From: Chromobacterium sphagni
GTDB lineage: Bacteria; Pseudomonadota; Gammaproteobacteria; Burkholderiales; Chromobacteriaceae
Assembly (NCBI RefSeq): GCF_001855555.1
Contig: NZ_MKCT01000001.1
Span: 62,001 to 126,000, forward strand
DNA: 64,000 bases
Direction of reading: 5' to 3'
The notes under the pieces were generated by a model. It was not told where the DNA came from, did not search any database, and saw nothing but the letters and a program-made list of their open reading frames with translations. The translations under genes and the position numbers were made by a program. Within the stretch, counting starts at the first letter, position 1, and each line of letters begins with the position of its first letter. This document shows positions 1 to 64,000 of the stretch, one piece after another.

Positions 1-1080
1 GGCTTCTACGGCGTGCAGTTCCACCCGGAAGTGACGCACACCAAGCGCGGCACCGAGATGCTCCACCGCTTCGTGCTGCATGTGGCCGGCTGCAAGCCCA
101 GCTGGACCATGCCCAACTACATCGATGAAGCGGTGAAGAAGATCCGCGACCAGGTGGGCGATGAGGAAGTGATTCTCGGCCTGTCCGGCGGCGTGGACTC
201 CTCTGTCGCCGCCGCGCTGATCCACCGCGCCATCGGCAACCAGCTGACCTGCGTCTTCGTCGACCACGGCCTGTTGCGCCTGAACGAAGGCAAGATGGTG
301 ATGGAAATGTTCGCCCAGAACCTGGGCGTCAAGGTGATTCAAGTCAACGCCGAAGCCGACTTCATGGCCAAGCTGGCCGGCGAAGCCGACCCGGAGAAGA
401 AACGCAAGATCATCGGCGCCGAGTTCGTCGAAGTGTTCCAGCGCGAATCCGGCAAACTGACCAACGCCAAGTGGCTGGCCCAGGGCACCATCTATCCGGA
501 CGTGATCGAATCGGCCGGCGCCAAGACCAAGAAGGCCCACACCATCAAGAGCCACCACAATGTGGGCGGCCTGCCGGAAGACATGGACCTGAAGCTGCTG
601 GAGCCGCTGCGCGAACTGTTCAAGGACGAAGTGCGCCAGCTGGGCGTGGCGCTCGGCCTGCCGCACGACATGGTCTACCGCCACCCGTTCCCGGGCCCGG
701 GCCTGGGCGTGCGCATCCTCGGCGAAGTGAAACAGGAATACGCCGACCTGCTGCGCCAGGCCGACGCCATCTTCATCGAAGAGCTGCGCAACACCGTGGA
801 CGAAAAAACCGGCAAGAACTGGTACGAACTGACCAGTCAGGCATTCGCGGTGTTCCTGCCGGTGAAGTCGGTCGGCGTGATGGGCGACGGCCGCACCTAC
901 GACTACGTCGTCGCACTGCGCGCCGTGGTCACCAGCGACTTCATGACCGCGCACTGGGCCGAACTGCCCTACGCGCTGCTGGGCCGCGCTTCCAACCGCA
1001 TCATCAACGAAGTACGCGGCATCAACCGCGTGGTCTACGATGTGAGCGGCAAGCCGCCGGCTACCATCGAGTGGGAGTAG
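1..1080 (+). CDS. guaA: GMP synthase (glutamine-hydrolysing), 3' part
   Basis: GuaA converts XMP to GMP using ATP and glutamine, the last step of de novo GMP synthesis. The reading frame is open from base 1, so the 5' end lies outside the window. What remains starts at the end of the glutamine amidotransferase domain ([11 protein letters not shown], with the catalytic-triad His and Glu in HPE). It continues into the ATP-pyrophosphatase domain, whose P-loop is [13 protein letters not shown] at about residues 59-71. The dimerisation domain follows, with the [12 protein letters not shown] stretch and the family C-terminus PPATIEWE. The last 18 bases are also the left attachment repeat of the inserted element, so the present 3' end of the gene may be element-derived. 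The protein C-terminus is unchanged by the insertion. The identification is very secure. Confidence 0.98.
1063..1080 (+). repeat. Left attachment repeat (attL) within guaA stop region
   Basis: ACCATCGAGTGGGAGTAG matches the sequence at 6238-6255 at 14 of 18 positions; both encode T-I-E-W-E-stop. The longest exact shared core is GAGTGGGA. The differences are mostly at third codon positions, as expected if the element carries its own version of the guaA 3' end. Confidence 0.85.
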
Positions 1081-1138
1081 AAATACCGTCGTAAGCTGTT
1101 GATTTATATATGTTTTGTAGTTACACAAAACAGACACA

Positions 1139-1169
1139 CGCCCAACTAAGTTGTTGATTTAGTTGGGCG
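1139..1169 (+). terminator. Hairpin after guaA inside the element's left end
   Basis: CGCCCAACTAA (1139-1149) pairs perfectly with TTAGTTGGGCG (1159-1169) across a 9-base loop. The following T content is modest (TTGGCATT), so it may be a weak terminator or a recombination-site structure. It probably replaces the guaA terminator that was moved to 6281. Confidence 0.5.
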
Positions 1170-1212
1170 TTGGCATTAAAGTTACACGTAAAGCTACAAA
1201 ACGCTGTAGCCG

Positions 1213-1225
1213 TTCAAAAACGTAG
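1213..1225 (+). repeat. Element-end inverted repeat, left copy
   Basis: TTCAAAAACGTAG at 1213-1225 is a near inverted copy of CTACGTTTTCAA at 6218-6229, close to each element end. With the GTTACAC heptamers at 1120, 1181 and 6176 it may form integrase arm-binding sites. The function is inferred only. Confidence 0.4.
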
Positions 1226-1240
1226 TAACCCAACGCACAT

Positions 1241-2530
1241 ATGCCGCTAAAAAAACAAACGTTTAATGCTGACGAAATAGAGATATACGACGAGGCTGTT
1301 GTGTATAAGCGCGGCGAGTATTGGCAAATGCGTATGTGGTTAGGAAAGGAAAAGAAATACGCACGTTTTAGCTTACGCACACGCAATAGAGATACAGCAA
1401 TAGATAAAGCGAAAAAATACTATCACGAGCTAATGGCACAGCAGTTAGCGGGTAAAACGTATTTCTCCAAAACAACAAAGCAAGGTGTTGAAGAATATTT
1501 GAAGCAACGTGCGCTTGACGTTGAAGCGGAGCTAATAGTGAAAGGACGTTATGGCACTATTAAAACGCATTTGGAACATTGGCTTGATTTTATTGGACGA
1601 GACACAAAGCTGAAAGAGCTTGAACGCACTGATTGCGAGAACTACTTACATTCGCGCACTAAAACAAAAAAGAAAATCAATGTCAGTCAAACAACGGTAG
1701 CGAATGAACAAAGTTCAATAAACGCAATGATGGCTTGGCTGTATAAGCGTAATGAAACATACATTGAAGCGTTTGATTTTAAGCCGTTAAAACGTATTGA
1801 CAGATGTGACGAAGCACTAAGGCGCAGCACATTTGAAGACGACGAAATAGTTAGGATTAAAACAGAGCTTGAAACATACATTGCTGACGCAAAGAAAAAC
1901 ATAAAAGAAGAAGGCAACTTAGCGAAAGCAATAACGGGCTACTATTTGCTCATATCCATTATTACTGGCTTACGCAGAGGCGAGCAGATACAGCTAAAGT
2001 GGAGCGGCATTAAATGGCTTGAAAAGAATGTAAAAGGACAAACATCGGACGATACATATAACTTAGTCAAAATAACGGTGCGAGCAGAAACAACGAAGGT
2101 TAGGAAAACACGACACTTCGTTGTTAAAGATTCGGAATATTTTGACGAGTTATTTAAGTTGCTACAGCCGCGCTATGTAAAAGCAAACAAAGACAACAAA
2201 AAAGCAAAAGCATTTGGTGACACATTTGTTTTTAGCGCAAACGGAACTTCAATGCTAACGCCCCGTGCTATTGGCTATCACTTTGACAAAATAGTAGAGT
2301 TGGCTGAGATTAAAGATACAGACACACGTGACTTAGTGCCATACAGCTTTCGCCATTACTTTATTACGGACAGAGTAAACAGAGGCGCAACGCCAACGCA
2401 AGTGGCTGAGACGTGCGGCACGAGCACGGCGCAGATTGAAAAAACTTACATCCATACAAGCGAAGCGAAAATGATTACCAATGCGCTGCCGCAGTTTGAA
2501 TATAGAGACGGCTTGCTTATTCCAAAGTAG
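1241..2530 (+). CDS. Tyrosine site-specific integrase of the guaA element
   Basis: A 429-residue tyrosine recombinase that would insert and excise the element at guaA. The N-terminal third contains an AP2-like/SAM-like arm and core-binding region (about residues 20-200). The catalytic domain follows with the first Arg in ITGLRRGEQIQLKW (about 243-256), the HxxR box in YSFRHYF, a Cys in place of the usual second His in the GTS region (AETCGTSTAQIEKTYIH), and the nucleophile in KTYIH near residue 408. Length and position, just inside attL and reading away from guaA, fit guaA-targeting integrases. No clear ribosome-binding site precedes the ATG at 1241; a later start is possible. Base and codon use (AT-rich, ACA/GCA/AAA) differ strongly from the host genes. 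Function is known from the family; target specificity is inferred from position. Confidence 0.9.
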   Translation: MPLKKQTFNADEIEIYDEAVVYKRGEYWQMRMWLGKEKKYARFSLRTRNRDTAIDKAKKYYHELMAQQLAGKTYFSKTTKQGVEEYLKQRALDVEAELIVKGRYGTIKTHLEHWLDFIGRDTKLKELERTDCENYLHSRTKTKKKINVSQTTVANEQSSINAMMAWLYKRNETYIEAFDFKPLKRIDRCDEALRRSTFEDDEIVRIKTELETYIADAKKNIKEEGNLAKAITGYYLLISIITGLRRGEQIQLKWSGIKWLEKNVKGQTSDDTYNLVKITVRAETTKVRKTRHFVVKDSEYFDELFKLLQPRYVKANKDNKKAKAFGDTFVFSANGTSMLTPRAIGYHFDKIVELAEIKDTDTRDLVPYSFRHYFITDRVNRGATPTQVAETCGTSTAQIEKTYIHTSEAKMITNALPQFEYRDGLLIPK

Positions 2531-2579
2531 TCGTAACCATTTTAGCTATGTCTGTCGTCCGTGTGTTTAAGATTTTTAT

Positions 2580-3078
2580 TTACACACGTTTATTGGGTAA
2601 AACACGCTTCTTTTGCGCCGATAACGCATTTTGTTGTGGCAATGTTTGCTGACTTTGTGGGTAGGTGGGGTTAGCAGTTGTGGCTACATTGCTGGTTGGG
2701 TTGGTTGGGTTTATGTAGGGGGTGGCACTTTTTGTTGGTAAGGCTTTGGGTGGGTATGGTGTTACGTGCTGTGGGTTGGGTTGAACGTTACTGGGGGTGG
2801 CAGTTTTTTGTATAGGTTGTTGCTGAGGGTTGGCATTGGGCTTATTGGGTGCTGCTAACTTAGGTGATGGCTTTGGTATTTTTAGTATGGGTGCTGGCGC
2901 AGAGGCAATACGTTTACCAACACGTTTGCTGCGTTTAGCTTTTTTCTGCTGCTGTGCTGCGGCTTTCTGTTTAGCTTGTTCGTGTTGTTGCGTCTGTATA
3001 GCAGTCCAAACTGCTATCATTTACCAGCTTCCATAACACTAGTTGTGCTTCTGCGTCAGCTATTTCAAATATTCTCAT
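2580..3078 (-). pseudogene. Proline/glutamine-rich element protein, probably frameshifted
   Basis: Two overlapping reading frames seem to form one gene. The first starts at an ATG at 3078 behind an AGGGAC-like site. It reads MRIFEIADAEAQLVLWKLVN and stops about 36 codons later. The second frame (2580-3020) continues with VWTAIQTQQHEQAKQKAAAQ, then a Lys/Arg cluster, then a long tail of Pro, Gln, Asn and Thr. Joining them by a one-base shift near 3010 gives a continuous acidic helix, basic segment and disordered tail of about 160 residues. The tail's proline codons make the plus strand G-rich between 2640 and 2870. I do not recognise the family; similar helix-plus-proline-tail proteins occur on mobile elements. 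It could instead be intact, starting at the internal ATG 3020. Confidence 0.4.
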
Positions 3079-3149
3079 ACATTAGTCCCTATGTTGCTAA
3101 TGTATTTATTGAACAGAAAGAGTGACAGCAGAAGCGACGAGCTTGGATG

Positions 3150-3587
3150 TTATTTGGTAAAGCCAGAACGCAGCTGATTGCTTGCTGCGTCAATCGCAGC
3201 GTCTAACTCTTCAGCAGTTACCGCAGCACATATTGTCTCAAACGTTGTGACAAGTTCTTTCGCTGTGGCTACTTCAATCGCTGTTTTGCCTTTAGCCAAC
3301 TCCAAAATACGTGCGCCGTAACGCACATTGACGCAGAGCTTGCCGTTTTCAGTAACAAACGCCCAACTTTTAAGACGCTTTGGCAGAGCGACTTGCTTGC
3401 GAATACCAGTTTCAGTGTCAGTCACGCTTCGTAGTTTTGTTGGCAAATATGCTGTGCCATTTTGTTCCGCTTTCGCCAGTTTTATTTGTTCGCGCAAACG
3501 CATAACGAGCCTATTGCGACGTTGAACAACAGCAGAGATTTGAGTGGGCTTTTTAGCAGCAGTGAGTTTTAAGTTTGCCAGTGTCAT
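3150..3587 (-). CDS. DUF6641-like mobile-element protein
   Basis: A 145-residue protein. The ATG at 3587 is preceded by a GAAAGGA site at good spacing, and the reading frame upstream of it is unlike the family, so this start is preferred to 3776. From memory it resembles DUF6641: an N-terminal LANLKLTA segment, a VVQRRNRLVMRLREQI helix, a conserved KLCVNVRYGARILELAKGK core and a C-terminal helix ending in RSGF. The family's biochemical role is unknown to me; it is typically met in plasmids and integrated elements of proteobacteria. It is transcribed against the integrase and lies next to a decayed replication gene, so a role in maintenance or replication is possible but unproven. It has no signal peptide or membrane segment and is predicted cytoplasmic. 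Confidence 0.7.
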   Translation of the reverse strand: MTLANLKLTAAKKPTQISAVVQRRNRLVMRLREQIKLAKAEQNGTAYLPTKLRSVTDTETGIRKQVALPKRLKSWAFVTENGKLCVNVRYGARILELAKGKTAIEVATAKELVTTFETICAAVTAEELDAAIDAASNQLRSGFTK

Positions 3588-3747
3588 TTTCAGTCCTTTC
3601 AGTTTTTCAGTTGTGTGCGTAAGCGATTTATGACGCAGCGCAACACTAACAATATGCTCGTAAAGCGTTGCTGGACAAGGCTTTAAGGCTGTATGAACAG
3701 ATAAGGTAAAAATATTTAACTTTTTCTGTTCAAACATAAATAAGGGT

Positions 3748-4407
3748 ATGAATAATGAAAAGCAAAACACTAACAAAACGGCATATGTGGCAGCGCAAGC
3801 AGACTATTTGGAACGATTAGCGCAGCATTGTGACTACGCACTGACTTTACAAACCAGCTTACCAACTTACGCTATCAGCGCGACAACTATGGAATAGCGT
3901 TTAGACGCAACACGAAGTAGCTTGTGTCAGTTTCGTCTTCGTCTAAATCGCTTGCTAACTGGTAATGGCTGGCTACGCAATGACAAATATGTGCCCGTGT
4001 TTGTTGCTGCGATTGAAGGCACGCGAAACACATACGATAGAATAGAACACTACACATACACATACACATACACATACACATAGCGTTAGGTAACTTGCCG
4101 AATGCTGCTACACACGATTTATTAGAAGACGGCATTAGGCAGTTATGGGCAGCAACAGCAGTAGCACAACAGACATAAAGTTAGATAAGCTAACAAAAGG
4201 CACTGAACAACGTTGGAATGAATATATTAGTAAAGACGCACATATAGGCAACTAGGAAGTTATTGACTACAGCAACACACAAGCACCAAAGCACATACTG
4301 GCAGCGATTTAATCTACAACACATAGGCACGGCTTGGCGTTTGACGCAGCGCTGGCGACAAACAAAAACTGATTGGACAACATAAACGACTTTGCTGACA
4401 CTGGATG
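3748..4407 (+). pseudogene. Decayed HUH-type replication initiator
   Basis: Starting at ATG 3748 (MNNEKQNTNKTAYVAAQADY), one frame runs through YALTLQTSLPTYAISATTME, a TAG at 3895, then RLDATRSSLCQFRLRLNRLL and PVFVAAIEGTRNTYDRIE. A one-base shift near 4050 leads into a frame reading (HI)n-ALGNLPNAATHDLLEDGI, and another shift near 4175 into TEQRWNEYISKDAHIGN. That frame has further stops at 4253 and beyond. Pieced together, it shows a YALTL-like motif 1, a His-hydrophobic-His motif 2 (HIHIAL) and a YxxK catalytic tyrosine motif 3 (EYISK). These are in the order and spacing of rolling-circle HUH initiators. The gene cannot make a full protein as it stands. The exact family is not recognised; the HUH assignment rests only on the three motifs. 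Confidence 0.6.
4051..4080 (+). repeat. TACACA hexanucleotide repeat, five units
   Basis: Five perfect tandem TACACA units. In the frame that continues the replication pseudogene downstream, the array reads as alternating His-Ile codons exactly where HUH motif 2 should be. Slippage in six-base steps would lengthen that motif without changing frame. Confidence 0.9.
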
Positions 4408-4715
4408 AAGTGTTAGTTGTATTGGTATTGTCTAAGTCTTTCAAACACACAATACAGACTATTGAATGCTAACAATAAGTGAGACTGGCAATGGCAATGT
4501 AGGTTTGCTATACAAAGTAGCAAAAAAATGGGGTATAGGTAAAAATCACCAGCACAAAAGAAAATGGGTATGTGCTGAAAATAGCAGCGCAAAAAATACA
4601 CAAAGCAAACTAACAAAATCAACGTGGTTTGTGCTGGCAAAAAGAGGTAGGAAAAACTTTGAACAGAAAACACAATATATGTAGCAAAACAGCACCAAAG
4701 CGAAAGGGCTACAAA
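4408..4715. other. No recognisable gene
   Basis: AT-rich stretch between the decayed initiator and the short recombinase. Short open frames exist on both strands (for example 4466-4684 plus), but they show no family resemblance, no convincing ribosome-binding site and much A-rich low complexity. It may be further decayed element sequence. Confidence 0.5.
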
Positions 4716-5282
4716 ATGGCACAGGCAGCAACACTGACACAGCAGCAGCTACAACGTGTTTTAGATTACTTGCGAACACGCAGACACTCCAAGCGTAACA
4801 GAGCGATTATTTTACTGACGTATTACGCAATGTTGCGTGTTGGCGAAGTTGCCGCTTTGCGTTATTGCGACGTTGTTGACGCAGACGGAGAGATTAAAGC
4901 GGAGACAACGATTAGTGCGGCACAAACGAAGGGCAACAAAGCACGTAAGGTTTGGTTTGCTGAAAAGATACGTGTTGAACTTGCTGCTTATCTGTCAGCG
5001 CACAAACCAAAGCAACTTACACAGCCATTGTTTTATACGCAGCGCAGTGACGGATTTACAGCTAACACGTTGACGCACATTGTGAATGGCATTTACAAAG
5101 TCGCAGGCATTAGTGGCGCAACGTCGCATAGTGGAAGACGCACTGGACTTACAAACTTAGCGGAACGTGGAGTGGGTGTGAGAACGCTTATGGCATTGGC
5201 TGGACACAGCAATATGGCGACTACACAACGCTATATTGACTTGCGCCCAGCTGTTATTAAAGCTGCTATTGAGTTGGTTTAG
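4716..5282 (+). CDS. Catalytic-domain-only tyrosine recombinase (FimB/FimE size)
   Basis: A 188-residue protein that is essentially just a tyrosine recombinase catalytic domain. The ATG at 4716 follows a GAAAGGG site, and the sequence upstream in frame is not family-like. All catalytic positions are visible: Arg in MLRVGEVAALRY (about 35-46), Lys in QTKGNKARKVW, HxxR in SHSGRRTG, His in LAGHSN and the nucleophilic Tyr in QRYIDL. It lacks the N-terminal arm and core-binding domains of the 429-residue integrase. In this it matches Fim-type invertases and stand-alone recombinases of small elements. It may assist excision, resolve replication products or invert DNA, but no inverted target is evident beside it. 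Codon use matches the element core. Its stop overlaps the convergent methyltransferase by four bases. Confidence 0.85.
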   Translation: MAQAATLTQQQLQRVLDYLRTRRHSKRNRAIILLTYYAMLRVGEVAALRYCDVVDADGEIKAETTISAAQTKGNKARKVWFAEKIRVELAAYLSAHKPKQLTQPLFYTQRSDGFTANTLTHIVNGIYKVAGISGATSHSGRRTGLTNLAERGVGVRTLMALAGHSNMATTQRYIDLRPAVIKAAIELV

Positions 5283-6001
5283 TCTGAACGACGAGAAATA
5301 AAAATAACCGAAACAGAAAATGTCTTTGGTAGCCAGCGGAAAGGGCTGGAAAGCGTTTGAGTTATCTTCCTATTGTGCCTAATAGTCTGCGCAAGCCAGC
5401 GCCAATCAAAACCTTTGTGCCCAGTTCCGTGCGTTTCTACTTTGTCGAGTTGATAAAGTCCAGCGTATAAAGTTTCGCTCCACTTATACTCCGTGTGTCG
5501 CATATAGCCCATTAGTAAGCTCCCGACATTTTTAATCCATACTATCGGGCCCACTTCGTTTGGAACGGAGCAAACAAAGTATTTTGGATTTGCGGCGGCG
5601 ATATGCTCGATTAGGCGAACGACGATATTTTCTGGAATATGCTCTAACGTTTCGAGAGACATTAAAAAATCAACGTTTTCAAGCTCTGTATAGTGGTTCT
5701 CAATGCTGTCGTTGATTATTCGAAAGTTAGATTTTGAACCGTATCTCGATTTGGCTGTTTCAGCAAACGTCTGATCAAGTTCAATGCCAACATAACTTAT
5801 GTTGTATCGTTCGTTCAATAAGCCAAACGTTTTTGCGTGTGCGCAGCCTATATCGACAACCTTTAGTTGCTTGTCTGGATTTTCATTTCTTAGCTGGTCA
5901 AAAAGTTCAATCAGATATTTGTACCTAATGCTATGTAGCCAACTTACAAGCGGATTGAAGTTTTGGTTCTTTTCGTAGCAAGTTTGTGTTTCGTGCGTCA
6001 T
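5279..6001 (-). CDS. Class I SAM-dependent methyltransferase (element cargo)
   Basis: A 240-residue Rossmann-fold methyltransferase. Motif I is VVDIGCAHAKTFG (about residues 47-59), the acidic strand-2 end is YVGIELDQ, and motif IV-like sequence is FLMSLETLEHIP. This is the UbiE/Methyltransf_23-type fold that acts on small molecules or glycans. It is not a DNA methyltransferase, because no DPPY/NPPY or PC motif is present. The substrate is unknown; the Trp/Tyr-rich C-terminal half would bind it. It lies between the second recombinase and attR, the usual cargo position. It is less AT-rich than the core and contains tetramers (TCGA several times, CATG, GATC, GTAC, GGCC) missing from 1081-5282, suggesting separate acquisition. 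The ATG at 6001 lacks a clear ribosome-binding site. Confidence 0.8.
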   Translation of the reverse strand: MTHETQTCYEKNQNFNPLVSWLHSIRYKYLIELFDQLRNENPDKQLKVVDIGCAHAKTFGLLNERYNISYVGIELDQTFAETAKSRYGSKSNFRIINDSIENHYTELENVDFLMSLETLEHIPENIVVRLIEHIAAANPKYFVCSVPNEVGPIVWIKNVGSLLMGYMRHTEYKWSETLYAGLYQLDKVETHGTGHKGFDWRWLAQTIRHNRKITQTLSSPFRWLPKTFSVSVIFISRRSD

Positions 6002-6217
6002 GCGTCATGTTATTTGTTGTGTGGCGACGCTTCATTTTACTCGTGCTTCGTAGCAGCTCAAAGTGTTTTCTGTTTCTGCCGCGCAACGTGTAACCATAAG
6101 CGTGTAAAATCTAACAAACACAACAACCAACGTAAAAAAGAGTGCTTAAATACACAATGGTAAAGTTGCGCAAAAGTTACACAACGGACTTACGGTGCGC
6201 TGTAACCCCTATAAATG

Positions 6218-6229
6218 CTACGTTTTCAA
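6218..6229 (-). repeat. Element-end inverted repeat, right copy
   Basis: CTACGTTTTCAA lies nine bases before attR. Its reverse complement differs from the left copy at 1213-1225 by one substitution and one A in the homopolymer. It is a candidate recombinase arm site. Confidence 0.4.
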
Positions 6230-6237
6230 CCAACGTT

Positions 6238-6255
6238 ACTATTGAGTGGGAATGA
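6238..6255 (+). repeat. Right attachment repeat (attR), displaced guaA tail
   Basis: ACTATTGAGTGGGAATGA repeats the guaA 3' end and lies just upstream of a strong terminator. One of the two copies is the original host tail; position suggests this one. It marks the right border of the element. Confidence 0.85.
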
Positions 6256-6280
6256 GCCTGACTCTGGCCATCCCCGCGCA

Positions 6281-6310
6281 AAACGCCCCGATTCGAACGG
6301 GGCGTTTTTT
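6281..6310 (+). terminator. Native guaA terminator, displaced by the element
   Basis: AAACGCCCCG pairs with CGGGGCGTTT around a seven-base loop and runs into a T tract (6305-6310). It lies 25 bases after the displaced guaA tail at 6238-6255, where the terminator would sit in an empty site. It may also serve the convergent transporter gene ending at 6322. Confidence 0.85.
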
Positions 6311-6321
6311 ATTGCCCCTCG

Positions 6322-7809
6322 CTAGACGCGACTCTCGGTTTCGCTTCGCAGAAAAACCAGCACCATCCCCGCCGACAGCAGCGTCAGCGCAATCAGCAGA
6401 TAAAGCAACTGCTGGAAAGCCAGTCCATAGGTCTCTGCCAGCCGCGCAGGATTCACCATGGGCAACAGGGCATGAGCCTGGGTCAGATTCCCCGAGGCCA
6501 GGCGCTGCACGACAGCGGCCGAGGTTCTTAGCCCGGCATCCGCCAAACCCTTCCCGGTAAACAAGGCCATCAGCGCGCCGGCCATCGCCAGCGCGATGCC
6601 TTCGCCGGCCACCCGGGTGGTGCTGAAGATGCCGCTGGCCATGCCGGCGCGCTCCTTGGGCACCACGCTCACCGACAAGCCGTCCATCAAGCCCCAGGGC
6701 AGGCCGCTGCCACAGCCTATCAGCAGCAGCGCCAGCAACATGGCGGGCGAGCCTGCCCGCGCCTGACTCAAGCCAAGCAGTCCGATCGCCGCCAGCAGCA
6801 GGCCCATGGCGGAAATGAAGCCGGCGGAGCGCCAGCGCGTCAGCGATACCGCCAGAGACGGCACCACCAGCATCGGCGCAGACAAGGCCAACATCCATAA
6901 GCCCGCCCCCACCTCTCCCACTCCCTCGATGCCGATGAAGCGTAGCGGCAGCAGCACCAATAGCGCCACATAACAATAGCTGGTGGCAATCGGCAAGCAC
7001 TGCACGCCGACAAAGCGCGGGTAGCGAAACAGAGACAGATCCAACATCGGACGCGCCACGCGCCGCTCTATCCAGACAAAAGCCAGCAATAGCGCCAGAG
7101 ATCCAAGCAACAGCATGCGTACAAGCAAGCTATGCCACCCCAGTTGCGGCCCCTGCAGCAAGGCCGTAGTGAACAGCGCCAGCATAGCCGTAAAGCTGCA
7201 GGCTCCCGGCCAGTCCAGCCCCGCCGCATTCGGATCACGCGACTCGTGCATGCGCGGCAATCCCAGCAGCAGGGCCAGCAAGCCCATGGCCGCGCCACAG
7301 GCGAATATGGCCCGCCAGCTCAAGCACTGGATCAAGTAGCCGGACAATAGCGGGCCAAAGGCCAGCCCCAGGCCAAAAGTCGTACCCAGCAGGCTGAACG
7401 CGCGCCCTCTAGCCTCTCCTTCATATTCCTGCGCCAGCGCGGCCGAGCCGCCAGCCATCGCCGCCGCGGCCGCCAGCCCCTGCGCCGCGCGCAGCGCGTT
7501 CAGCCACCATATGTCCGGCGCCAGGCAGATGGCTAGCGAGACCAGCCCGAATAGCGCGATGCCGATGCCGAACAGCCGCTTGCGGCCAAACTGGTCAGCC
7601 AGCGCGCCCGCCGCCATCAGGCAGCTGCCAAAACTCAGCATGAAGGCGCTGGTCACCCAGCCTAGCGCCTGCGGGCTGCCGCCCAACTCGCGCCCCACGG
7701 CCGGCGTGGCCACCGCGCCGCCGACAAAACTCCACGGCAACGCCAGCGCAGCCAAGCATACCGCCGCCAATACCGACCATCGCCCGCCTCCTCCACCTCT
7801 TGGCTCCAT
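6322..7809 (-). CDS. MFS drug-type exporter (DHA2-like, about 14 TM)
   Basis: A 495-residue inner-membrane major facilitator protein. The start at 7809 is chosen because GAGGAAGAGGG precedes it; the longer frame from 7923 adds an unrelated stretch. The N-terminal half has the MFS signature LADQFGRKRLFG in the loop between helices 2 and 3. A motif C-like glycine-rich helix (SLLGTTFGLGLAFGPLLSGY, helix 5) is typical of proton-coupled drug exporters. Length and helix count suit the 14-helix EmrB/QacA group. It is divergent from a LysR-type gene starting about 130 bases away, which is probably its regulator. The substrate cannot be read from the sequence. Confidence 0.85.
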   Translation of the reverse strand: MEPRGGGGGRWSVLAAVCLAALALPWSFVGGAVATPAVGRELGGSPQALGWVTSAFMLSFGSCLMAAGALADQFGRKRLFGIGIALFGLVSLAICLAPDIWWLNALRAAQGLAAAAAMAGGSAALAQEYEGEARGRAFSLLGTTFGLGLAFGPLLSGYLIQCLSWRAIFACGAAMGLLALLLGLPRMHESRDPNAAGLDWPGACSFTAMLALFTTALLQGPQLGWHSLLVRMLLLGSLALLLAFVWIERRVARPMLDLSLFRYPRFVGVQCLPIATSYCYVALLVLLPLRFIGIEGVGEVGAGLWMLALSAPMLVVPSLAVSLTRWRSAGFISAMGLLLAAIGLLGLSQARAGSPAMLLALLLIGCGSGLPWGLMDGLSVSVVPKERAGMASGIFSTTRVAGEGIALAMAGALMALFTGKGLADAGLRTSAAVVQRLASGNLTQAHALLPMVNPARLAETYGLAFQQLLYLLIALTLLSAGMVLVFLRSETESRV

Positions 7810-7951
7810 TTTCCCTCTTCCTCCGTCCAGCGCGCCCAGGCTGAGCCAGGCGCTGGTTGCAATCAAGAAAATGATAAGCCGGGCAATTACTTCAATAAAT
7901 GGGCACAATGTCATCTTATTCATGACTTAATATCGGCAAATGGTGCTTACC

Positions 7952-8860
7952 ATGAATGGCATGGACAGTTTGAGCGGCCTGTTGGCCTTTGTCCGCGCGG
8001 CGGAGCTGGGCAGTTTCGTCGCCGCGGGCGATCGTCTGGGCATTTCAGCCTCCGCGGTCAGCAAAAGCATCAGCCGCCTGGAAGACAAGCTGGCGGCGCG
8101 GCTGTTTCACCGCAGCACCCGCCGCATCAGTCTGACGCAGGAAGGTCTCCTGCTATTTGAACGCTGCCGCCGCATCATGGCGGAGCTGGAAGAGGCTTCG
8201 GCCGAACTGGCGCAGAATGCCGCTGCGCCTCGCGGTCGGCTGAAAGCCAGCTTGCCCTTGATCGGCCACCGCATGCTGTCGCCCCTGCTGCCGGAATTCC
8301 ACGCCCGCTACCCGGAGATCGAACTGGAGCTGGACTTCAGCGACCGCATGGTGGATCTGGTGGCAGAGGGATTCGATGTTGCGGTGCGTAGCGGCGAACT
8401 GAGCGACTCGAGGCTTCAGGCCAGGCTGCTGGGACCATTTCGTTTCATGCTGGTCGGCTCGCCCGGCTATTTCCACCGCCGCGGCCTGCCCCTGCATCCT
8501 GGAGATTTGCTTGACCATGCCTGCCTGCGCTACCGGTTTCCGTACAACGGCCAACTGCAGCTCTGGGCCTTGCGTCATATTGGCGATGTGGCAACGCCGC
8601 AACTGAGCCATTTCCTGACTTGCAACAGCATAGAAGCGCTGGTCGCCGCAGCCGCCGACGGCTTGGGCATTGCCTGGCTGCCCGACTTCGCGGTTGGCCG
8701 CGAACTGGCGGATGGCCGGTTGCTGCCCGTGCTGGAGAATTACGCCGCCGAACCGGGAAAGTTCTCCGCCGTCTGGCCCTCTAGCCGCCACCAGCCACCC
8801 AAATTGCGGGTATTCATCGACTTTCTGGCCGAGCGGCTTCTATCGCCAGCAAAACCGTGA
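7952..8860 (+). CDS. LysR-type transcriptional regulator
   Basis: A roughly 302-residue LTTR. The winged helix-turn-helix occupies residues 1-60 (LSGLLAFVRAAELGSFVAAG, SASAVSKSISRLEDKL, LFHRSTRRISLTQEG). The substrate-binding domain starts near residue 90 with PRGRLKASLPLIGHRMLSPL. The pattern DRMVDLVAEGFDVAVRSGEL places it in the CrgA/DmlR-like group. Starts at 7940, 7952 or 7961 are all possible because none has a good ribosome-binding site. It is transcribed away from the MFS exporter at 6322-7809, so the 130-base shared interval likely carries its operator. Confidence 0.88.
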   Translation: MNGMDSLSGLLAFVRAAELGSFVAAGDRLGISASAVSKSISRLEDKLAARLFHRSTRRISLTQEGLLLFERCRRIMAELEEASAELAQNAAAPRGRLKASLPLIGHRMLSPLLPEFHARYPEIELELDFSDRMVDLVAEGFDVAVRSGELSDSRLQARLLGPFRFMLVGSPGYFHRRGLPLHPGDLLDHACLRYRFPYNGQLQLWALRHIGDVATPQLSHFLTCNSIEALVAAAADGLGIAWLPDFAVGRELADGRLLPVLENYAAEPGKFSAVWPSSRHQPPKLRVFIDFLAERLLSPAKP

Positions 8861-9076
8861 TCGCACTTCCCGCGCAGAGAAATGCAATAGGAATATCATT
8901 ATTCCCGCAGAATGCCGCTCACGCGCTAAACTGGCCGCCATGCAGGCCCTCTGCAGCCGCTTCTACGCACCGCCGCCACATGGCTCAGGCATGCGCGCCG
9001 GCAAAGCTGAGCGGACCCATCATTACTACTCAGAGCCGAACCGCATGCCGGCGGCCCAAGCACTTCGTGATTGCAC

Positions 9077-10381
9077 ATGACTGACTCCCACTCCGCAACG
9101 CTTTCCCGCGCCGACTACCAGACTCTGGGCCTGGCGGCGCTGGGCGGCGCGCTGGAAATCTACGATTTCATCATCTTCGCCTTCTTCGCCACCACGCTGA
9201 GCAAGCTATTCTTCCCGCCGCACATGCCGGAATGGCTGCGCCTGCTGCAGACCTTCGGCATCTTCGCCACCGGCTACCTGGCCCGGCCGCTGGGCGGCAT
9301 CCTGATGGCCCACTTCGCCGATGTGCTCGGCCGCAAGCGCATCTTCAGCCTGACCATCCTGCTGATGGCCGGCCCCTGCCTGCTGATAGGCCTGCTCCCC
9401 ACCTATGCCGACATCGGCTACGCCGCCGCGCTGATCCTGCTGGCGCTGCGCATTTTGCAGGGGGCGGCGGTAGGGGGCGAGGTGCCCAGCGCCTGGTCCT
9501 TCGTCGCCGAGCATGCGCCGCTTAAGCGCCGCGGCTATGCGCTGGGTGTGCTGCAAGCCGGGCTGACCTTCGGCTACCTGCTGGGCGCGCTCACCGCTAC
9601 CCTGCTGGCGCGCGTTTTCACCCCGCAGGAAATGTTGGACTATGGCTGGCGCATTCCCTTCCTGCTGGGCGGGCCGTTCGGCCTGCTGGGCGTATGGCTG
9701 CGCCGCTGGCTCAACGAGACCCCCATCTTTCTGGCGATGCGCAGCCGCCAGGCCGAACAGGTTTCCTATCCCTTGTTGACGGTGATCCGGGAACACCGCG
9801 CCACCTTGCTGCCGGCGGCCCTGCTCACTTGCGTGCTCACCTCCGCGGTGGTGGTGCTGGTCGTGGTGACCCCCACACTGCTGCAACAACGCTTTGGCAT
9901 GAGCGCCGATCACGCCTTCGGCCTGAGCAGCATAGGCATCGTCTTCCTCAACATCGGCTGCGTCATCGCCGGCCACGCCTGCGACCGCATCGGCCAGCGC
10001 CGCAGCCTGGCGTTGTACAGCCTGCTGCTGCCACTGGGGATCGGCCTGCTGTACGCCTGCCTGATCGGCGGCTGGGGCTGGCCGGGACTTGCCTACGCGG
10101 TAGCCGGCCTGTGTTGCGGCATCGTCGGCGTGGTGCCCTCCATCATGGTCGGCATGTTCCCGGCCAGAGTGCGCGTTTCCGGCATCTCCTTCACCTACAA
10201 CATCGCCTACTCGATCTGGGCCAGCGTCACCCCGCTGCTGCTGATCGCCGCCATGCCGTGGAGCCCGTGGATCTGTGTGTTCTACTGCGCGCTGATGGCC
10301 GTTGTCGGCCTGTTCTGCGCTCGCCGCGCCCAGGCTGGCAAAACGCCGGCCCTGGATGAGGCGCTGTATCAGCAAGGCTGA
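9077..10381 (+). CDS. MFS metabolite:H+ symporter (MHS family)
   Basis: A 434-residue, 12-helix transporter of the MHS family (ProP, ShiA, KgtP, CitA relatives), importing an organic acid, betaine or similar solute with protons. The family N-terminus ALEIYDFIIFAFFAT is visible, as are the helix 2-3 loop LARPLGGILMAHFADVLGRK and the conserved RILQGAAVGGEVPSAWSF. The second half has the repeated loop IAGHACDRIGQRRSL. The ATG at 9077 is preferred over TTG 9071, though no strong ribosome-binding site is visible. It stands alone between a LysR gene and a DUF883 operon. The substrate is not determinable from the sequence. Confidence 0.88.
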   Translation: MTDSHSATLSRADYQTLGLAALGGALEIYDFIIFAFFATTLSKLFFPPHMPEWLRLLQTFGIFATGYLARPLGGILMAHFADVLGRKRIFSLTILLMAGPCLLIGLLPTYADIGYAAALILLALRILQGAAVGGEVPSAWSFVAEHAPLKRRGYALGVLQAGLTFGYLLGALTATLLARVFTPQEMLDYGWRIPFLLGGPFGLLGVWLRRWLNETPIFLAMRSRQAEQVSYPLLTVIREHRATLLPAALLTCVLTSAVVVLVVVTPTLLQQRFGMSADHAFGLSSIGIVFLNIGCVIAGHACDRIGQRRSLALYSLLLPLGIGLLYACLIGGWGWPGLAYAVAGLCCGIVGVVPSIMVGMFPARVRVSGISFTYNIAYSIWASVTPLLLIAAMPWSPWICVFYCALMAVVGLFCARRAQAGKTPALDEALYQQG

Positions 10382-10510
10382 AACCTGGGCTGGCGCGGTT
10401 TGACGGCGCCGCGCCAGCCTGTTAGCTTGAACCTTGCCGGCCGAGTTGCTACGCTGCGCAAACCCGCGCCGTCCCGATTCTTCCTTATTTTCATTCGCCA
10501 GGAGCTTGCT

Positions 10511-10825
10511 ATGTCTACTGCCGCAATTGCCAAGGAAAAAGAACAGTTACTGGATGACGTGCGCCAGGTGCTGGCCAGCACGGAGGAGTTGCTGAATGCC
10601 ACCATCGACGATGGCAGCCAGCAAAGCAAGGAATTGCGCAAACGGCTGGCCGACAAGCTGACCGTGGCCAAGGCCAAGCTGGTGGAGGCCGAGCAAGTGG
10701 TGGTCGGCAAAGCCAAGGAGGCGGTCAAGGCAACCGATCAGTACGTGCATGAAAATCCGTGGAAGTCGATCAGCATCGCTGCCGGCGTCGGCTTCCTGCT
10801 GGGCATGCTGGTTTCCCGCCGCTGA
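10511..10825 (+). CDS. DUF883 (ElaB/YqjD/YgaM-like) membrane-anchored protein
   Basis: A 104-residue protein of the YqjD/ElaB family, which in E. coli binds ribosomes and anchors them at the inner membrane in stationary phase. Residues 5-80 form a charged coiled coil (EQLLDDVRQVLASTEELLNA). The conserved HENPWKSISIAAGVGFLLG motif follows, with a single C-terminal membrane helix ending in SRR. The ATG at 10511 follows CAGGAG at good spacing. It is the first gene of a three-gene cluster with YqjE- and YqjK-like proteins, the same order as in E. coli. Family membership is clear; the ribosome role is by homology. Confidence 0.93.
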   Translation: MSTAAIAKEKEQLLDDVRQVLASTEELLNATIDDGSQQSKELRKRLADKLTVAKAKLVEAEQVVVGKAKEAVKATDQYVHENPWKSISIAAGVGFLLGMLVSRR

Positions 10826-10840
10826 GTCCGCGCCCCGCCC

Positions 10841-11230
10841 ATGTCTGAAAAACAGCACTCTCACCACCCCGGCAGCCTGAGCTCATTTGCCGATGGGGTG
10901 GTTTCGCTGCTACTGACCCGTGCCGAGCTGTTGACGCTGGAAGCCCAGGAATTGAAGGACGAAATCCTGGCCAACCTGTTCAGCGGCATGCTGGCGTTGA
11001 TTTTGCTGGCCATAGGCCTGCTGGCCACCCTGTTCTTGCTGTGGATACTGACTCCTGTCGCATTCAAGGCATGGGCAATGGCCAGCATGGCGCTGCTGTT
11101 CATAGGCGGCAGCCTGCTGCTGCTGTGGCAATTGCGCCGCCGCCTGCTCCGCCAGGGTCCAGCCTTCGCCCTCACCATACAGGAGCTGCGCAAGGATTGG
11201 GGCGCCATGTCCGGACAGGAGCCCAAATGA
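10841..11230 (+). CDS. YqjE-like phage-holin-family membrane protein
   Basis: A 129-residue protein of the DUF1469/YqjE group with two central transmembrane helices (about residues 45-68 and 75-98). An amphipathic, acidic N-terminal helix precedes them (VVSLLLTRAELLTLEAQELK), and a basic cytoplasmic tail follows. The function is unknown but the gene accompanies DUF883 genes across proteobacteria. It starts 15 bases after the DUF883 stop and its stop overlaps the next start (ATGA), so translation of the trio is probably coupled. Confidence 0.88.
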   Translation: MSEKQHSHHPGSLSSFADGVVSLLLTRAELLTLEAQELKDEILANLFSGMLALILLAIGLLATLFLLWILTPVAFKAWAMASMALLFIGGSLLLLWQLRRRLLRQGPAFALTIQELRKDWGAMSGQEPK

Positions 11231-11499
11231 GTCCGCAAGACCGCGCACTGAGGAAACAACTGCTGCTGATGAAGGGAGAGGCGCTGCGCCTCAAGCTCAG
11301 ACTGGAGAAGGAGAGGCTGTGCCAGCCATGGCAGGCTGCGGGAGCCAGCGTTGGTCTCTTGGCTGAAAACCGGCAGTTGCAACGCTGGCTTTCATTGCTG
11401 GAGGACTGGATACCTTCGGCCAGGCTGCGCCGGCTGCTGAAAGCCGGCGGCAGCGGTTGGCTGTTATGGCGGCTGGCCCGGCGCTGGCTGCGGCGCTGA
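11227..11499 (+). CDS. YqjK-like small basic protein
   Basis: A 90-residue, strongly basic protein (MSPQDRALRKQLLLMKGEAL onward, ending in RRWLRR). It has an N-terminal helix rich in Arg/Leu and a C-terminal amphipathic segment. It fits YqjK by position and size, as third gene after DUF883 and YqjE. The ATG at 11227 overlaps the previous stop by four bases. Sequence conservation in this family is low, so the name rests largely on context. Confidence 0.75.
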   Translation: MSPQDRALRKQLLLMKGEALRLKLRLEKERLCQPWQAAGASVGLLAENRQLQRWLSLLEDWIPSARLRRLLKAGGSGWLLWRLARRWLRR

Positions 11500-11502
11500 G
11501 CC

Positions 11503-12483
11503 TCAGGCGCTGGTCGCCCCCAGCGACGACATGCTCCCCTGATCGATGTTGATCCGCAGGTCGTCGAAGCCGGCATCGTCGGGCTGGCCGGCCAGCAATT
11601 GATCGACTCCATGCAACGCCTTGTCCGTCTTGTCCAGGTTCTCCGACAGCTCCCGGTCGCTGCCGCGCATCTGCCTCGTCTGCTGCTTCAACCAACTCTG
11701 AATCGCTTTCAGCGTCTGCAGCATCTGCATGACGTCAGGATCGGCGCTTGCGCCATTCCCCGCTTTCGCGGAGCCAGACGACGCGGCAACCTGGCTGCCG
11801 CTCGCATCTTTCCCGCCTGAGCCAGCCTCGCCCCCCGCGTCCGCGCTGGTCCCGCCGCCGGCTGAAGCGGCAACCGTGGCGCTGGCGCTGGCACTGGCAC
11901 TGGCACTGGCACTGGCACTGGCAGCAGCCTCGGCCTCGGGGTCTGCCGGCGCATCGTTTTCGGCATCCCCGCCATCGGCGGAGCCATCCGCTCCGGCAGC
12001 AAGCGCGCCCTGCCCGCCGGAAGCGGCAGCGGAGGCATCCGCACTGGCCGGCGCGGCGATATTCGCCGATATCTGCGTATCGTCGCCTCCGCCCTGCGCA
12101 TCGCCAACCAGTTGCTTCAACTCGCGCGCCACCTGGGCCAACTGGGCCGCCAGCGCCTTGAGGCTGCCCTTGTCGTGGCCGGCGGTACGCATCATCCACT
12201 GCAGCATTTCCACCTTTTTCTTCAACATTTCCTTCATGAAGGGGTCCACCTGCCCCTTGGGCTTTGACGACGCCGGCCAGAACACCTTGCTGCGATTGGC
12301 TATCGCCAACAGGCTTTGCTCCAGCCCCCGGAACGCGCCCCCAGCGGATGGGGCAGCGGCATTGCCGGCCATAGAGTCCAGAGGGTTCGAAGGTGGAATA
12401 GATGCAGGCTTGGATGCGGACTGCGCCGCCTGCCTGACGGCAATGGGCGACAGCCCGGCGGTTGCTGACGATATCACGGACAT
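11503..12483 (-). CDS. Ala/Ser/Gly-rich low-complexity protein with (AS)n tract
   Basis: A 326-residue protein with no recognised family. Residues 1-60 are Ser/Ala/Pro-rich. Residues 60-130 are a structured, Lys/Gln/Leu helical region (FMKEMLKKKVEMLQWMMRTA; LAQLAQVARELKQLVGD). Residues 130-245 are a disordered Ala/Gly/Asp/Ser linker containing a run of alternating Ala-Ser, and residues 250-326 are a second helical region (MQMLQTLKAIQSWLKQQTRQ). There is no signal peptide. The helical parts resemble each other slightly, as in secreted or injected scaffold proteins, but no role is claimed. The stop lies three bases from that of the convergent YqjK-like gene. Confidence 0.75.
   Translation of the reverse strand: MSVISSATAGLSPIAVRQAAQSASKPASIPPSNPLDSMAGNAAAPSAGGAFRGLEQSLLAIANRSKVFWPASSKPKGQVDPFMKEMLKKKVEMLQWMMRTAGHDKGSLKALAAQLAQVARELKQLVGDAQGGGDDTQISANIAAPASADASAAASGGQGALAAGADGSADGGDAENDAPADPEAEAAASASASASASASASATVAASAGGGTSADAGGEAGSGGKDASGSQVAASSGSAKAGNGASADPDVMQMLQTLKAIQSWLKQQTRQMRGSDRELSENLDKTDKALHGVDQLLAGQPDDAGFDDLRINIDQGSMSSLGATSA
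11878..11922 (+). repeat. GGCACT/GGCGCT hexanucleotide tandem repeat
   Basis: Two GGCGCT units are followed by five GGCACT units and a trailing GGC. On the minus strand it encodes alternating Ala-Ser in the low-complexity protein. Unit gain or loss keeps frame, so strains should differ in tract length. Confidence 0.9.
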
Positions 12484-12654
12484 GGCATGCTTCTTTTTTA
12501 GTGTTTATGCTTTTCATATCGGCCACAAGCGCCGATGCTTGAGCGGAAGCCGCCCATCCAATCCGCGCTGGCAAGCGGCGGCGTTTCGGTGTACCTTGCC
12601 GCGTCGGCTGCAAAACCTCGCGCCAGCAGCTAGCGTTAAACCACATCCCGATAG

Positions 12655-13395
<741 letters not shown>

Positions 13396-14022
13396 ATGCG
13401 CGTCCCTGCCGCTATCCTGCTATGCGGCTTCTCCCTGGCCTGCCAGGCGAACGACAGTCCGGCCGCCATGCTGCTGCAGGCGCAAACCGACGCGCCGCTG
13501 CGGGAAACCCACGCCAATCCGCGCCATTACGGCGCGCCCTGGATCTGGGTGGGAGTGAAGTCGCAAAGCCTGCGGCTGTTCGATGGCTGGGGTCTACAGC
13601 AGAAGCGATATCTGGTGTCCACGGCGAAGAACGGCGTGGGCGAAAGCAGCGGCAGCTACCAGACGCCGCGCGGCTGGCACACCGTCTGCCAGCGCATAGG
13701 CGACGGCGCGGCGGAAAACACCATCATCTTCCGCCGCCAGATCACGCCATGGAAATACACGCCGGAGCTGCACGCGCAATATCCGAACAAGGACTGGATC
13801 CTTACCCGCATCCTGTGGCTGTGCGGCCAGGAGCCGGGATTGAATCAGGGCGGTGATGTCGACAGCTATGATCGCGCCATCTACATCCACGGCGCCGGTG
13901 ATCATGTACCATGGGGAACACCCAGTTCGCTGGGCTGCATCCGCATGAAGAACCACGATGTGATTGAACTGTTCGACGCCACCCGCACTGGCGTCGACGT
14001 ATGGATAGACGAGAACTCCTGA
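13396..14022 (+). CDS. L,D-transpeptidase (YkuD) family periplasmic protein
   Basis: A 208-residue protein with a short signal peptide (MRVPAAILLCGFSLACQA, cleavage near residue 18; a lipobox-like LAC is also visible). The YkuD fold spans the rest. A beta-strand start at WIWVGVKSQSLRLFDGWG is followed by the catalytic signature IHGAGDHVPWGTPSSLGCIR, with the conserved His and nucleophilic Cys. Members cross-link peptidoglycan or attach lipoproteins. It begins directly at the tadA stop behind an AAGGAGG site, and its own stop overlaps the next start (TGATG). The particular substrate is unknown. Confidence 0.9.
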   Translation: MRVPAAILLCGFSLACQANDSPAAMLLQAQTDAPLRETHANPRHYGAPWIWVGVKSQSLRLFDGWGLQQKRYLVSTAKNGVGESSGSYQTPRGWHTVCQRIGDGAAENTIIFRRQITPWKYTPELHAQYPNKDWILTRILWLCGQEPGLNQGGDVDSYDRAIYIHGAGDHVPWGTPSSLGCIRMKNHDVIELFDATRTGVDVWIDENS

Positions 14023-14435
14023 TGCATTCCGCACTGACCCTGAGCACCCCGGCGCTGCTGTTTCCCGCCATCTCCCTGCTATTGCTGGCCTACACCAACC
14101 GCTTCCTCGGCCTGGCCGGCATCATCCGCAATCTGTACGAAGAATACCGCGACAGCCAGGACCCGAAAATCCTGCGCCAGATCGGCAATCTGCGCACCCG
14201 CATCACGCTGATAAAATGGATGCAGTTTCTCGGCATCGCCAGCCTGTTCTTGTGCACGGTGGCGATGTTTCAGGTTTACACCGGCTGGCAGGCGTGGGGA
14301 GAAATCACTTTCGGCGCAAGCCTGCTGAGCATGATAGGCTCGCTGGCGGTGTCGCTGCTGGAACTGGTGCGCTCGTCGGACGCGCTCAACATCCTGCTGT
14401 CCGACCTGCAGGCCGAATACGAGCGCCGGCGTTGA
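14022..14435 (+). CDS. DUF2721 membrane protein
   Basis: A 137-residue inner-membrane protein of the DUF2721 family. Three hydrophobic segments are visible, near residues 9-27 (LLFPAISLLLLAYTNRF), 63-84 (LGIASLFLCTVAMFQV) and 95-115. The conserved stretch between the first two is RFLGLAGIIRNLY and RQIGNLRTRITLIKWMQ. The function is unknown. It overlaps the upstream L,D-transpeptidase stop by one base, indicating coupled translation. The start at 14022 is chosen for that overlap and for homology of the N-terminus. Confidence 0.88.
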   Translation: MHSALTLSTPALLFPAISLLLLAYTNRFLGLAGIIRNLYEEYRDSQDPKILRQIGNLRTRITLIKWMQFLGIASLFLCTVAMFQVYTGWQAWGEITFGASLLSMIGSLAVSLLELVRSSDALNILLSDLQAEYERRR

Positions 14436-14436
14436 C

Positions 14437-15219
14437 TCAACCGTAAACGGAAAAATCCCGTGGCATATCCTTGCGCGCCACCATCAGGTGCAGCGGCAGT
14501 TCCACCCGCCGCGTCTGGCTGGGCAAGCCCCAGGCGCGCGCAATGCGCAGACAGGCGTCGTCCAGGATATTCTCCCCCAGTGCCTGCTTGCACAGCTTGC
14601 TGGCGGAAGTGGTGTTGAGAAAACCCAGAAAGTGCTCCAGCGTCCAATCATTGCTGATGGTGAAACAGGGCGCCTTGAGCAGCGGCAATGGACAGCCGCT
14701 GCTGCGGAAGTCATCCCACAGCAGCTGGCAGCGGCTGGACCAGAACGGTTCGATGATGGACCACAACACGCTGCAGGCGCGGTCTATTTCCGGCGTCACC
14801 ACGCAATGGTGATAACCCCAGGCGGCAAAAATCCCGCCCGGCTTCAAGACCCGCTGCACCTCTGGCCAGAACGAAGGGTGGTGGAACCAGTGCAAGGCCT
14901 GCGACACGCAGACCAGATCGAAACAATCATCGTCGAACGGCGTCACCTCCGCCGGGCACTCGCGGTAATACACCTGGGTATGCGGTTCGGCAACCGACAA
15001 TTGGGTAGAGCTGATATCGGTGGCATCGACGCGGGCAAAGCTCTCGCCCAGCCGGACCGCGGTCTGGCCGCTGCCGGTAGCGCAATCCCACGCCCGCTGG
15101 TAACCGGGACACAACGGCAGCAGCCAACCGTACAACTCTTCCGGGTAGGAAGGACGATAACGCGCGTACAGATCGGCGTACAGGCTGAAGGTTGCTACGG
15201 AACCGGGGGCCATATTCAT
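14437..15219 (-). CDS. Class I SAM-dependent methyltransferase (TAM/UbiE-like)
   Basis: A 260-residue small-molecule methyltransferase. The N-terminal YADLYARYRPSYPEELYGWL is typical of the trans-aconitate methyltransferase-like group. Motif I is AWDCATGSGQTAVRL (about 43-57), the strand-2 acidic residue is in VDATDIS, and motif IV-V is FDLVCVSQALHWFHHPSFW. The substrate is unknown. It is convergent with the DUF2721 gene, one base apart, and followed upstream by a long AT-rich interval that probably holds its promoter. Confidence 0.85.
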   Translation of the reverse strand: MNMAPGSVATFSLYADLYARYRPSYPEELYGWLLPLCPGYQRAWDCATGSGQTAVRLGESFARVDATDISSTQLSVAEPHTQVYYRECPAEVTPFDDDCFDLVCVSQALHWFHHPSFWPEVQRVLKPGGIFAAWGYHHCVVTPEIDRACSVLWSIIEPFWSSRCQLLWDDFRSSGCPLPLLKAPCFTISNDWTLEHFLGFLNTTSASKLCKQALGENILDDACLRIARAWGLPSQTRRVELPLHLMVARKDMPRDFSVYG

Positions 15220-15742
15220 TACTCGCTAGGTAGAACCACTGAAACAATGCCGAAAACATTTTCAGTATTTATGCTGTAACCACGGCATTTGCAAGCCCAA
15301 CCGCGTTTTTTCTTTCATATTCTCTCACTAGTGCCGCCACTCTACAACAACAGCAGGACACTCTCAATCGATTTCACACGACGACAATATCAATTAAAAA
15401 TCAATGGTTTAAAGAAAACGCTCATCCACAACACCGCGACACCGATGCGGTGCCCGCAGTGGGTGGGGCAAATGCTGCCGTTACCATCTCTATGGTATTA
15501 AAATAATAAAATAACTTAATAATTGAATATTAAATTTATTTGCCATAAAAATACTGCTTGATTGCAGGCCATGCTAGCCTGAAAACAGTGGCAATCCGCG
15601 CCAGGAAGTTCAGCAATGGCAGCGGGACAACCTAGGCTCCGCCATTTATCACCATAAAAACCGCCCTGCAGAATATCTCCTCAGCCGGGATCTCTTAGGC
15701 AGCACAAGCTGTCAGGCGTCGCGCCCCGCCGCCGAAACAGAA
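15220..15742. other. Long AT-rich intergenic region
   Basis: About 520 bases without a supported gene. The part from 15360 to 15560 is unusually AT-rich for this genome and holds a perfect inverted repeat TACCAT-CTCT-ATGGTA at 15482-15497. No RNA gene or riboswitch is recognised. It separates the methyltransferase from the fumarase gene ending at 15811, so at least one minus-strand promoter (for the methyltransferase) should lie here. Confidence 0.5.
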
Positions 15743-15780
15743 TAAAAAATGCCGTCCACTGGATACAAGCGAACGGCATT
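15743..15780 (-). terminator. Terminator of fumarase gene
   Basis: On the minus strand AATGCCGT pairs with ACGGCATT around an 18-base loop and is followed by TTTTTATT. It lies 30 bases after the fumarase stop. Confidence 0.75.
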
Positions 15781-15810
15781 GCCGACATCGAGCCTATGAA
15801 CTCGCGGATA

Positions 15811-17337
15811 TCAACCGATACTCACCGGAATCTTGCCTATCTTCACCCGCCACTCCGCCGGGCCGGTGTTGTGCACCGAGGTGCCACAGGAATCCACCGC
15901 CACCGTCACCGGCATGTCCTTGACCTCGAACTCGTAGATCGCCTCCATGCCGAGATCGGCGAAGCCCACCACGCGGGACGCCTTGATCGCCTTGGACACC
16001 AGATAAGCCGAACCGCCGACCGCCATCAGGTACACCGCCTTGTTGTCCTTGATCGCCTCGATCGCCGCCGGGCCGCGCTCGGCCTTGCCTATCATGCCCA
16101 GAAGACCGGTCTGCTCCAGCATCTGGCGGGTGAACTTGTCCATCCGGGTGGCGGTGGTGGGGCCGGCCGGGCCGACCACTTCGTCGCGCACCGGATCCAC
16201 CGGGCCGACGTAATAGATGAAGCGGTTGGTGAAGTCCACCGGCAGCTTCTCGCCCTTGTTCAGCAGGTCAATCATGCGCTTGTGGGCGGCGTCGCGGCCG
16301 GTAAGTATCTTGCCGTTGAGCAGCAGCACGTCACCCGGCTGCCAGCTGGCCACTTCTTCGCGGGTGATGTTGTCGAGGTTCACCCGCTTGCCGTTGGAAG
16401 GGTCGTAGGTGATGTCCGGCCAGTCTTCCAGCTTAGGCGGCTCCAAATACGCCGGGCCGTTGCCGTCCAGATGGAAATGGATGTGGCGGGTGGCCGCGCA
16501 GTTGGGGATCATCGCCACCGGCAAGGACGCCGCGTGGGTCGGATAATCCAGGATCTTGACGTCCAGCACGGTGGTCAGGCCGCCGAGGCCCTGCGCGCCT
16601 ATGCCCAGCGCATTGACCTTCTCGAACAGCTCCAGACGCAGTTGCTCGACGCGGGACAATTCCGCGCCGCCAGCCGCCTTGGCCTTCAGTTCGTGGATGT
16701 CGACGTGGTCCATCAGCGACTCTTTCGCCAGCAGCATCGCCTTTTCCGGCGTGCCGCCTATGCCCAGGCCGAGAATGCCCGGCGGACACCAGCCCGCGCC
16801 CATGGTCGGCAGCGTCTTCAACACCCAATCGACGATGGAGTCGGATGGATTGAGCATCACCATCTTGGACTTGTTCTCCGAGCCGCCGCCCTTGGCCGCG
16901 CAGATCACGTCCAGCTGGTCGCCTTCGACGATCTCGAAGTGGACCACCGCCGGGGTGTTGTCCTTGGAGTTCTGGCGCTTGCCGGCCGGGTCCAGCAGCA
17001 CCGAGGCGCGCAGCTTGTTGTCCGGATGGTTGTAGGCGCGGCGCACGCCTTCGTTGACCATCTCCTGCACGCTGAGGGTGGCGTCCCATTGCACTTGCAT
17101 GCCCACCTTGAGGAATACCACGGCGATGCCGGTATCCTGGCAAATGGGACGCTGCCCTTCGGCGCACATGCGGCTGTTGACCAGGATCTGCGCCATCGCG
17201 TCCTTGGCGGCGACGCTTTCCTCGTTCAGGTAGGCCTGGTACAGCGCGTCGATATAGTCTTTCGGGTGATAACAGCTGATGTACTGGAAAGCATCGGCGA
17301 TGCTCTGAATGAAGTCGTCCTGCCGGATGATGGTCAT
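15811..17337 (-). CDS. fumA: Fumarate hydratase, class I (iron-sulfur)
   Basis: An oxygen-sensitive [4Fe-4S] fumarase of the TCA cycle, 508 residues. The ATG at 17337 matches the family N-terminus (MTIIRQDDFIQSIADAFQYI); the longer frame to 17454 adds non-homologous Pro/Arg sequence. Cluster-ligand Cys regions are RPICQDTGIAVV near 105, WCPPGILGLGIGG near 220 and PNCAATRHIHFH near 318. The C-terminal beta domain includes VGPAGPTTATRMD and ends in DSCGTSVHNTGP followed by the EWRVKIGKIPV tail. The gene is monocistronic with its own terminator. The symbol follows E. coli; fumB-type naming would be equally valid. Confidence 0.95.
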   Translation of the reverse strand: MTIIRQDDFIQSIADAFQYISCYHPKDYIDALYQAYLNEESVAAKDAMAQILVNSRMCAEGQRPICQDTGIAVVFLKVGMQVQWDATLSVQEMVNEGVRRAYNHPDNKLRASVLLDPAGKRQNSKDNTPAVVHFEIVEGDQLDVICAAKGGGSENKSKMVMLNPSDSIVDWVLKTLPTMGAGWCPPGILGLGIGGTPEKAMLLAKESLMDHVDIHELKAKAAGGAELSRVEQLRLELFEKVNALGIGAQGLGGLTTVLDVKILDYPTHAASLPVAMIPNCAATRHIHFHLDGNGPAYLEPPKLEDWPDITYDPSNGKRVNLDNITREEVASWQPGDVLLLNGKILTGRDAAHKRMIDLLNKGEKLPVDFTNRFIYYVGPVDPVRDEVVGPAGPTTATRMDKFTRQMLEQTGLLGMIGKAERGPAAIEAIKDNKAVYLMAVGGSAYLVSKAIKASRVVGFADLGMEAIYEFEVKDMPVTVAVDSCGTSVHNTGPAEWRVKIGKIPVSIG

Positions 17338-17593
17338 AAGGCTGTCTCGAGAAACCGGGCGCCGATGCGGCCGCCCGTGGATTACCCCGCCGCACCGGCG
17401 CCCCCGCAATTCCGGCGCCGCGCGACAACTAAAAACCTGTCTGAATTGTATCACTGTCCGTCACCAACTTTGATCCCGGACAAGGCATGCGGACGATCTC
17501 ATCGCCAACCATCCTGCGCCGCGCCCGCCCGCAACAAAAACAGCCGCCGGACGGAAGTCGCGGCGGCTGCGGCCTTGCGCAAAAAGCAGCGTA

Positions 17594-18322
17594 TTACTCG
17601 CTGGTGCTGGTATTCCAATACGCCTGGCTGATGTAGGGATGGGCGGCCAGCGCGGCGGCGATGCGGTCCAGTTCATCGGAATCCACCGATGTCGCCAGCA
17701 GGGTGGCAGTCATCTCCACCTCGTCGTCGCTGAACGACTCCACATCCAGATCGCCCACCGGGTAGTTGGCCTGCTCCAACAGCTCGCCCACCTGCGCCAA
17801 CGCCCGCTTCTGCTCGTCGCGGCTGGCGATCACGCACAGCTGATAAGTGACTTCGCTGGTCTCGTCGTCGATCGGGCGGCGATTGATGGAGTTCACCACC
17901 GGCCGCAGCAGCGTGTTCACCGCCAGCACGAACAGCGTGGTGAGAAAAGCCTGGCCCAGCATGCCGGCGCCGGCGCAAGCGCCGGTGGCCGCCGAGCCCC
18001 ACAGCGTGGCGGCGGTATTCAGGCCGCGCACGTTCAGGCCTTCCTTCATGATGGTGCCCGCGCCGAGAAAACCGACGCCGGACACCACATAGGCCACCAC
18101 TCTGGCCGCGCTGCCGGTGCCATCCAGTTGCAAGGCCATATTGACAAAGGCCGCCGCGCTCACCGCCACCAGCGCGTTGGTGCGCAAGCCGGCGGTACGT
18201 TGCCGGTATTGCCGCTCCAGGCCGATCACCGTGCCGGAGATGAAAGCCGTCGCCAGACAGACCAAGGTATGCAACATGCCGAACAGGTCGATATCGAACA
18301 GATTATGCAGGTTGTAATGCAT
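17594..18322 (-). CDS. mgtC: MgtC/SapB family membrane protein
   Basis: A 242-residue MgtC family protein. The start at 18322 has a strong GGAGGACGC site and matches the family; the longer frame to 18391 does not. The N-terminal half has about four to five helices with the family motifs FISGTVIGLERQYRQRTAGL, LRTNALVAVSAAAF and VVSGVGFLGAGTIMKEG. The C-terminal ACT-like cytoplasmic domain (about 155-242) is present. In Salmonella, MgtC supports growth in low magnesium and inhibits the F1Fo ATPase. It lies downstream of an NRAMP-like transporter on the same strand, with a hairpin between them. The pairing suggests a joint magnesium role, which is an inference. Confidence 0.9.
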   Translation of the reverse strand: MHYNLHNLFDIDLFGMLHTLVCLATAFISGTVIGLERQYRQRTAGLRTNALVAVSAAAFVNMALQLDGTGSAARVVAYVVSGVGFLGAGTIMKEGLNVRGLNTAATLWGSAATGACAGAGMLGQAFLTTLFVLAVNTLLRPVVNSINRRPIDDETSEVTYQLCVIASRDEQKRALAQVGELLEQANYPVGDLDVESFSDDEVEMTATLLATSVDSDELDRIAAALAAHPYISQAYWNTSTSE

Positions 18323-18408
18323 GCGTCCTCCTGCTTGTTGAGTGTTGATATATAAGGTACGCGCATCGTGGCTTTCCATGAAAACCACCATGCCCAGGCC
18401 CTAATGCG

Positions 18409-18429
18409 AAAACCGCCCACGAGGGGCGG
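18409..18429 (-). terminator. Terminator between NRAMP-like gene and mgtC
   Basis: On the minus strand CCGCCC pairs with GGGCGG around a short loop and runs into TTTT. It would end or attenuate transcription from the NRAMP-like gene before mgtC. Confidence 0.65.
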
Positions 18430-18487
18430 CTTCCACACCGCCGGCGGCGCCAAATTCCACGTCGCCGGCCACACCTTAACCCGCCTC

Positions 18488-20134
18488 TCAGTGGGCTAGC
18501 AAGGCGAGCTCTGTCACCTTGTACACCACCATGATGACAGCCACGACCAGATAGCCGCGCAATACACCCATCCACAGCCGGTTGGTGCGCGACAGCACCA
18601 TGGGCTTGAGCTGCGCCAGCGGCGGCATGCGCCAGTTGTGCAGGTACAGCTTGGTCGGCTTGGCCTCCTCCGCCAGATCGGCGCCGGTTTCGGCGTCGCG
18701 GCGCAGCTTGACGGTGTGAGCGGCGATCACCACGATGCCGCCAACGATGCCGCCGCCCACCAGGATGTTGATGATGGTCTGGCTGCTGATGTCCGGCCAC
18801 AGCACCGAAGCGGTCAGAATCACCGACAACAGCACCAGCACCGCGGCGACGGCGCCGGTGAACAGATTGGTCCAGCGGCCGTTCACCCACGGACCCAGTA
18901 CTTCCTTGTCATTGCACAGCAACAGCAGGAAAACGGAAGCGGACGGCAACAGCACGCCGGCCAGCGTTTGCACGGCATTGGTCAGCAGGCCCAGCGGCAC
19001 GCCCGGAATCAACACCAGCGCGGCGGCGCCGGCGATCAGCAGGAAGTACACCAGGTAGAAGGCGCGCGCATCGGTCGGTTTGCGGTGCAGCGAGTGCTTC
19101 ATGTTCAGCACGTCGGCCAGCGCGTAGGCGGTGGACAGCGACACCGCGCTGGCGCCGATCAGGCTGGCGTCGATCAGCGCGACCGAGAACAACACCCCGG
19201 CCAGATGGCTGTGGTATTTGCCCAGCCCGGCGGCAACCGCGCCCGCGTCCTGGAAATTGCCGAATTCCGGCTTGCCGGCGAACAGCGCGGCGGCCATCGC
19301 GATGATGGCGATGGCACCGATCAACACCATTACGATGCCCAGCCACAGGTCAGCGCGCTCATACTTGATGAAACGCGGGGTGATGCGCTTGTCTATCACA
19401 TAGCTTTGCTGGAAGAACAGCTGCCACGGCGCCACGGTGGTGCCTACGATGCCGATGATCAGCAGCATCACGTCGGACATCTTGCCGCCGGCCGGCATGC
19501 CCGGCACAAACAGGTCATGGCCGATCTGCGCCAGCGGCGGATGCACCATCATGAATACCGGCACCAACAGCAGGCTGAACACCACCAGTATCATCGAGAA
19601 GCGCTCGAAGCGGCGGAAGTCGCCGGTACTGGCCGCGGCCATCACCAGCACCGCGGACGCCACCACCCCCCACTCCTTGGGCAGCCCCAGATACTGCAAG
19701 GCAAGGGTGATGCCGATGAACTCGGTGACGATGGTCAGCGCGTTGAGCAGGAACAGGTCGATGGCGCTGAAGGCGCCCCAGAACTTGCCGAAGCGCTCCA
19801 GGATCAGCCTCGCATGGCCGACGCCAGTGACGGCGCCCAGGCGCAGCACCATTTCCTGATTCACATACAGCACCGGGATCAGCAGGATCAGCGTCCACAG
19901 CAACGACGTGCCGTAATTCTGGCCGGCCTGCGAATAAGTGCTGAAAGCGCCGGCGTCGTTGTCGCCCACCATCACGATCAGGCCAGGGCCCAGGATGGCC
20001 ATCAGCGTGCGCAGACGCTGCCAGACGCCTTTGCGGGCCGCCACATCGCCATGGCGGATGGTGCCGAAAGCACCGCGGATGTCGCCGACGTGGGCGCTAT
20101 CCAGTACAGCTTCGTTTTTGATTGGATTGGTCAT
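18488..20134 (-). CDS. NRAMP-related divalent metal transporter (possibly Mg2+)
   Basis: A 548-residue, about 11-helix NRAMP-superfamily protein of the inner membrane. The start at 20134 has GGGAGA upstream; the longer frame to 20290 is unlike the family. The helix-1 metal motif, DPGN in classical Mn/Fe NRAMPs, reads D-A-G-A here (VGDNDAGAFSTYSQAGQ). The helix-6 MPHN motif reads APWQ (GTTVAPWQLFFQQSYV). Loss of the Asn and of the soft Met ligand argues against classical manganese selectivity and recalls NRAMP-related magnesium transporters. The mgtC neighbour downstream supports a magnesium link. The 70-residue cytoplasmic insert near the C-terminus (VKLRRDAETGADLAEEAKPT) is an added feature. 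The substrate assignment is an inference. Confidence 0.88.
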   Translation of the reverse strand: MTNPIKNEAVLDSAHVGDIRGAFGTIRHGDVAARKGVWQRLRTLMAILGPGLIVMVGDNDAGAFSTYSQAGQNYGTSLLWTLILLIPVLYVNQEMVLRLGAVTGVGHARLILERFGKFWGAFSAIDLFLLNALTIVTEFIGITLALQYLGLPKEWGVVASAVLVMAAASTGDFRRFERFSMILVVFSLLLVPVFMMVHPPLAQIGHDLFVPGMPAGGKMSDVMLLIIGIVGTTVAPWQLFFQQSYVIDKRITPRFIKYERADLWLGIVMVLIGAIAIIAMAAALFAGKPEFGNFQDAGAVAAGLGKYHSHLAGVLFSVALIDASLIGASAVSLSTAYALADVLNMKHSLHRKPTDARAFYLVYFLLIAGAAALVLIPGVPLGLLTNAVQTLAGVLLPSASVFLLLLCNDKEVLGPWVNGRWTNLFTGAVAAVLVLLSVILTASVLWPDISSQTIINILVGGGIVGGIVVIAAHTVKLRRDAETGADLAEEAKPTKLYLHNWRMPPLAQLKPMVLSRTNRLWMGVLRGYLVVAVIMVVYKVTELALLAH

Positions 20135-20706
20135 TGTTATCTCCCGACCGGCGGCCAAGGGAGGACCGCCCGTCGTTTTGCAAGCAAACGAAGGCATGCG
20201 GGCACGAACGCGGCTGCGATGGCGGAAGACATGAAAGTCCCGCCCGGTGCAGACACGACATGCGCAAGCCTGACTCGGCGCCCAGTACATGGCAGGACGC
20301 AGTAATCAAGCAGTAACTAGCAACAATGGTATGGGTGGATACGCGGCGGCGGCCCGGATGGACCGCTCAAGATGCGCACCGTCTCGCCTCGCGGCAAGAC
20401 AGCGGCCATTCAGAATGGAAGCTATGCCTTTGCCGGTCGGCACGACCCTGTCGTTAACCAACTACTACTGCAACTTTCCAAGGCATCAGCCCCCAGTAAC
20501 GAAAACGGCGAGATGTTAATCCCGCGGCGAAATCATCGTCAACCACCCGATGACATCAAGATTTTGCGGCGCGGCAGCGCGGTTGGCGGCAAGCTGCCAC
20601 AAGACAACCTCGCATTCGCCAAAAGAAAAAAATTGGCGCTCCGATTGCGATTTTCACGCAACAAAACGCCAAAATCACACAGTAAATTTTTTGTGAACGA
20701 TTTGTA
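20135..20706. other. Intergenic region upstream of the NRAMP-like gene
   Basis: About 570 bases with no supported gene. It should carry the promoter of the minus-strand NRAMP-like gene. I looked for a yybP-ykoY (Mn) or M-box (Mg) riboswitch and did not see their conserved cores. The segment 20630-20706 is AT-rich, directly after the EamA gene's stop, without a clear hairpin. Confidence 0.5.
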
Positions 20707-21603
20707 TTATTTATTTACAAAAGCCGGCCTGCCAGCCGTTTTCAGCCGCAGCATGCCCTGTCCCAGCACCACCCCCAGCAGAATCATGCCGCCGCCCAGC
20801 CAGTGGTAGGAATGGATGGTTTCGCCCAGCGTCGCGCTGGCCATCAGCGCGGTGAACAAAGGCAGCAGGTTCATGAAGATGGCGGTGCGCTCGCTGCCCA
20901 ACCGCTGGATGCCGCGCATCCACAGATAAGCCGCCAGCACCGACGAGCCTATGCCGGCGAACAACACTAGGCCGACGCCGCGCGCCGGAATCGCCATGCT
21001 GTCGGCGGTCAAGGTCAACGGCGCCAGCAACAATACCGCCATGCCCACCTGCAGATAAAGATTGAGCCAGGCGCCGAAAGGCGGCGCCCAGCGCCGCAGC
21101 AAAATGCCGTACAGAGCATAGGCGGCGGCGCCCGACAGCATCAGCGCGTCGCCGTGGTTGATGCCATTGGCGATCAGCCCCAGCGGATTGCCGTGCCCCA
21201 GCAGATACAGCACGCCGGCCAGCGACACCGCCACGCCGAACCAGGCCTGCCCGCCCACCGGCTGGCGGAACGCCAGCGCGTTCAATACCAGGCCCAGCAG
21301 CGGCACCAGCGCGGTGATCACGCCCATATTGGTGGCAGTGGTGTTGTGCGCGGCATAATAGGCCAGGCACTGGAACATCACCATGCCCAGCGCCGACAAC
21401 AGCAGGAATTTGCCCAGCCAGGGGCGCAATTCATGGCGCAAACGCCACAGCGGGCGCAGGCAGAACGGCGTCAAGATCAGCGCCGCCAGCAGCCAGCGGT
21501 AGAAGGAGATCGCCGCCGGGTCCAGCACCTGGGCGGCAGCCTTGGAAACAACGGTATTGGCGGCCCAGATCAGCACCGCCAGCAAGGGGAACAGCATGGC
21601 CAT
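20707..21603 (-). CDS. EamA/DMT family exporter (RhaT-like)
   Basis: A 298-residue, ten-helix drug/metabolite transporter made of two EamA repeats (about residues 5-135 and 150-285). Family signatures include AVLIWAANTVVSK in helix 1, AAISFYRWLLAALIL in helix 2, and GSSVLAAYLWMRGIQRLGSE with FMNLLPLFTALMASATLGE in the second repeat. The start at 21603 has GGAGG upstream. It is divergent from an AraC-type regulator 98 bases away, which likely controls it. Such pairs often export amino acids or related metabolites, but no substrate is claimed. Confidence 0.9.
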   Translation of the reverse strand: MAMLFPLLAVLIWAANTVVSKAAAQVLDPAAISFYRWLLAALILTPFCLRPLWRLRHELRPWLGKFLLLSALGMVMFQCLAYYAAHNTTATNMGVITALVPLLGLVLNALAFRQPVGGQAWFGVAVSLAGVLYLLGHGNPLGLIANGINHGDALMLSGAAAYALYGILLRRWAPPFGAWLNLYLQVGMAVLLLAPLTLTADSMAIPARGVGLVLFAGIGSSVLAAYLWMRGIQRLGSERTAIFMNLLPLFTALMASATLGETIHSYHWLGGGMILLGVVLGQGMLRLKTAGRPAFVNK

Positions 21604-21701
21604 CGCAGCCTCCGGCAAATATTCGACCCTGCTATTCTAGTACCGTCCGTTACCGGCTATATAATTCAAAACAGACAAGATGCTGAGGCAAATCCGACAA
21701 G

Positions 21702-22514
21702 ATGGACGCTGAATACTTTCTGGTGGATCAGGGACTGGCGGAACCGGCGCCGCTGACCTTCCGCTACCACCGCTTCGCCCCCCACAGCGAATTCGGCCGC
21801 CACCGCCACCGCTGGGGGCAGTTGAGCCGCATCAGCCTGGGACTGATGGAGCTGTTGCTGGAAGACCGGCGGGTGGTGGCTCCGGCGCAATACCTGTTGT
21901 GGACGCCGGCCGAAGTGCCACATGCCGCCTATATCCGCCACGCCATGCACTACACCTCGATCTACATCAATCGCGAACAGGCAGCGCGGTTGCCGGCGCA
22001 TATCTGCCTGATCGAACAGACGTCGCTGATCCGCGCGCTGCTCGACGATTTCTGCCAGCGCCAGATCACCGTGATATCCGACCCATGGGACACGCGCCAG
22101 GCCGAGCTGCTGGTGGAAAGGCTGGTGCGCGCCAGCCACGAGGAAAGCTATCTGCCGGACAGCGCCCAGCGGCTGCTACAACCGATCCTGCAGGCGATAC
22201 GCCAAGATCCGGCCGACGCCACCACGCTCAAGCAGTGGGCGGAACAGGTGTTCAGCACCGAGCGCACGCTGGCGCGGCTGTTTCAACGCGAACTGGGGAT
22301 GAGCTTCGGCCAATGGCGCGCCCGGGCGCGGTTGCTGGAGGCGCTGTCGCGGCTGAAGCAGGGCGACAGCGTGCAAGATATTTCCGCGGCGCTGGGCTAT
22401 GCCACCCCGTCCGCCTTCATCGCCATGTTCCAGAAACAGCTGGGCGATTCGCCGGAGCGCTACCGCCGCCAGCTATTGCAGGATGGCCAGTGGCAGGATG
22501 GCCTCAGCGTTTGA
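21702..22514 (+). CDS. AraC-family transcriptional regulator
   Basis: A 270-residue regulator with an N-terminal cupin-like sensing domain (about residues 15-110; HSEFGRHRHRWGQLSRIS) and a C-terminal double helix-turn-helix (about 165-262). Helix-turn-helix 1 is LKQWAEQVFSTERTLARLFQ, and helix-turn-helix 2 covers VQDISAALGYATPSAFIAMF with the QKQLGDSPERYR tail. It is of the NimR/YdeC type often paired with MFS or DMT exporters, and here it is divergent from an EamA exporter. Its 3' end overlaps the convergent photolyase gene by 11 bases. Confidence 0.9.
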   Translation: MDAEYFLVDQGLAEPAPLTFRYHRFAPHSEFGRHRHRWGQLSRISLGLMELLLEDRRVVAPAQYLLWTPAEVPHAAYIRHAMHYTSIYINREQAARLPAHICLIEQTSLIRALLDDFCQRQITVISDPWDTRQAELLVERLVRASHEESYLPDSAQRLLQPILQAIRQDPADATTLKQWAEQVFSTERTLARLFQRELGMSFGQWRARARLLEALSRLKQGDSVQDISAALGYATPSAFIAMFQKQLGDSPERYRRQLLQDGQWQDGLSV

Positions 22515-23919
22515 ACAGCGCCAGCGCCAGCAAGCGCTGCACCGCGTGGTCTACGATGGGATGCGGATAATCGCGCCCCAACTGGATCCCGGCCGCCGCC
22601 AGCTGTTCCGCCTTGGCCTGCCACGGGGCGTGGATCAGCTTGTCCGGCAGCCGCGACAGCTCCGGCACGTAGCGGCGGATGAAGCGGCCGGCGGCATCGA
22701 ACTTCTCGCTCTGGCTGACCGGATTGAAGATGCGAAAGTACGGCTGGGCGTCGCAGCCGGTGCTGGCCGCCCACTGCCAACCGCCGTTGTTGGCCGCCAG
22801 ATCGAAGTCCAGCAGCTTCTCTGCGAAGTATTTTTCGCCCCAGCGCCAATCTATCAGCAGGTCCTTCACCAGGAAACTCGCCGCCACCATCCGCAGCCGG
22901 TTGTGCATATAGCCGCTGCGGTTGAGCTGGCGCATCGCCGCATCCACCAGCGGATAACCGGTGCGGCCCTCGCGCCAGGCTGCGAACCACTCCGGATTGT
23001 TGGGAAACGGCAGCGCGTCGTACTCCGGCTTGAACGCATGCTCTGCCACCTCCGGCCGGTGCCATAGCACCTGTTGATAGAAGTCGCGCCAGATCAGCTC
23101 GCCCAGCCAGCACATGGCGCCCGCGCTGCCCTCATGCCAGGCGTAGGCCGCCAGCTGGCGGATGGAAATCGTGCCGAAACGCAGGTGGGCGCTGAGATAG
23201 GACACACCCTTCACCGCGGGAAAATCGCGCGCCGCCTGGTAATGATCGATTCGGCCGGCGAAGTCGGCAAACAGCGCCTCCGCGCCGGCCGAGCCCGGCT
23301 GAACCGGCAGCGAGTCCAAATCGCTCGCGCGAAAGCCGATATCGGTCAGCGGCGGCATCGGCTCGGCCGTCCGCGGCATCAAGGACCGCAGATAGCGCCG
23401 CACCGGGTAGGCCTGCAGGTAGAACGGCGTCAGCTTCTTCAGCCAGGCGTTCTTGTACGGCGTGAACACCCCGAACGGCTTGCCGGCGCCGGTCAGCACC
23501 TCGTCGCGCTCGAACACCACCTGGTCCTTGAAGCTGAACATCGCCACGCCCTGCCGCGCCAGCCGCCGCTCCACCTCGGCGTCGCGCGCCCGCGCCGCCG
23601 GCTCGTAATCATGGTTGCAGAACACCGCCTGAGCGCCCAGCTCGACAGCCAAGCGCGGAATCTCCTCGGCCGGCAGACCGTGGCGCACTAGCAGATCGCC
23701 GCCCAGCGCCTGCAATTCCGCCTTCAGCGCCGCCACGCTTTGCCAGATGAAATCGACGCGGCGGTCATCGCGCGGCAGCCCATCCAGGATGGCGCGGTCA
23801 AAAATGAATACCGGCAGCGCGGCGCGGCTGGATTTGAGCGCATGGTACAAGGCGGCATGGTCTTCCAGCCGCAGATCGCGGCGCAGCCAGACCAGGGCGG
23901 TTTGATGGAGTTCGGACAT
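22504..23919 (-). CDS. phrB: Deoxyribodipyrimidine photolyase
   Basis: A 471-residue class I CPD photolyase that splits cyclobutane pyrimidine dimers with blue light. The N-terminal antenna (Rossmann) domain starts ALVWLRRDLRLEDHAALYHA. The C-terminal FAD-binding domain has TGYPLVDAAMRQLNRSGYMH and NRLRMVAASFLVKDLLIDWR. It continues with WGEKYFAEKLLDFDLAANNG and GWQWAASTGCDAQPYFRIFN, all hallmark motifs. The Trp electron-transfer positions appear preserved. The length equals E. coli PhrB (472). It overlaps the convergent AraC gene by 11 bases. Confidence 0.96.
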   Translation of the reverse strand: MSELHQTALVWLRRDLRLEDHAALYHALKSSRAALPVFIFDRAILDGLPRDDRRVDFIWQSVAALKAELQALGGDLLVRHGLPAEEIPRLAVELGAQAVFCNHDYEPAARARDAEVERRLARQGVAMFSFKDQVVFERDEVLTGAGKPFGVFTPYKNAWLKKLTPFYLQAYPVRRYLRSLMPRTAEPMPPLTDIGFRASDLDSLPVQPGSAGAEALFADFAGRIDHYQAARDFPAVKGVSYLSAHLRFGTISIRQLAAYAWHEGSAGAMCWLGELIWRDFYQQVLWHRPEVAEHAFKPEYDALPFPNNPEWFAAWREGRTGYPLVDAAMRQLNRSGYMHNRLRMVAASFLVKDLLIDWRWGEKYFAEKLLDFDLAANNGGWQWAASTGCDAQPYFRIFNPVSQSEKFDAAGRFIRRYVPELSRLPDKLIHAPWQAKAEQLAAAGIQLGRDYPHPIVDHAVQRLLALALFKR

Positions 23920-23958
23920 GCAAGGCTCCGGAGCGACGACAAAGAAACGCAGTATGAA

Positions 23959-24657
23959 TCAGCCGGTCCCGCTAGACCAGATTCTCAGGCCCTGGTCCCA
24001 GTCCGGAGCATCCCGTCCCAGCCGCTGTTCGATGCAATCGACGAAGGCGCGCACCTTGGCCGCCACCTGCCGCCGCTCGGGAAACACCGCATAGATCGCA
24101 TGCAGCGGTAGCGGGTAGTCCTGCAGGACCGCCTGCAAACGGCCAGCCAGCAGATCCGGCCCGACGATGAAGGTGGGCATCTCGCAGATGCCCAGCCCCG
24201 CCAGTAGCGCGTTGCGGCGCGCTTCGCTGTTGTTGACCTGGTAATTGCCGCGCGGCTGTACCTTGTGCGGTCCGTCCGGTCCGCCGAACACCCAGCTGGC
24301 GCCACCGCGGTAATCGGAATAATGGATGCAGTTGTGGCTGACCAGCTCGGCCGGATGCCGGGGCGCGCCATGCGCCGCCAGATAGTCCGGCGATGCGCAC
24401 ATCACCACCCGGCACGGCGCCAGGCGGCGCGCCACCATGCGGTTGTCCGGCAGATTGCCGATGCGGATGGCCAGGTCGTAGCCGCCCTCCACCAGATCCA
24501 CCATCCTGTCGTCCATCGCCATGTCCAACTGGATGCCCGGATGCTCTCGCAGGAACTGCGGCACTAGCGGCGACAGGTGCAAACGGCCGAAGGCCATCGG
24601 CACGCTGAGGCGCAGCAGGCCCTGCGGCTGGCTCTGCAGGCCGCCGGCTTGGTCAAG
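23959..24657 (-). pseudogene. LysR-type regulator, 5'-truncated (substrate-binding domain only)
   Basis: The frame encodes the linker and full effector-binding domain of a LysR regulator: LDQAGGLQSQPQGLLRLSVP, MAFGRLHLSPLVPQFLREHP, DDRMVDLVEGGYDLAIRIGN, NNSEARRNALLAGLGICEMP and the C-terminal tail. The first 85-90 residues, which would carry the DNA-binding helix-turn-helix, are absent. Upstream the frame runs into unrelated sequence and a stop near 24730. The missing part coincides with the start of a truncated acyltransferase on the other strand. An internal ATG at 24603 could make only a partial protein. It is a pseudogene created by deletion, in my reading. Confidence 0.8.
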
Positions 24658-24693
24658 CCCAGCCGGCCGGCGGCGGCGGAAAAACTGCCCGCG

Positions 24694-25419
24694 ATGGAAC
24701 TGCGCGCATTCTATATCCTGCGCTTTGCCCGCATTCTGCTACCGCTGCTGCTGGCCCTGGCGGTGGAGGAAATGTTCTATCTGACTCTGCCACTGCTCTG
24801 CCCGTTGTTGGGCCGCACCTGGATGCTGGCGCTGGTCTGCCTAGGACTGGTTATCGCCGGCCCGTTGTACCGCGCCGCCAATCTGAACAATGAGATTTTC
24901 TATTTGTATGGCTATTTCGCCTGTTTCGACGCCATCGCCATCGGCTGCCTGGCCGCTTTGCTGTCGCATCGCGTCACCCTCTCCGACCGGACAGCAGCCG
25001 GATTGCGACTGTTGGCGGCGCTGTCGATATCGGCCGTCTACCTGCAGGGCATCGACGGCCATCAAATCGCAGGCTTCTCGCTGCTTGCCCTGACCAGCGC
25101 CTGCTGGCTAATCGGTTCGGCCCACGCATCCTCACCGGGGATATGGCGGCTGCGCCTGAGCGCGCCACTGCGCTGGCTGGGCCGGCGCAGCTATGAACTC
25201 TATCTGTTTCACATCATCGTGCTGGCGCTATTGCGTAATCTGGTCAACAAGGATCAGTTGAGCTTCGCCACGGGCCTTCCTTGGCTGGCGGTATTTCTAT
25301 TACTGAGCATGCTGACGGCGACGCTGGTTGCACGCCTCGTCACGGACCCCGCCAATGCGGCGCTACGCCGGCGCGGGCTGGATGCGCGCGGCTACCGCCG
25401 CATTGAAATAGCCCGCTAA
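24694..25419 (+). pseudogene. Acyltransferase-3 (OafA/YrhL-like), 5'-truncated remnant
   Basis: The ORF has eight or so helices of the acyltransferase-3 family, which O-acylates sugars of surface polysaccharides. The N-terminal third with its catalytic His/Arg helix is missing. ELRAFYILRFARILLPLLLA resembles the family's FYLRRARRILP region, but it jumps directly into VEEMFYLTLPLLCPLLG, which in intact proteins lies about 60 residues later after a W-S-L motif. So there is both a 5' loss and an internal deletion. The rest (ANLNNEIFYLYGYFACFDAI, RRSYELYLFHIIVLAL) is well preserved. It abuts the truncated LysR fragment, pointing to one deletion event or successive ones. Confidence 0.7.
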
Positions 25420-25421
25420 GT

Positions 25422-25763
25422 TCAACCGCGCGGCGCCAGCATGATCACCGCCATGCCGGCCAGCACGATGGCGGCGCCCAGCGCGTCCCAGCGGCTGGGC
25501 TGGACGCCGTCCACCAGCCACAGCCAGCCCAGCGCCACCACCACGTACACGCCGCCGTACGCGGCGTAGGTGCGGCCTGCGGCGGTGGGGTGCAGCGTCA
25601 GCAGCCAGGCGAACAGCGCCAGCGCAGCCGCCGCCGGCAACAACAACCACATCGGCCTGCCCTGGCGCAACACCAGCCAGGGCAGATAGCAGCCAAGAAT
25701 TTCCGCCAGCGCGGTCAGGACAAACAGGCCAGTTGTCCGCAGCAAACCAGATAGCATCTCCAT
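25422..25763 (-). CDS. YnfA family (UPF0060) small membrane protein
   Basis: A 113-residue protein with four predicted transmembrane helices, of the UPF0060/YnfA family (distantly SMR-like). Motifs are [20 protein letters not shown] at helix 1-2 and [20 protein letters not shown] at helix 3, followed by the [13 protein letters not shown] helix-4 entry. The function is not settled; small multidrug export has been proposed for relatives. AAGGGAAATA precedes the ATG at 25763. It lies 84 bases downstream of nsrR on the same strand and could be co-transcribed with hmp-nsrR. Confidence 0.92.
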
Positions 25764-25847
25764 TATTTCCCTTCCTCATTCCGTCGGCGCGGCCGGGGCG
25801 CCATTGCAGGTGGAGCCGGCCAGGCGCCGAAAGCCGCAGGCCTCGCG

Positions 25848-26345
25848 CTACCTGCCCGATCCGGGCGGCGAGGCGGTGGAGCGAAAGGGGCCACCTTCGG
25901 CCTGAAAGGCCGACAAGCCGCGGTGCATGCGGATGATGGCCTCGCCGGTGGGACTGGCGATGATGTCGCGCAGGGTGTAGCCGTCCAGCGTCTGGAAAAA
26001 CACCAGCAAGGCCGCGTCCAGCGCGCCCTTCAGCCGACAGCCGCCGTAGAGCGCGCATGGCGGCTCGGCGCAGTCTATCAGTTGCGACAAGCCCTCCAGC
26101 GCGCGCACCACCTGGCCCAGCCGGAAGTGCTCCGGCGGCCTGGCCAGCGCCAGCCCGCCGCCCTTGCCGCGGCTGGTGGCCAGCCAACCCTGCTGTGCCA
26201 TGAAATGCACCACCTTCACCAGATGGTTGCGCGAGATGGCGAAGCGCTCGGCGATCTCCGGAATGGTGGCCAGTTGGCCGGCCTCCAGGCCGGTCAGGTA
26301 CATCAGCACGCGCAGGCCGAGGTCGGTGAAGCGGGTCAGTTGCAT
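25848..26345 (-). CDS. nsrR: Rrf2-family nitric-oxide-sensing repressor
   Basis: NsrR is an Fe-S cluster repressor that releases DNA on binding nitric oxide. The protein is 165 residues. The N-terminal winged helix (MQLTRFTDLGLRVLMYLTGL, ISRNHLVKVVHFMAQQGWLA, TSRGKGGGLALAR) matches NsrR closely. The three cluster cysteines are in IDCAEPPCALYGGCRL (about residues 86-101). The start at 26345 aligns with family N-termini; the 26381 frame start adds 12 residues. It follows hmp on the same strand by 91 bases and is probably in the hmp operon, giving autoregulation through the two NsrR-like operators at 27669 and 27733. Confidence 0.93.
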   Translation of the reverse strand: MQLTRFTDLGLRVLMYLTGLEAGQLATIPEIAERFAISRNHLVKVVHFMAQQGWLATSRGKGGGLALARPPEHFRLGQVVRALEGLSQLIDCAEPPCALYGGCRLKGALDAALLVFFQTLDGYTLRDIIASPTGEAIIRMHRGLSAFQAEGGPFRSTASPPGSGR

Positions 26346-26436
26346 GGTGATGGTCGCATCGATGGTTTTCACATGAATCAATGGGCGGCAGCATACCCCG
26401 GATTGGCGCGCCGCCTCAATCGACCCGCGACAGCGC

Positions 26437-27654
26437 TCAGTCCGCAGACGGATTGGAGCCGAACACCTCGTAATGGATGCGCGCCGCCGGCACGCCCCAC
26501 TCCAGCAGGCTGCCCTTCTGCGCGTGCATGAAACCCAGCGGGCCGCACAGGTAGTAATCGGCGTCCGGCAGCAGCGCCAGGCTCTTCACGTCCGACAACT
26601 GCAGCCGGCCCGCGGCGTGGTAATCCGTGCCGGCCACGTCCTGCGCGCGCGGCTGTTCGTAGCAGACATGCAGTTTCAGCTGTGGATGGCGCTCGGCCAA
26701 CTGGCGCACTTTGTGCTTCATCGCATGCGCGCCGCCGTGGCGCGCCGCGTGCAGGAAACGGATTTCGCGCTGGCCGCCGCCGGCCAGCAAATGGCCCAGC
26801 ATCGACTGCATCGGCGTCTGGCCGACGCCGGCGCTGATCATCACCACCGGGCCATCGCCTTGCTCGTTCAGGAAGAAATCGCCCTGCGGCGCGCTCAGGT
26901 CCAGCACGTCGCCGACATTCACTTCGCCGTGCAGTAGATTGGACATCCGCCCCGCCGGCTTGCCCGCGCCGGCATCCTCGCGCTTCACCGAGATGCGCAG
27001 GTGCACGCCGTTGGGCGCGTCGGACAGGCTGTACTGCCGCGGCTGGCTCAGCCCCCACTCCGACACGAAATGCCTGACCGACACATACTGACCGGGACGG
27101 AAAACGGGCAGCGCGCCGCAGTCCGATGGCTGTAAGTAGAAGGAAGTGATCTCCTCGCTCTCCGCCTCCTTGCGCACCACCCGGAACGGCCGCCAGCCGC
27201 TCCAGCCGCCATCGCCGGCGGTAGTGCTCTGATACAGCTCGTTCTCTATTCCCGCCATCAGGCCCGCCAGCTGGCCATAGGCCTCGGCCCAGGCCTGGAT
27301 CAACTCGTCGCTGGCGGCCTCGCCCAGCACTTCGCGGATAGAAGCCAACAGGTGCTTGCCGACTACCGGATAGTGCTCGGCGCGGATGCCCAAGCTGGCA
27401 TGCTTGTGCCCCACCCGCGTCAACACCGGCAGCAGCGGCGACGGATCGTCGATGTGCTGGGCATAGGCCAGCACCGCCATCGCCAGCGCCTGCTGCTGCT
27501 GGCCGGAGTGCTGGTGGCCCTGGTTGAACAGGTGCTTCAGCTCCGGATTGTGCTCGAACATGCGGCGGTAGAAATGGCTGGTCAGCGCCACGCCATGTTG
27601 TTGCAGCACCGGCACAGTGGCCTTGACCAGGGAACGGGTGTGTTCGCTCAGCAT
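26437..27654 (-). CDS. hmp: Flavohemoglobin nitric oxide dioxygenase
   Basis: Hmp oxidises nitric oxide to nitrate using O2 and NAD(P)H. The protein is 405 residues. The globin domain (1-140) has the B10 Tyr in SHFYRRMFEHNPELKHLFNQ and the proximal His region EHYPVVGKHLLASI. The FAD-binding domain (about 150-260) has FRPGQYVSV and RQYSLSDAPNG. The NAD domain (265-400) has VVMISAGVGQTPMQSML and DYYLCGPLGFM. AAGGGGC precedes the ATG at 27654. Two 23-base NsrR-like palindromes lie upstream and nsrR follows downstream, giving a complete NO-responsive unit. Confidence 0.97.
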   Translation of the reverse strand: MLSEHTRSLVKATVPVLQQHGVALTSHFYRRMFEHNPELKHLFNQGHQHSGQQQQALAMAVLAYAQHIDDPSPLLPVLTRVGHKHASLGIRAEHYPVVGKHLLASIREVLGEAASDELIQAWAEAYGQLAGLMAGIENELYQSTTAGDGGWSGWRPFRVVRKEAESEEITSFYLQPSDCGALPVFRPGQYVSVRHFVSEWGLSQPRQYSLSDAPNGVHLRISVKREDAGAGKPAGRMSNLLHGEVNVGDVLDLSAPQGDFFLNEQGDGPVVMISAGVGQTPMQSMLGHLLAGGGQREIRFLHAARHGGAHAMKHKVRQLAERHPQLKLHVCYEQPRAQDVAGTDYHAAGRLQLSDVKSLALLPDADYYLCGPLGFMHAQKGSLLEWGVPAARIHYEVFGSNPSAD

Positions 27655-27668
27655 GTTTTGCCCCTTAT

Positions 27669-27691
27669 AAGATATAAATAAAATACATCTT
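27669..27691 (-). promoter_or_regulatory. NsrR-like operator, proximal
   Basis: A 23-base site with arms AAGATGTAT and TTATATCTT (minus-strand reading), matching the known NsrR box AAGATG-N11-CATCTT in one half and one mismatch in the other. It lies 15 bases upstream of the hmp start codon, so binding would block transcription or initiation. Confidence 0.8.
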
Positions 27692-27732
27692 TAATGATCG
27701 AAAAATACCTCGCGAAGGAGGCTTGCAAACTT

Positions 27733-27755
27733 AAGATGTAAAAATAATACATCTT
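27733..27755 (-). promoter_or_regulatory. NsrR-like operator, distal
   Basis: Perfect inverted repeat AAGATGTA-N7-TACATCTT, flanked by TTA/TAA complementarity (27731-27757). It fits the NsrR consensus better than the proximal site and is centred about 90 bases before the hmp start. Confidence 0.85.
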
Positions 27756-27904
27756 AAAGATACGCCTGTCAGCCATCGCATGCAAAGCCATCCATTAAGT
27801 GTTGCCATTTTTACTCAACGCCGCCGCCGGGCGGCAAAGGATCGGGCCGGGCGGCCGCCGGAAAAACCGGCGGGGACGCCTGGCCCGCGTCAGCTATCCG
27901 CGCT

Positions 27905-28537
27905 TCAAGAGAAATCGAAATCGATCACCTGATAGAAGGCATTGCCGGTATCGGCGACTTCCCACACCGCCAGCACCACGTGGTAACCCTGGCGTTGCGG
28001 CATGCGCATCATATGAATCGTGGGTTCCGGCGGCATCAGCTCGGCGCTGTGCTCCCAGTATGGCTGGGCAGTCATCTCCACTTTGTGGAACGGCGTGGCC
28101 TCGAACTGGGCGCGGGTCAACGGCTGGTTCGGATTCCAGTCGGCCTTGGTGATGAAATAGTTCCAGCGCCGGGTCAGATGGCGGGCATGGTAGCTCCACT
28201 TGAACTCCATCTCCTGCCCGGCCCTGACCGGATGCTTGCGCCAGCGCTCGGCGCTTTGCTCGTCCAGCACCGCCGAGTGCGCCTGGCCGGCGCTGGCGAT
28301 CTTGCCGTCGGCCGGCGGCGCCGCATTCGGGGTATCGGTCGGCGCCAGCGGATCCATCAGGCCAGCGGCGGCCGCCGGGAAGAACTTGCCGCCCTCCAGG
28401 CCATTCACCTGCCAGCTTTGCAGCGGACACTGGGCGTTGACGCCGTCCACGCAGAACTGGCCGCGCGACTCCGGTTTGAACACCTGGCCATGCCTGGGCT
28501 GCAGGCCGGCTTTCGACTCCATCTTGGTTTGACTCAT
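27905..28537 (-). CDS. AA10 lytic polysaccharide monooxygenase without signal peptide
   Basis: A 210-residue copper oxygenase of the CBP21 type that cleaves chitin. The copper His would be H16 (RHGQVFKPESRGQFC), and the second is in YHARHLTRRWNYFITK. The C-terminal core AVWEVADTGNAFYQVIDFDF is nearly that of CBP21. In known enzymes the first His is residue 1 of the mature protein after signal-peptide removal. Here the ATG at 28537, behind AAGGGGA, gives only MSQTKMESKAGLQPR before it, which is no signal peptide. The frame extended to 28750 offers no better one. Export, or release of His16, must therefore be unusual, or the start is mis-set. It is divergent from the glucoamylase gene. Confidence 0.88.
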   Translation of the reverse strand: MSQTKMESKAGLQPRHGQVFKPESRGQFCVDGVNAQCPLQSWQVNGLEGGKFFPAAAAGLMDPLAPTDTPNAAPPADGKIASAGQAHSAVLDEQSAERWRKHPVRAGQEMEFKWSYHARHLTRRWNYFITKADWNPNQPLTRAQFEATPFHKVEMTAQPYWEHSAELMPPEPTIHMMRMPQRQGYHVVLAVWEVADTGNAFYQVIDFDFS

Positions 28538-28856
28538 GGCAATCCCCTTGAATGATGGAAATAAACAAAACCGGCGTCGCCAGACGGCAAACCGGCTGCA
28601 CGCATCGTAGCCATTTCGCCACGGCCGAGAGCTGGCCTTTCTGACTAGCGCGCCGCAAACACCGGCCATCGCTGACCGTACTACCGGGTCCTCTCCGCAC
28701 AGGGTTGGCGCCGATAAGACAACGGCGCCGCCTTCATTCACACCAACCAAAAAATGACATTTGCTATTTATTTGATATATTTAGTAGTAAAACTACATTT
28801 ACATCAGGCAAAACCTGTAGTAAATGGCAGACAAAACTACAAATGGAGACAACACC
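28538..28856. promoter_or_regulatory. Divergent promoter region with GTAGT/ACTAC palindromes
   Basis: The interval between the AA10 oxygenase and the glucoamylase. It is AT-rich from 28740 onward. A 13-base palindrome GTAGT-AAA-ACTAC lies at 28784-28796. The same arms recur as GTAGT (28817-28821) and ACTAC (28836-28840), just before the glucoamylase start at 28857. These are operator-like; the regulator is unknown. No gene is seen. Confidence 0.45.
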
Positions 28857-31481
28857 ATGCCTCACCCATCCCTTGCCCGCCCGGCGTTGCTGGGCCTTCT
28901 GATCGCCAGCTTATTCAACCCCTTCGCCCGCGCCGATGAGGCATTCGGCTCTCCCGGCCAGGCCCCGGTACGCGGCCCGGCCGCCAAGTCCTTCCTCGGC
29001 ACAGCGGTGGGCAGTTCCTCGCGCGTCTACTTCACCGGCTACCGCGGCATCGTGTCCGAGGTGTACTACCCGGTGCTGGACACGCCGGAATCGGTGGATC
29101 TGCAATTCTTGGTCAGCGACGCCGGCAAGACCTTCGTCGATGAAGAGAAGCGCCAGGCTTATTCGGCCAGCCAGAGCGACAGCCGCACCATGAGCTGGCT
29201 GGCCAGCACCGGCAACGCCGGCCACAACTGGCAGATCAGCAAGCGCATCTTCACCGACCCCAGCCATGACGCGTTGGTGCAGCGCGTCACCTTCACCGCG
29301 CTCAACGGCCGCACGGTGGGAGACTTCAACCTCTACCTGCTGTTCAAGCCCTATCTGGACAACGCCGGCAGCGGCAACAGCGCGCAGACCGTGGCAACCG
29401 CCGGCGGCTACGCGCTGGCCGCCAGCCACAACAGCCGCGCCTCGGCGCTGCTGGCCAGCCTGCAGTGGAAGGTTGTGAACGGCCAAAGCATGGTCTCCAA
29501 CGGCTTCGTCGGCCACAGCGACGGCTGGACCGACCTGATAGGCAGCGGCGACAACGCCATGAACTGGAGCTACAGCTCGGCGACCAACGGCAACGTCGCG
29601 CAGATGGGCTGGCTGGACCTGGGCGACCCCGCCGCCGCCAGCGTGTCCTTCGACGTGGTGCTGGGTTTCGGCGCCAGCCAGGGCGACGCGCTCAATACCG
29701 CCGCCGCCTCGCTGGATTCTGACCTCACCGCCGCGCAGCAGCAGTACGACAATGGCTGGCACAACTATGCCGCCGGCCTGTCCGGCCAGGGAGGCTTGGC
29801 CGACGACCGCTACTACCTGGCGGCGATGACGCTGAAAACCATGCAGGACAAGAGCAACGGCGCGATGGTGGCCGGCATCGGCACGCCATGGGGCGAAACC
29901 CAGGGCGACGCCAACCAGGGCGGCTACCACCTGGTATGGCCGCGCGACCTGTTCAAGTTCGCCAACGCGCTCTACACCGCCGGCGACAGCGCCAGCGCCA
30001 CCACCGTGGTGGGCTATCTGTTCAATACACTGCAGCAAACCAGCAACTGCGGCACGGCCGAATACAACGCCGCCGGCTGCGCGGCCGGCTACAGCCGCAT
30101 CGGCCGCTTCCCGCAGAACGCCTGGGTCAGCGGCTGGCCCTACTGGCAAGGCACCCAGATGGACGAACAGGCCATGCCCATCCTGCTGGCCTGGCGGCTG
30201 GGGCCGGCGGTGTCCAATCCCTTGTGGCCCAAGATCAAGCTGACCGCCGACTACATCGTGGCCACCGGACCGTGGAGCTACCAGGAGCGCTGGGAAGAGA
30301 ACTCCGGCTACTCGCCGTCCACCATCGCCGCCGAGATCGCCGGCCTGGTGGCCGCCGCCGACATCGCCCGCAACAACGGCGACGACGCCAGCGCCGGCCG
30401 CTATCTGTCCGCCGCCGACTACTGGCAAGAGAATGTCGCAGCCTGGACCTACACCAGCAGCGGCAGCTTCGGCAACGGCAGCTACTACCTGCGGATCAAC
30501 CCGGCCGCGCGCGCAGGCGCAGGCGCCGACCGCGCCAGCTTCGCGCCGCAAAGCGGCCCGGACACTCCCCAGACCTTGACGATCAAGAACGGCGGCGGCA
30601 GCCACGACGCGCGCCGGGTGGTGGACGGCGGCTTCCTGGAACTGGTGCGGATGGGCGTGAAAAGCGCCAACGACCCCACCATCGCCAACACCATAGGCGT
30701 GTTCGACAGCGTGCTGGGGCAGAGCCTCGCGCTGCCGGGCGCGCCGGCGCTGCCCGCCAACGCGTGGTTCCGCTACAACTTCGACGGCTACGGCGAACAC
30801 AACGACGGCAACGATTTCGACGGCAGCGGCGCCGGCCGGCTGTGGCCCATCTTCACCGCCGAACGCGGCATTTACGAAATCGCCCGCCAGCGCGCAGGCA
30901 GCGCCGGCCAGCCCTACTTCGCCACGCTGAGGCTGCTGGCCACGCCGGAAGGCATGTTGCCGGAACAGGTATGGTCCAACAGCGCCACGCTGCCGGACGG
31001 CTGGGCGGTTACCACGCCGGCCGGCTATCAAGCAGGCGCCCCCACCAAGTCGATGGCGCCGCTGAACTGGGCGATGGGCGAATACATCAGCCTGCTGGCC
31101 TCGATCCACGCCGGCCGCATCGTCGACATTCCGCAAGTGGTATGCGCGCGCTACCACAACTGCGCAGCCGCGCCCAACGCCGGCGAGGCGCCGGTCAGCA
31201 TCAGCGTCAACGCCGCCACCCAATGGGGCCAGCAGGTTTACATCACCGGCAACGCCCGCGCGCTGGGCAACTGGAACACCGACCTCGGCCTCCCGGTGGA
31301 CCCGGCCAACTACCCGCTATGGCAGAACAGCGTCAACCTGCCGGCCGGCCAGCGGATCGCCTACAAGTACTACCGCAAGAACGCCGACGGCAGCGTCAGC
31401 TGGGAAAACCTCTCCGGCAACCGCAGCATGGCGACGCCGGCCAGCGGCGGCCTCAGCCTGAACGATCAGGTGAGCTGGTGA
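28857..31481 (+). CDS. Secreted GH15 glucoamylase with C-terminal CBM20
   Basis: An 874-residue exported enzyme that releases glucose from starch or maltodextrin ends. A signal peptide (MPHPSLARPALLGLLIASLF, cleavage after AFARA-like FARA near residue 26) is followed by the bacterial GH15 N-terminal beta-sandwich (about 30-290) and the (alpha/alpha)6 barrel (about 310-770). Barrel motifs include GGYHLVWPRDLFKFANALY, GWPYWQGTQMDEQAMPILLA and the general-acid region GPWSYQERWEENSGYSPS, with the second catalytic Glu likely in MGEYISLL. The last 100 residues are a CBM20 starch-binding domain (VYITGNARALGNWN; YKYYRKNADGSVSWE). GGAGA precedes the ATG. Its stop overlaps the next start (GTGA). Confidence 0.95.
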   Translation: MPHPSLARPALLGLLIASLFNPFARADEAFGSPGQAPVRGPAAKSFLGTAVGSSSRVYFTGYRGIVSEVYYPVLDTPESVDLQFLVSDAGKTFVDEEKRQAYSASQSDSRTMSWLASTGNAGHNWQISKRIFTDPSHDALVQRVTFTALNGRTVGDFNLYLLFKPYLDNAGSGNSAQTVATAGGYALAASHNSRASALLASLQWKVVNGQSMVSNGFVGHSDGWTDLIGSGDNAMNWSYSSATNGNVAQMGWLDLGDPAAASVSFDVVLGFGASQGDALNTAAASLDSDLTAAQQQYDNGWHNYAAGLSGQGGLADDRYYLAAMTLKTMQDKSNGAMVAGIGTPWGETQGDANQGGYHLVWPRDLFKFANALYTAGDSASATTVVGYLFNTLQQTSNCGTAEYNAAGCAAGYSRIGRFPQNAWVSGWPYWQGTQMDEQAMPILLAWRLGPAVSNPLWPKIKLTADYIVATGPWSYQERWEENSGYSPSTIAAEIAGLVAAADIARNNGDDASAGRYLSAADYWQENVAAWTYTSSGSFGNGSYYLRINPAARAGAGADRASFAPQSGPDTPQTLTIKNGGGSHDARRVVDGGFLELVRMGVKSANDPTIANTIGVFDSVLGQSLALPGAPALPANAWFRYNFDGYGEHNDGNDFDGSGAGRLWPIFTAERGIYEIARQRAGSAGQPYFATLRLLATPEGMLPEQVWSNSATLPDGWAVTTPAGYQAGAPTKSMAPLNWAMGEYISLLASIHAGRIVDIPQVVCARYHNCAAAPNAGEAPVSISVNAATQWGQQVYITGNARALGNWNTDLGLPVDPANYPLWQNSVNLPAGQRIAYKYYRKNADGSVSWENLSGNRSMATPASGGLSLNDQVSW

Positions 31482-31801
31482 GCCGGCGCCGCGCCTGGTC
31501 CGCCGCGCTGCTGATGGCGGTGGCCGGCGGCGCGGCCTGGCGGCTGTGGCCGGCTCCAGAACCGGCCGCTCCTCCCGCGCCACGCGCCGCGGCTGCCGCG
31601 CCGCCGGCCCGGCCCATCGTCAGCCGCCCCACCCCGGCCACGCCCTGGCATCCCCCCAGCCGGCCGGCGCTGCCGCCGGTGAGGAAAGGCGGCAACAGCT
31701 GGCGGCCGGAGGCGGCGCCGGTAGTGGCCAAGGCGGACGTCCAGCGCGGCGCGCCGGACATCCCCGACGCCAAGCCACTGCCGCGCCCGCCCGATCCCTG
31801 A
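31478..31801 (+). CDS. Small proline-rich single-pass membrane protein, coupled to glucoamylase
   Basis: A 107-residue protein starting at GTG 31478, which overlaps the glucoamylase stop by three bases. AGGTGA lies just upstream. Residues 2-5 are SRRR, residues 6-24 are one hydrophobic helix (AWSAALLMAVAGGAAWRLW), and the remainder is Pro/Ala-rich with no predicted fold. The positive start and single helix suggest an inner-membrane anchor with a periplasmic tail. No family is recognised. The tight overlap suggests co-production with the glucoamylase, but a function in its export or processing is only speculation. Confidence 0.6.
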   Translation: MSRRRAWSAALLMAVAGGAAWRLWPAPEPAAPPAPRAAAAAPPARPIVSRPTPATPWHPPSRPALPPVRKGGNSWRPEAAPVVAKADVQRGAPDIPDAKPLPRPPDP

Positions 31802-31919
31802 GCCATGGCCGGCCCCTTGCCGGGGCCGGTTGCGGCTTTCGCCCCGGCACGCCTGGCTACGCGCGGATTGCCTCCTTATCCCTTGCCATGATTTCCACTT
31901 GTGAAATATATTTCCATAT

Positions 31920-32483
31920 ATGGAAAACACCGACAATCCCAACCTTGACCGCCAGATCGCCGACAGGTTGAAAGCGCTGCGCCGCGCGCGCGGCTGGCCG
32001 CTGGACGAGCTCGCGCGGCGCAGCGGGCTCAGCCGGGCCACGCTGTCGAGGCTGGAAAACGCCGAAGTCAGCGCTACCGCCGCCGCGCTGGGCAAATTAT
32101 GCGCCGCCCACGGCCTGGCGCTGTCGCAATTGATGCGCATGGTGGAAGACGAATTTACGCCGCTGCTGCCAGCCGCCGTCCAGCCCTTGTGGACCGACCC
32201 CGCCAGCGGCCAGCGCCGCCATTCGGTCTCGCCGCCGGCGCGCGGCCTGGCCGGCGAGGTGCTGCGATGCGAGCTGCCGCCGTTCTGCGACATCCGCTAC
32301 GACGCGCCGCCGCGCCGCGGGCTGGAACACCACCTGCTGATGCTGGACGGATGCCTGGAAATCAGCGTGGACGGGCAAAGCTACCGGCTGCAGGCCGGCG
32401 ACTGCCTGCGCTATCGGCTATCCGGTGCCAGCGCCTTTCGCACCGGCGACGCGCCGGCGCGCTATCTGCTGTTCATCGTATGA
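31920..32483 (+). CDS. XRE-family regulator with C-terminal cupin
   Basis: A 187-residue regulator. The N-terminal helix-turn-helix (about 10-65) reads RLKALRRARGWPLDELARRS and GLSRATLSRLENAEVSATAA. The C-terminal half (about 105-187) is a cupin_2-type beta barrel (HHLLMLDGCLEISVDGQSYR; LQAGDCLRYRLSGASAF). This PuuR/SutR-like architecture senses small ligands. The start codon overlaps no upstream gene; an AT-rich promoter precedes it. Its stop overlaps the start of a GNAT acetyltransferase (ATGA), so the pair forms an operon, and the acetyltransferase may be a regulated partner. Confidence 0.9.
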   Translation: MENTDNPNLDRQIADRLKALRRARGWPLDELARRSGLSRATLSRLENAEVSATAAALGKLCAAHGLALSQLMRMVEDEFTPLLPAAVQPLWTDPASGQRRHSVSPPARGLAGEVLRCELPPFCDIRYDAPPRRGLEHHLLMLDGCLEISVDGQSYRLQAGDCLRYRLSGASAFRTGDAPARYLLFIV

Positions 32484-33034
32484 GGCAACAAGCCATGGCC
32501 AAGCTGGAAATCGTGACACTCAGCGCCGAACAAGCCGAAGCCCTGCTGCCGGAACTGGCGGAACTGCTGCGCGCCTGCGTGCGGGACGGCGCCAGCCTCA
32601 ATTTCATCCTGCCGTTCCGCCGCGAGGATGCGGCCGGCTTCTGGCAAAACAAGGCGCTGCCGGCCCTGCGGTGCGATGGCCGCCTGCTGCTGGCGGCATT
32701 CTTGCGGGAACAACTGGTAGGCAGCGTGCAGTTGGACTGCGACACGCCGCCGAATCAGCCGCACCGCGCCGAAATATGCAAGTTGATGGTGCATCCCGAC
32801 AACCGCCGCCAGGGCATAGCCAAGGCCTTGATGCGCGCGGCGGAAGAGCACGCCCTCGCGCGGGGCCGCTGCCTGCTGACCCTGGACACCCGCAGCGGCG
32901 ACAAGGCCGAGCCGCTGTACCGGGCGCTGGGTTATCAAATCGCCGGCGTGATTCCCGGCTTCGCGCTGGACGTGCATGGCCGCCAGCTGGACGCCACCAC
33001 GCTGATGTACAAGCCACTCGCCAGCCAGAACTGA
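32480..33034 (+). CDS. GNAT family N-acetyltransferase
   Basis: A 184-residue acetyl-CoA-dependent acetyltransferase. Motif A of the fold, ICKLMVHPDNRRQGIAKALM, includes the Q/R-x-x-G-x-A pyrophosphate loop (RRQGIA). Motif B is AEPLYRALGYQIAGVIPGFA. The ATG at 32480 overlaps the stop of the XRE-cupin gene; ATG 32495 is an alternative. The acceptor substrate is unknown. Translational coupling to a cupin-type regulator suggests a shared small-molecule signal. Confidence 0.9.
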   Translation: MRQQAMAKLEIVTLSAEQAEALLPELAELLRACVRDGASLNFILPFRREDAAGFWQNKALPALRCDGRLLLAAFLREQLVGSVQLDCDTPPNQPHRAEICKLMVHPDNRRQGIAKALMRAAEEHALARGRCLLTLDTRSGDKAEPLYRALGYQIAGVIPGFALDVHGRQLDATTLMYKPLASQN

Positions 33035-33050
33035 TCCCGGACCACCGTCA

Positions 33051-34265
33051 TCAGGCCGGCAATGACGCCTCCTCGGCATCCGCCCAGGCGGGAAACGGAT
33101 CGGACAGACGCAGCCAGCCAAGCTCGCCCTCGGCCATCTCCGCGTCATTCAGCAGACAGGCGTCGAAGCCGGCGGTCAATGCCGCCTGATCCATCCCGGC
33201 GCCGATCAGCACCAATTCCTGCTGGCGGTCGCCATGGGGTTCTCGCCAGCGCGCCGCTATCATCGCCAGGCTGTCCTCATCCCGCGGCCAATCCTGGCGA
33301 TCCACCGCCGCCCACCACAATCCGGCCCGGCTGTGGCGGACCACGGCGCCGGCCTGCGACCAGATCCCGGCGAAATCCGGCCGGCTGGCCAGCCAAAAAT
33401 AGCCCTTGGAGCGCACCACCCCCGGCCATTCGCGCGCCAGCCACCGCCACAACCGTTGCGGATGGAACGGCCGCCGCGCGCGGTAGACGAAACTGGCGAT
33501 GCCGTAAGCCTCGCTTTCCGGCAGATGCTCGCCGCGCAGCTCGGCCAGCCAGCCCGGCGCTTCGGCGGCGGCTTCAAAGTCGAAGCGGCCGGTGTCCAGC
33601 ACGCTTGCCAGCGGCACCGCGCCAAACGCGCCGCGCACGATGTCGGCGCGCGGGTTGAGCGCGCGCAGCATGCCATCCAGCCGGGCCAGATCGTCCTCGC
33701 CCACCAGATCGGTCTTGTTCAGCACGATGACGTCGCAAAACTCCACCTGTTCCACCAACAGATCCACCACGGTGCGATCATCCTGCTCGCCCAGGCTTTC
33801 GCCGCGCTCGGACAGGCTGGCGCGCGAGCCGTAGTCGCGCAGAAAGTTGAAGGCATCCACCACCGTCACCATGGTATCCAGCCGGGCGATATCGGACAGG
33901 CTCTGCCCCTGCTCGTCGCGGAACGTGAAAGTCTCCGCCACCGGCAACGGTTCGGAAATACCGGTGGATTCGATCAGCAGGTAGTCGAAACGCCCCGCCT
34001 GCGCCAGCTTGCCGATTTCCAGCAGCAAGTCTTCGCGCAGGGTGCAGCAGATGCAGCCATTGCTCATCTCCACCAGTTTTTCCTCGGCGCGCGACAATTG
34101 GGCACCACCCTCGCGCACCAGCCGGGCGTCGATATTGACTTCGGACATGTCGTTGACGATCACCGCCACCCGCCGACCCTCGCGGTTGTTGAGGATATGG
34201 TTGAGCAAGGTGGTCTTGCCGGCGCCGAGGAAGCCGGACAATACGGTGACGGGAAGTTTCTGCAT
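33051..34265 (-). CDS. zigA: COG0523 (CobW/ZigA-type) zinc-responsive GTPase
   Basis: A 404-residue G3E GTPase proposed to deliver zinc to target enzymes under zinc starvation. The P-loop is [10 protein letters not shown] (about residues 10-19). The metal-binding CxCC motif is [13 protein letters not shown] (about 69-81), and the guanine motif is LNKTDLV. The C-terminal CobW_C domain starts near 270 ([18 protein letters not shown]). The start at 34265 with AAGGAAAA is preferred over the longer frame to 34334. Two perfect TGTTA-N5-TAACA boxes lie 85-120 bases upstream, typical of Zur control. This strongly supports the ZigA-like zinc-limitation subgroup. The exact client protein is unknown. 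Confidence 0.93.
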
Positions 34266-34349
34266 CGGATTTTCCTTGAAAGCCGCAGGCTGGCGCTTGC
34301 CGCAGCCTCCGCCACGCTGGCCAGTCCCATCCATCGAAATAAATTATCA

Positions 34350-34364
34350 TGTTACACCGTAACA
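34350..34364 (-). promoter_or_regulatory. Zur-like box 1
   Basis: TGTTACACCGTAACA, a perfect TGTTA-N5-TAACA inverted repeat, equals the core of the gammaproteobacterial Zur consensus (TGTTATANTATAACA). It lies upstream of the zinc GTPase gene. Confidence 0.75.
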
Positions 34365-34370
34365 TATAAA

Positions 34371-34385
34371 TGTTATAACATAACA
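34371..34385 (-). promoter_or_regulatory. Zur-like box 2
   Basis: TGTTATAACATAACA has the same TGTTA-N5-TAACA arms and begins 21 bases after the first box, two helical turns away. Tandem spacing suggests cooperative Zur dimers. Confidence 0.75.
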
Positions 34386-34432
34386 AATATTTCGCCAAGT
34401 CTATCCGAACCCAGGCCCCCACCGCCCGACGG

Positions 34433-35395
34433 TCACGCTTCCGGTAAAGCTTGGCTTCCAGGCCACAACGCCTGTCTGCGTTCGGCGTCGAAGCGTTTGC
34501 AGACAGCCGTCATCCAGTCCGTGAATACTCGGGTCTCCCGCCGCAAGGGATCGCGGCTGAGCAGCATGTAGCGCGCCGGCGACGCCACCCACCGGCCAAA
34601 CACGTCCACCAGCCTGCCGCTCCGCAGCTCATCCCACACCAGCGCGCTGCGCGCCATCGCCACGCCCTGGTGATTCAACGCCATGCCGAGAGCCAGGCTG
34701 GACAGGTTGAACTGCGCGCCGCCCAGCATCGGCAGCCAGTCTGGCCGCTCCGCCGCCAGCCACACGCGCCATTCGGCAAAATCCCCGGCTCCGGCCCATG
34801 GCGAGGCGTCGTGCAGCATCGCGACGCCTGCGATGGATTCGCCGGCGGCGAAGGCCGGATGGCTCGCCAGGTAGGCGGGCGTGGCCACCGGCATCATGTA
34901 TTCGTCCAACAGCGGCCGGGCTTGCGCGATGGCGCAGCACGCGGTGTCGTAGCGGATCGAAATGTCCGCGCCCCCCGGCCCCTCCGCCAGGCCGTCCCAC
35001 GCCTGGAATTCGGCCAGCATGCGCAGCGGCGCGTCCGGCGCCAGGCGCTGAAACTCGGTCAGTCGCGGCATCAGCCAGCACAGCGCGAAGGAAGGCACGC
35101 AGCTGAGCCGCAACGGCGCGGCGTCAGCGCCCAAGCGCGCCAGCGTCCGCTCGATCTCGTCCAGCGACCGGGCCACGGTCTGCAGCAGCACGGTCCCCTT
35201 CTCCGTCAGCGACAGCGCGCGCCGGCCACGCAGGAACAGCCGGTATCCCAGGCGGTCTTCCAGATTGCGGATCTGCTGGCTCACCGCGCCCTGAGTGAGA
35301 TGCAGCTCTTGCGCCGCCCGGGTGAAGTTGAGCAGGCGCCCGGCGGCTTCGAAGCTTTTCAGCGCGCCGAGCACGGAGGAATCGAGCATTGGCAT
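34433..35395 (-). CDS. LysR-type regulator (DsdC/GcvA-like)
   Basis: A 320-residue LTTR divergent from dsdA, the same arrangement as dsdC-dsdA in E. coli. It probably activates D-serine catabolism. The helix-turn-helix is at residues 5-62 ([40 protein letters not shown]). The effector domain starts near 92 ([20 protein letters not shown]), a pattern of the GcvA/DsdC branch. Starts at 35395 (MPMLDSS) or 35389 are both plausible. The 92-base shared interval should hold the operator. Naming it dsdC is reasonable by context but not certain from sequence. Confidence 0.88.
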
Positions 35396-35487
35396 TAGCC
35401 TGGCTAATGATAGAAGCAGCAATTATCGCTTCCCGCCCGCCGCTTGTCCTTATAGGATTTGCCGGTATCCCACTCTCCGCCGCCGCC

Positions 35488-36816
35488 ATGAGCCAGCACC
35501 TTCCTAGCCCGCTATCCGCCAGACTTCTGTCCAAACAGGCCATGCTATGGCTGAACGACAATGCGGGATCCGCCCCCGTGCCGCCGCAGCCGGCGCCTTC
35601 CGACATAGAGTCCGCCCGCGCCAGGCTGCAACGCTGCCGGGGGCTGCTGGCGAAACTATTTCCGCAGCTGGCCGGCAACGGCGGCGCCATCGAGTCGCCG
35701 CTGCTGCCGCTGGCGAGCCTGCAGCAGGCCCAAGGCAGCGACGCCGCGCGAGAAGGCATGTGGCTGCTCAAGGCCGACCACGCGCTGCCGGTGGCAGGCT
35801 CGATCAAGGCTCGCGGCGGCTTTCACGAGGTATTGGCGCTGGCGGAATCCATCGCCCAGCGCCACGGCCTGCTGGACGAAGCCGGCGACCGCGCCGCGCT
35901 GGCCTCGCCCGCCGCGCGCGAATGCTTCTCCCATCATGCGGTGATGGTCGGCAGCACCGGCAATCTGGGCATGAGCATAGGATTGATCGCCGCGGCATTG
36001 GGATTCCGCGCCGTGGTCCACATGTCGGTGGACGCGAAAGCATGGAAGAAGGAGCGGCTGCGCCGCCACGGCGTGCAAGTGGTGGAACACGCTGGCGACT
36101 ATGCGCAGGCGGTGGCCGCCGGCCGCTCCGCCGCCCTGGCCGACCCGACGACCCACTTCGTCGATGACGAACACTCGCTGGAACTGTTCCTGGGCTACGC
36201 CACCGCTGCCCGGGAACTGGCGGACCAATTGCAGCAGGCCGGCCGCATGGTGGATGCGGCACACCCACTGTTCGTCTACCTGCCCTGCGGCGTCGGCGGC
36301 GCGCCCGGCGGCATCGCCTTGGGACTGAAAACCTTGTTCGGCGAACATGTGCATTGCTTCTTCGCCGAGCCGGCCGCCGCGCCCTGCATGCTAGTGCAAC
36401 TGGCGGCGGGGCTGGGCGCGCCGGTGTCAGTCTACGACATCGGCCTGGACAATCGCACCGAGGCGGACGGGCTGGCGGTGGGTCTGGCCTCCCCGCTGGT
36501 CAGTCCCTTGATGGCCAGCCTGCTCTCCGGCGTGTTTACCGTGGAAGACAGGCAGCTGTTCGCCGCGCTGCTCAGCCTGTTCGAAGCCGAAGGCATCGAG
36601 CTGGAGCCCTCCGCGGCCGCCGGTCTGCCCGGCCCGGCCTGGATCTGCCGCTCGGAAACCGGCCGCGCCTATCTGGATCGCAACGGACTGGGCCATCTGC
36701 TTGCCAACGCCACCCATGTCGTCTGGTCCACCGGTGGTTCGCTGGTGCCGGCCGCCGAACACGTACGCTTCCGTGCCGAAGGCCGCCGACTGCGGGGGGA
36801 TGCCCAGCCCGAATGA
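35488..36816 (+). CDS. dsdA: D-serine ammonia-lyase (D-serine deaminase)
   Basis: A PLP enzyme that converts D-serine to pyruvate and ammonia, detoxifying D-serine and allowing its use as carbon source. The protein is 442 residues, the E. coli length. The PLP-lysine region is [18 protein letters not shown] (Lys near residue 112). The fold-type II motifs [20 protein letters not shown] and [20 protein letters not shown] (phosphate-binding glycine loop) are present. The C-terminus has [17 protein letters not shown]. It is divergent from a LysR gene that probably regulates it. The ATG at 35488 was chosen to match the family N-terminus. Confidence 0.96.
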
Positions 36817-36923
36817 GAAGGCCAAGCAGGTGGCGAGCGCGCGCAAACAGGCAAATCTGGCCGCCATCGCCGCATGCTTGTCTGCTTTGCGCAACATTCC
36901 GCCCGAAGAAATGATCAACTGCC

Positions 36924-36952
36924 TTGAAACTAGACGACTGGTCTAGTAGTAT
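36924..36952 (+). promoter_or_regulatory. NemR-type promoter with operator filling the spacer
   Basis: TTGAAA (36924-36929) and TAGTAT (36947-36952) are separated by 17 bases. Those 17 bases are the operator CTAGACGACTGGTCTAG (36930-36946). The predicted transcript would begin at or next to the ATG at 36959, so the TetR mRNA is probably leaderless. Confidence 0.7.
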
Positions 36953-36958
36953 CAATCC

Positions 36959-37576
36959 ATGTCACGAGCCAATCACACCGCCGATACCCGTGAGCACCTG
37001 CTTGCCACAGGAGAAGAAATCATTCTGGGCAAGGGCTTTGCCGCTGTCGGCCTGGCGGAAATCCTGTCCAGCGCCGGCGTGCCCAAGGGGTCGTTCTACC
37101 ATTACTTCCAGTCCAAGGAAGGCTATGGCGTGGAGATGCTGCGTCGTTATTTCCTCAACTACGACGAACAGCTGCTTGTACTGCTGCGCCCGGAAACAGG
37201 CCCGGCCCGCGACGCCCTGCTCAAATATTTCGATGGCTGGGTGAACAAGCACCGCTGCGATGCGCAAAGCCATACCTGCCTGGCGGTGAAACTGGCCGCC
37301 GAGGTATCCGACCTGTCCGAGCCGATGCGCGAGGCGCTGGCGGAAGGCATGGCCCGGGTGATGGCGCGGCTGGCCGATGCCATCCGCCGCGGCCAGCAGG
37401 AAGGCAGCCTGTGCGTTCATCTGCCGGCGGACGAACTGGCCGCCAGCCTATACAGCCTGTGGGTGGGAAGCGCCCTGCTGTACAAGGTGCAACGTTCCGG
37501 CCAACCGATGCTCAATGCGCTGAAGCTGACCGAAGCCATGTTGAAGATACCGTCCGCAGTCAGCTGCGGCGGCTAA
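36959..37576 (+). CDS. nemR: TetR-family repressor, NemR-like
   Basis: A 205-residue TetR repressor, likely sensing electrophiles or oxidants. The helix-turn-helix at residues 10-58 reads REHLLATGEEIILGKGFAAV and ILSSAGVPKGSFYHYFQSKE. The ligand domain follows, with Cys at HRCDAQSHTCLAVKLAAEVS resembling the redox Cys region of NemR. It precedes a nitroreductase and an N-ethylmaleimide reductase. An identical 15-base operator TAGACGACTGGTCTA lies before it and before the nitroreductase. There is no ribosome-binding site before the ATG, in keeping with a leaderless transcript. The symbol rests on homology to NemR plus the nemA context. Confidence 0.88.
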   Translation: MSRANHTADTREHLLATGEEIILGKGFAAVGLAEILSSAGVPKGSFYHYFQSKEGYGVEMLRRYFLNYDEQLLVLLRPETGPARDALLKYFDGWVNKHRCDAQSHTCLAVKLAAEVSDLSEPMREALAEGMARVMARLADAIRRGQQEGSLCVHLPADELAASLYSLWVGSALLYKVQRSGQPMLNALKLTEAMLKIPSAVSCGG

Positions 37577-37587
37577 TCCCCTGAATG

Positions 37588-37609
37588 CCCGCTGCGCGCA
37601 GCGGGTTTT
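37588..37609 (+). terminator. Terminator after the TetR gene
   Basis: Perfect self-complementary CCCGCTGCGCGCAGCGGG followed by TTTT. It separates the regulator transcript from the nitroreductase promoter that starts two bases later. Confidence 0.8.
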
Positions 37610-37610
37610 G

Positions 37611-37640
37611 TTGACACAAAAACTAGACGACTGGTCTACT
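37611..37640 (+). promoter_or_regulatory. Nitroreductase promoter overlapped by the same operator
   Basis: A consensus -35 TTGACA (37611-37616), 18-base spacer and TCTACT -10 (37635-37640). The operator TAGACGACTGGTCTA occupies 37624-37638 and so covers the spacer and -10. Repressor binding here should block the nitroreductase-nemA transcript. Confidence 0.75.
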
Positions 37641-37653
37641 AAATGGAGTTGTC

Positions 37654-38394
37654 ATGAACGAAACCTTGCAACTGATGCAGCAACACCGCAGCGTGCGCAG
37701 CTACCAGGACAAGCCCATCGCCGCCGAAACGCTGGACGCGGTGCTGGACGCCGCCTGGAAAGGCCCCACCTCCATCAACGGCCAGCAGGTCTCGCTGGTA
37801 GTGGTGCGAGACGCCGAACGCCGCCAGCGCATCGCCGAGATCGCCGGCGGCCAGCCCTGGATCGCCCAAGCGCCGGTATTCGTCGCCGTGGTGATCGACT
37901 TCCACAAGACCCGCCTGGGCGTGGAAATGGCCGGCGCCGAGCAGGTGATACACAACAGCGTGGAGGCGTTCGCCGTCGGCGCGGTCGATGCCGGCATCGC
38001 GCTGGGCAATATGATGACCGCCGCCCACGCCGCCGGCCTGGGCGTGGTGCCGATCGGCGGCATCCGCCGCGATCCGCAGGCGATGATTGAACTGCTGCAG
38101 CTGCCGGAGCTGACCTTCCCGTTGGTGGGACTGGTGCTGGGCCACACCGATCAGGACGGCGAGCAAAAGCCGCGCCTGCCGCGCGCCAGTTTCGTCCACA
38201 CCGAGCATTACCAGGCCGAAGGCCTCGCCGGCCACATCGCCGACTATGATCGGATCCTGCAGCGCCACTGGCAGGACATTGGCCGCGGCGACGGCGAAGC
38301 GTGGACCAGCAATACCGCCCGCTACTACCGCCAGGTGTACTTCCCCCAGGTGGCGCCGGCCGCGCGCCGCCAGGGCTTCGGATTCGAGCAGTAA
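37654..38394 (+). CDS. NfsA/FRP-type NADPH nitroreductase
   Basis: A 246-residue FMN flavoprotein that reduces nitro compounds, quinones or flavins. The N-terminal FMN-binding motif is HRSVRSYQDKPI. The loop AAWKGPTSINGQQVSLVVV and GLGVVPIGGIRRDPQAMIEL follow, typical of the NfsA/YwcG-type (oxygen-insensitive, NADPH-preferring) group. The C-terminal tail (TARYYRQVYFPQVAPAARRQ) forms part of the active-site lid. GGAG lies ahead of the ATG at 37654. It is the first gene of the operator-controlled operon with nemA 30 bases downstream. Confidence 0.92.
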   Translation: MNETLQLMQQHRSVRSYQDKPIAAETLDAVLDAAWKGPTSINGQQVSLVVVRDAERRQRIAEIAGGQPWIAQAPVFVAVVIDFHKTRLGVEMAGAEQVIHNSVEAFAVGAVDAGIALGNMMTAAHAAGLGVVPIGGIRRDPQAMIELLQLPELTFPLVGLVLGHTDQDGEQKPRLPRASFVHTEHYQAEGLAGHIADYDRILQRHWQDIGRGDGEAWTSNTARYYRQVYFPQVAPAARRQGFGFEQ

Positions 38395-38424
38395 GCCATC
38401 ACCCCATTCTTTGAGGACCAAGAC

Positions 38425-39519
38425 ATGCAAGCCGACAAACTGTTCACGCCGCTGCAAATGGGCGCCGTCACCCTGGCCAACCGCGTGGCGATGGCGCCGC
38501 TGACCCGCCTGCGCAACATCGAGCCGGGCGACGTGCCGGGCCCGCTGGCCAAGGAATACTACCGTCAGCGCGCCAGCGCCGGCCTGATCGTGGCCGAAGG
38601 CACCCACATCTCCGCCACCGCCAAGGGCTATGCCGGCGCGCCCGGCATCTACAGCGAAGAGCAGGTGAGGGCCTGGAGCGAAGTCACCGCGGCCGTGCAT
38701 CGGGACGGCGGCAAGATCGCGCTGCAGCTGTGGCACACCGGCCGCATTTCGCACCGTTCGCTGCAGCCTAACGGCGACGCGCCGGTGGGCCCGTCCGCCA
38801 TCCAGGCCGACAGCCGCACCAATATCCGCGCCGCCGACGGCAGCCTGGTGCGCGAACAGTGCGACACCCCGCGCGCGCTGGAGATCGAGGAAATCGACGA
38901 CATCCTGGAAGACTACCGCCGCGCCACCGACAACGCGCGCCGCGCCGGCTTCGACCTGGTGGAAATCCACGGCGCCCACGGCTATCTGCTGGACCAGTTC
39001 CTGTCGCCGCAAGCCAATGTCCGCACCGACCAGTACGGCGGCAGCGTGGAAAACCGCGCCCGCTTCCTGCTAGAGGTCGTGGACGCGGTGGTGGCGGAAT
39101 GGGACGCCGGCCATGTCGGCATCCGCATCTCGCCGCTGGGCATCTTCAACGGCGTGTCCAACACCGACCAGTTGGAAATGGCGCTGTACCTGGCAGAACA
39201 GCTGGCCAAGCGCAAGCTGGCCTTCCTGCACATTTCCGAACCGGACTGGGCCGGCGGCCCGGCGCTGGACGACGCCTTCCGCGCCGAACTGCGCCAGCGC
39301 TACCCGGGCGTGATCGTCGGCGCCGGCGGCTACACCGCGGAGAAGGCCGAAACGTTGCTGAAGAAAGGCTATATCGACGCTGCCGCCTTCGGCCGCAGCT
39401 ACATCGCCAACCCCGACCTGGTGGAGCGGCTGAAACGCAATGCGCCGCTTAACCCTCCCAAGCCGGAAACCTTCTACGGCGGCGGCGCGGAAGGCTATAC
39501 CGACTACCCCGCGCTATAA
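38425..39519 (+). CDS. nemA: N-ethylmaleimide reductase (old yellow enzyme)
   Basis: NemA is a TIM-barrel FMN enzyme that reduces activated alkenes, maleimides and nitrate esters. The protein is 364 residues. Motifs seen are [40 protein letters not shown] and the substrate-binding pair in [20 protein letters not shown], followed by [20 protein letters not shown]. The C-terminal phosphate-binding segment is [25 protein letters not shown] precedes the start. Downstream of the nitroreductase and under the NemR-type repressor, it completes an electrophile-detoxification operon, as in E. coli nemRA. Confidence 0.96.
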
Positions 39520-39530
39520 GCTACTCTCCA

Positions 39531-39555
39531 GCCCCGCCGATCCGCGGGGCTTTTT
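39531..39555 (+). terminator. Terminator after nemA
   Basis: GCCCCGC pairs with GCGGGGC across six bases and runs into TTTTT, twelve bases after the nemA stop. Confidence 0.85.
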
Positions 39556-39619
39556 CATTGCGCCGCGACGCTCTCCCCAGGCTACGCCTTCGCCCGCTGT
39601 AGAACAGCTCGACCGCGGC

Positions 39620-40445
39620 GTATCCGGACTCAAGCCGACGCGCGGCCGTGTTTCCGATGGACCCGCGCAGGACGAGGCGATCAATCGCCTGGCCGCGCAG
39701 CTGGACGTGAGCCGTTCGGTGCGCGACAACGCCGCGCTCGTCGACGCGGTGCACGGAGCGGACTGCGCAGGGCCTTTCTCCATCTCAAGGCCCGCTGGCG
39801 GTTATCTTTCGCAAATCGGCGCCGACCCTGGCAATCTGCGCATCGGCGTCATGCCCCATTCCTGGGACGGAAAGCGCACCGCGGCATCCATCCCTCGGCC
39901 ATGTCATGGAAGAAGCGAGCTTCCCTTGGCGCCAGTTCGGCGCTGTCGGCCGTCAACATCGCCGCCCGGGTTGACGACATGGCGGCCGCGATGGAACGCA
40001 AGGTCGATCTGGCGACGCTAAAGCCGCAGACGCTCGTGGTTTATCGAACGGGACGCGAAATCCGTGGAACCGAAATAGTGCGGGCGCTCGATCTGCGCAA
40101 TGCGGTCGCCCGTAGCGTTGCGGCGTTCTTCACGCGCTACGACCTGCTTTTGACGCCGACGTTGCCGGATCTGGCCCCTGCCTATGCAGTTGGCGCGGAA
40201 ACGATGGACGGCCAGCAGTGGACCGAGCGGGTGATGGGCAGTTCGCCTTTCACTCCGGTCTTCAACGCGTCCGGATCGCCGGCCATGTCGGTTCCGCTTT
40301 TTCAGGACGCGGCATCGGGTTTGCCGGTCGGCATGCAGTTCGTCGCGCCGGGCGGGCGGGAGGATGCGCTGTTCCGGATAGCCGGCTAGCTGGAGCGGAG
40401 CTTGCCGCGGGAAGACCGCAGACCCACAGTATGGGCGGGGGAGAA
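39620..40445 (+). pseudogene. Amidase-signature enzyme, decayed
   Basis: Pieces of an amidase remain in several frames: VSGLKPTRGRVSDGP (the segment after the catalytic Ser loop), LRIGVMPHSWDG, HVMEEASFPW in another frame, then ARYDLLLTPTLP-like FFTRYDLLLTPTLPDLAPAY and PFTPVFNASGSPAMSVPLFQ, with GLPVGMQFVAPGGREDALFR. The N-terminal catalytic Lys-Ser-Ser part is missing and frames shift near 39870-39905. A TAG at 40387 interrupts the family end (AG-stop-LERSLPREDRRPTVW, where intact proteins read AGQLE). The gene cannot make active enzyme. It follows nemA's terminator and has no visible promoter. Confidence 0.85.
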
Positions 40446-40773
40446 TGAGCCTCGCCAATGGCGTAACAGGGGAGCGGCGGCGTTCAGCAAGCCGCTATCC
40501 CATTCCGCCAGCCAGGCGGGAGCCTGCTCAAACGTGACAGGGCCATGCCCGGCCACCGCACACCACGCCGGCATCGGAAGTCTCTGGGCGTAGCCATCAA
40601 GGCATATACCAAGCAAGAGGCAGGGAGAACCGTCGCGGCGCGGTGATGACAGTAGGATTTGAAACGCGCTACAGTCTGGGACTGGCCGCCGCCGCAAGCG
40701 GCTCGCCGCGACAACAGGACGCGCTGCACGCCGGCTCCGCCGGCGGCAAGGGCTCCGCACTCAGGAGAACATC
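40446..40773. other. Intergenic region before the S9 peptidase
   Basis: Some 330 bases with no supported gene. A minus-strand frame (40386-40760) is open but has no homology, start site or codon pattern to support it. The S9 peptidase promoter is presumably here; AGGAGAAC at about 40761 is its ribosome-binding site. Confidence 0.5.
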
Positions 40774-42840
40774 ATGAAGACCAAATTGCTCGCCGCCGCT
40801 CTGATGCTGGCCGCGCAATGCCATGCGGCCGACGACCCCTATCTGTGGCTGGAGGCCGTACAAGGCCAGGATGCCCTGCAATGGGTACACCAGCAAAATG
40901 CCACCACCAGCAAAGAAGTGGAACACTGGCAGGATTTCCAGCCCTTGAAACAGGACATCCTGTCCATTCTCAACTCCGGCGCGCGCATCCCCGGCATCGA
41001 GAAGATAGGCGACCGCTACTACAACTTCTGGCGCGACGCAGAACATCCGCGCGGCCTGTGGCGCAGCAGCACGCTGGACGAATACCGCAAGGCCAGCCCG
41101 GCCTGGGAGACCGTGCTGGACCTGGACAAGTTGGCCAAGGATGAAAAGGAAAACTGGGTATGGCAAGGCGCCGACTGCGTCAAGCCGCAGCAAGACCGCT
41201 GCCTGCTCCGCCTGAGCCGCGGCGGCGGCGACGCCGCGGTGGTGAGGGAGTTCGACCTGGCCGGCAAGCGCTTCGTCGGCGACGGTTTCCTGGTGCCGGA
41301 AGCCAAGAGCGAAGTCAACTGGAAAGACCGCGACACGCTGTATGTCAGCACCGATTTCGGCAAGGACACGCTGACCGACTCCGGCTACCCGCGCATCGTC
41401 AAGGAATGGAAGCGCGGCCAGCCGCTGAGCGCCGCCCGCACCCTGTTCGAGGGAAAGCGCACCGACATCTCGGTCAACGCCAGCCATATCGACACCGCCG
41501 GCCATCACTACGACCTGATCAGCCAGGGCACCAGCTTCTTCAGCAATGACACCTATCTGAAGCAGGGCGAACAGTGGCAGAAGCTGGACAAGCCCGGCCA
41601 CGTGGAGGCCGGCTTCTACGGCCCCTGGCTGCTGCTGAAACCCCGCCAGGACTGGAAAGTGGCCGGCCGCCGCTGGAAGTCCGGCAGCCTGCTGGCGATA
41701 CGCGCGGACGACTACCAGCAGGGCAAGCGCGACTTCACCCCGCTGTTCCAACCCACCGCCACCACCTCGCTGTCCAGCAACGCCAGCACCCGCAACGCGC
41801 TGATCCTGACCGTGCTGGACAACGTCAAGAGCCGGCTGGTGGAATGGAAAGTGGTGGACGGCAAATGGCAATCGCGCCAAGTGACCGCGCCAGGCTATGG
41901 CAGCATAGACGTCAGCCCGGTGGACAACGACAGCTCCGACGACTACTTCTTCACCTTCACCGACTTCCTGACGCCGACCACGCTGTCGCTGGCCCATGCC
42001 GGCAGCGACGCGCGCGAGCTGCTGAAACAGCAGCCGGCCTTCTTCGACGCCAGCCGCTACCAGATCAAGCAGTTCTTCGCCCGCTCCGATGACGGCACCA
42101 AAGTGCCCTATTTCGTGGTGGCGCGCAAAGACCTGAAACTGAACGGCAAGAACCCCACCCTGCTCTACGGCTACGGCGGCTTTGAAGTGTCGATGACGCC
42201 CTACTACAGCGGCACTTTGGGCAAGGCGTGGCTGGAGAAGGGCGGCGTCTACGCGCTGGGCAATATCCGCGGCGGCGGCGAATACGGCCCGGCCTGGCAC
42301 GAGGCGGCGCGCAAGCAGCATCGGCAAAAAGCCTACGACGACTTCTCGTCGATCGCCAGGGATCTCGCGCGCCGCGGCATCGCCGACGCGCATCATCTGG
42401 GCATCAAAGGCGGCAGCAACGGCGGCTTGCTGATGGGCGTGATGCTGACCAAGTACCCGCAGCTGTTCAACGCCATTGTCTGCCAGGTGCCGCTGCTGGA
42501 CATGAAGCGCTTCAACAAGCTGCTGGCCGGCGCCAGCTGGATGGATGAATACGGCAATCCGGACAAGCCTTCCGACTGGGCCTATATCCGCAAGTACTCG
42601 CCGTACCAGAACATCCGCCGGGGCACACCGTATCCGGCCACGCTGTTCGTCACCTCGACGCTGGACGACCGCGTCCACCCCGGCCACGCCCGCAAGATGT
42701 TCGCCGCCATGAAGCAGATCGGCGCCGACGTCCGCTATTACGAGCGCACCGAGGGCGGCCACGGCGCGGCGGCCAACCACGACGAGGAAGCGCGCATCGC
42801 CGCGATGGAATACGCCTTCCTGTGGAAACAGCTGCGCTGA
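40774..42840 (+). CDS. Secreted prolyl-oligopeptidase-family serine peptidase (S9A)
   Basis: A 688-residue exported S9 peptidase. The signal peptide is MKTKLLAAALMLAAQCHA, cleaved before DDPYLWLEA. An N-terminal beta-propeller (about 60-400) restricts access to short peptides. The alpha/beta-hydrolase domain carries the catalytic Ser at about residue 548 in KGGSNGGLLMG. Asp is near 631 in STLDDRVHPGH, and His near 663 in TEGGHGAAANHDEE. The conserved propeller-hydrolase junction LLYGYGGFEVSMTPYYSG is intact. It stands alone with its own terminator. The substrate is likely proline-containing oligopeptides in the periplasm or outside. Confidence 0.93.
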   Translation: MKTKLLAAALMLAAQCHAADDPYLWLEAVQGQDALQWVHQQNATTSKEVEHWQDFQPLKQDILSILNSGARIPGIEKIGDRYYNFWRDAEHPRGLWRSSTLDEYRKASPAWETVLDLDKLAKDEKENWVWQGADCVKPQQDRCLLRLSRGGGDAAVVREFDLAGKRFVGDGFLVPEAKSEVNWKDRDTLYVSTDFGKDTLTDSGYPRIVKEWKRGQPLSAARTLFEGKRTDISVNASHIDTAGHHYDLISQGTSFFSNDTYLKQGEQWQKLDKPGHVEAGFYGPWLLLKPRQDWKVAGRRWKSGSLLAIRADDYQQGKRDFTPLFQPTATTSLSSNASTRNALILTVLDNVKSRLVEWKVVDGKWQSRQVTAPGYGSIDVSPVDNDSSDDYFFTFTDFLTPTTLSLAHAGSDARELLKQQPAFFDASRYQIKQFFARSDDGTKVPYFVVARKDLKLNGKNPTLLYGYGGFEVSMTPYYSGTLGKAWLEKGGVYALGNIRGGGEYGPAWHEAARKQHRQKAYDDFSSIARDLARRGIADAHHLGIKGGSNGGLLMGVMLTKYPQLFNAIVCQVPLLDMKRFNKLLAGASWMDEYGNPDKPSDWAYIRKYSPYQNIRRGTPYPATLFVTSTLDDRVHPGHARKMFAAMKQIGADVRYYERTEGGHGAAANHDEEARIAAMEYAFLWKQLR

Positions 42841-42850
42841 CTCCGCTTAC

Positions 42851-42874
42851 AACCCCGCCGCGGCGGGGTTTTTT
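42851..42874 (+). terminator. Terminator after the S9 peptidase
   Basis: A perfect palindrome AACCCCGCCGCGGCGGGGTT followed by further T residues to 42874, ten bases after the stop. Confidence 0.9.
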
Positions 42875-42916
42875 CTGCTTGCAGCCGGCGGCAGGCCTAG
42901 GAGAGACCGATGCAAT

Positions 42917-42944
42917 TTGAATGACCTGCAGCAGCTCCTATAAT
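42917..42944 (+). promoter_or_regulatory. Sigma-70-type promoter of the kinase operon
   Basis: TTGAAT (42917-42922), 16-base spacer, TATAAT (42939-42944). A GC-rich hairpin (AGGCCCCCC/GGGGGCCT, about 42952-42971) lies in the short leader before the ribosome-binding site AGGAG at about 42993. Confidence 0.65.
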
Positions 42945-43004
42945 GAAGCACAAGGCCCCCCCAGGGGGCCTGCACCTCCTTGATCCCTCTTCAGGAGCGG
43001 CAAC

Positions 43005-46000
43005 TTGCCCATTCCCCGTCCCCACATCTGGTCACGGCCTGAGTTGCGCCTCGCCATAGCATTTATCTGCACGATGATAGTCGTCACAACCGTAGTCGTT
43101 TTGCAGACCGGATTACACCAGCGCCAGCAATTGCTTGCCACCTACCAGATACGCCTGGGCTATGTGATCCACACCCGCAACGTCATGCTGAGAAACCAAT
43201 TCGACCAGTTGGCGCGCGATGTGCGCTTCCTCAGTTCCACGCCGCCGGTTTCCGGCATGGTCCGCGCCAGCGAGCATGGCGGCGTCGACCCGCAGGAAAG
43301 CTCCACAATGGCGGCCTGGAACGCGCGCCTAACCTCCATTTTCAGCGCCTTCCTCACCGCCAACCCGGAATTCTCGTCCATCCGCTTCATCGGCGTCGCC
43401 AACGGCGGGCAAGAACTGGTGCGGGCGCAACGCAATGCGCAGGGCCAGGTGGAAACCGCCTCGGCCAAGCAGCTGGCACCACACGGCAACCGCGACTACA
43501 TGCGGGAAACCGTCAAGCTGCGGCCTGGACAGATATATTTCTCCGACATCAACTTGGGCTCTACGCACGGCAAACCGGCCAGCACCGGCGCGATCCCCAC
43601 CATCCGCGTAGCCACGCCGATCCACGATCAGAACGGCAAGGTGTTCGGCATCGTGATCATCAACTTCAACGCGCGCAATCTGCTGGACTCGCTATTCCAG
43701 AGCATTCCGGTTGAACTGAAGCTCTACATCACCAACCAGGACGGCGACTATCTGGCCCAGCCGGACGCCAACCGCGTCTTCGGCTTTGTGAAGAAACAGC
43801 AATGGCGCTGGCAAGACGACTTCCATCCGGCCGCCGCCAAACCGGAACAGCTGGAAGACCTGCAGACTTACACATCGCCTCACGGCACCGCCTATGTCCG
43901 TTCGATAGATATCCCGTTCAACTCCGACTTTCCCAATCATTACGCCACCGTGCACGCGGTGCTGCAAGACCAGGATGTCGCCCGCATGGTGGACACCACC
44001 CGCCGCGCCACGCTGGCCACCACGCTCGGCATCTTTCTGCTGATAGGCGCCATATCCTCGCTTTACCTGAGAAAATACCGCCAAGCCAGCGCCAGGCAGG
44101 CGGAGCTGGCCGCCATCGTGGAAAGCTCTCACGACGCGATCATCGGCAAGACCCTGGATGGAACCATCACCAGCTGGAACAAGGGCGCGGAAAAGCTGTT
44201 CGGTTTTTCCGCCCAGGAAGCCATAGGACAGAAGCTGACCCAGCTGATCATTCCGGCGGAAGTCATGGCGGAAGAGGAGGCGTTGACGGAACAAGTCCGC
44301 AAGGGCAGCGCCATCATCAGCATGAACAGCATCAACCGCACCCGCAGCGGCCAGTGGATGGATGTGGCCATCACCATGTCGCCGATTCTGGGCAGCCACA
44401 AACAGGTGATAGGCATTGCCAAGACCATACGGGACATCAGCCGGCAGAAGGCGGCCGAGAAACAGATCCTGGAATTGAACGCCTCCCTGGAGCAGCAGGT
44501 GGAGGAGCGCACCGCGCAGATCCGCATCTACTCCGCGCTGCAGAACGCCATCCTGGCCAATGCCGGCTATGCCATCATCGCCACCGACCCGGAAGGCCTG
44601 ATCACCCTGTTCAATCCGGCGGCCGAACGCATGCTGGGATACCGGTCGGAGGACATGTTGGGCCAGCAGTCCTTGACGCGCTTCCATAGCAAGAGCGAAT
44701 TGGCCGCCCGGGCCGCCATGCTGTCCCAGGAATTGCAAGAAAACGTGGCCGCCGGCTTCGACGCCATCGTAGCCAAGTCAAGGCACGGCCAGTTCAACGA
44801 AAGCCAGTGGACCTATACCCGCCGCGACGGCAGCCTGCTGCCGGTGCTGCTGACGGTCTCCACGCTGGAAAACGAGGTCGGCACCATCACCGGCTACCTG
44901 GGCATCGCATCGGACATCACTCAGCGCGAGCAGGACAGGCGCGAGCTGGAGTCCGCGCGCGACCAGTTGGAGAAGGCCGCCGAAGTGGCCGAGCTGGGCA
45001 TTTGGAACTGGAAGATAGACAGCGATACGCTGGAGTGGAACGACCGGATGTTCGAAATATACGACATCCCCAAATCTTTCAAGGCATTCGGCCTGTACTA
45101 CAATCACTGGCGCTCGCGCGTCCATCCGGACGACATCGAGATGGCGGAGCTCAAGCTGCAAGGCGCGCTGGAAGGAACCGACGTCTACAACCCCATCTTC
45201 CGCATCGTCCGGCAGGACGGCGAAGTCCGCTACGTGCAGGCCGCCGCGCTGATCGAATACGAAGCCAGCGGCAAGCCCCGCCGCATGCTGGGCATCAACC
45301 GCGACGTCACCCTGCAACGCCAGCAGGAAGACTGGCTGCTGGCGGCCAAAGCCGCCGCGGACAGCGCCAGCCGCGCCAAGTCGGAGTTTCTGGCCAATAT
45401 GAGCCATGAAATCCGCACGCCGATGAACGCCATCCTCGGCATGCTGCAACTGCTGCAGCAGACCGGCCTGAACATGCGCCAAGCCGACTACACCGAGAAA
45501 GCCAGCACCGCGGCGCGCACGCTGCTGGCCATTCTCAACGACATCCTAGACTTCTCGCGGGTGGAGGCCGGCAAGCTGACGCTGGACCCCCATGCTTTCA
45601 GCCTGGACAAGCTGCTGCGCGACATCGGTGTGATCCTGTCCTCCAATGTGGGCAGCAAGGATGTCGAAATCCTGTTCGACATCGATCCCGAGCTGCCCAA
45701 CTGGATCATCGGCGACGCCCTGCGCCTGCAGCAGATCCTGATCAACCTGTCAGGCAATGCCATCAAGTTCACCGAGCACGGCGAAGTGGTATTGTCGGCC
45801 CGGCTGCTGCACCAGGAAGGCAAGTTGATGAGAATCGCCTTCGCCGTGCGCGACACGGGCATAGGCATCTCGCCGGAACAGTGCCAGCGCATCTTCGAAG
45901 GCTTTTCACAGGCGGAGACCTCCACCGCGCGCCGCTATGGCGGCTCGGGCCTGGGCCTGGCCATCAGCCAGCGCCTGGTCAGCCTGATGGGCGGCCAACT

Positions 46001-47576
46001 TGATGTGAAAAGCACGCAGGGACAAGGCAGCACTTTCAGCTTCACCATCGAATGCGACAGGGCGGAAAGCGCATCGTCCCCCCCGGAGGCCAGCCGCATC
46101 TCGCTGCAGAGCCTGCGCTGCCTGGTGATCGAGGACAACGACACCGCGCGCGAAGCGCAAGGCGCCATCCTGAGCTCTTTCGGCTGGCAGGTGGACGTCG
46201 CCCGCAGCGGCGAGGAAGCGCTGGAAATGGTAGCGGAAGGCGGCCCGGAAAGGGACTACAACATCATCCTGATAGACTGGCGTATGCCTGGCATGGACGG
46301 CTGGGAAACCTGCAACCATCTGCGGCAGATGCAAAGCGGCAAGCACACGCCGGTGATCGTGATGGTCACCGCCTATGGACGCGAACTGTTTGCCCAGAGG
46401 CAGAAGCTGAATCCCGGCATCTTCGACAGCCTGCTGATCAAGCCGATCACCGCCTCCATGCTGTTCGACGCGGTGGCAGACGCCCACGCCAACCATGGCC
46501 AACCCACCCCGCAACCCAGCCGCCCAGCGGATCTCGAGCCCCGGCTGAACGGACTTCACCTGCTGCTGGTGGAGGATAACCTTACCAACCAGCAGGTCGC
46601 CCGCGAACTGCTGAACAATGAAGGCGCGCAGGTGGATGTGGCCGATTGCGGACAGGCGGCGCTGCTTGCCATGCAGAAAGCCTCCCCCTTATACGACCTG
46701 GTGCTGATGGACATCCAAATGCCCGATATGGACGGCTACACCGTCACCAGGCTGATCCGCGCCAGCTTCTCCGCCGAGCAACTGCCCATCATCGCCATGA
46801 CCGCCAATGTGATGCCGGCCGACCGCGAAGCCGCGCTGACGGCAGGCATGAACGATCACGTCGGCAAACCTTTTGACCTGACCCAACTGGTGGAAGTCAT
46901 CCTGCACCACACCAGCCGCCAATCGGCTCCGCCGATGGCCCCGTCGCCTCCGCCGCAGGCGACGGCGGGCGGTAATCGGGTGATGAACAGCCAGGCGGCC
47001 ATCCCGCGCTTCGGCGGCAATCTTGAAATCTACCGCCACACCCTGCTCAGTTTCTGCGATGAAATCCACTCGCTGCTGGCCAATCTGTCAAACGCGCGGC
47101 AACAGCAGCAGCGGGACCAGGCCGTGCAAGCCCTGCACACGCTGAAGGGCCTGGCCGCCACCGTCGGCGCCGAAGAGTTGGCCGGACTGGCCGCCGCGGA
47201 GGAAAAAGCCATGCGCGATCCCGCCCAGCCTTGGCCGGAAGACTTTTCGCCGCTGCAAGAGGCTGCGCAGCGCGCGGAGGCTGCCGCCCGGCTTGAGGCT
47301 CAGCAGCTGCCGCTCGCCGCCGTGGAAACAAACTCGGACGCCCCGACCGAACAGGACGCCGAAGACCTGCAGATCGGCCTGGTCGGCCTGCGGCACATGC
47401 TGAGCATGTCCAATCTGGACGCGATGAACGTTTTCGACCAGCTGAGGCAGCAATACTATCGCGTCATGCCGAATGAGTTCGACCAGCTCAACGACGCCAT
47501 CATGAAAATGAACTTCGCGGCAGCCGCCAGCCTGTGCGCGGAGATCCTGCAACGGCAGAAGGTAGACCAGTCATGA
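43005..47576 (+). CDS. Hybrid sensor histidine kinase, PAS x3-HisKA-HATPase-REC-REC-Hpt
   Basis: A 1523-residue membrane hybrid kinase. The TTG start at 43005 sits seven bases after AGGAG. The order is TM1 (about 12-33), a periplasmic Cache-like sensor (35-325) and TM2 (329-349). Three PAS domains follow (about 360-485, 505-640, 655-775). HisKA has the phosphorylated H801 in NMSHEIRTPMNAI. HATPase_c (about 895-1010) has NAIKFT, DTGIGI and GGSGLGLAIS. Two receivers follow with phospho-acceptors D1091 (LIDWRMPG) and D1236 (LMDIQMP). The Hpt domain has H1378 in LHTLKGLAATVG. This is a complete internal phosphorelay. The stop overlaps the start of a REC-GGDEF gene (ATGA), so phosphate likely passes to that cyclase. 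The input signal is unknown. Confidence 0.95.
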   Translation: MPIPRPHIWSRPELRLAIAFICTMIVVTTVVVLQTGLHQRQQLLATYQIRLGYVIHTRNVMLRNQFDQLARDVRFLSSTPPVSGMVRASEHGGVDPQESSTMAAWNARLTSIFSAFLTANPEFSSIRFIGVANGGQELVRAQRNAQGQVETASAKQLAPHGNRDYMRETVKLRPGQIYFSDINLGSTHGKPASTGAIPTIRVATPIHDQNGKVFGIVIINFNARNLLDSLFQSIPVELKLYITNQDGDYLAQPDANRVFGFVKKQQWRWQDDFHPAAAKPEQLEDLQTYTSPHGTAYVRSIDIPFNSDFPNHYATVHAVLQDQDVARMVDTTRRATLATTLGIFLLIGAISSLYLRKYRQASARQAELAAIVESSHDAIIGKTLDGTITSWNKGAEKLFGFSAQEAIGQKLTQLIIPAEVMAEEEALTEQVRKGSAIISMNSINRTRSGQWMDVAITMSPILGSHKQVIGIAKTIRDISRQKAAEKQILELNASLEQQVEERTAQIRIYSALQNAILANAGYAIIATDPEGLITLFNPAAERMLGYRSEDMLGQQSLTRFHSKSELAARAAMLSQELQENVAAGFDAIVAKSRHGQFNESQWTYTRRDGSLLPVLLTVSTLENEVGTITGYLGIASDITQREQDRRELESARDQLEKAAEVAELGIWNWKIDSDTLEWNDRMFEIYDIPKSFKAFGLYYNHWRSRVHPDDIEMAELKLQGALEGTDVYNPIFRIVRQDGEVRYVQAAALIEYEASGKPRRMLGINRDVTLQRQQEDWLLAAKAAADSASRAKSEFLANMSHEIRTPMNAILGMLQLLQQTGLNMRQADYTEKASTAARTLLAILNDILDFSRVEAGKLTLDPHAFSLDKLLRDIGVILSSNVGSKDVEILFDIDPELPNWIIGDALRLQQILINLSGNAIKFTEHGEVVLSARLLHQEGKLMRIAFAVRDTGIGISPEQCQRIFEGFSQAETSTARRYGGSGLGLAISQRLVSLMGGQLDVKSTQGQGSTFSFTIECDRAESASSPPEASRISLQSLRCLVIEDNDTAREAQGAILSSFGWQVDVARSGEEALEMVAEGGPERDYNIILIDWRMPGMDGWETCNHLRQMQSGKHTPVIVMVTAYGRELFAQRQKLNPGIFDSLLIKPITASMLFDAVADAHANHGQPTPQPSRPADLEPRLNGLHLLLVEDNLTNQQVARELLNNEGAQVDVADCGQAALLAMQKASPLYDLVLMDIQMPDMDGYTVTRLIRASFSAEQLPIIAMTANVMPADREAALTAGMNDHVGKPFDLTQLVEVILHHTSRQSAPPMAPSPPPQATAGGNRVMNSQAAIPRFGGNLEIYRHTLLSFCDEIHSLLANLSNARQQQQRDQAVQALHTLKGLAATVGAEELAGLAAAEEKAMRDPAQPWPEDFSPLQEAAQRAEAAARLEAQQLPLAAVETNSDAPTEQDAEDLQIGLVGLRHMLSMSNLDAMNVFDQLRQQYYRVMPNEFDQLNDAIMKMNFAAAASLCAEILQRQKVDQS

Positions 47577-48511
47577 ACGACGACATCCCCTCCCCGACAT
47601 CCGGCAGCCAAGGCTGCCGCCGCGGCCGGATACTGATAGTGGACGACCAGCCGACCAATATCGTGGTCGCCCACCAGATATTGCACCCGCTGCATGAGGT
47701 TTTCATGGCCACCAACGGCGAGCAGGCCATCGCCTTCTGTCAGAACACGCCGCCCGATCTGCTGTTGCTGGACGTGGAGATGCCGGGGATGAACGGCATG
47801 GAGGTATGCCGGCTGTTGAAACAGTGGCCGGACACTCGGGACATCCCGGTCATCTTCGTGACCGGACTCCAGAGCCAGGAGCAGGAAATGGCCTGCTGGG
47901 AGGCCGGCGCCGTGGACTTCGTCACCAAGCCGGTCACGCCGGCGACGCTGCGCAACCGGGTCCATGCCCATCTCACGCTGAAATTCCAGGCCGACCAGTT
48001 GCGGGAGCTGGCCTTCACCGACAGTCTGACCGGCATCGCCAACCGGCGCCTGTTCAATGAAAGGCTGGACCGTGAATGGCGGCATTGCCAGCGCCACCGC
48101 GCCAGCCTGGCCCTGATCCTGTCCGACATCGACCATTTCAAGAAATACAACGACCGCTACGGCAACCTGTCGGGAGACGAATGTCTGCAACAGGTGGCGC
48201 ACACCTTGCAACTGCAGCTGAACCGGCCCTATGACCTGGCGGCGCGCCTGGGCGGAGAGGAGTTTGCCTGTCTGCTGCCGGAAACCAGCCTGGCGGGTGC
48301 CGTCTCCGTGGCTATCAAGATGGAAGCGGCGATCCGCGCCTTGCATATCGAACATGCCGACTCGGCGGCCGCCGATGTCGTCACCCTCAGCTTGGGCGTG
48401 GCCACCGTCGAACCGGACGCCGACAACAACAGCCAGCACCTGATTCAACTGGCCGACGATCAGCTCTATCTGGCCAAGAAAACCGGCCGCGCGCGCGTTT
48501 GCGCCGTTTAG
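47573..48511 (+). CDS. REC-GGDEF response regulator, diguanylate cyclase
   Basis: A 312-residue cyclic-di-GMP synthase controlled by phosphorylation. The receiver domain (about 18-135) has its acceptor Asp in LLLLDVEMPGMNG and the conserved TKPVT Lys. The GGDEF domain (about 150-312) has the active site GGEEF at 227-231. The I-site RPYD at 218-221 is five residues ahead, so feedback inhibition is expected. SDIDHFKKYNDRYGN is the metal-binding motif. The start overlaps the kinase stop by four bases. Phosphate probably comes from the Hpt domain of that kinase. The stop overlaps a convergent REC-PP2C gene. Confidence 0.95.
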   Translation: MNDDIPSPTSGSQGCRRGRILIVDDQPTNIVVAHQILHPLHEVFMATNGEQAIAFCQNTPPDLLLLDVEMPGMNGMEVCRLLKQWPDTRDIPVIFVTGLQSQEQEMACWEAGAVDFVTKPVTPATLRNRVHAHLTLKFQADQLRELAFTDSLTGIANRRLFNERLDREWRHCQRHRASLALILSDIDHFKKYNDRYGNLSGDECLQQVAHTLQLQLNRPYDLAARLGGEEFACLLPETSLAGAVSVAIKMEAAIRALHIEHADSAAADVVTLSLGVATVEPDADNNSQHLIQLADDQLYLAKKTGRARVCAV

Positions 48512-49677
48512 CCGCCCGGCGGCTGCTCGGCCGCCGCGTGGCGGATCACCAGCAGGGAAATATCGTCGCTCGCCGCGTCGCCATGCATATGCGCCTTGAC
48601 CGCTTCCAGAACGCCCTCGCCAATCCGGGCGGGCCAGCCCCTGCCCACCGCCTCCACCACCCCCGGCAAACCGAACATCACGCCGTTGCCGTCCTTCGCC
48701 TCGGTGATGCCGTCCGAACTCACCACCAGCACCTGCGACGGCTGCCAATCAAGCGACTGCATCGAATCGTCGAACGCCTCGGCCGGCAAAATGCCCAATG
48801 GCGGATGGGTGGAGTTGCAGCTGGCGGCCACTTCGGCCCGCTCGTTGAACAGCAGTACGCATGGCACGCCGCCATTCCAGATGCTAACCCGCACGCCGTC
48901 CGGATCGATGGCGATCAGCGCCGCCGCCACAAAGCGCCCTCCCGGCAGCAGGCGGTGCAACTTCTGGTTGACCCCTCTGGCGATCTCGGCCATGCCGCAG
49001 CCCGCCTGGGTCATTTCATAGAAACAGTCGATCGCCGGCAAGGCGCTGATGGCCGCCGTCAGGCCGTGGCCAGTGCAGTCGGCCAGCATGATGTGCTCTC
49101 CGCCGGACGGCGGCTGGCAAATGATGATCAGGTCGCCATTGAAACCGGCTGCCGGGCTGAGATACTGCCAGACGTGGTCCGGCCTGGAGGTGCGCTGGCC
49201 TATCAGCCGCTCGATCAGCTCCAGCGCCAGCTGCTGCTCGACCTCGTTCTCGCGATAGTATTTCTCCAGCCGCACCGCATCCTGATTGATCTGGTTCTGC
49301 ATTTCGGCGATGCGCAGGAAGACATGGATCTTGGCAGACAGCAGATCGAAGCTCACCGGCTTGGCCAGATAGTCGTCACCGCCCGACTTCAGCCCTCCCA
49401 CCACGCTTTCCAATTCGTTCAGGCTGGTGAGAAAGATGATGGGCACCCAATGCTCGCCAAACATCCGGCGCAGCTCGGCGGTTGCCTGCAGGCCGTCCAT
49501 TTCCGGCATGATGACATCCATCAGGATCAAATCCGGCACCTTGTCCCTGCAATAGGCCACCGCTTCCAATCCATTCTTAGCCGCCACGCATTGATAGCCC
49601 AGCTCCATGACAAACTGCTCGATGAAGTACCGGTTGGTGGCGCTATCCTCTACCAGCAAAATGGTCGTCGACGACAT
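48508..49677 (-). CDS. REC-PP2C (SpoIIE/RsbU-type) response regulator phosphatase
   Basis: A 389-residue response regulator with phosphatase output. AGAGGGAG precedes the ATG at 49677, preferred to 49713. The receiver (about 5-122) has its acceptor Asp in LILMDVIMPEMDG and the Lys in LAKPVSFD. A coiled-coil linker (about 125-170) follows. The PP2C_SIG domain (about 180-385) has GFNGDLIIICQPPSGGEHIM and LADCTGHGLTAAISALPAID. Its metal-binding Asp residues are in GD, ADCTGHG, SSDGITEA and SDDISLL. Such proteins usually dephosphorylate an anti-sigma-antagonist; none is encoded here. It converges on the diguanylate cyclase gene with a four-base overlap, which suggests but does not prove a shared pathway. 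Confidence 0.93.
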   Translation of the reverse strand: MSSTTILLVEDSATNRYFIEQFVMELGYQCVAAKNGLEAVAYCRDKVPDLILMDVIMPEMDGLQATAELRRMFGEHWVPIIFLTSLNELESVVGGLKSGGDDYLAKPVSFDLLSAKIHVFLRIAEMQNQINQDAVRLEKYYRENEVEQQLALELIERLIGQRTSRPDHVWQYLSPAAGFNGDLIIICQPPSGGEHIMLADCTGHGLTAAISALPAIDCFYEMTQAGCGMAEIARGVNQKLHRLLPGGRFVAAALIAIDPDGVRVSIWNGGVPCVLLFNERAEVAASCNSTHPPLGILPAEAFDDSMQSLDWQPSQVLVVSSDGITEAKDGNGVMFGLPGVVEAVGRGWPARIGEGVLEAVKAHMHGDAASDDISLLVIRHAAAEQPPGG

Positions 49678-49862
49678 CGCTCCCTCTAGCCCATGTATGC
49701 TGCCGGTCGGCATGACATTGCGGCCTGGCCGTTAAGCCGGGCCGTCACCCGAACCCTGCCCTTGTCAATAGCATAGCCCACTATCGGCCGCCGCTGCGGC
49801 ACATAATAGACCAGCCATCCCGCCCCGGCCTAGCCGATACGCCATCTGCGCCGCAATGCAAA

Positions 49863-49896
49863 CATCCCCGACGCAGCAGGCGCCGCGGCGGGGATG
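49863..49896 (-). terminator. Terminator after the M35 peptidase gene
   Basis: CATCCCCG (49863-49870) pairs with CGGGGATG (49889-49896). On the minus strand it is followed by TTTGCATT. It lies 24 bases after the peptidase stop. Confidence 0.6.
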
Positions 49897-49919
49897 GAAC
49901 GGTCAGACAACCGGCCTAA

Positions 49920-51014
49920 TCACTGCTGCGCCGGAGTATTCTCGGCGAAATATTCATGATTGTCCGCATTGTCCAGCGCCTGGGCGGGACTGCTCTTGGC
50001 CAGGTTTTTGGCGCCGGCCTGGCCGTAGACATGGTCCTGAGTGCCCGCGACGACGGTGAAATGCGACAGCTCATGCACCAGGGTGCCGCCCTTGGAGTCG
50101 GTTCCCTTGGTCGGAGCGGTCCAGAACGCGCCGCACAGGTAAACGGTGTAAGGCTGCGACGGATAAACGTAGGCATAAGTGCCGCCGTCGGTGCAGCTGC
50201 AATCCAGCTGGATCGGTTTGCTGTCCAGCGCATCCTTGATCTTCACGTAATGCGACTTGGCTGTGGCCCAGTTAGCCTGGCTGAACTTGCCGAACCACGT
50301 GGTATAGCGCGGAGTGCTGGATGGCGAGCCGTTCAGATAGGCCGCGGCCTCATCGGCCATCGCGCCCGCCGCCACCACGCCGTCGCGCGATTGCGACTGC
50401 TGGCTCACCGAGCAATTGCCGGCGTAACTGACGCCGCTTACCGCGCTGCGGCTGAGCGCCTGCCACTCCTGCTTGGCGGTGCGGGACTTGGTCAACAAGG
50501 AGCTGACGTGGCCCGAGCTATAGACGCCCACCACATTGGAGGCAATCGCCTCGTCCGCCTGCGGAGCCGCGGCCTGCTTGGCGCTGACGCCGGCCGGCAG
50601 GCTGCGGTTGAGCACCTTGTTGCTGCTGCTTTCAAAGCGGACGCTCAACTGGCCGGCCTTGGACAGGTCGTAGTACTCGGACACCCTCACCTTGGCGCTC
50701 AGCGTGGCGCCGGGAGCCAACGTCACGGTATCCCGCAGCGACGGCACCACGCGCTTGTAGCGCGGCCCCAGATACTCGACCGGCTTGCCGTCCACGTTCA
50801 CCGCCAGGAATTGCTCCTGCAGATCCTTGCCCGGCACAAACCAGCGGTAGACATGCAAGGTCTCCTTGCCGGTATTGCGATAGGTCAAGGCCACATCAAC
50901 CTCCTGGCCGGCGCTGATCACAGGCTGTCCCAAACTGACCTGCAGATCTGCGGCATGGGCTGCGGAAGCGGCCAACAGCAGGGCCGACACGGCGATAGGC
51001 AATCTCTTGTCCAT
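49920..51014 (-). CDS. Secreted M35 (aspzincin) metallopeptidase
   Basis: A 364-residue exported zinc protease. The signal peptide is [21 protein letters not shown], cleaved before ADLQVSLG. The first 150 residues are an immunoglobulin-like prodomain (LQVSLGQPVISAGQEVDVAL; NTGKETLHVYRWFVPGKDLQ). The catalytic domain spans about 160-364. It has the zinc His and catalytic Glu in GGTLVHELSHFT (H314, E315, H318), and the third ligand D327 in GTQDHVYGQ, the aspzincin hallmark. CSVSQQ and DCSCTDGG cysteines probably form disulfides. The family includes deuterolysin and peptidyl-Lys endopeptidases, which suggests Lys-directed cleavage. AAAGGGGA precedes the ATG at 51014. Confidence 0.92.
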   Translation of the reverse strand: MDKRLPIAVSALLLAASAAHAADLQVSLGQPVISAGQEVDVALTYRNTGKETLHVYRWFVPGKDLQEQFLAVNVDGKPVEYLGPRYKRVVPSLRDTVTLAPGATLSAKVRVSEYYDLSKAGQLSVRFESSSNKVLNRSLPAGVSAKQAAAPQADEAIASNVVGVYSSGHVSSLLTKSRTAKQEWQALSRSAVSGVSYAGNCSVSQQSQSRDGVVAAGAMADEAAAYLNGSPSSTPRYTTWFGKFSQANWATAKSHYVKIKDALDSKPIQLDCSCTDGGTYAYVYPSQPYTVYLCGAFWTAPTKGTDSKGGTLVHELSHFTVVAGTQDHVYGQAGAKNLAKSSPAQALDNADNHEYFAENTPAQQ

Positions 51015-51280
51015 TTTTTTCCCCTTTATTGGGTGTTTTTTACATCACGAAAAGTTATAAAGAACGCATTTGTCATGCGAATATAATTAATTGCATGAAC
51101 AAGCCATGATCGCAATCAATAAAATCCGCATCGTTGCAATAATTCCACATGTCATAAAAATGCCACTCGTTTCATAGCCAACATCGCTGGGCTATAGTGG
51201 GGTAGAATTTAAGGTTACCTGCGCTGGGTGAGACCGATCCCGGCGCGCCGTTGCAACCCTCGACTGTTTTTCGACGGACT

Positions 51281-51982
51281 ATGAATCAAGCATCTGAAAA
51301 GGCCCTGGTGGTTCTCTCCGGCGGCCAGGACTCCACCACCTGCCTGTACTGGGCGCTGCGGCGCTTCGGCGCCGGCAATGTGGAAGCTGTAACCTTCGAC
51401 TACGGCCAGCGCCACCGCGTCGAACTGGAGTGCGCCAGGAAAATCGCCGCCCTCGCCGGCGTGCGCCAGACCGTGCTCCCAATCGATACCTTCGCCGCCA
51501 TCGGCGGCAACGCGCTGACCGACGACAGCATCGCGCCGGAGTCCGGCGCGCGCGACGACGACGCGCTGCCCAACACCTTCGTGCCCGGCCGCAATCTGGT
51601 ATTCCTCACCTTCGCGGCCGCCTTCGGCTACACCCGCGGCGCCCGCCATCTGGTAGCAGGAGTCGCCCAGACCGACTACTCCGGCTACCCGGACTGCCGC
51701 GAAAACACGCTGAAGGCGCTGGAAGTGGCGCTGCGGCTGGGCATGGATAGCCGGGTGGAGCTGCATGCTCCGCTGATGTATCTATCCAAGGCTGAAACTG
51801 TGACGCTGGCGCAACAGGTAGGCGCCATGGACGCCCTGGCCTGGAGCCACACCTGTTACAACGGCGAGGTGCCGCCTTGCGGCCGCTGCGCGTCATGCGA
51901 GCTGCGCGCCAAAGGCTTCGCCGAAGTGGGCGTGGCCGACCCGCTGGTAGCGCGCTGCCAGGCGGAAGCGCAAGGAAACTGA
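51281..51982 (+). CDS. queC: 7-cyano-7-deazaguanine synthase
   Basis: QueC makes preQ0 from 7-carboxy-7-deazaguanine, ATP and ammonia in queuosine synthesis. The protein is 233 residues. The PP-loop is VVLSGGQDSTTCL (about residues 10-22). AVTFDYGQRHRVELE and FVPGRNLVFLTFAAAFGYTR match the family. The zinc site is the C-terminal CYNGEVPPCGRCASCELR cluster (four Cys). It is the first of queC-queD-queE, with queD starting one base after its stop. I see no preQ1 riboswitch in the leader at 51200-51280. Confidence 0.97.
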   Translation: MNQASEKALVVLSGGQDSTTCLYWALRRFGAGNVEAVTFDYGQRHRVELECARKIAALAGVRQTVLPIDTFAAIGGNALTDDSIAPESGARDDDALPNTFVPGRNLVFLTFAAAFGYTRGARHLVAGVAQTDYSGYPDCRENTLKALEVALRLGMDSRVELHAPLMYLSKAETVTLAQQVGAMDALAWSHTCYNGEVPPCGRCASCELRAKGFAEVGVADPLVARCQAEAQGN

Positions 51983-51983
51983 C

Positions 51984-53003
51984 ATGCACGCCTGTTACAT
52001 GATGGCCGACGCCGGCTTTGAAGCGGCGCGGCGGCTGCATGCCGCTCCTGGCCGCGAAGCCCGCCTGCATGGCCACAGCTTCCGCCTCAGCGCCCGCTGC
52101 GAAGCCCAATACACCGACCAGGCCGCGCTGCAGGCAGCGTTGCAAGCCGCTGTGGCGCCACTGGATTACGCCGACCTCAACGCCGTGCTGGCCGCCTGCG
52201 ACGACCTCGCCCTGGCTCGCCATGTGGCCCATGCCCTGCCCCATCCGGCAGCCATCAAGCTGCAAGGCGCGCCGGACCGCGGAGTGATGCTGGATGGCGC
52301 CCGGACACTGGTCTGGCTGAACGTGTCGTTCGAGGCCGCCCACTATCTGCCGCATGTGCCGGCGGGACACAAGTGCGGCCGCCTGCACGGCCATGGTTTC
52401 GGCGTGCGTCTGGCGGCCGATGCCGCCGGCTGCAGCCAGCATGATCTGGCACGCGCCTGGGCGCCGCTGCACCGCCGCCTCGACCAGCATTACCTCAACG
52501 ACATCGCCGGGCTGAACAATCCGACCAGCGAGGTGCTGGCGCACTGGCTGCATCAGCAGTTGCAAGGCGAGCTGCCGGGACTGGCCTGGGTGGAGGTGCG
52601 CGAGACGCACAGCGCCGGCAGCCAGTTCGACGGCCAACGCTTCCGCATCTGGAAAGAACAGCGCTTCGAAAGCGCCATGCCCTTCGACGCGGCCGGCAAC
52701 TACACCGGCCACAGCTATCTAGTGCGGCTGATGCTGGCCGGCGACATCGACCGCACCATGGGCTGGCTGCTGGATTTCGGCGATGTGAAGGACCGCTTCA
52801 AGCCCATCTACCGCCAGTTGGACCACAACCCGCTGGACAAGCTGTCCGGGCTGCGCAGCCGGGACAACGCCGCCGTGGCCGAGTGGATCCATGCCCAACT
52901 GTCGCCGCTGGTTCCGGAGCTGGCCCGCATCGACCTGATGGAAAACGAGCACGCCGGCGTGTCGCTGCACTTCAATCAGGACATGCGCTGGCCGCTGCTG
53001 TAA
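51984..53003 (+). CDS. queD: 6-carboxy-tetrahydropterin synthase-like, three tandem PTPS units
   Basis: QueD converts dihydroneopterin triphosphate to 6-carboxytetrahydropterin. Ordinary QueD is about 120 residues; this one is 339 and consists of three PTPS-like units. Unit 1 (about 5-105) has candidate zinc His H19, H29 and H31 but no catalytic Cys. Unit 2 (about 109-222) is canonical: H120, C131 in GHKCGRLHGHGF, H135 and H137, with a PTS-E-type motif NNPTSEVLAHWL. Unit 3 (about 230-339) keeps GHSYLVRLMLAG, WLLDFGDVKDRFKPIYRQLD and NEHAGVSLHF but lacks the Cys-His-Gly-His block. Probably only the middle unit is catalytic. AAGGAAA lies before the ATG. Confidence 0.9.
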   Translation: MHACYMMADAGFEAARRLHAAPGREARLHGHSFRLSARCEAQYTDQAALQAALQAAVAPLDYADLNAVLAACDDLALARHVAHALPHPAAIKLQGAPDRGVMLDGARTLVWLNVSFEAAHYLPHVPAGHKCGRLHGHGFGVRLAADAAGCSQHDLARAWAPLHRRLDQHYLNDIAGLNNPTSEVLAHWLHQQLQGELPGLAWVEVRETHSAGSQFDGQRFRIWKEQRFESAMPFDAAGNYTGHSYLVRLMLAGDIDRTMGWLLDFGDVKDRFKPIYRQLDHNPLDKLSGLRSRDNAAVAEWIHAQLSPLVPELARIDLMENEHAGVSLHFNQDMRWPLL

Positions 53004-53026
53004 GCCATCCACTTCGAGATACCGCT

Positions 53027-53662
53027 GTGACTACCTATACCGTCAAGGAAATCTTCTACACGCTGCAGGGCGAGGGCCGCCAGGCCGGTCGCGCCGCGGT
53101 GTTCTGCCGCTTCGCCGGCTGCAATCTATGGTCGGGCCGCGAGGAGGACCGCGGCAAGGCGGTCTGCCAGTTCTGCGATACCGACTTCGTCGGCACCGGC
53201 CCGGACGGCGGCAAGTTCAGCGGCGCGGCCAAGCTAGCGGCGCGTATCGCCAGCGAATGGCCCGAGGACGCAGGCGGCGTGCGCTACGTGGTGTGCACCG
53301 GCGGCGAGCCGCTGCTGCAACTCGACGAAGCGCTGATCCGCGCGCTGCACGCCGAGGGCTTTGAAGTGGCGGTGGAAACCAACGGCACCATCGCCGCGCC
53401 GGCCGGACTGGACTGGATCTGCGTCAGCCCCAAGGCGGGATCGGAGCTGAAGCAGCTGTCCGGCAACGAGCTGAAGCTGGTCTACCCGCAACAGGCGCAA
53501 CTGCCGGAAACCGTGTCCCATCTGGATTTCGACACCTTTTACCTGCAACCGATGGACGGGCCCGACATCGCCGCCAACACCCGCGCCGCCATCGAATACT
53601 GCATGGCCCACCCGAAATGGCGGCTGTCGGTGCAGACCCACAAGGTGGTGAATATCCGCTAA
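53027..53662 (+). CDS. queE: 7-carboxy-7-deazaguanine synthase (radical SAM)
   Basis: QueE rearranges 6-carboxytetrahydropterin to 7-carboxy-7-deazaguanine. The protein is 211 residues, starting with GTG at 53027. The N-terminus VKEIFYTLQGEGRQAGRAAV is diagnostic. The cluster Cys pattern is C-x14-C-x2-C (AGCNLWSG ... AVCQFCDTDF), the variant known for the Burkholderia enzyme rather than the classical C-x3-C-x2-C. VCTGGEPLLQLD and VETNGTIAAPAG are the SAM-binding motifs. It completes the queC-queD-queE operon and is followed by a hairpin terminator. Confidence 0.96.
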   Translation: MTTYTVKEIFYTLQGEGRQAGRAAVFCRFAGCNLWSGREEDRGKAVCQFCDTDFVGTGPDGGKFSGAAKLAARIASEWPEDAGGVRYVVCTGGEPLLQLDEALIRALHAEGFEVAVETNGTIAAPAGLDWICVSPKAGSELKQLSGNELKLVYPQQAQLPETVSHLDFDTFYLQPMDGPDIAANTRAAIEYCMAHPKWRLSVQTHKVVNIR

Positions 53663-53671
53663 AGGCCCAGT

Positions 53672-53697
53672 CAGGCCGTGCAATGCGGCCTGGCTTT
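53672..53697 (+). terminator. Terminator-like hairpin after queE
   Basis: CAGGCCG pairs with CGGCCTG across seven bases, followed by GCTTTCCCCC. It is ten bases after the queE stop; the T tract is short. Confidence 0.6.
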
Positions 53698-53996
53698 CCC
53701 CCTATCTCCTTCTCGCCACGCCAATTAGGTCAAACGGCCTGCGCATGCGATCTATGCGTCCATGATAAAGCGCACTATAACGACGGGAGCATCAACACCG
53801 GATGATATGTGGCAGTCGTCCGGCACGACGATCCTGGCGCGCTGGAATATTTTTTCCCCTCCCGCGTAAGAAAGCCGAAGACACCCCGACTCAACCTTTG
53901 TCAGGCGATGCTTCAGCCCACCAGGACTGTAATGACCCGCCACTTCCGGCGACCAATCGCCATTCACCGACTTGGTGAACTTCCCAGGAGAAAGCC
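53698..53996. promoter_or_regulatory. Upstream region of the bufferin operon
   Basis: About 300 bases with no supported gene. It must hold the promoter of the bufA-like genes. I could not identify a consensus sigma-70 promoter; related operons are often driven by ECF sigma factors, and no sigma factor gene is nearby in the window. AGGAGAAAG before 53997 is the ribosome-binding site. Confidence 0.4.
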
Positions 53997-54248
53997 ATGA
54001 ACCGCAACAAGACTCTGATCGCATCCGCACTCGGCGCCGTCATCGCCATGGGCGTACTGGCCAGCACCCCGGCGGCAGCGGCCGATAAAGACCCGTGTTT
54101 CGGCATCGCCAAGGCCGGCCAGAACGACTGCAAGAACGCCAGCCACGCCTGCGCGGGCCAGGCCAAAACGGACAATGACCCGACCGACTTCAAGCTGGTT
54201 CCAGCCGGCACTTGTCAGCAAATGGGCGGTCAAAGCAAGCCGATGTAA
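53997..54248 (+). CDS. bufA1: Bufferin precursor 1 (BufA1-like, DUF2282)
   Basis: An 83-residue exported precursor. A Sec signal peptide ([20 protein letters not shown], cleavage after TPAAA near residue 28) is followed by a 55-residue core. Its four cysteines are at [21 protein letters not shown] and GTCQQMGG. This is the DUF2282/BufA pattern: Cys-containing peptides modified to 5-thiooxazole by the MNIO enzyme BufB and thought to bind copper in the periplasm. It is first in a five-gene operon. A second, similar precursor follows 92 bases downstream. The role is by homology to described bufferins. Confidence 0.9.
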
Positions 54249-54340
54249 TTTTCCCTGGTGGCAACCCCAGCCACTTTGATTACCATACGTTCACCGCCCG
54301 GCAGCTTCGCCTGCCGGGCCATACCACCCAGGAGTCAGAC

Positions 54341-54604
54341 ATGAACCAGAACAAAGCCCTCATCGCATCCGCGCTCGGCGCCGTCATCGCCATGGGCGTC
54401 CTCACCGCCGCTCCGGCGTCCGCCGCAGACAAGGAAAAGTGTTACGGCATCGCCCAGGCGGGCAAGAACGACTGCGCCTCCGCCACCGGCGCCCATTCCT
54501 GCGCCGGCCAGGCCAAGACGGACAAGGACCCGGGCGACTGGAAATACGTGGCCAAGGGCAGTTGCGAAAAGATGGGCGGCAGCACGGCCGTCAAAAAAAA
54601 CTAA
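54341..54604 (+). CDS. bufA2: Bufferin precursor 2 (BufA1-like paralogue)
   Basis: An 87-residue paralogue of the preceding gene. The signal peptide is nearly the same ([20 protein letters not shown]). The four cysteines align ([29 protein letters not shown]), with two extra residues between the second and third. Conserved GIAxAGxNDC and [11 protein letters not shown] segments show recent duplication, with divergence concentrated in the linker. A hairpin (GCCCGGCAG/CTGCCGGGC, 54296-54319) lies between the two genes and could stabilise or uncouple the transcripts. Both cores would be substrates of the downstream BufB-BufC. Confidence 0.9.
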
Positions 54605-54665
54605 GCCTGACCGCAACAAGCCCGCTTCCCGGCGGGCTGTCCTCCCGCCCTACAGGAAGTCATCG

Positions 54666-55490
54666 ATGTCCATCCTGCCCAATGTCTGTGGCATAGGCCT
54701 GCGCGCCCCGCACTACCGCGAAACGCTGGAAACCCTGCCGCCGCTGGGCTGGGTTGAGGTGCATAGTGAAAACTTCTTCGATGGCGGCACGCCGCTCGCC
54801 ATGCTCAGACGCGTGGCCGCCCACTGGCCGCTGTCGCTGCATGGCGTCGGCCTGGGCCTGGGCTCCTGTCCCCGCCCCGACGCCGCACACCTGGCGTCGC
54901 TGAAGCGGCTGGTGGACGAGCTCAATCCAGCATCCATCTCCGAGCACCTGTCGTTCAACCATTCGCCGCTGCGCTACGTCAACGATCTGCTGCCCGTTCC
55001 GTACACCCGCGCCGCGCTCGACGCGATCGCCGGCCATGTGGCGGAAACCCAGGACACGCTGCAGCGCCGCATCCTGCTGGAAAACCTGTCCAGCTACGTC
55101 GAGTTTCCCGGCAATGAAATGAACGAGGGCGAATTCCTGGCTGAATTGGTGCGCACCACCGGTTGCGGCATCCTGCTGGACGTCAACAATCTCTACGTCA
55201 ACCGCGTCAATCTCGGCACCGACACCCGCGCGGTGCTGGCGGCCCTGCCCGCCGACGCGATAGGTGAAATCCACCTGGCCGGCTACAGCGAGCGCGAGGG
55301 CCTGCTGGTGGACACCCACAGCCAGCCGGTGCATGACGGCGTCTGGCAATTCTTCCGCGAAGTGATCGCGCAGATCGGCCCGCGGCCGACCCTGATCGAA
55401 TGGGACATGGAGATTCCACCGCTGGCGGTGCTGCTGGACGAGGCCGCCAAGGCGCAAGCGATACTGGAGGCCCGCCATGAATTGGCATGA
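54666..55490 (+). CDS. bufB: BufB, multinuclear non-heme iron oxidative enzyme (DUF692)
   Basis: A 274-residue MNIO enzyme with a TIM-barrel fold that oxidises Cys residues of bufferin precursors using O2. Family signatures are GIGLRAPHYRETLETLPPLG, VEVHSENFFDGG, LHGVGLGLGS, EHLSFNHSPLRYV, LLENLSSYVEF, GILLDVNNLYVN, EIHLAGYSER and LVDTHSQPVHDGVW. These carry the His, Asp and Glu ligands of the iron cluster. AGGAAG precedes the ATG. It follows the two precursors by about 60 bases and overlaps bufC by 14 bases, so the enzyme and its partner are translationally coupled. Confidence 0.95.
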   Translation: MSILPNVCGIGLRAPHYRETLETLPPLGWVEVHSENFFDGGTPLAMLRRVAAHWPLSLHGVGLGLGSCPRPDAAHLASLKRLVDELNPASISEHLSFNHSPLRYVNDLLPVPYTRAALDAIAGHVAETQDTLQRRILLENLSSYVEFPGNEMNEGEFLAELVRTTGCGILLDVNNLYVNRVNLGTDTRAVLAALPADAIGEIHLAGYSEREGLLVDTHSQPVHDGVWQFFREVIAQIGPRPTLIEWDMEIPPLAVLLDEAAKAQAILEARHELA

Positions 55491-56241
55491 CTGGCAAAGC
55501 GCATTGCTGGAGGCGATTGCCGACCCCGCCCAGCAAGAGCCTCCCGCCGGGTTGCAGCTGCGGGCCGCCGGACTGGCGGTATACCGCAACAACTACCGGG
55601 TCGGCCTGATCGACGCGCTGTCCCACAGCCACCCGGTTTGCCTGCAGCTGGTGGGAGAGGAGTTCTTCACCGCGCTGGCGCGCAAATACGTCAAGGGCCA
55701 CGCTTCGCACAGCGGCAATCTGCACCTGTACGGCGATGCCTTCGCCGATTTCATCGCCGGTTTCGCACACTGCCGCGACCTGCCCTACCTGGCCGATGTC
55801 GCCCGCCTGGAATGGGCGGTGCACCGCAGCTACTACGCCGCCGACATCCAGCCGCTAGACAGCGGCGCGCTGGCTGCCATCGCTCCGGAACAATGGGACC
55901 AGCTCTGCTTCACACCCTTGCCGGACGTGGCGCTATGCCCCGCCGCCACTCCGGCGGCCAGCATCTGGCTCGCGCACCGCGATGGCGGCTCGCTGGAAGG
56001 CATTTTGCAGCGACCGGCGGAAAACACCCTGGTGCTGCGCCGGCATGGCGAGATCCAGATGCTGGCGCTGGATCCGGCCCGCCACGCTTTTTACGCCGCG
56101 CTGTTCAAGCGGCAACCGCTGGGGAACGCCATCGGCCCGGCCCTGCAGCTCGATGAAGGCTTCGATCTGCAGGCCGCCTTGCTCGGCCTGTTTCAGCCAC
56201 CCCTGCTCTCCGCCATCCACTTGCAAGGCTCAAGCACATGA
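55477..56241 (+). CDS. bufC: BufC, DUF2063 partner protein of BufB
   Basis: A 254-residue protein of the DUF2063 family, the usual partner of DUF692 enzymes. The N-terminal helical domain (about 1-100) reads MNWHDWQSALLEAIADPAQQ, AVYRNNYRVGLIDALSHSHP and FTALARKYVKGHASHSGNLH. The C-terminal half is RRE-like and would recognise the precursor peptide. The start overlaps bufB by 14 bases and the stop overlaps the DoxX gene by four, indicating tight coupling. The role in substrate recognition is known from the family, not shown here. Confidence 0.92.
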   Translation: MNWHDWQSALLEAIADPAQQEPPAGLQLRAAGLAVYRNNYRVGLIDALSHSHPVCLQLVGEEFFTALARKYVKGHASHSGNLHLYGDAFADFIAGFAHCRDLPYLADVARLEWAVHRSYYAADIQPLDSGALAAIAPEQWDQLCFTPLPDVALCPAATPAASIWLAHRDGGSLEGILQRPAENTLVLRRHGEIQMLALDPARHAFYAALFKRQPLGNAIGPALQLDEGFDLQAALLGLFQPPLLSAIHLQGSST

Positions 56242-56711
56242 ACAAACCCCTCCAAGCTCCCGTATGCGCCTATCAGCTGTTGATCCGCGCCGGCAATCTG
56301 CTGCAGCCGCTGGTGCTGCTGTTGCTGCGGCTGTGGATCGCCCATGTCTTCTTCAGCTCCGGCCTGACCAAGATCGCCGACTGGGACGTGACTCTGGCCT
56401 TGTTCACCGACGAATACCATGTACCGCTGCTGCCGCCGGCCGTGGCCGCGGTGATGGCCACCTGCGGCGAACTGGGCCTGTCTTCCTTGCTGGCATTCGG
56501 GTTGGGCGGACGCTTCGCCGCCGCCGGCCTGTTCATTCTCAACGCTGTCGCCGTCATCAGCTATCCGGACCTGACCGAAGCCACGCGCCAGTTCCACTAT
56601 TTCTGGGGCGCGCAGATCCTGGTGCTGCTAGCCTTCGGCCCCGGCCTGGTGTCGCTGGACCGACTGGTTCAATGGTGGCTGCAAAAGCGCGGCGGCCATT
56701 CCCAGAGCTGA
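56238..56711 (+). CDS. DoxX-family membrane protein of the bufferin operon
   Basis: A 157-residue, four-helix DoxX protein. Helices lie near residues 20-40 (LLQPLVLLLLRLWIAHVFFS), 67-90, 95-115 and 122-140 (FHYFWGAQILVLLAFGPGLV). The motif FFSSGLTKIADWDVTLALF is typical. DoxX genes commonly close bufABC operons, where an electron-transfer or quinol-linked role has been suggested. ATG 56238 overlaps the bufC stop by four bases. Confidence 0.9.
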   Translation: MNKPLQAPVCAYQLLIRAGNLLQPLVLLLLRLWIAHVFFSSGLTKIADWDVTLALFTDEYHVPLLPPAVAAVMATCGELGLSSLLAFGLGGRFAAAGLFILNAVAVISYPDLTEATRQFHYFWGAQILVLLAFGPGLVSLDRLVQWWLQKRGGHSQS

Positions 56712-56787
56712 CAAAACCCGGTTGCGGAGCGGAAAACGGTAAAAGACGTGGCATAATAAAGCAAACCACCCTGATGCCGATCGCACA

Positions 56788-57636
56788 ATGAGCACACTGA
56801 AAACCCTGGTAGTACTCGCTCCGCAACCGGACCCCCAGCACATCACCGACATCGCCCATCTGGCGGAGGCCCCGCATCTGGACCACCCCGGCGCCGATAT
56901 CGTGCGCATGCGCGGAGCCAAAGCGGAACGCCGCCAGGAAGTGATCGCGCTGTGCCACCGTCACGGCTACGACGCCGCCTACATCGACAACGGCAAGCAT
57001 CTGGGCGACTTCCGCCTGCTGGTGTCCGACATGGACTCCACGTTGATCAATATCGAGTGCATAGACGAAATCGCCGACATCAAGGGCATCAAGCCGCAGG
57101 TGGCGGAGATTACGGAAAGGGCGATGCGCGGCGAACTGGACTTTTCCGCCGCGCTGCAGGAAAGGGTGGCGCTGCTGGCAGGCCTGCCGGAATCGGCATT
57201 GGAACAGGTGTACCGCGAGCGGCTGCGGCTCAATCCCGGCGCGGAGCAGCTGCTGTCGGCCTGCCGCAGGCTGGGTATCAAGACCCTGCTGGTGTCCGGC
57301 GGCTTCACCTATTTCACCGACAGGCTGAAAGCCGACTACGGCCTGGACTACGCCTACGCCAACCAGCTGGAAATCGTCGATGGCCGTCTGACCGGCCGCC
57401 TGAGCGGCGAGATCATCGACGCCGTCGCCAAGAAACAGCTGCTGATGGCGACCCGCTCCGCGCTCAAGCTGAAGCCGGAGCAGGTGATGGCTGTCGGCGA
57501 CGGCGCCAACGACTTGCCGATGCTGCAAGAGGCCGGCACCGGCGTCGCCTATCACGCCAAACCCAGGGTCAGCGCCGCAGCCGACATCGCCATCGAGCAC
57601 GGCGGCCTGGACGCCATCCTGCAGCTGTATCACTGA
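56788..57636 (+). CDS. serB: Phosphoserine phosphatase
   Basis: SerB removes phosphate from phosphoserine, the last step of serine synthesis. The protein is 282 residues. An N-terminal ACT-like segment (1-70) precedes the HAD domain. HAD motif I is LVSDMDSTLINIECIDEIAD (nucleophile D near 79), motif II LLVSGGFTYFTDRLKADYGL and motif III/IV MAVGDGANDLPML. Length and domain order match bacterial SerB. It starts about 75 bases after the DoxX gene with its own leader; a -10-like TAATAA sequence is present near 56755. Confidence 0.96.
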   Translation: MSTLKTLVVLAPQPDPQHITDIAHLAEAPHLDHPGADIVRMRGAKAERRQEVIALCHRHGYDAAYIDNGKHLGDFRLLVSDMDSTLINIECIDEIADIKGIKPQVAEITERAMRGELDFSAALQERVALLAGLPESALEQVYRERLRLNPGAEQLLSACRRLGIKTLLVSGGFTYFTDRLKADYGLDYAYANQLEIVDGRLTGRLSGEIIDAVAKKQLLMATRSALKLKPEQVMAVGDGANDLPMLQEAGTGVAYHAKPRVSAAADIAIEHGGLDAILQLYH

Positions 57637-57639
57637 GCG

Positions 57640-58170
57640 ATGGACATGCAAGACACCAAGGCCCCCGACCTGCTGCAACTGGATACCGTCAGCTTTGATG
57701 CGGATCTGCCTTTTCTGGCGCAGGTGCGGGAGGGCGACTACTCGCCGCGGCTGCAGAGGGAAACCCGGCTGGCGCTGCGCGTGCTGGCCGCGCCGGGCGA
57801 AACGCCGGACGACAGCAACCCGGTGCTGCTTAGACTGGAAGCCAAGCTGGACCTGGCGCTGGAGGTTTCGCTACTGGAGCGCCACCCGGACCGCCCCACC
57901 TGCACGCCCTGCCGGCTGGGCCTCAATTCGGTGGCCTGGCAGGATAGCCAGTCCTGGCCGCTGGGCCAGCCGCTGCTGATCTCGCTCTACCCCAACCCGG
58001 ACTCCGCGCTCAGCCTGTGCCTCAATGGCTACGTCACCCAGTGCGACAGCCTGTCGCAACAGCACCATCTGCTGGTTGCCGACATTCGCGGCACATTCGA
58101 TCTGGACACCCATCTGATGTGGGAGAAATGGGTATTCCGCCGCCACCGCCGCGCCATACTGGAGCGCTGA
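57640..58170 (+). CDS. Uncharacterised protein, possibly PilZ-like
   Basis: A 176-residue cytoplasmic protein starting three bases after serB. I do not recognise a clear family. The middle (about 45-140) alternates strand-like segments. The end ADIRGTFDLDTHLMWEKWVF plus RRHRRA resembles the last helix of PilZ/YcgR-type proteins, but the diagnostic RxxxR and D/NxSxxG motifs are absent. It has no signal peptide or membrane helix. It is co-directional with serB and convergent with moaA ten bases downstream. A degenerate PilZ fold is only a suggestion. Confidence 0.75.
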   Translation: MDMQDTKAPDLLQLDTVSFDADLPFLAQVREGDYSPRLQRETRLALRVLAAPGETPDDSNPVLLRLEAKLDLALEVSLLERHPDRPTCTPCRLGLNSVAWQDSQSWPLGQPLLISLYPNPDSALSLCLNGYVTQCDSLSQQHHLLVADIRGTFDLDTHLMWEKWVFRRHRRAILER

Positions 58171-58179
58171 GGCTCCGGC

Positions 58180-59154
58180 TCAACCGCCGGTCATCGACAT
58201 GAAGCGCACCAGCTTCTGCGGCTGCTCGAGAAACTCGTGGCGCTCGGGTTTCAGCTCTATCGCCAGCCGGATCGCCTCCTCCAGGCCGGCATCGTCAATG
58301 CCGGCGCGCAGCAAGGGCCGCAACTCCATCTTCTCCTCCTGCCCCAGGCACATGTACAGGGTGCCATCCACCGACAGCCGCACGCGGTTGCAGGTCGCGC
58401 AGAAGTGCTGCGAAATCGGCGTGATCACCCCCAGCGAAAAGCGGCCGTCGGCGCTGCCCCAGTAGCGGGCCGGCCCGCCTCCCAGCGTACAGGTCTGCGC
58501 CACTAGGCCAAACTGGCCGCATAAACGCCGCAGCACCGGCTGTAGATCAAGATAATGCGCGGCGCGGCCGGTATCGCCCATCGGCATGGTTTCAATCAAC
58601 CGCAGGATGAAGCCATGCTCGATGCAGAAAGCGACCATGGCTTCGATGTCCTGCTCGTTGACCCCGCGCATCGCCACCATATTGATCTTGATCGGCGCGA
58701 AGCCGGCGGCCTTGGCCGCCATCAAGCCCTCCAACACCCGCGGCAGGCTGTCGCTGCCGGTGATCTGCTCGACGCAATCGCCGCGCAGCGAATCCAGGCT
58801 GAGATTGATGCGGCGCACGCCGGCCTGCCGCAATGCCAGCGCATGACGCTGCAGCTGGGTGCCGTTGGTCGTCAGCGACAGGTCGTCCAGCCCGGGCAGG
58901 GCGGACAGCCTGGCCGCCAGTTCGGGCAGATTGCGTCTGAGCAGCGGCTCGCCGCCAGTCAAGCGCACGCGACGGGTACCCAGCCGCGCAAACACCGCCA
59001 CCACCCGCTCGATTTCGTCGAAAGTCAGCCAGTTGGCCGGCTCTTCGAAACCCTTGAAGCCCTTGGGCAGGCAATAGCTGCAACGCAGGTCGCAGCGGTC
59101 GGTCACCGACAGCCGCAGATACTCGATGGCGCGACCAAAACGATCAATCAGCAT
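58180..59154 (-). CDS. moaA: GTP 3',8-cyclase (molybdenum cofactor)
   Basis: MoaA starts molybdopterin synthesis by radical SAM cyclisation of GTP. The protein is 324 residues; the ATG at 59154 has a strong GGAGG, so the longer frame to 59262 is rejected. The N-terminal cluster is CDLRCSYCLPKG (C-x3-C-x2-C). The SAM GGEP motif is LTGGEPLLRRNLPELA. The C-terminal second cluster has FCATCNRVRLSVDGTLYMCL. The last residues SMTGG keep the conserved double-Gly tail needed for activity. The gene is isolated from other moa genes and divergent from a protease gene. Confidence 0.97.
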   Translation of the reverse strand: MLIDRFGRAIEYLRLSVTDRCDLRCSYCLPKGFKGFEEPANWLTFDEIERVVAVFARLGTRRVRLTGGEPLLRRNLPELAARLSALPGLDDLSLTTNGTQLQRHALALRQAGVRRINLSLDSLRGDCVEQITGSDSLPRVLEGLMAAKAAGFAPIKINMVAMRGVNEQDIEAMVAFCIEHGFILRLIETMPMGDTGRAAHYLDLQPVLRRLCGQFGLVAQTCTLGGGPARYWGSADGRFSLGVITPISQHFCATCNRVRLSVDGTLYMCLGQEEKMELRPLLRAGIDDAGLEEAIRLAIELKPERHEFLEQPQKLVRFMSMTGG

Positions 59155-59713
59155 GCATCCTCCAACACCTTCTCTCACTTGATTCCATTTGGTCGCCGTC
59201 GCCGACGCAATCTGTCGCCATTTTGGCAATTTGACACTGCCGCTCATCACAACAGCTAACAAGCTCTATCTGAATTGTACTGCAGCAGTCCCCGCTTCAC
59301 CGCTCAACATCATCGATAGCTGGCAAAACCAAAATGCATAACCATTGCCGCAGCAAAACCCGCGACTTCGCGGCATCGATCATACCAATGTCAGGCCATA
59401 CGCATGAAAAATCCCGCAACATTAATTGAAAGCACCAGCTACTTAACATTTAGATCAACAAGTTAGCAATAATTTACTGACAAAATTGCCATACAGAATG
59501 TTACAAAAACACTCAACTTGTCACAATTCGCCGTTCTTATACTGGCCTCTCCAGTTTAATCAAATTGGATATCCCGCCGATCATGAAAACACAGCGCAGC
59601 CGGACTCGCCAACACTCGGCAAGTCCCGCCCACAGATCGCAAGCGGCAGGATAGGGCCGCCATCCGCCATGCCGCGCGGACCCGGCCCGGCCCCTCAAAG
59701 GAGAACTAGAAAC
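59155..59713. other. Long intergenic region, moaA to S53 peptidase
   Basis: About 560 bases without a supported gene. The middle (59270-59560) is AT-rich. It must contain the divergent promoters of moaA and the peptidase. No moco riboswitch core or RNA gene is recognised. AAAGGAGAA near 59697 is the peptidase ribosome-binding site. Confidence 0.5.
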
Positions 59714-61627
59714 ATGGCAAATGCCTTCAAAATAAAAATGGTGGTCGCCGCCCTGGCGGCAGCGGTTTCCTCCAGCGCGATGGCCGCCGCGGCCTTCGAT
59801 CTGGGCAAGGTCGAACAAGCCGCGCCATCGCAACAACTGACCGTGACCGTAGCCCTGAACCTGCGCGACCGCGACGCCGCCACCCGCTATCTGCAAGCGG
59901 TTCACAGCCCCGCCGACGCCAACTATCACAGATTCCTGACCCCGGCCGAGTTCCGCGCCCGCTTCGCGCCCAACGACGCCACCGTCAGCCGCGTCAGCGC
60001 CCACCTGCAGGCCGCCGGCCTGACCGTGAAGCGCATAGGCAGCACCCTGCTGCAGGTCAGCGGTCCGGCCGCCACCGTGCAACAGGCCTTCGGCGCGGAA
60101 GTCCATGTGTTCCAAAACAAGACCGCCGTCCAAGGCACAGCCCGCTACATCGCGCCAGTGCGCACCGCGACGCCCAAGGTTGACCTGAGCGAAGTACAAG
60201 CCGTGATCGGCCTGGACAGCCGCCCGCATTTCCGCCCGCACCTGCGCCAGGTGCCCAACCATCTGCAACCCTCTCTCGGCAAGGGTGCCAGCGCGGTGAC
60301 CAGCGGCAACGCCCCCGGCCAGTGGACCGTGACCGACCTGGCGCGCCACTATGACATCACCCCGCTTTACAACAAAGGCATCCATGGCAAGGGCAGCACC
60401 ATCGGCATCGTCACCCTGGCCAGCTTCACGCCGTCCGACGCCTTCCAATACTGGAGCGCCGTCGGCCTGTCCACCGACCCCAACCGCCTGAGCATCGTCA
60501 ACATCGACGGCGGTCCCGGCGCGCCCAGCGACACCGGCGGCTCCGACGAGACCACGCTGGACGTGGAGCAATCCGGCGGCATCGCTCCGGACGCCAAGAT
60601 CATCGTCTACCAGGCGCCCAACACCACCCAGGGCTTTGTCGACGCCTTCGCCCAGGCCATAGAAAGCAACAGCGCCGACACGCTGTCGGTCAGCTGGGGC
60701 GAGTGGGAATGGTTTGACCAGCAAAGCCAGGCGGTGGACCCGGTGAACGGCAAGACCACCAATGTGCTGCAGGCCTACCATGACCTGTTCCTGCAGGCCG
60801 CGCTGCAAGGCCAGACCCTGTTCGCGGCCTCTGGCGACTCCGGAGCCTACGATGTCAACCGCGCCGCCCCCCTGCCGCAATACAACAAGGTGCTGTCGGT
60901 GGACAGCCCCGCCAACCAGCAATTCATCACCGCGGCCGGCGCCACCACCGTTCCCACCACTCTCACCTTCCACCCCAACGGCAAGGAGATGAAAGTGAAG
61001 ATCTCCACCGAGCGCGCCTGGGGCTGGGACTACCTGAACGGCCTGTGCAAGGCGCTGGGCAAGGATCAGGTGGCGTGCGGCATCTTCCCGGTGGGCGACG
61101 GCGGCGGCGTCAGCGGCTTCATCAGCCGTCCGTTCTACCAGAACTGGATACCCGGCATGCAGAACACCCCAGCCGGCCAGCAACTGGTTGATAGCAGCCA
61201 GACCCCGCCGCAGGTGATCGGCAGCGTGCCGGCCAACTTCAAGGGCCGCAATCTGCCCGACATCTCGATGAACGGCGACCCGGAAACCGGCTACGTGGTG
61301 TACTACACCTCGGACAAGAACGGCTTCGCCATCCAGAGCAACAGCGGCGGCACCAGCTTCGTCGCGCCGCAGCTGGCCGGCATCACCGCCCTGCTCAACC
61401 AGTCGATGGGCGGCCGCCTGGGCCTGCTCAACTTCTCGCTGTACAGCCTGCTGGCCACCGGCCACGCCTATCACGGTTTCGGCCACCACGGCGCGCCGTT
61501 GCGCGACATCACCGCCGGCGGCAACTGGGGCTACAACGCGCACCGCGGCTACGATCAGGCTACCGGCGTCGGCGCGCCCGACGTCGCCAACCTGGACGCG
61601 GCGCTGCACCGCTACTTCTGGTTCTGA
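59714..61627 (+). CDS. Secreted S53 (sedolisin/pro-kumamolisin) peptidase
   Basis: A 637-residue exported acid serine-carboxyl peptidase. The signal peptide is MANAFKIKMVVAALAAAVSS, cleaved near SAMAAA (about 24). The pro-kumamolisin activation domain (about 30-180) has RYLQAVHSPADANYHRFLTP. The catalytic domain (about 210-637) holds the Glu-Asp pair E279 and D283 in GGSDETTLDVEQSGG, the oxyanion Asp near DTLSVSWG, and Ser548 in NSGGTSFVAPQLAG. The C-terminal calcium site is LRDITAGGNW with GYDQATGVGAPD. The start at 59714 is chosen for the signal peptide. A strong terminator follows. Confidence 0.95.
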   Translation: MANAFKIKMVVAALAAAVSSSAMAAAAFDLGKVEQAAPSQQLTVTVALNLRDRDAATRYLQAVHSPADANYHRFLTPAEFRARFAPNDATVSRVSAHLQAAGLTVKRIGSTLLQVSGPAATVQQAFGAEVHVFQNKTAVQGTARYIAPVRTATPKVDLSEVQAVIGLDSRPHFRPHLRQVPNHLQPSLGKGASAVTSGNAPGQWTVTDLARHYDITPLYNKGIHGKGSTIGIVTLASFTPSDAFQYWSAVGLSTDPNRLSIVNIDGGPGAPSDTGGSDETTLDVEQSGGIAPDAKIIVYQAPNTTQGFVDAFAQAIESNSADTLSVSWGEWEWFDQQSQAVDPVNGKTTNVLQAYHDLFLQAALQGQTLFAASGDSGAYDVNRAAPLPQYNKVLSVDSPANQQFITAAGATTVPTTLTFHPNGKEMKVKISTERAWGWDYLNGLCKALGKDQVACGIFPVGDGGGVSGFISRPFYQNWIPGMQNTPAGQQLVDSSQTPPQVIGSVPANFKGRNLPDISMNGDPETGYVVYYTSDKNGFAIQSNSGGTSFVAPQLAGITALLNQSMGGRLGLLNFSLYSLLATGHAYHGFGHHGAPLRDITAGGNWGYNAHRGYDQATGVGAPDVANLDAALHRYFWF

Positions 61628-61650
61628 TCCAGCCTTAGGCTGGCAACGCA

Positions 61651-61679
61651 AACGGCCTTCGCACGCGAAGGCCGTTTTT
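61651..61679. terminator. Bidirectional terminator between S53 gene and chemoreceptor gene
   Basis: AACGGCCTTCGC and GCGAAGGCCGTT pair almost perfectly around a tiny loop, with TTTTT after it on the plus strand and a weaker T-bearing end on the minus strand. It serves the two convergent genes. Confidence 0.85.
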
Positions 61680-61700
61680 CCATTCATCGCAGTCAGCCCG

Positions 61701-63680
61701 TCAGGCGTGACGGAAACGGTCCACCAGCGCCGCCAGCTCCGAAGCCGAGCGGTTCAAGCTCATCGACAGCGTCGCGACCTCCTTGACCATGCCGGAGTTG
61801 TCTTCGGCCAACGAGGCGATCACGCAGATATTGTTGGCCACCTCGGTGCTGGCCTGGCTTTGCTCGACCATCGCCGCCGCCGTGCCATGGCTCTTGCTGG
61901 CGGCCTCCGCCGCCTCGCCATGGATATGGTTAAGATCCTCCACCGTGAGGCCCACCATCTTCAAGCCCGACTCCATCCGCTGCCTGGCCTCTTGCATATG
62001 CAGGGCGGCGGTCCGGGTTTCATCGCGGATATCCTCGATCAGCGCGGTGATGTCCAGCGTCTCCTTGCCGGTGCGCTCGGCCAGTTTGCGCACTTCGTCC
62101 GCCACCACCGCGAAACCGCGCCCCATCTCGCCGGCTCGCGCCGCTTCAATGGCGGCGTTCAGCGCCAGCAGGTTGGTCTGATCGGCGATTTCCCGGATCG
62201 CCGTGATGATGGAGCGGATGTCTTCCGACTTTTGCTGCAAGGTCTCGATGCGGCTGCCGGCGTTGTCCAGCACCGCGGCGGTCTGACTGATGGCCGAGGC
62301 TGTGTCCTGCATCCGCTCGCGGCCGTCGGTGACGCTGCCCTGCATCTGCCGCGCCACCGTCAGCGACAGGCGGGTATTGTCCGATACCGACTCGATCCCG
62401 GCGGTCATCTGCTCCACCGCCGCCGCGATTTGGGCGGCGGACTCGCTTTGCGAAGTCGCAGCCTCCGACGCGCGTCGCGAGATGTCCAGCATGGCGCTGG
62501 CTGCGTCTACCACCTGATGCGCATTGTTTTTCACCTGGTTCAGCGTCTGGGCGAAGGCCTCCACCAGGTGGTCAAAAGCCTGTCCCATCCGTGCCACCTC
62601 GTCCGATCCGCGGATGCCGGCGCGCGGCCCCAGGTCCAGATCCCGGCTCATCGAAGTCATCATCCGTTCGAGCAAGTGCACCGGCCCATGCACGCTGCGA
62701 TAGATTAGCCAGCCCATCGCGCCCAGCAGCAGGATCACCGCTCCCGAACCACCCAGAGTCAGCTCCAGATCGGTCCGCGCCTGCTCCACCTTGCGCGCCA
62801 CCTGCTGCGACAGGTCCTGCAGCAGCTGGTCCTGCAAGGCCTTCAATGCCGCGATCCGCGCGGTGGCTGCCTGAAACCAGTCCGATGCCGTCACACCCGG
62901 CGCTTGTCCCAGCGGCTGTTGCAACAATTTGCCGCGCAACGCCAGCACCGCCTGGGTTTCCGCCCCCTGGTCCAGGGCCTCCATTTGGCTGCGCAGCGCC
63001 GCCGATGCCATCAACTTGAACTGTCCCTCGCAAGCCTGCTGCCGCGCCGCCAAGCCGGCCGCCTGGGTCAGGCTGGCCTGATTGAAGCCGGCGCCGCTCA
63101 GCACGCCGTTGACAAAACCGCGCTCGCGTCCGGCGAATTCCTTTTCGCATTGCAAGCTGAGCAACGCCGCCGTGCTGCGCAGCAAATCGCCATCGTCATT
63201 GGCCTGAGCCAGATGAGCGATCATGGCGATCAATCCGTCGATCCGCGCGGAATAAACGGCGAAAGCGTCCGCCGCCGCAATCGTCCGGTTGCCGGTCTGC
63301 TTGCGCAACTCCGGCACCGCCTCCAGCGCTCGCGCGGTCCCCGCCGCATCCGCGCCCAGCGCCGAACCTGCCAGGCTATCCGCCTGCAGGCGGAAACCTG
63401 CCACATCCTTGTCGCTTTGGGCCTGGGCCTGAATCAGCGCATCCGGCGGCGATGCCGCCTTGCCGCTCAGGAAGCCATTGGTCAGCCCCCGCTCGGTCTG
63501 CAGGTCGTGAATCAACTGGCTGGCGCTGCCGGCCAGGCTGATCAGCTGGTCCGATTGCCGCAACTCGTCCAGCGTGCGCAGCCTGCCCATGGCCAGCACC
63601 GCAGCCAGCAGGATCAGGACAAGGGAGAAGGGAATGATCAGCAGCAACAGTTTGCTGGCCAGCGACAGGCGCGACAACAT
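61701..63680 (-). CDS. Methyl-accepting chemotaxis protein with NIT sensor
   Basis: A 659-residue chemoreceptor. TM1 is at about 9-30, followed by a periplasmic NIT (nitrate/nitrite sensing) domain (about 45-290) of two four-helix bundles ([20 protein letters not shown] is the conserved opening). TM2 is at about 310-330, a HAMP domain follows (about 331-385), and the cytoplasmic signalling domain extends to the C-terminus. The hairpin tip reads [20 protein letters not shown] plus [28 protein letters not shown] precedes the ATG at 63680. The NIT domain suggests nitrate or nitrite as ligand. It ends in RFRHA without a CheR-tethering pentapeptide. Confidence 0.95.
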
Positions 63681-63683
63681 GAT

Positions 63684-63860
63684 TCAGCCTCCCAGGCGGA
63701 TCGGACGTGAGGCTGGCGGCCGCAAGCGACGCGCCGGAAACATCCGATGACGACAATCCCGGCCGCCAACGCCAAGGTTTGGCGGACTGCCGCGCAAGCA
63801 TGCCGAAAACACGGCCAAGACGAGCAAGCAAGCCGTAAACCGGCTCATCGGCCACAGCAT
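63684..63860 (-). CDS. Possible small lipoprotein or leader peptide upstream of the chemoreceptor
   Basis: A 58-residue frame starting at 63860 (MLWPMSRFTACLLVLAVFSA then Cys) with a lipobox-like VFSAC and a basic Arg-rich tail. It ends three bases before the chemoreceptor start and contains its ribosome-binding site, so coupling is possible. There is no homology to support it; it may be chance. Confidence 0.25.
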   Translation of the reverse strand: MLWPMSRFTACLLVLAVFSACLRGSPPNLGVGGRDCRHRMFPARRLRPPASRPIRLGG

Positions 63861-63975
63861 CCCGCTCCGCCCCGTCCTGCAGTTGAAATCAGACGGATGA
63901 CGGCATGCTCCACCCCCATGGGCGGACGATAAAACAATGATCCGCATCAGTACTATTACTAGTACATCCGTGCAA

Positions 63976-64000
63976 AAAACGCCCGGAAACCGGGCGTTTT
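63976..64000. terminator. Terminator at the window's right edge
   Basis: AAAACGCCCGG pairs with CCGGGCGTTTT around a three-base loop, with T and A runs on both sides, so it can act in either direction. The gene it serves probably lies beyond the window. Confidence 0.8.

Follow-up and report, generated by a model that had tools for sequence, protein, structure and literature searches.

Why should a bufferin operon keep two related precursors for a single modifying enzyme, and what could turn it on when neither a sigma factor nor a copper regulator adjoins it? Both questions are raised by positions 53997-56711 of the window, the 64,000-nucleotide stretch of Chromobacterium sphagni DNA that we analysed. 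These positions hold a bacterial gene set for what are probably two related copper-binding peptides sharing one enzyme. The earlier note was correct in stating that no such regulator lies next to the operon.

Operon genes and layout

The locus is, by its profile matches, a Buf1-type bufferin operon with two paralogous precursors, all genes lying on the + strand. Precursor 1 (A1, 53997-54248, 83 aa) and precursor 2 (A2, 54341-54604, 87 aa) both belong to DUF2282, with 79.4 and 86.2 bits against PF10048 (cut-off 22.4 bits). They are followed by the MNIO bufferin maturase gene bufB (54666-55490, 274 aa), which scores 348.5 bits with the NCBIfam model MNIO_BufB (NF050167, cut-off 310) and 337.5 bits with PF05114, by bufC for a DUF2063 partner protein (55477-56241, 254 aa, PF09836 85.3 bits) and by doxX for a DoxX membrane protein (56238-56711, 157 aa, PF07681 61.4 bits), the last two scores also exceeding their cut-offs. 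The gaps A1-A2 and A2-BufB are 92 and 61 bp, and BufB/BufC and BufC/DoxX overlap by 14 and 4 bp. Both precursors contain exactly four Cys, arranged in the same order. The earlier note had described these features, i.e. neighbouring DUF2282 precursors with aligned four-Cys cores, the enzyme, its partner and DoxX behind them and the tight or overlapping spacing, and our analysis bears them out.

The genome has a single PF05114 match, BufB, which can be aligned to 3bww and MbnB, and its only DUF2282 matches are A1 and A2. Both precursors have a basic start, a hydrophobic stretch and A-x-A ahead of the core, which by eye resembles a Sec-type signal peptide. Related models score below their cut-offs: 31.5 and 27 bits for A1 and A2 with the BufA2 model NF050166 (curated cut-off 60), 44.2 bits for bufC with HvfC (142) and 51.7 bits for doxX with HvfX (80). 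A PDB search with the A1 precursor gave no match at E up to 1, and one with BufC gave two matches, both insignificant.

Two G+C-rich stem-loops are predicted between the genes on the + strand. The first, with a 9-bp stem in the A1-A2 gap (54296-54319, p 0.02 against 100 mononucleotide shuffles), confirms the hairpin that the earlier note had seen between the precursors; it is variable in sequence, and the longest stem in this gap has at least 8 bp in 10 of the 13 A1-type genomes. The second, with an 8-bp stem in the A2-bufB gap (54619-54638, p 0.04 against 100 such shuffles), was absent from that note, and here the longest stem reaches at least 8 bp in 13/13 A1-type genomes. Both lack a T run behind the stem, and a terminator scan of the + strand found none, so the stem-loops are not classical intrinsic terminators. 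An Rfam search for a riboswitch or known RNA gave no match at E up to 1.

Conservation and divergence of the precursor pair

The tandem pair is conserved across the genomes compared and not a stray duplicate, being found in 18 of the 19 Chromobacterium genomes and in all 10 genomes of the sister genus. Among 56 other DUF2282-bearing genomes sampled from the order outside the family, five have similar pairs. The four Cys columns are invariant in each of the four orthologue sets. The mature-part dN/dS is 0.13 for A1 (13 sequences) and 0.15 for the A2-type copies (19 sequences), and 0.10 and 0.08 for the two copies of the sister genus (10 sequences each), indicating that purifying selection acts on both copies, each separately. 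The idea that A1 is a decaying duplicate is ruled out by its low dN/dS and invariant Cys.

The two copies of the window are more alike in their signal peptides than in their mature parts (nucleotide identity 0.79 vs 0.68), and the other five genomes compared show the same direction. A1 carries a Lys after its second Cys (NDCK) in 13/13 A1 copies, and A2 has Ala behind both central Cys, which are reported to be the modified residues in bufferins. We found that Lys stands behind a central Cys in all 23 A1-type first copies and in none of their 23 companions, i.e. the difference is seen in 23 of the 28 conserved pairs. The Lys follows the second Cys in one of the two genera and the third Cys in the other. 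None of the 10 copies in the five A3-lineage pairs has such a Lys, and 4 of 32 precursors from other genera do. In the tree A1 forms its own clade (support 99/99). A single duplication before the split of both genera was also considered; the best tree does group A1 with B1, with a support of just 64/83 on 87 columns only, and we do not adopt it.

Promoter motif and a remote sigma factor

SigF/NrsF was tried first as the regulator because it governs the Caulobacter bufferins. It was rejected, as the NrsF anti-sigma (PF06532) has 0 matches in the strain's own genome, the Caulobacter control being positive, and the promoter differs from that of Caulobacter. Ordinary sigma-70 control was rejected as well, since a sigma-70-type promoter scan of 53600-56850 gave no + strand site.

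The genus alignment and its conservation point to a predicted ECF sigma promoter, GTAAGAA-N14-CGAC (-35 and -10), at 53866-53890 on the + strand. It begins 131 bp ahead of the first start codon and has a T-rich stretch just upstream. The strict motif lies 5' of the first precursor in all 28 pairs (all 18 genus genomes with two precursors and all 10 sister-genus genomes, the latter with two copies each); the scan of second precursors covered 27 of the 28 pairs, all except that of G011. In the form GTAA-N17-CGAC it occurs at exactly this spacing in 46 of 56 family genomes, compared with a mean of 0.22 genomes in 200 mononucleotide shuffles. The strict motif has 38 matches genome-wide in the 19 genus genomes, which is no more than the reversed control (38), hence the motif is informative through its location and conservation. 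By coordinates, 18 of these matches precede the bufferin operon, 11 precede msrB, three fall in the sigma coding sequence and six elsewhere, one of the six (contig C199 of G012) sitting within a long open frame.

The operon is probably activated by a stress switch whose genes lie elsewhere in the genome. The candidate sigma gene is on contig C63 and the operon on C1. Its reading frame is broken in this assembly; the C-terminal 142 aa score 205.9 bits with TIGR02943 (cut-off 162.2), and the intact sigma of a relative scores 281.5 bits. Directly downstream lies a predicted anti-sigma gene of the ZAS type (NF052368, 71.8 bits, cut-off 50) with the spacing C5, H31-x3-C35-x2-C38, and the upstream neighbour resembles radA. 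The sigma gene and the motif agree in 54 of 56 family genomes (46 with both, eight with neither), with a Fisher p of 5.6e-8 over genomes that are not independent; the test covered 56 of the 57 precursor-bearing genomes, all except G050. Among the listed upstream regions of the sigma gene, none showed the promoter motif; in the own strain the contig ends there. An RpoE-like gene on contig C79 is not favoured as the controller, the motif being unlike GGAACTT, the sigma-E consensus of E. coli. The earlier note had called the control unknown, and this view is superseded by the conserved ECF-type promoter and the matching remote sigma/anti-sigma pair, both predicted.

The same motif precedes msrB in part of the family. 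In our strain a strict copy lies 100 bp upstream of msrB in the sequence. We read 29 of at least 30 msrB loci (all except that of G024) and found the motif in 13/13 A1-lineage genomes (11 strict and two GTAAGC variants), in one of five A3-lineage genomes and in 0/9 sister-genus loci.

Proposed mechanism and alternatives

From the genes, the conservation of the pair, the selection on it, the motif and its co-occurrence with the sigma gene we infer the following account, to which we give a probability of roughly 0.7. An ECF sigma factor would direct one transcript from 53866-53890 for two Sec-exported DUF2282 peptides, the sole MNIO enzyme BufB and BufC. BufBC would recognise the similar signal peptides as a leader and oxidise the two central Cys in either peptide, presumably forming 5-thiooxazoles as in the family. 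After export, both peptides would act as copper chelators in the periplasm. A2 would be the ordinary bufferin and A1 a second product, diverged and under selection, in which the Lys next to a central Cys may alter either the Cys modification or the metal binding at that site. The stem-loops behind each precursor would probably let the precursor mRNA outlast the enzyme mRNA. The remote TIGR02943-type sigma and ZAS anti-sigma probably also drive msrB in A1-bearing Chromobacterium, and with msrB probably under the same sigma, the trigger would probably be a stress perceived in the cytoplasm, either thiol/oxidant or metal, in line with the proposal for Neisseria sigma-E/MseR.

Several observations weigh against the account. 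Five of the 28 pairs are without the Lys difference, the sigma frame is broken, the -10 is CGACT vs CGTCT in Neisseria, the msrB motif has gaps in the sister genus and the A3 lineage, and a sigma self-promoter is missing among the regions listed.

It is possible, though on balance unlikely, that the operon responds mainly to oxidants or gold and not to copper. The motif is common to the operon and msrB, and the part of PMC7907618 cited here describes H. influenzae RpoE2 as activating msrAB and ties it to the hypochlorite response, but Caulobacter Buf1 improves growth in copper excess according to a passage of PMC12452194. Rather doubtful to us is that A1 is not a full substrate, its Lys blocking one site so that it would be exported with one modification or none and serve as a simple thiol peptide or as a copper hand-off partner of A2. 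Charged residues after the Cys stopped FonBC, a different MNIO, as excerpted from PMC13097082, hence the modification of A1 might be incomplete, and a passage of PMC12452194 raises unmodified precursors with a different purpose. Against this, FonBC acts on a different precursor class, DUF2282 precursors differ in the residues flanking the Cys, and some MNIO substrates form a Cys-Lys class, as far as the cited parts of these sources go.

We consider it improbable that the second precursor is kept only for more of the same bufferin, with neutral differences. Both copies do share the family, four Cys, the promoter and the enzyme, and five pairs have no Lys difference. However, a contrast of 23/23 with 0/23 beside a central Cys, mature parts just 68% identical in DNA, the low dN/dS per copy and the 99/99 clade of A1 speak otherwise. 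The earlier note had suggested two products of different metal preference or dose; the notion of two products gains support from the 23 of 28 differing pairs and the separate purifying selection, and the dose part fits poorly because the difference is fixed. Finally, GTAA-N17-CGAC is very unlikely to be an operator of some activator or repressor, for although the promoter is a prediction from sequence and its genome-wide matches equal the reversed control, it has two unlike half-sites at a fixed -35/-10 distance, an architecture near the Neisseria sigma-E consensus and a presence that tracks the ECF sigma gene family-wide.

Going beyond our main account, we speculate, tentatively and with less belief than doubt, that most of the Chromobacterium species examined and the sister genus have a two-component bufferin, in which a Cys-Ala and a Cys-Lys peptide made by one enzyme have different metallophore chemistry under a remote redox-sensing sigma. 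One peptide could, for example, be a metallophore with a free thiol for copper hand-off, and the Chromobacterium sigma would also call methionine repair.

Comparison with known systems

The Buf1 clusters of Caulobacter (CC3254-3257) have a DUF2282 precursor, MNIO, DUF2063 and DoxX in the order seen here, and their precursor likewise has four Cys and a signal peptide. Unlike them, the present operon has two precursors and its promoter is not GTAACC-N16-CGAA. Similarity to Buf2 (BufA2) is weak; A1 with its Cys-Lys is reminiscent of the Cys-Lys class, but the precursors here have four Cys, not six or twelve, and score under the BufA2 cut-off.

By motif and gene content, the predicted control of the operon resembles Neisseria sigma-E/MseR and not SigF/NrsF. 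Both systems have an ECF sigma with a ZAS anti-sigma, a GTAAG -35 and a CGnCT -10, and the Neisseria sigma-E targets (NMB2140-2145 plus msrA/B) also comprise a DoxX-like operon and methionine sulfoxide reductase. We take NMB2141-2143, called hypothetical in the passages concerned, to be an MNIO, its partner and an EGKCG-type precursor (gonophorin), and the Neisseria sigma-E factor presumably belongs to the TIGR02943 model. The ZAS spacing of MseR is C4, H30-x3-C34-x2-C37, each position one lower than here. The Neisseria sigma is inside an autoregulated operon, whereas here it is remote. A link of DUF2282 bufferins to a Neisseria-like stress regulon of the sigma-E/ZAS type would offer a testable explanation of how this operon is turned on when no regulator adjoins it.

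Tandem bufferin precursors have already been reported in general, and a passage of PMC12452194 briefly mentions clusters with more than one precursor gene per MNIO, as here. The same source, in the part cited, raises as an open question whether a single MNIO and its partner act on several precursors. Our operon would offer a natural within-operon comparison for this question, as its two predicted substrates have a common enzyme and promoter and similar signal peptides but differ beside the likely target Cys. Compared with that brief mention, the pair described here is kept across a genus and its sister genus and has a mostly fixed difference beside the target Cys.

Operon and precursor pairs

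The operon lies at 53997-56711 on the forward strand, with its five genes at the positions claimed in the earlier note, and the families are backed by profile scores. The two precursors, A1 and A2, are DUF2282 proteins by Pfam (79.4 and 86.2 bits, cut-off 22.4), and the third gene encodes an MNIO bufferin maturase (NCBIfam 348.5 bits, cut-off 310), followed by the DUF2063 partner bufC and then doxX. Gaps of 92 bp (A1-A2) and 61 bp (A2-bufB) separate the first three genes, and the downstream genes overlap by 14 bp (bufB/bufC) and 4 bp (bufC/doxX). Alignment of BufB to MbnB and to the solved MNIO 3bww spans conserved motifs of His, Glu, Asp and Asn residues. BufB itself (54666-55490) has a Met near the conserved EWD motif (EWDMEIPPL), and the other 17 Chromobacterium BufB compared have Leu. 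The flanks presumably hold queuosine biosynthesis-like genes on one side (51251-53662; 53027-53659 encodes a radical SAM protein) and a SerB-like phosphatase on the other (HAD family, 56788-57636). No DUF2282 or MNIO match beyond the operon was found in its own genome (4.74 Mb in 104 contigs; E up to 0.001), and hence this sole MNIO must act on both precursors, if both are modified.

DUF2282 was found in 57 of the 61 family genomes searched. Two copies are encoded by 18/19 Chromobacterium genomes and by all ten of the sister genus, while among the other 32 family genomes adjacent copies are seen in G047 alone. Our draw from the order covered 160 genomes, 61 of them with DUF2282; outside the family, copies at most 1 kb apart on the same strand were counted by hand in 5/56 (G082, G120, G157, G163 and G209). 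Tandem bufferin precursors are also described in the part of PMC12452194 drawn on, so this is a recurrent and known arrangement. The precursor pair is old.

Five Chromobacterium genomes, G011 (locus L033), G014 (L036), G015 (L037), G016 (L038) and G023 (L045), have an A2-like copy first and a distinct precursor, A3, second. A3 is clearly unlike the first precursor, with HYCAG around its third Cys; the gap between the two is 158-163 bp, and in the four genomes that were folded (all but G011) it carries long inverted repeats.

In the 13 genomes with A1, the longest stem reaches at least 8 bp after A1 in 10 and after A2 in all 13; in the sister genus it does so in 6/10 after the first copy and 6/10 after the second. 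Our scan of the window detected no terminator-like sites on the forward strand, and hence these predicted stems suggest mRNA stabilisation.

Difference between the copies

A figure legend in PMC12452194 places the modification on the central two Cys and a disulphide between the outer two. All four Cys are invariant in A1, in the A2-type copies and in both sets of the sister genus. A Lys stands right after the first central Cys in A1 (13/13) and right after the second one in the first copies of the sister genus (10/10), and none of the 23 companion copies has a Lys after a central Cys. The five A3-lineage pairs lack it in all copies (0/10), so the rule holds in 23/28 pairs, and for most pairs the difference between the copies is fixed. 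Such a Lys is found in 4/32 precursors of other genera, and in 0/3 copies from G047 (a pair) and G024 (a single copy). The dN/dS of the mature part is 0.13 for A1 and 0.15 for the A2-type, and 0.10 and 0.08 for the sister-genus sets. In each of the six genomes compared, the two copies resemble each other more in the signal peptide than in the mature part. The precursor tree (87 columns) recovers A1 as one clade (99/99), the first copies of the sister genus (100/97) and A3 (100/100); a common origin of A1 and those first copies has support 64/83, which the tree cannot settle.

Predicted promoter motif and sigma factor

The aligned upstream regions have GTAAGAA-N14-CGAC in common (53866-53890 in the window), a predicted ECF sigma promoter. 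It is found upstream of the first precursor in 18/18 two-precursor Chromobacterium and 10/10 sister-genus genomes, and upstream of 0/27 second precursors scanned. In the sister genus (G001-G010) the motif is doubled in tandem, about 124-139 bp apart. Scanning only the first precursor of each locus, we observed the looser GTAA-N17-CGAC within 300 bp upstream in 46/56 family genomes; other spacings from 10 to 24 gave 0 to 3 genomes each, and 200 mononucleotide shuffles gave a mean of 0.22 and at most 3. Across whole genomes, counts of the strict motif do not exceed those of a control with the pattern reversed (38 against 38 in 19 genomes; 2 against 1 in the own genome), and hence the promoter argument rests on position and conservation.

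The two strict matches in the own genome lie upstream of the operon and 100 bp before msrB. The msrB site is found in 13/13 genomes with A1 (11 strict, two GTAAGC variants), in 1/5 of the A3 lineage (a variant), in G045 and, judged by coordinates, in G047; it is absent from the 9 sister-genus loci read and from G035. The msrB match of G045 (C19:366013-366396) has one TGA within frame.

The end of contig C63 carries an ECF sigma gene and, after it, the gene of a 59-aa anti-sigma (NCBIfam antisigmaE, 71.8 bits, cut-off 50). SigF/NrsF-type control was rejected, as the own genome has no NrsF match. The C-terminal part of the sigma factor scores 205.9 bits against TIGR02943 (cut-off 162.2), and an intact relative's 281.5. 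The sigma gene (L101, ~8656-9226, minus strand) is split over two frames at a T run near the contig end, and the sigma frames of its homologues among the matches listed are open; the split may be an assembly error, a real loss or phase variation. With homologues taken at 50% identity or more, sigma factor and motif are both found in 46/56 genomes and neither in 8/56 (Fisher p 5.6e-8, uncorrected for kinship). The exceptions are G046, with the sigma factor and no motif, and G057 (330 contigs), with the motif and no sigma factor found. Those with neither include G024 (L046), the sole single-precursor genome of the genus. Its closest sigma homologue has only 34% identity, and its precursor lies roughly 1 kb from bufB.

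Overall reading and comparison with Neisseria

The likeliest reading is a bufferin operon that yields two selected products and is controlled by a remote ECF sigma factor of redox type, which also calls on methionine repair. The chemistry, the copper binding, the induction and any role of the Lys are our inferences. Our literature search, covering mostly open-access work, returned no paper on the operon or its regulon in Chromobacterium among the matches listed; we drew on parts of PMC12452194, PMC13097082, PMC3511200, PMC2893595, PMC3240639, PMC7907618 and PMC13419390.

The own anti-sigma has the Cys/His pattern C5, H31-x3-C35-x2-C38, and that of meningococcal MseR is C4, H30-x3-C34-x2-C37. 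The Neisseria regulon, as far as the published sections drawn on describe it, includes an operon with a DoxX-like gene together with msrA/msrB. We take that operon to be the gonophorin MNIO cluster of PMC13097082. The Neisseria consensus in the sections drawn on has GTMAGBWTT at -35 and CGTCTAAH at -10 with a spacer of 12-13, and the window site, counted in the same way, reads GTAAGAAAG-N12-CGACTCAA.
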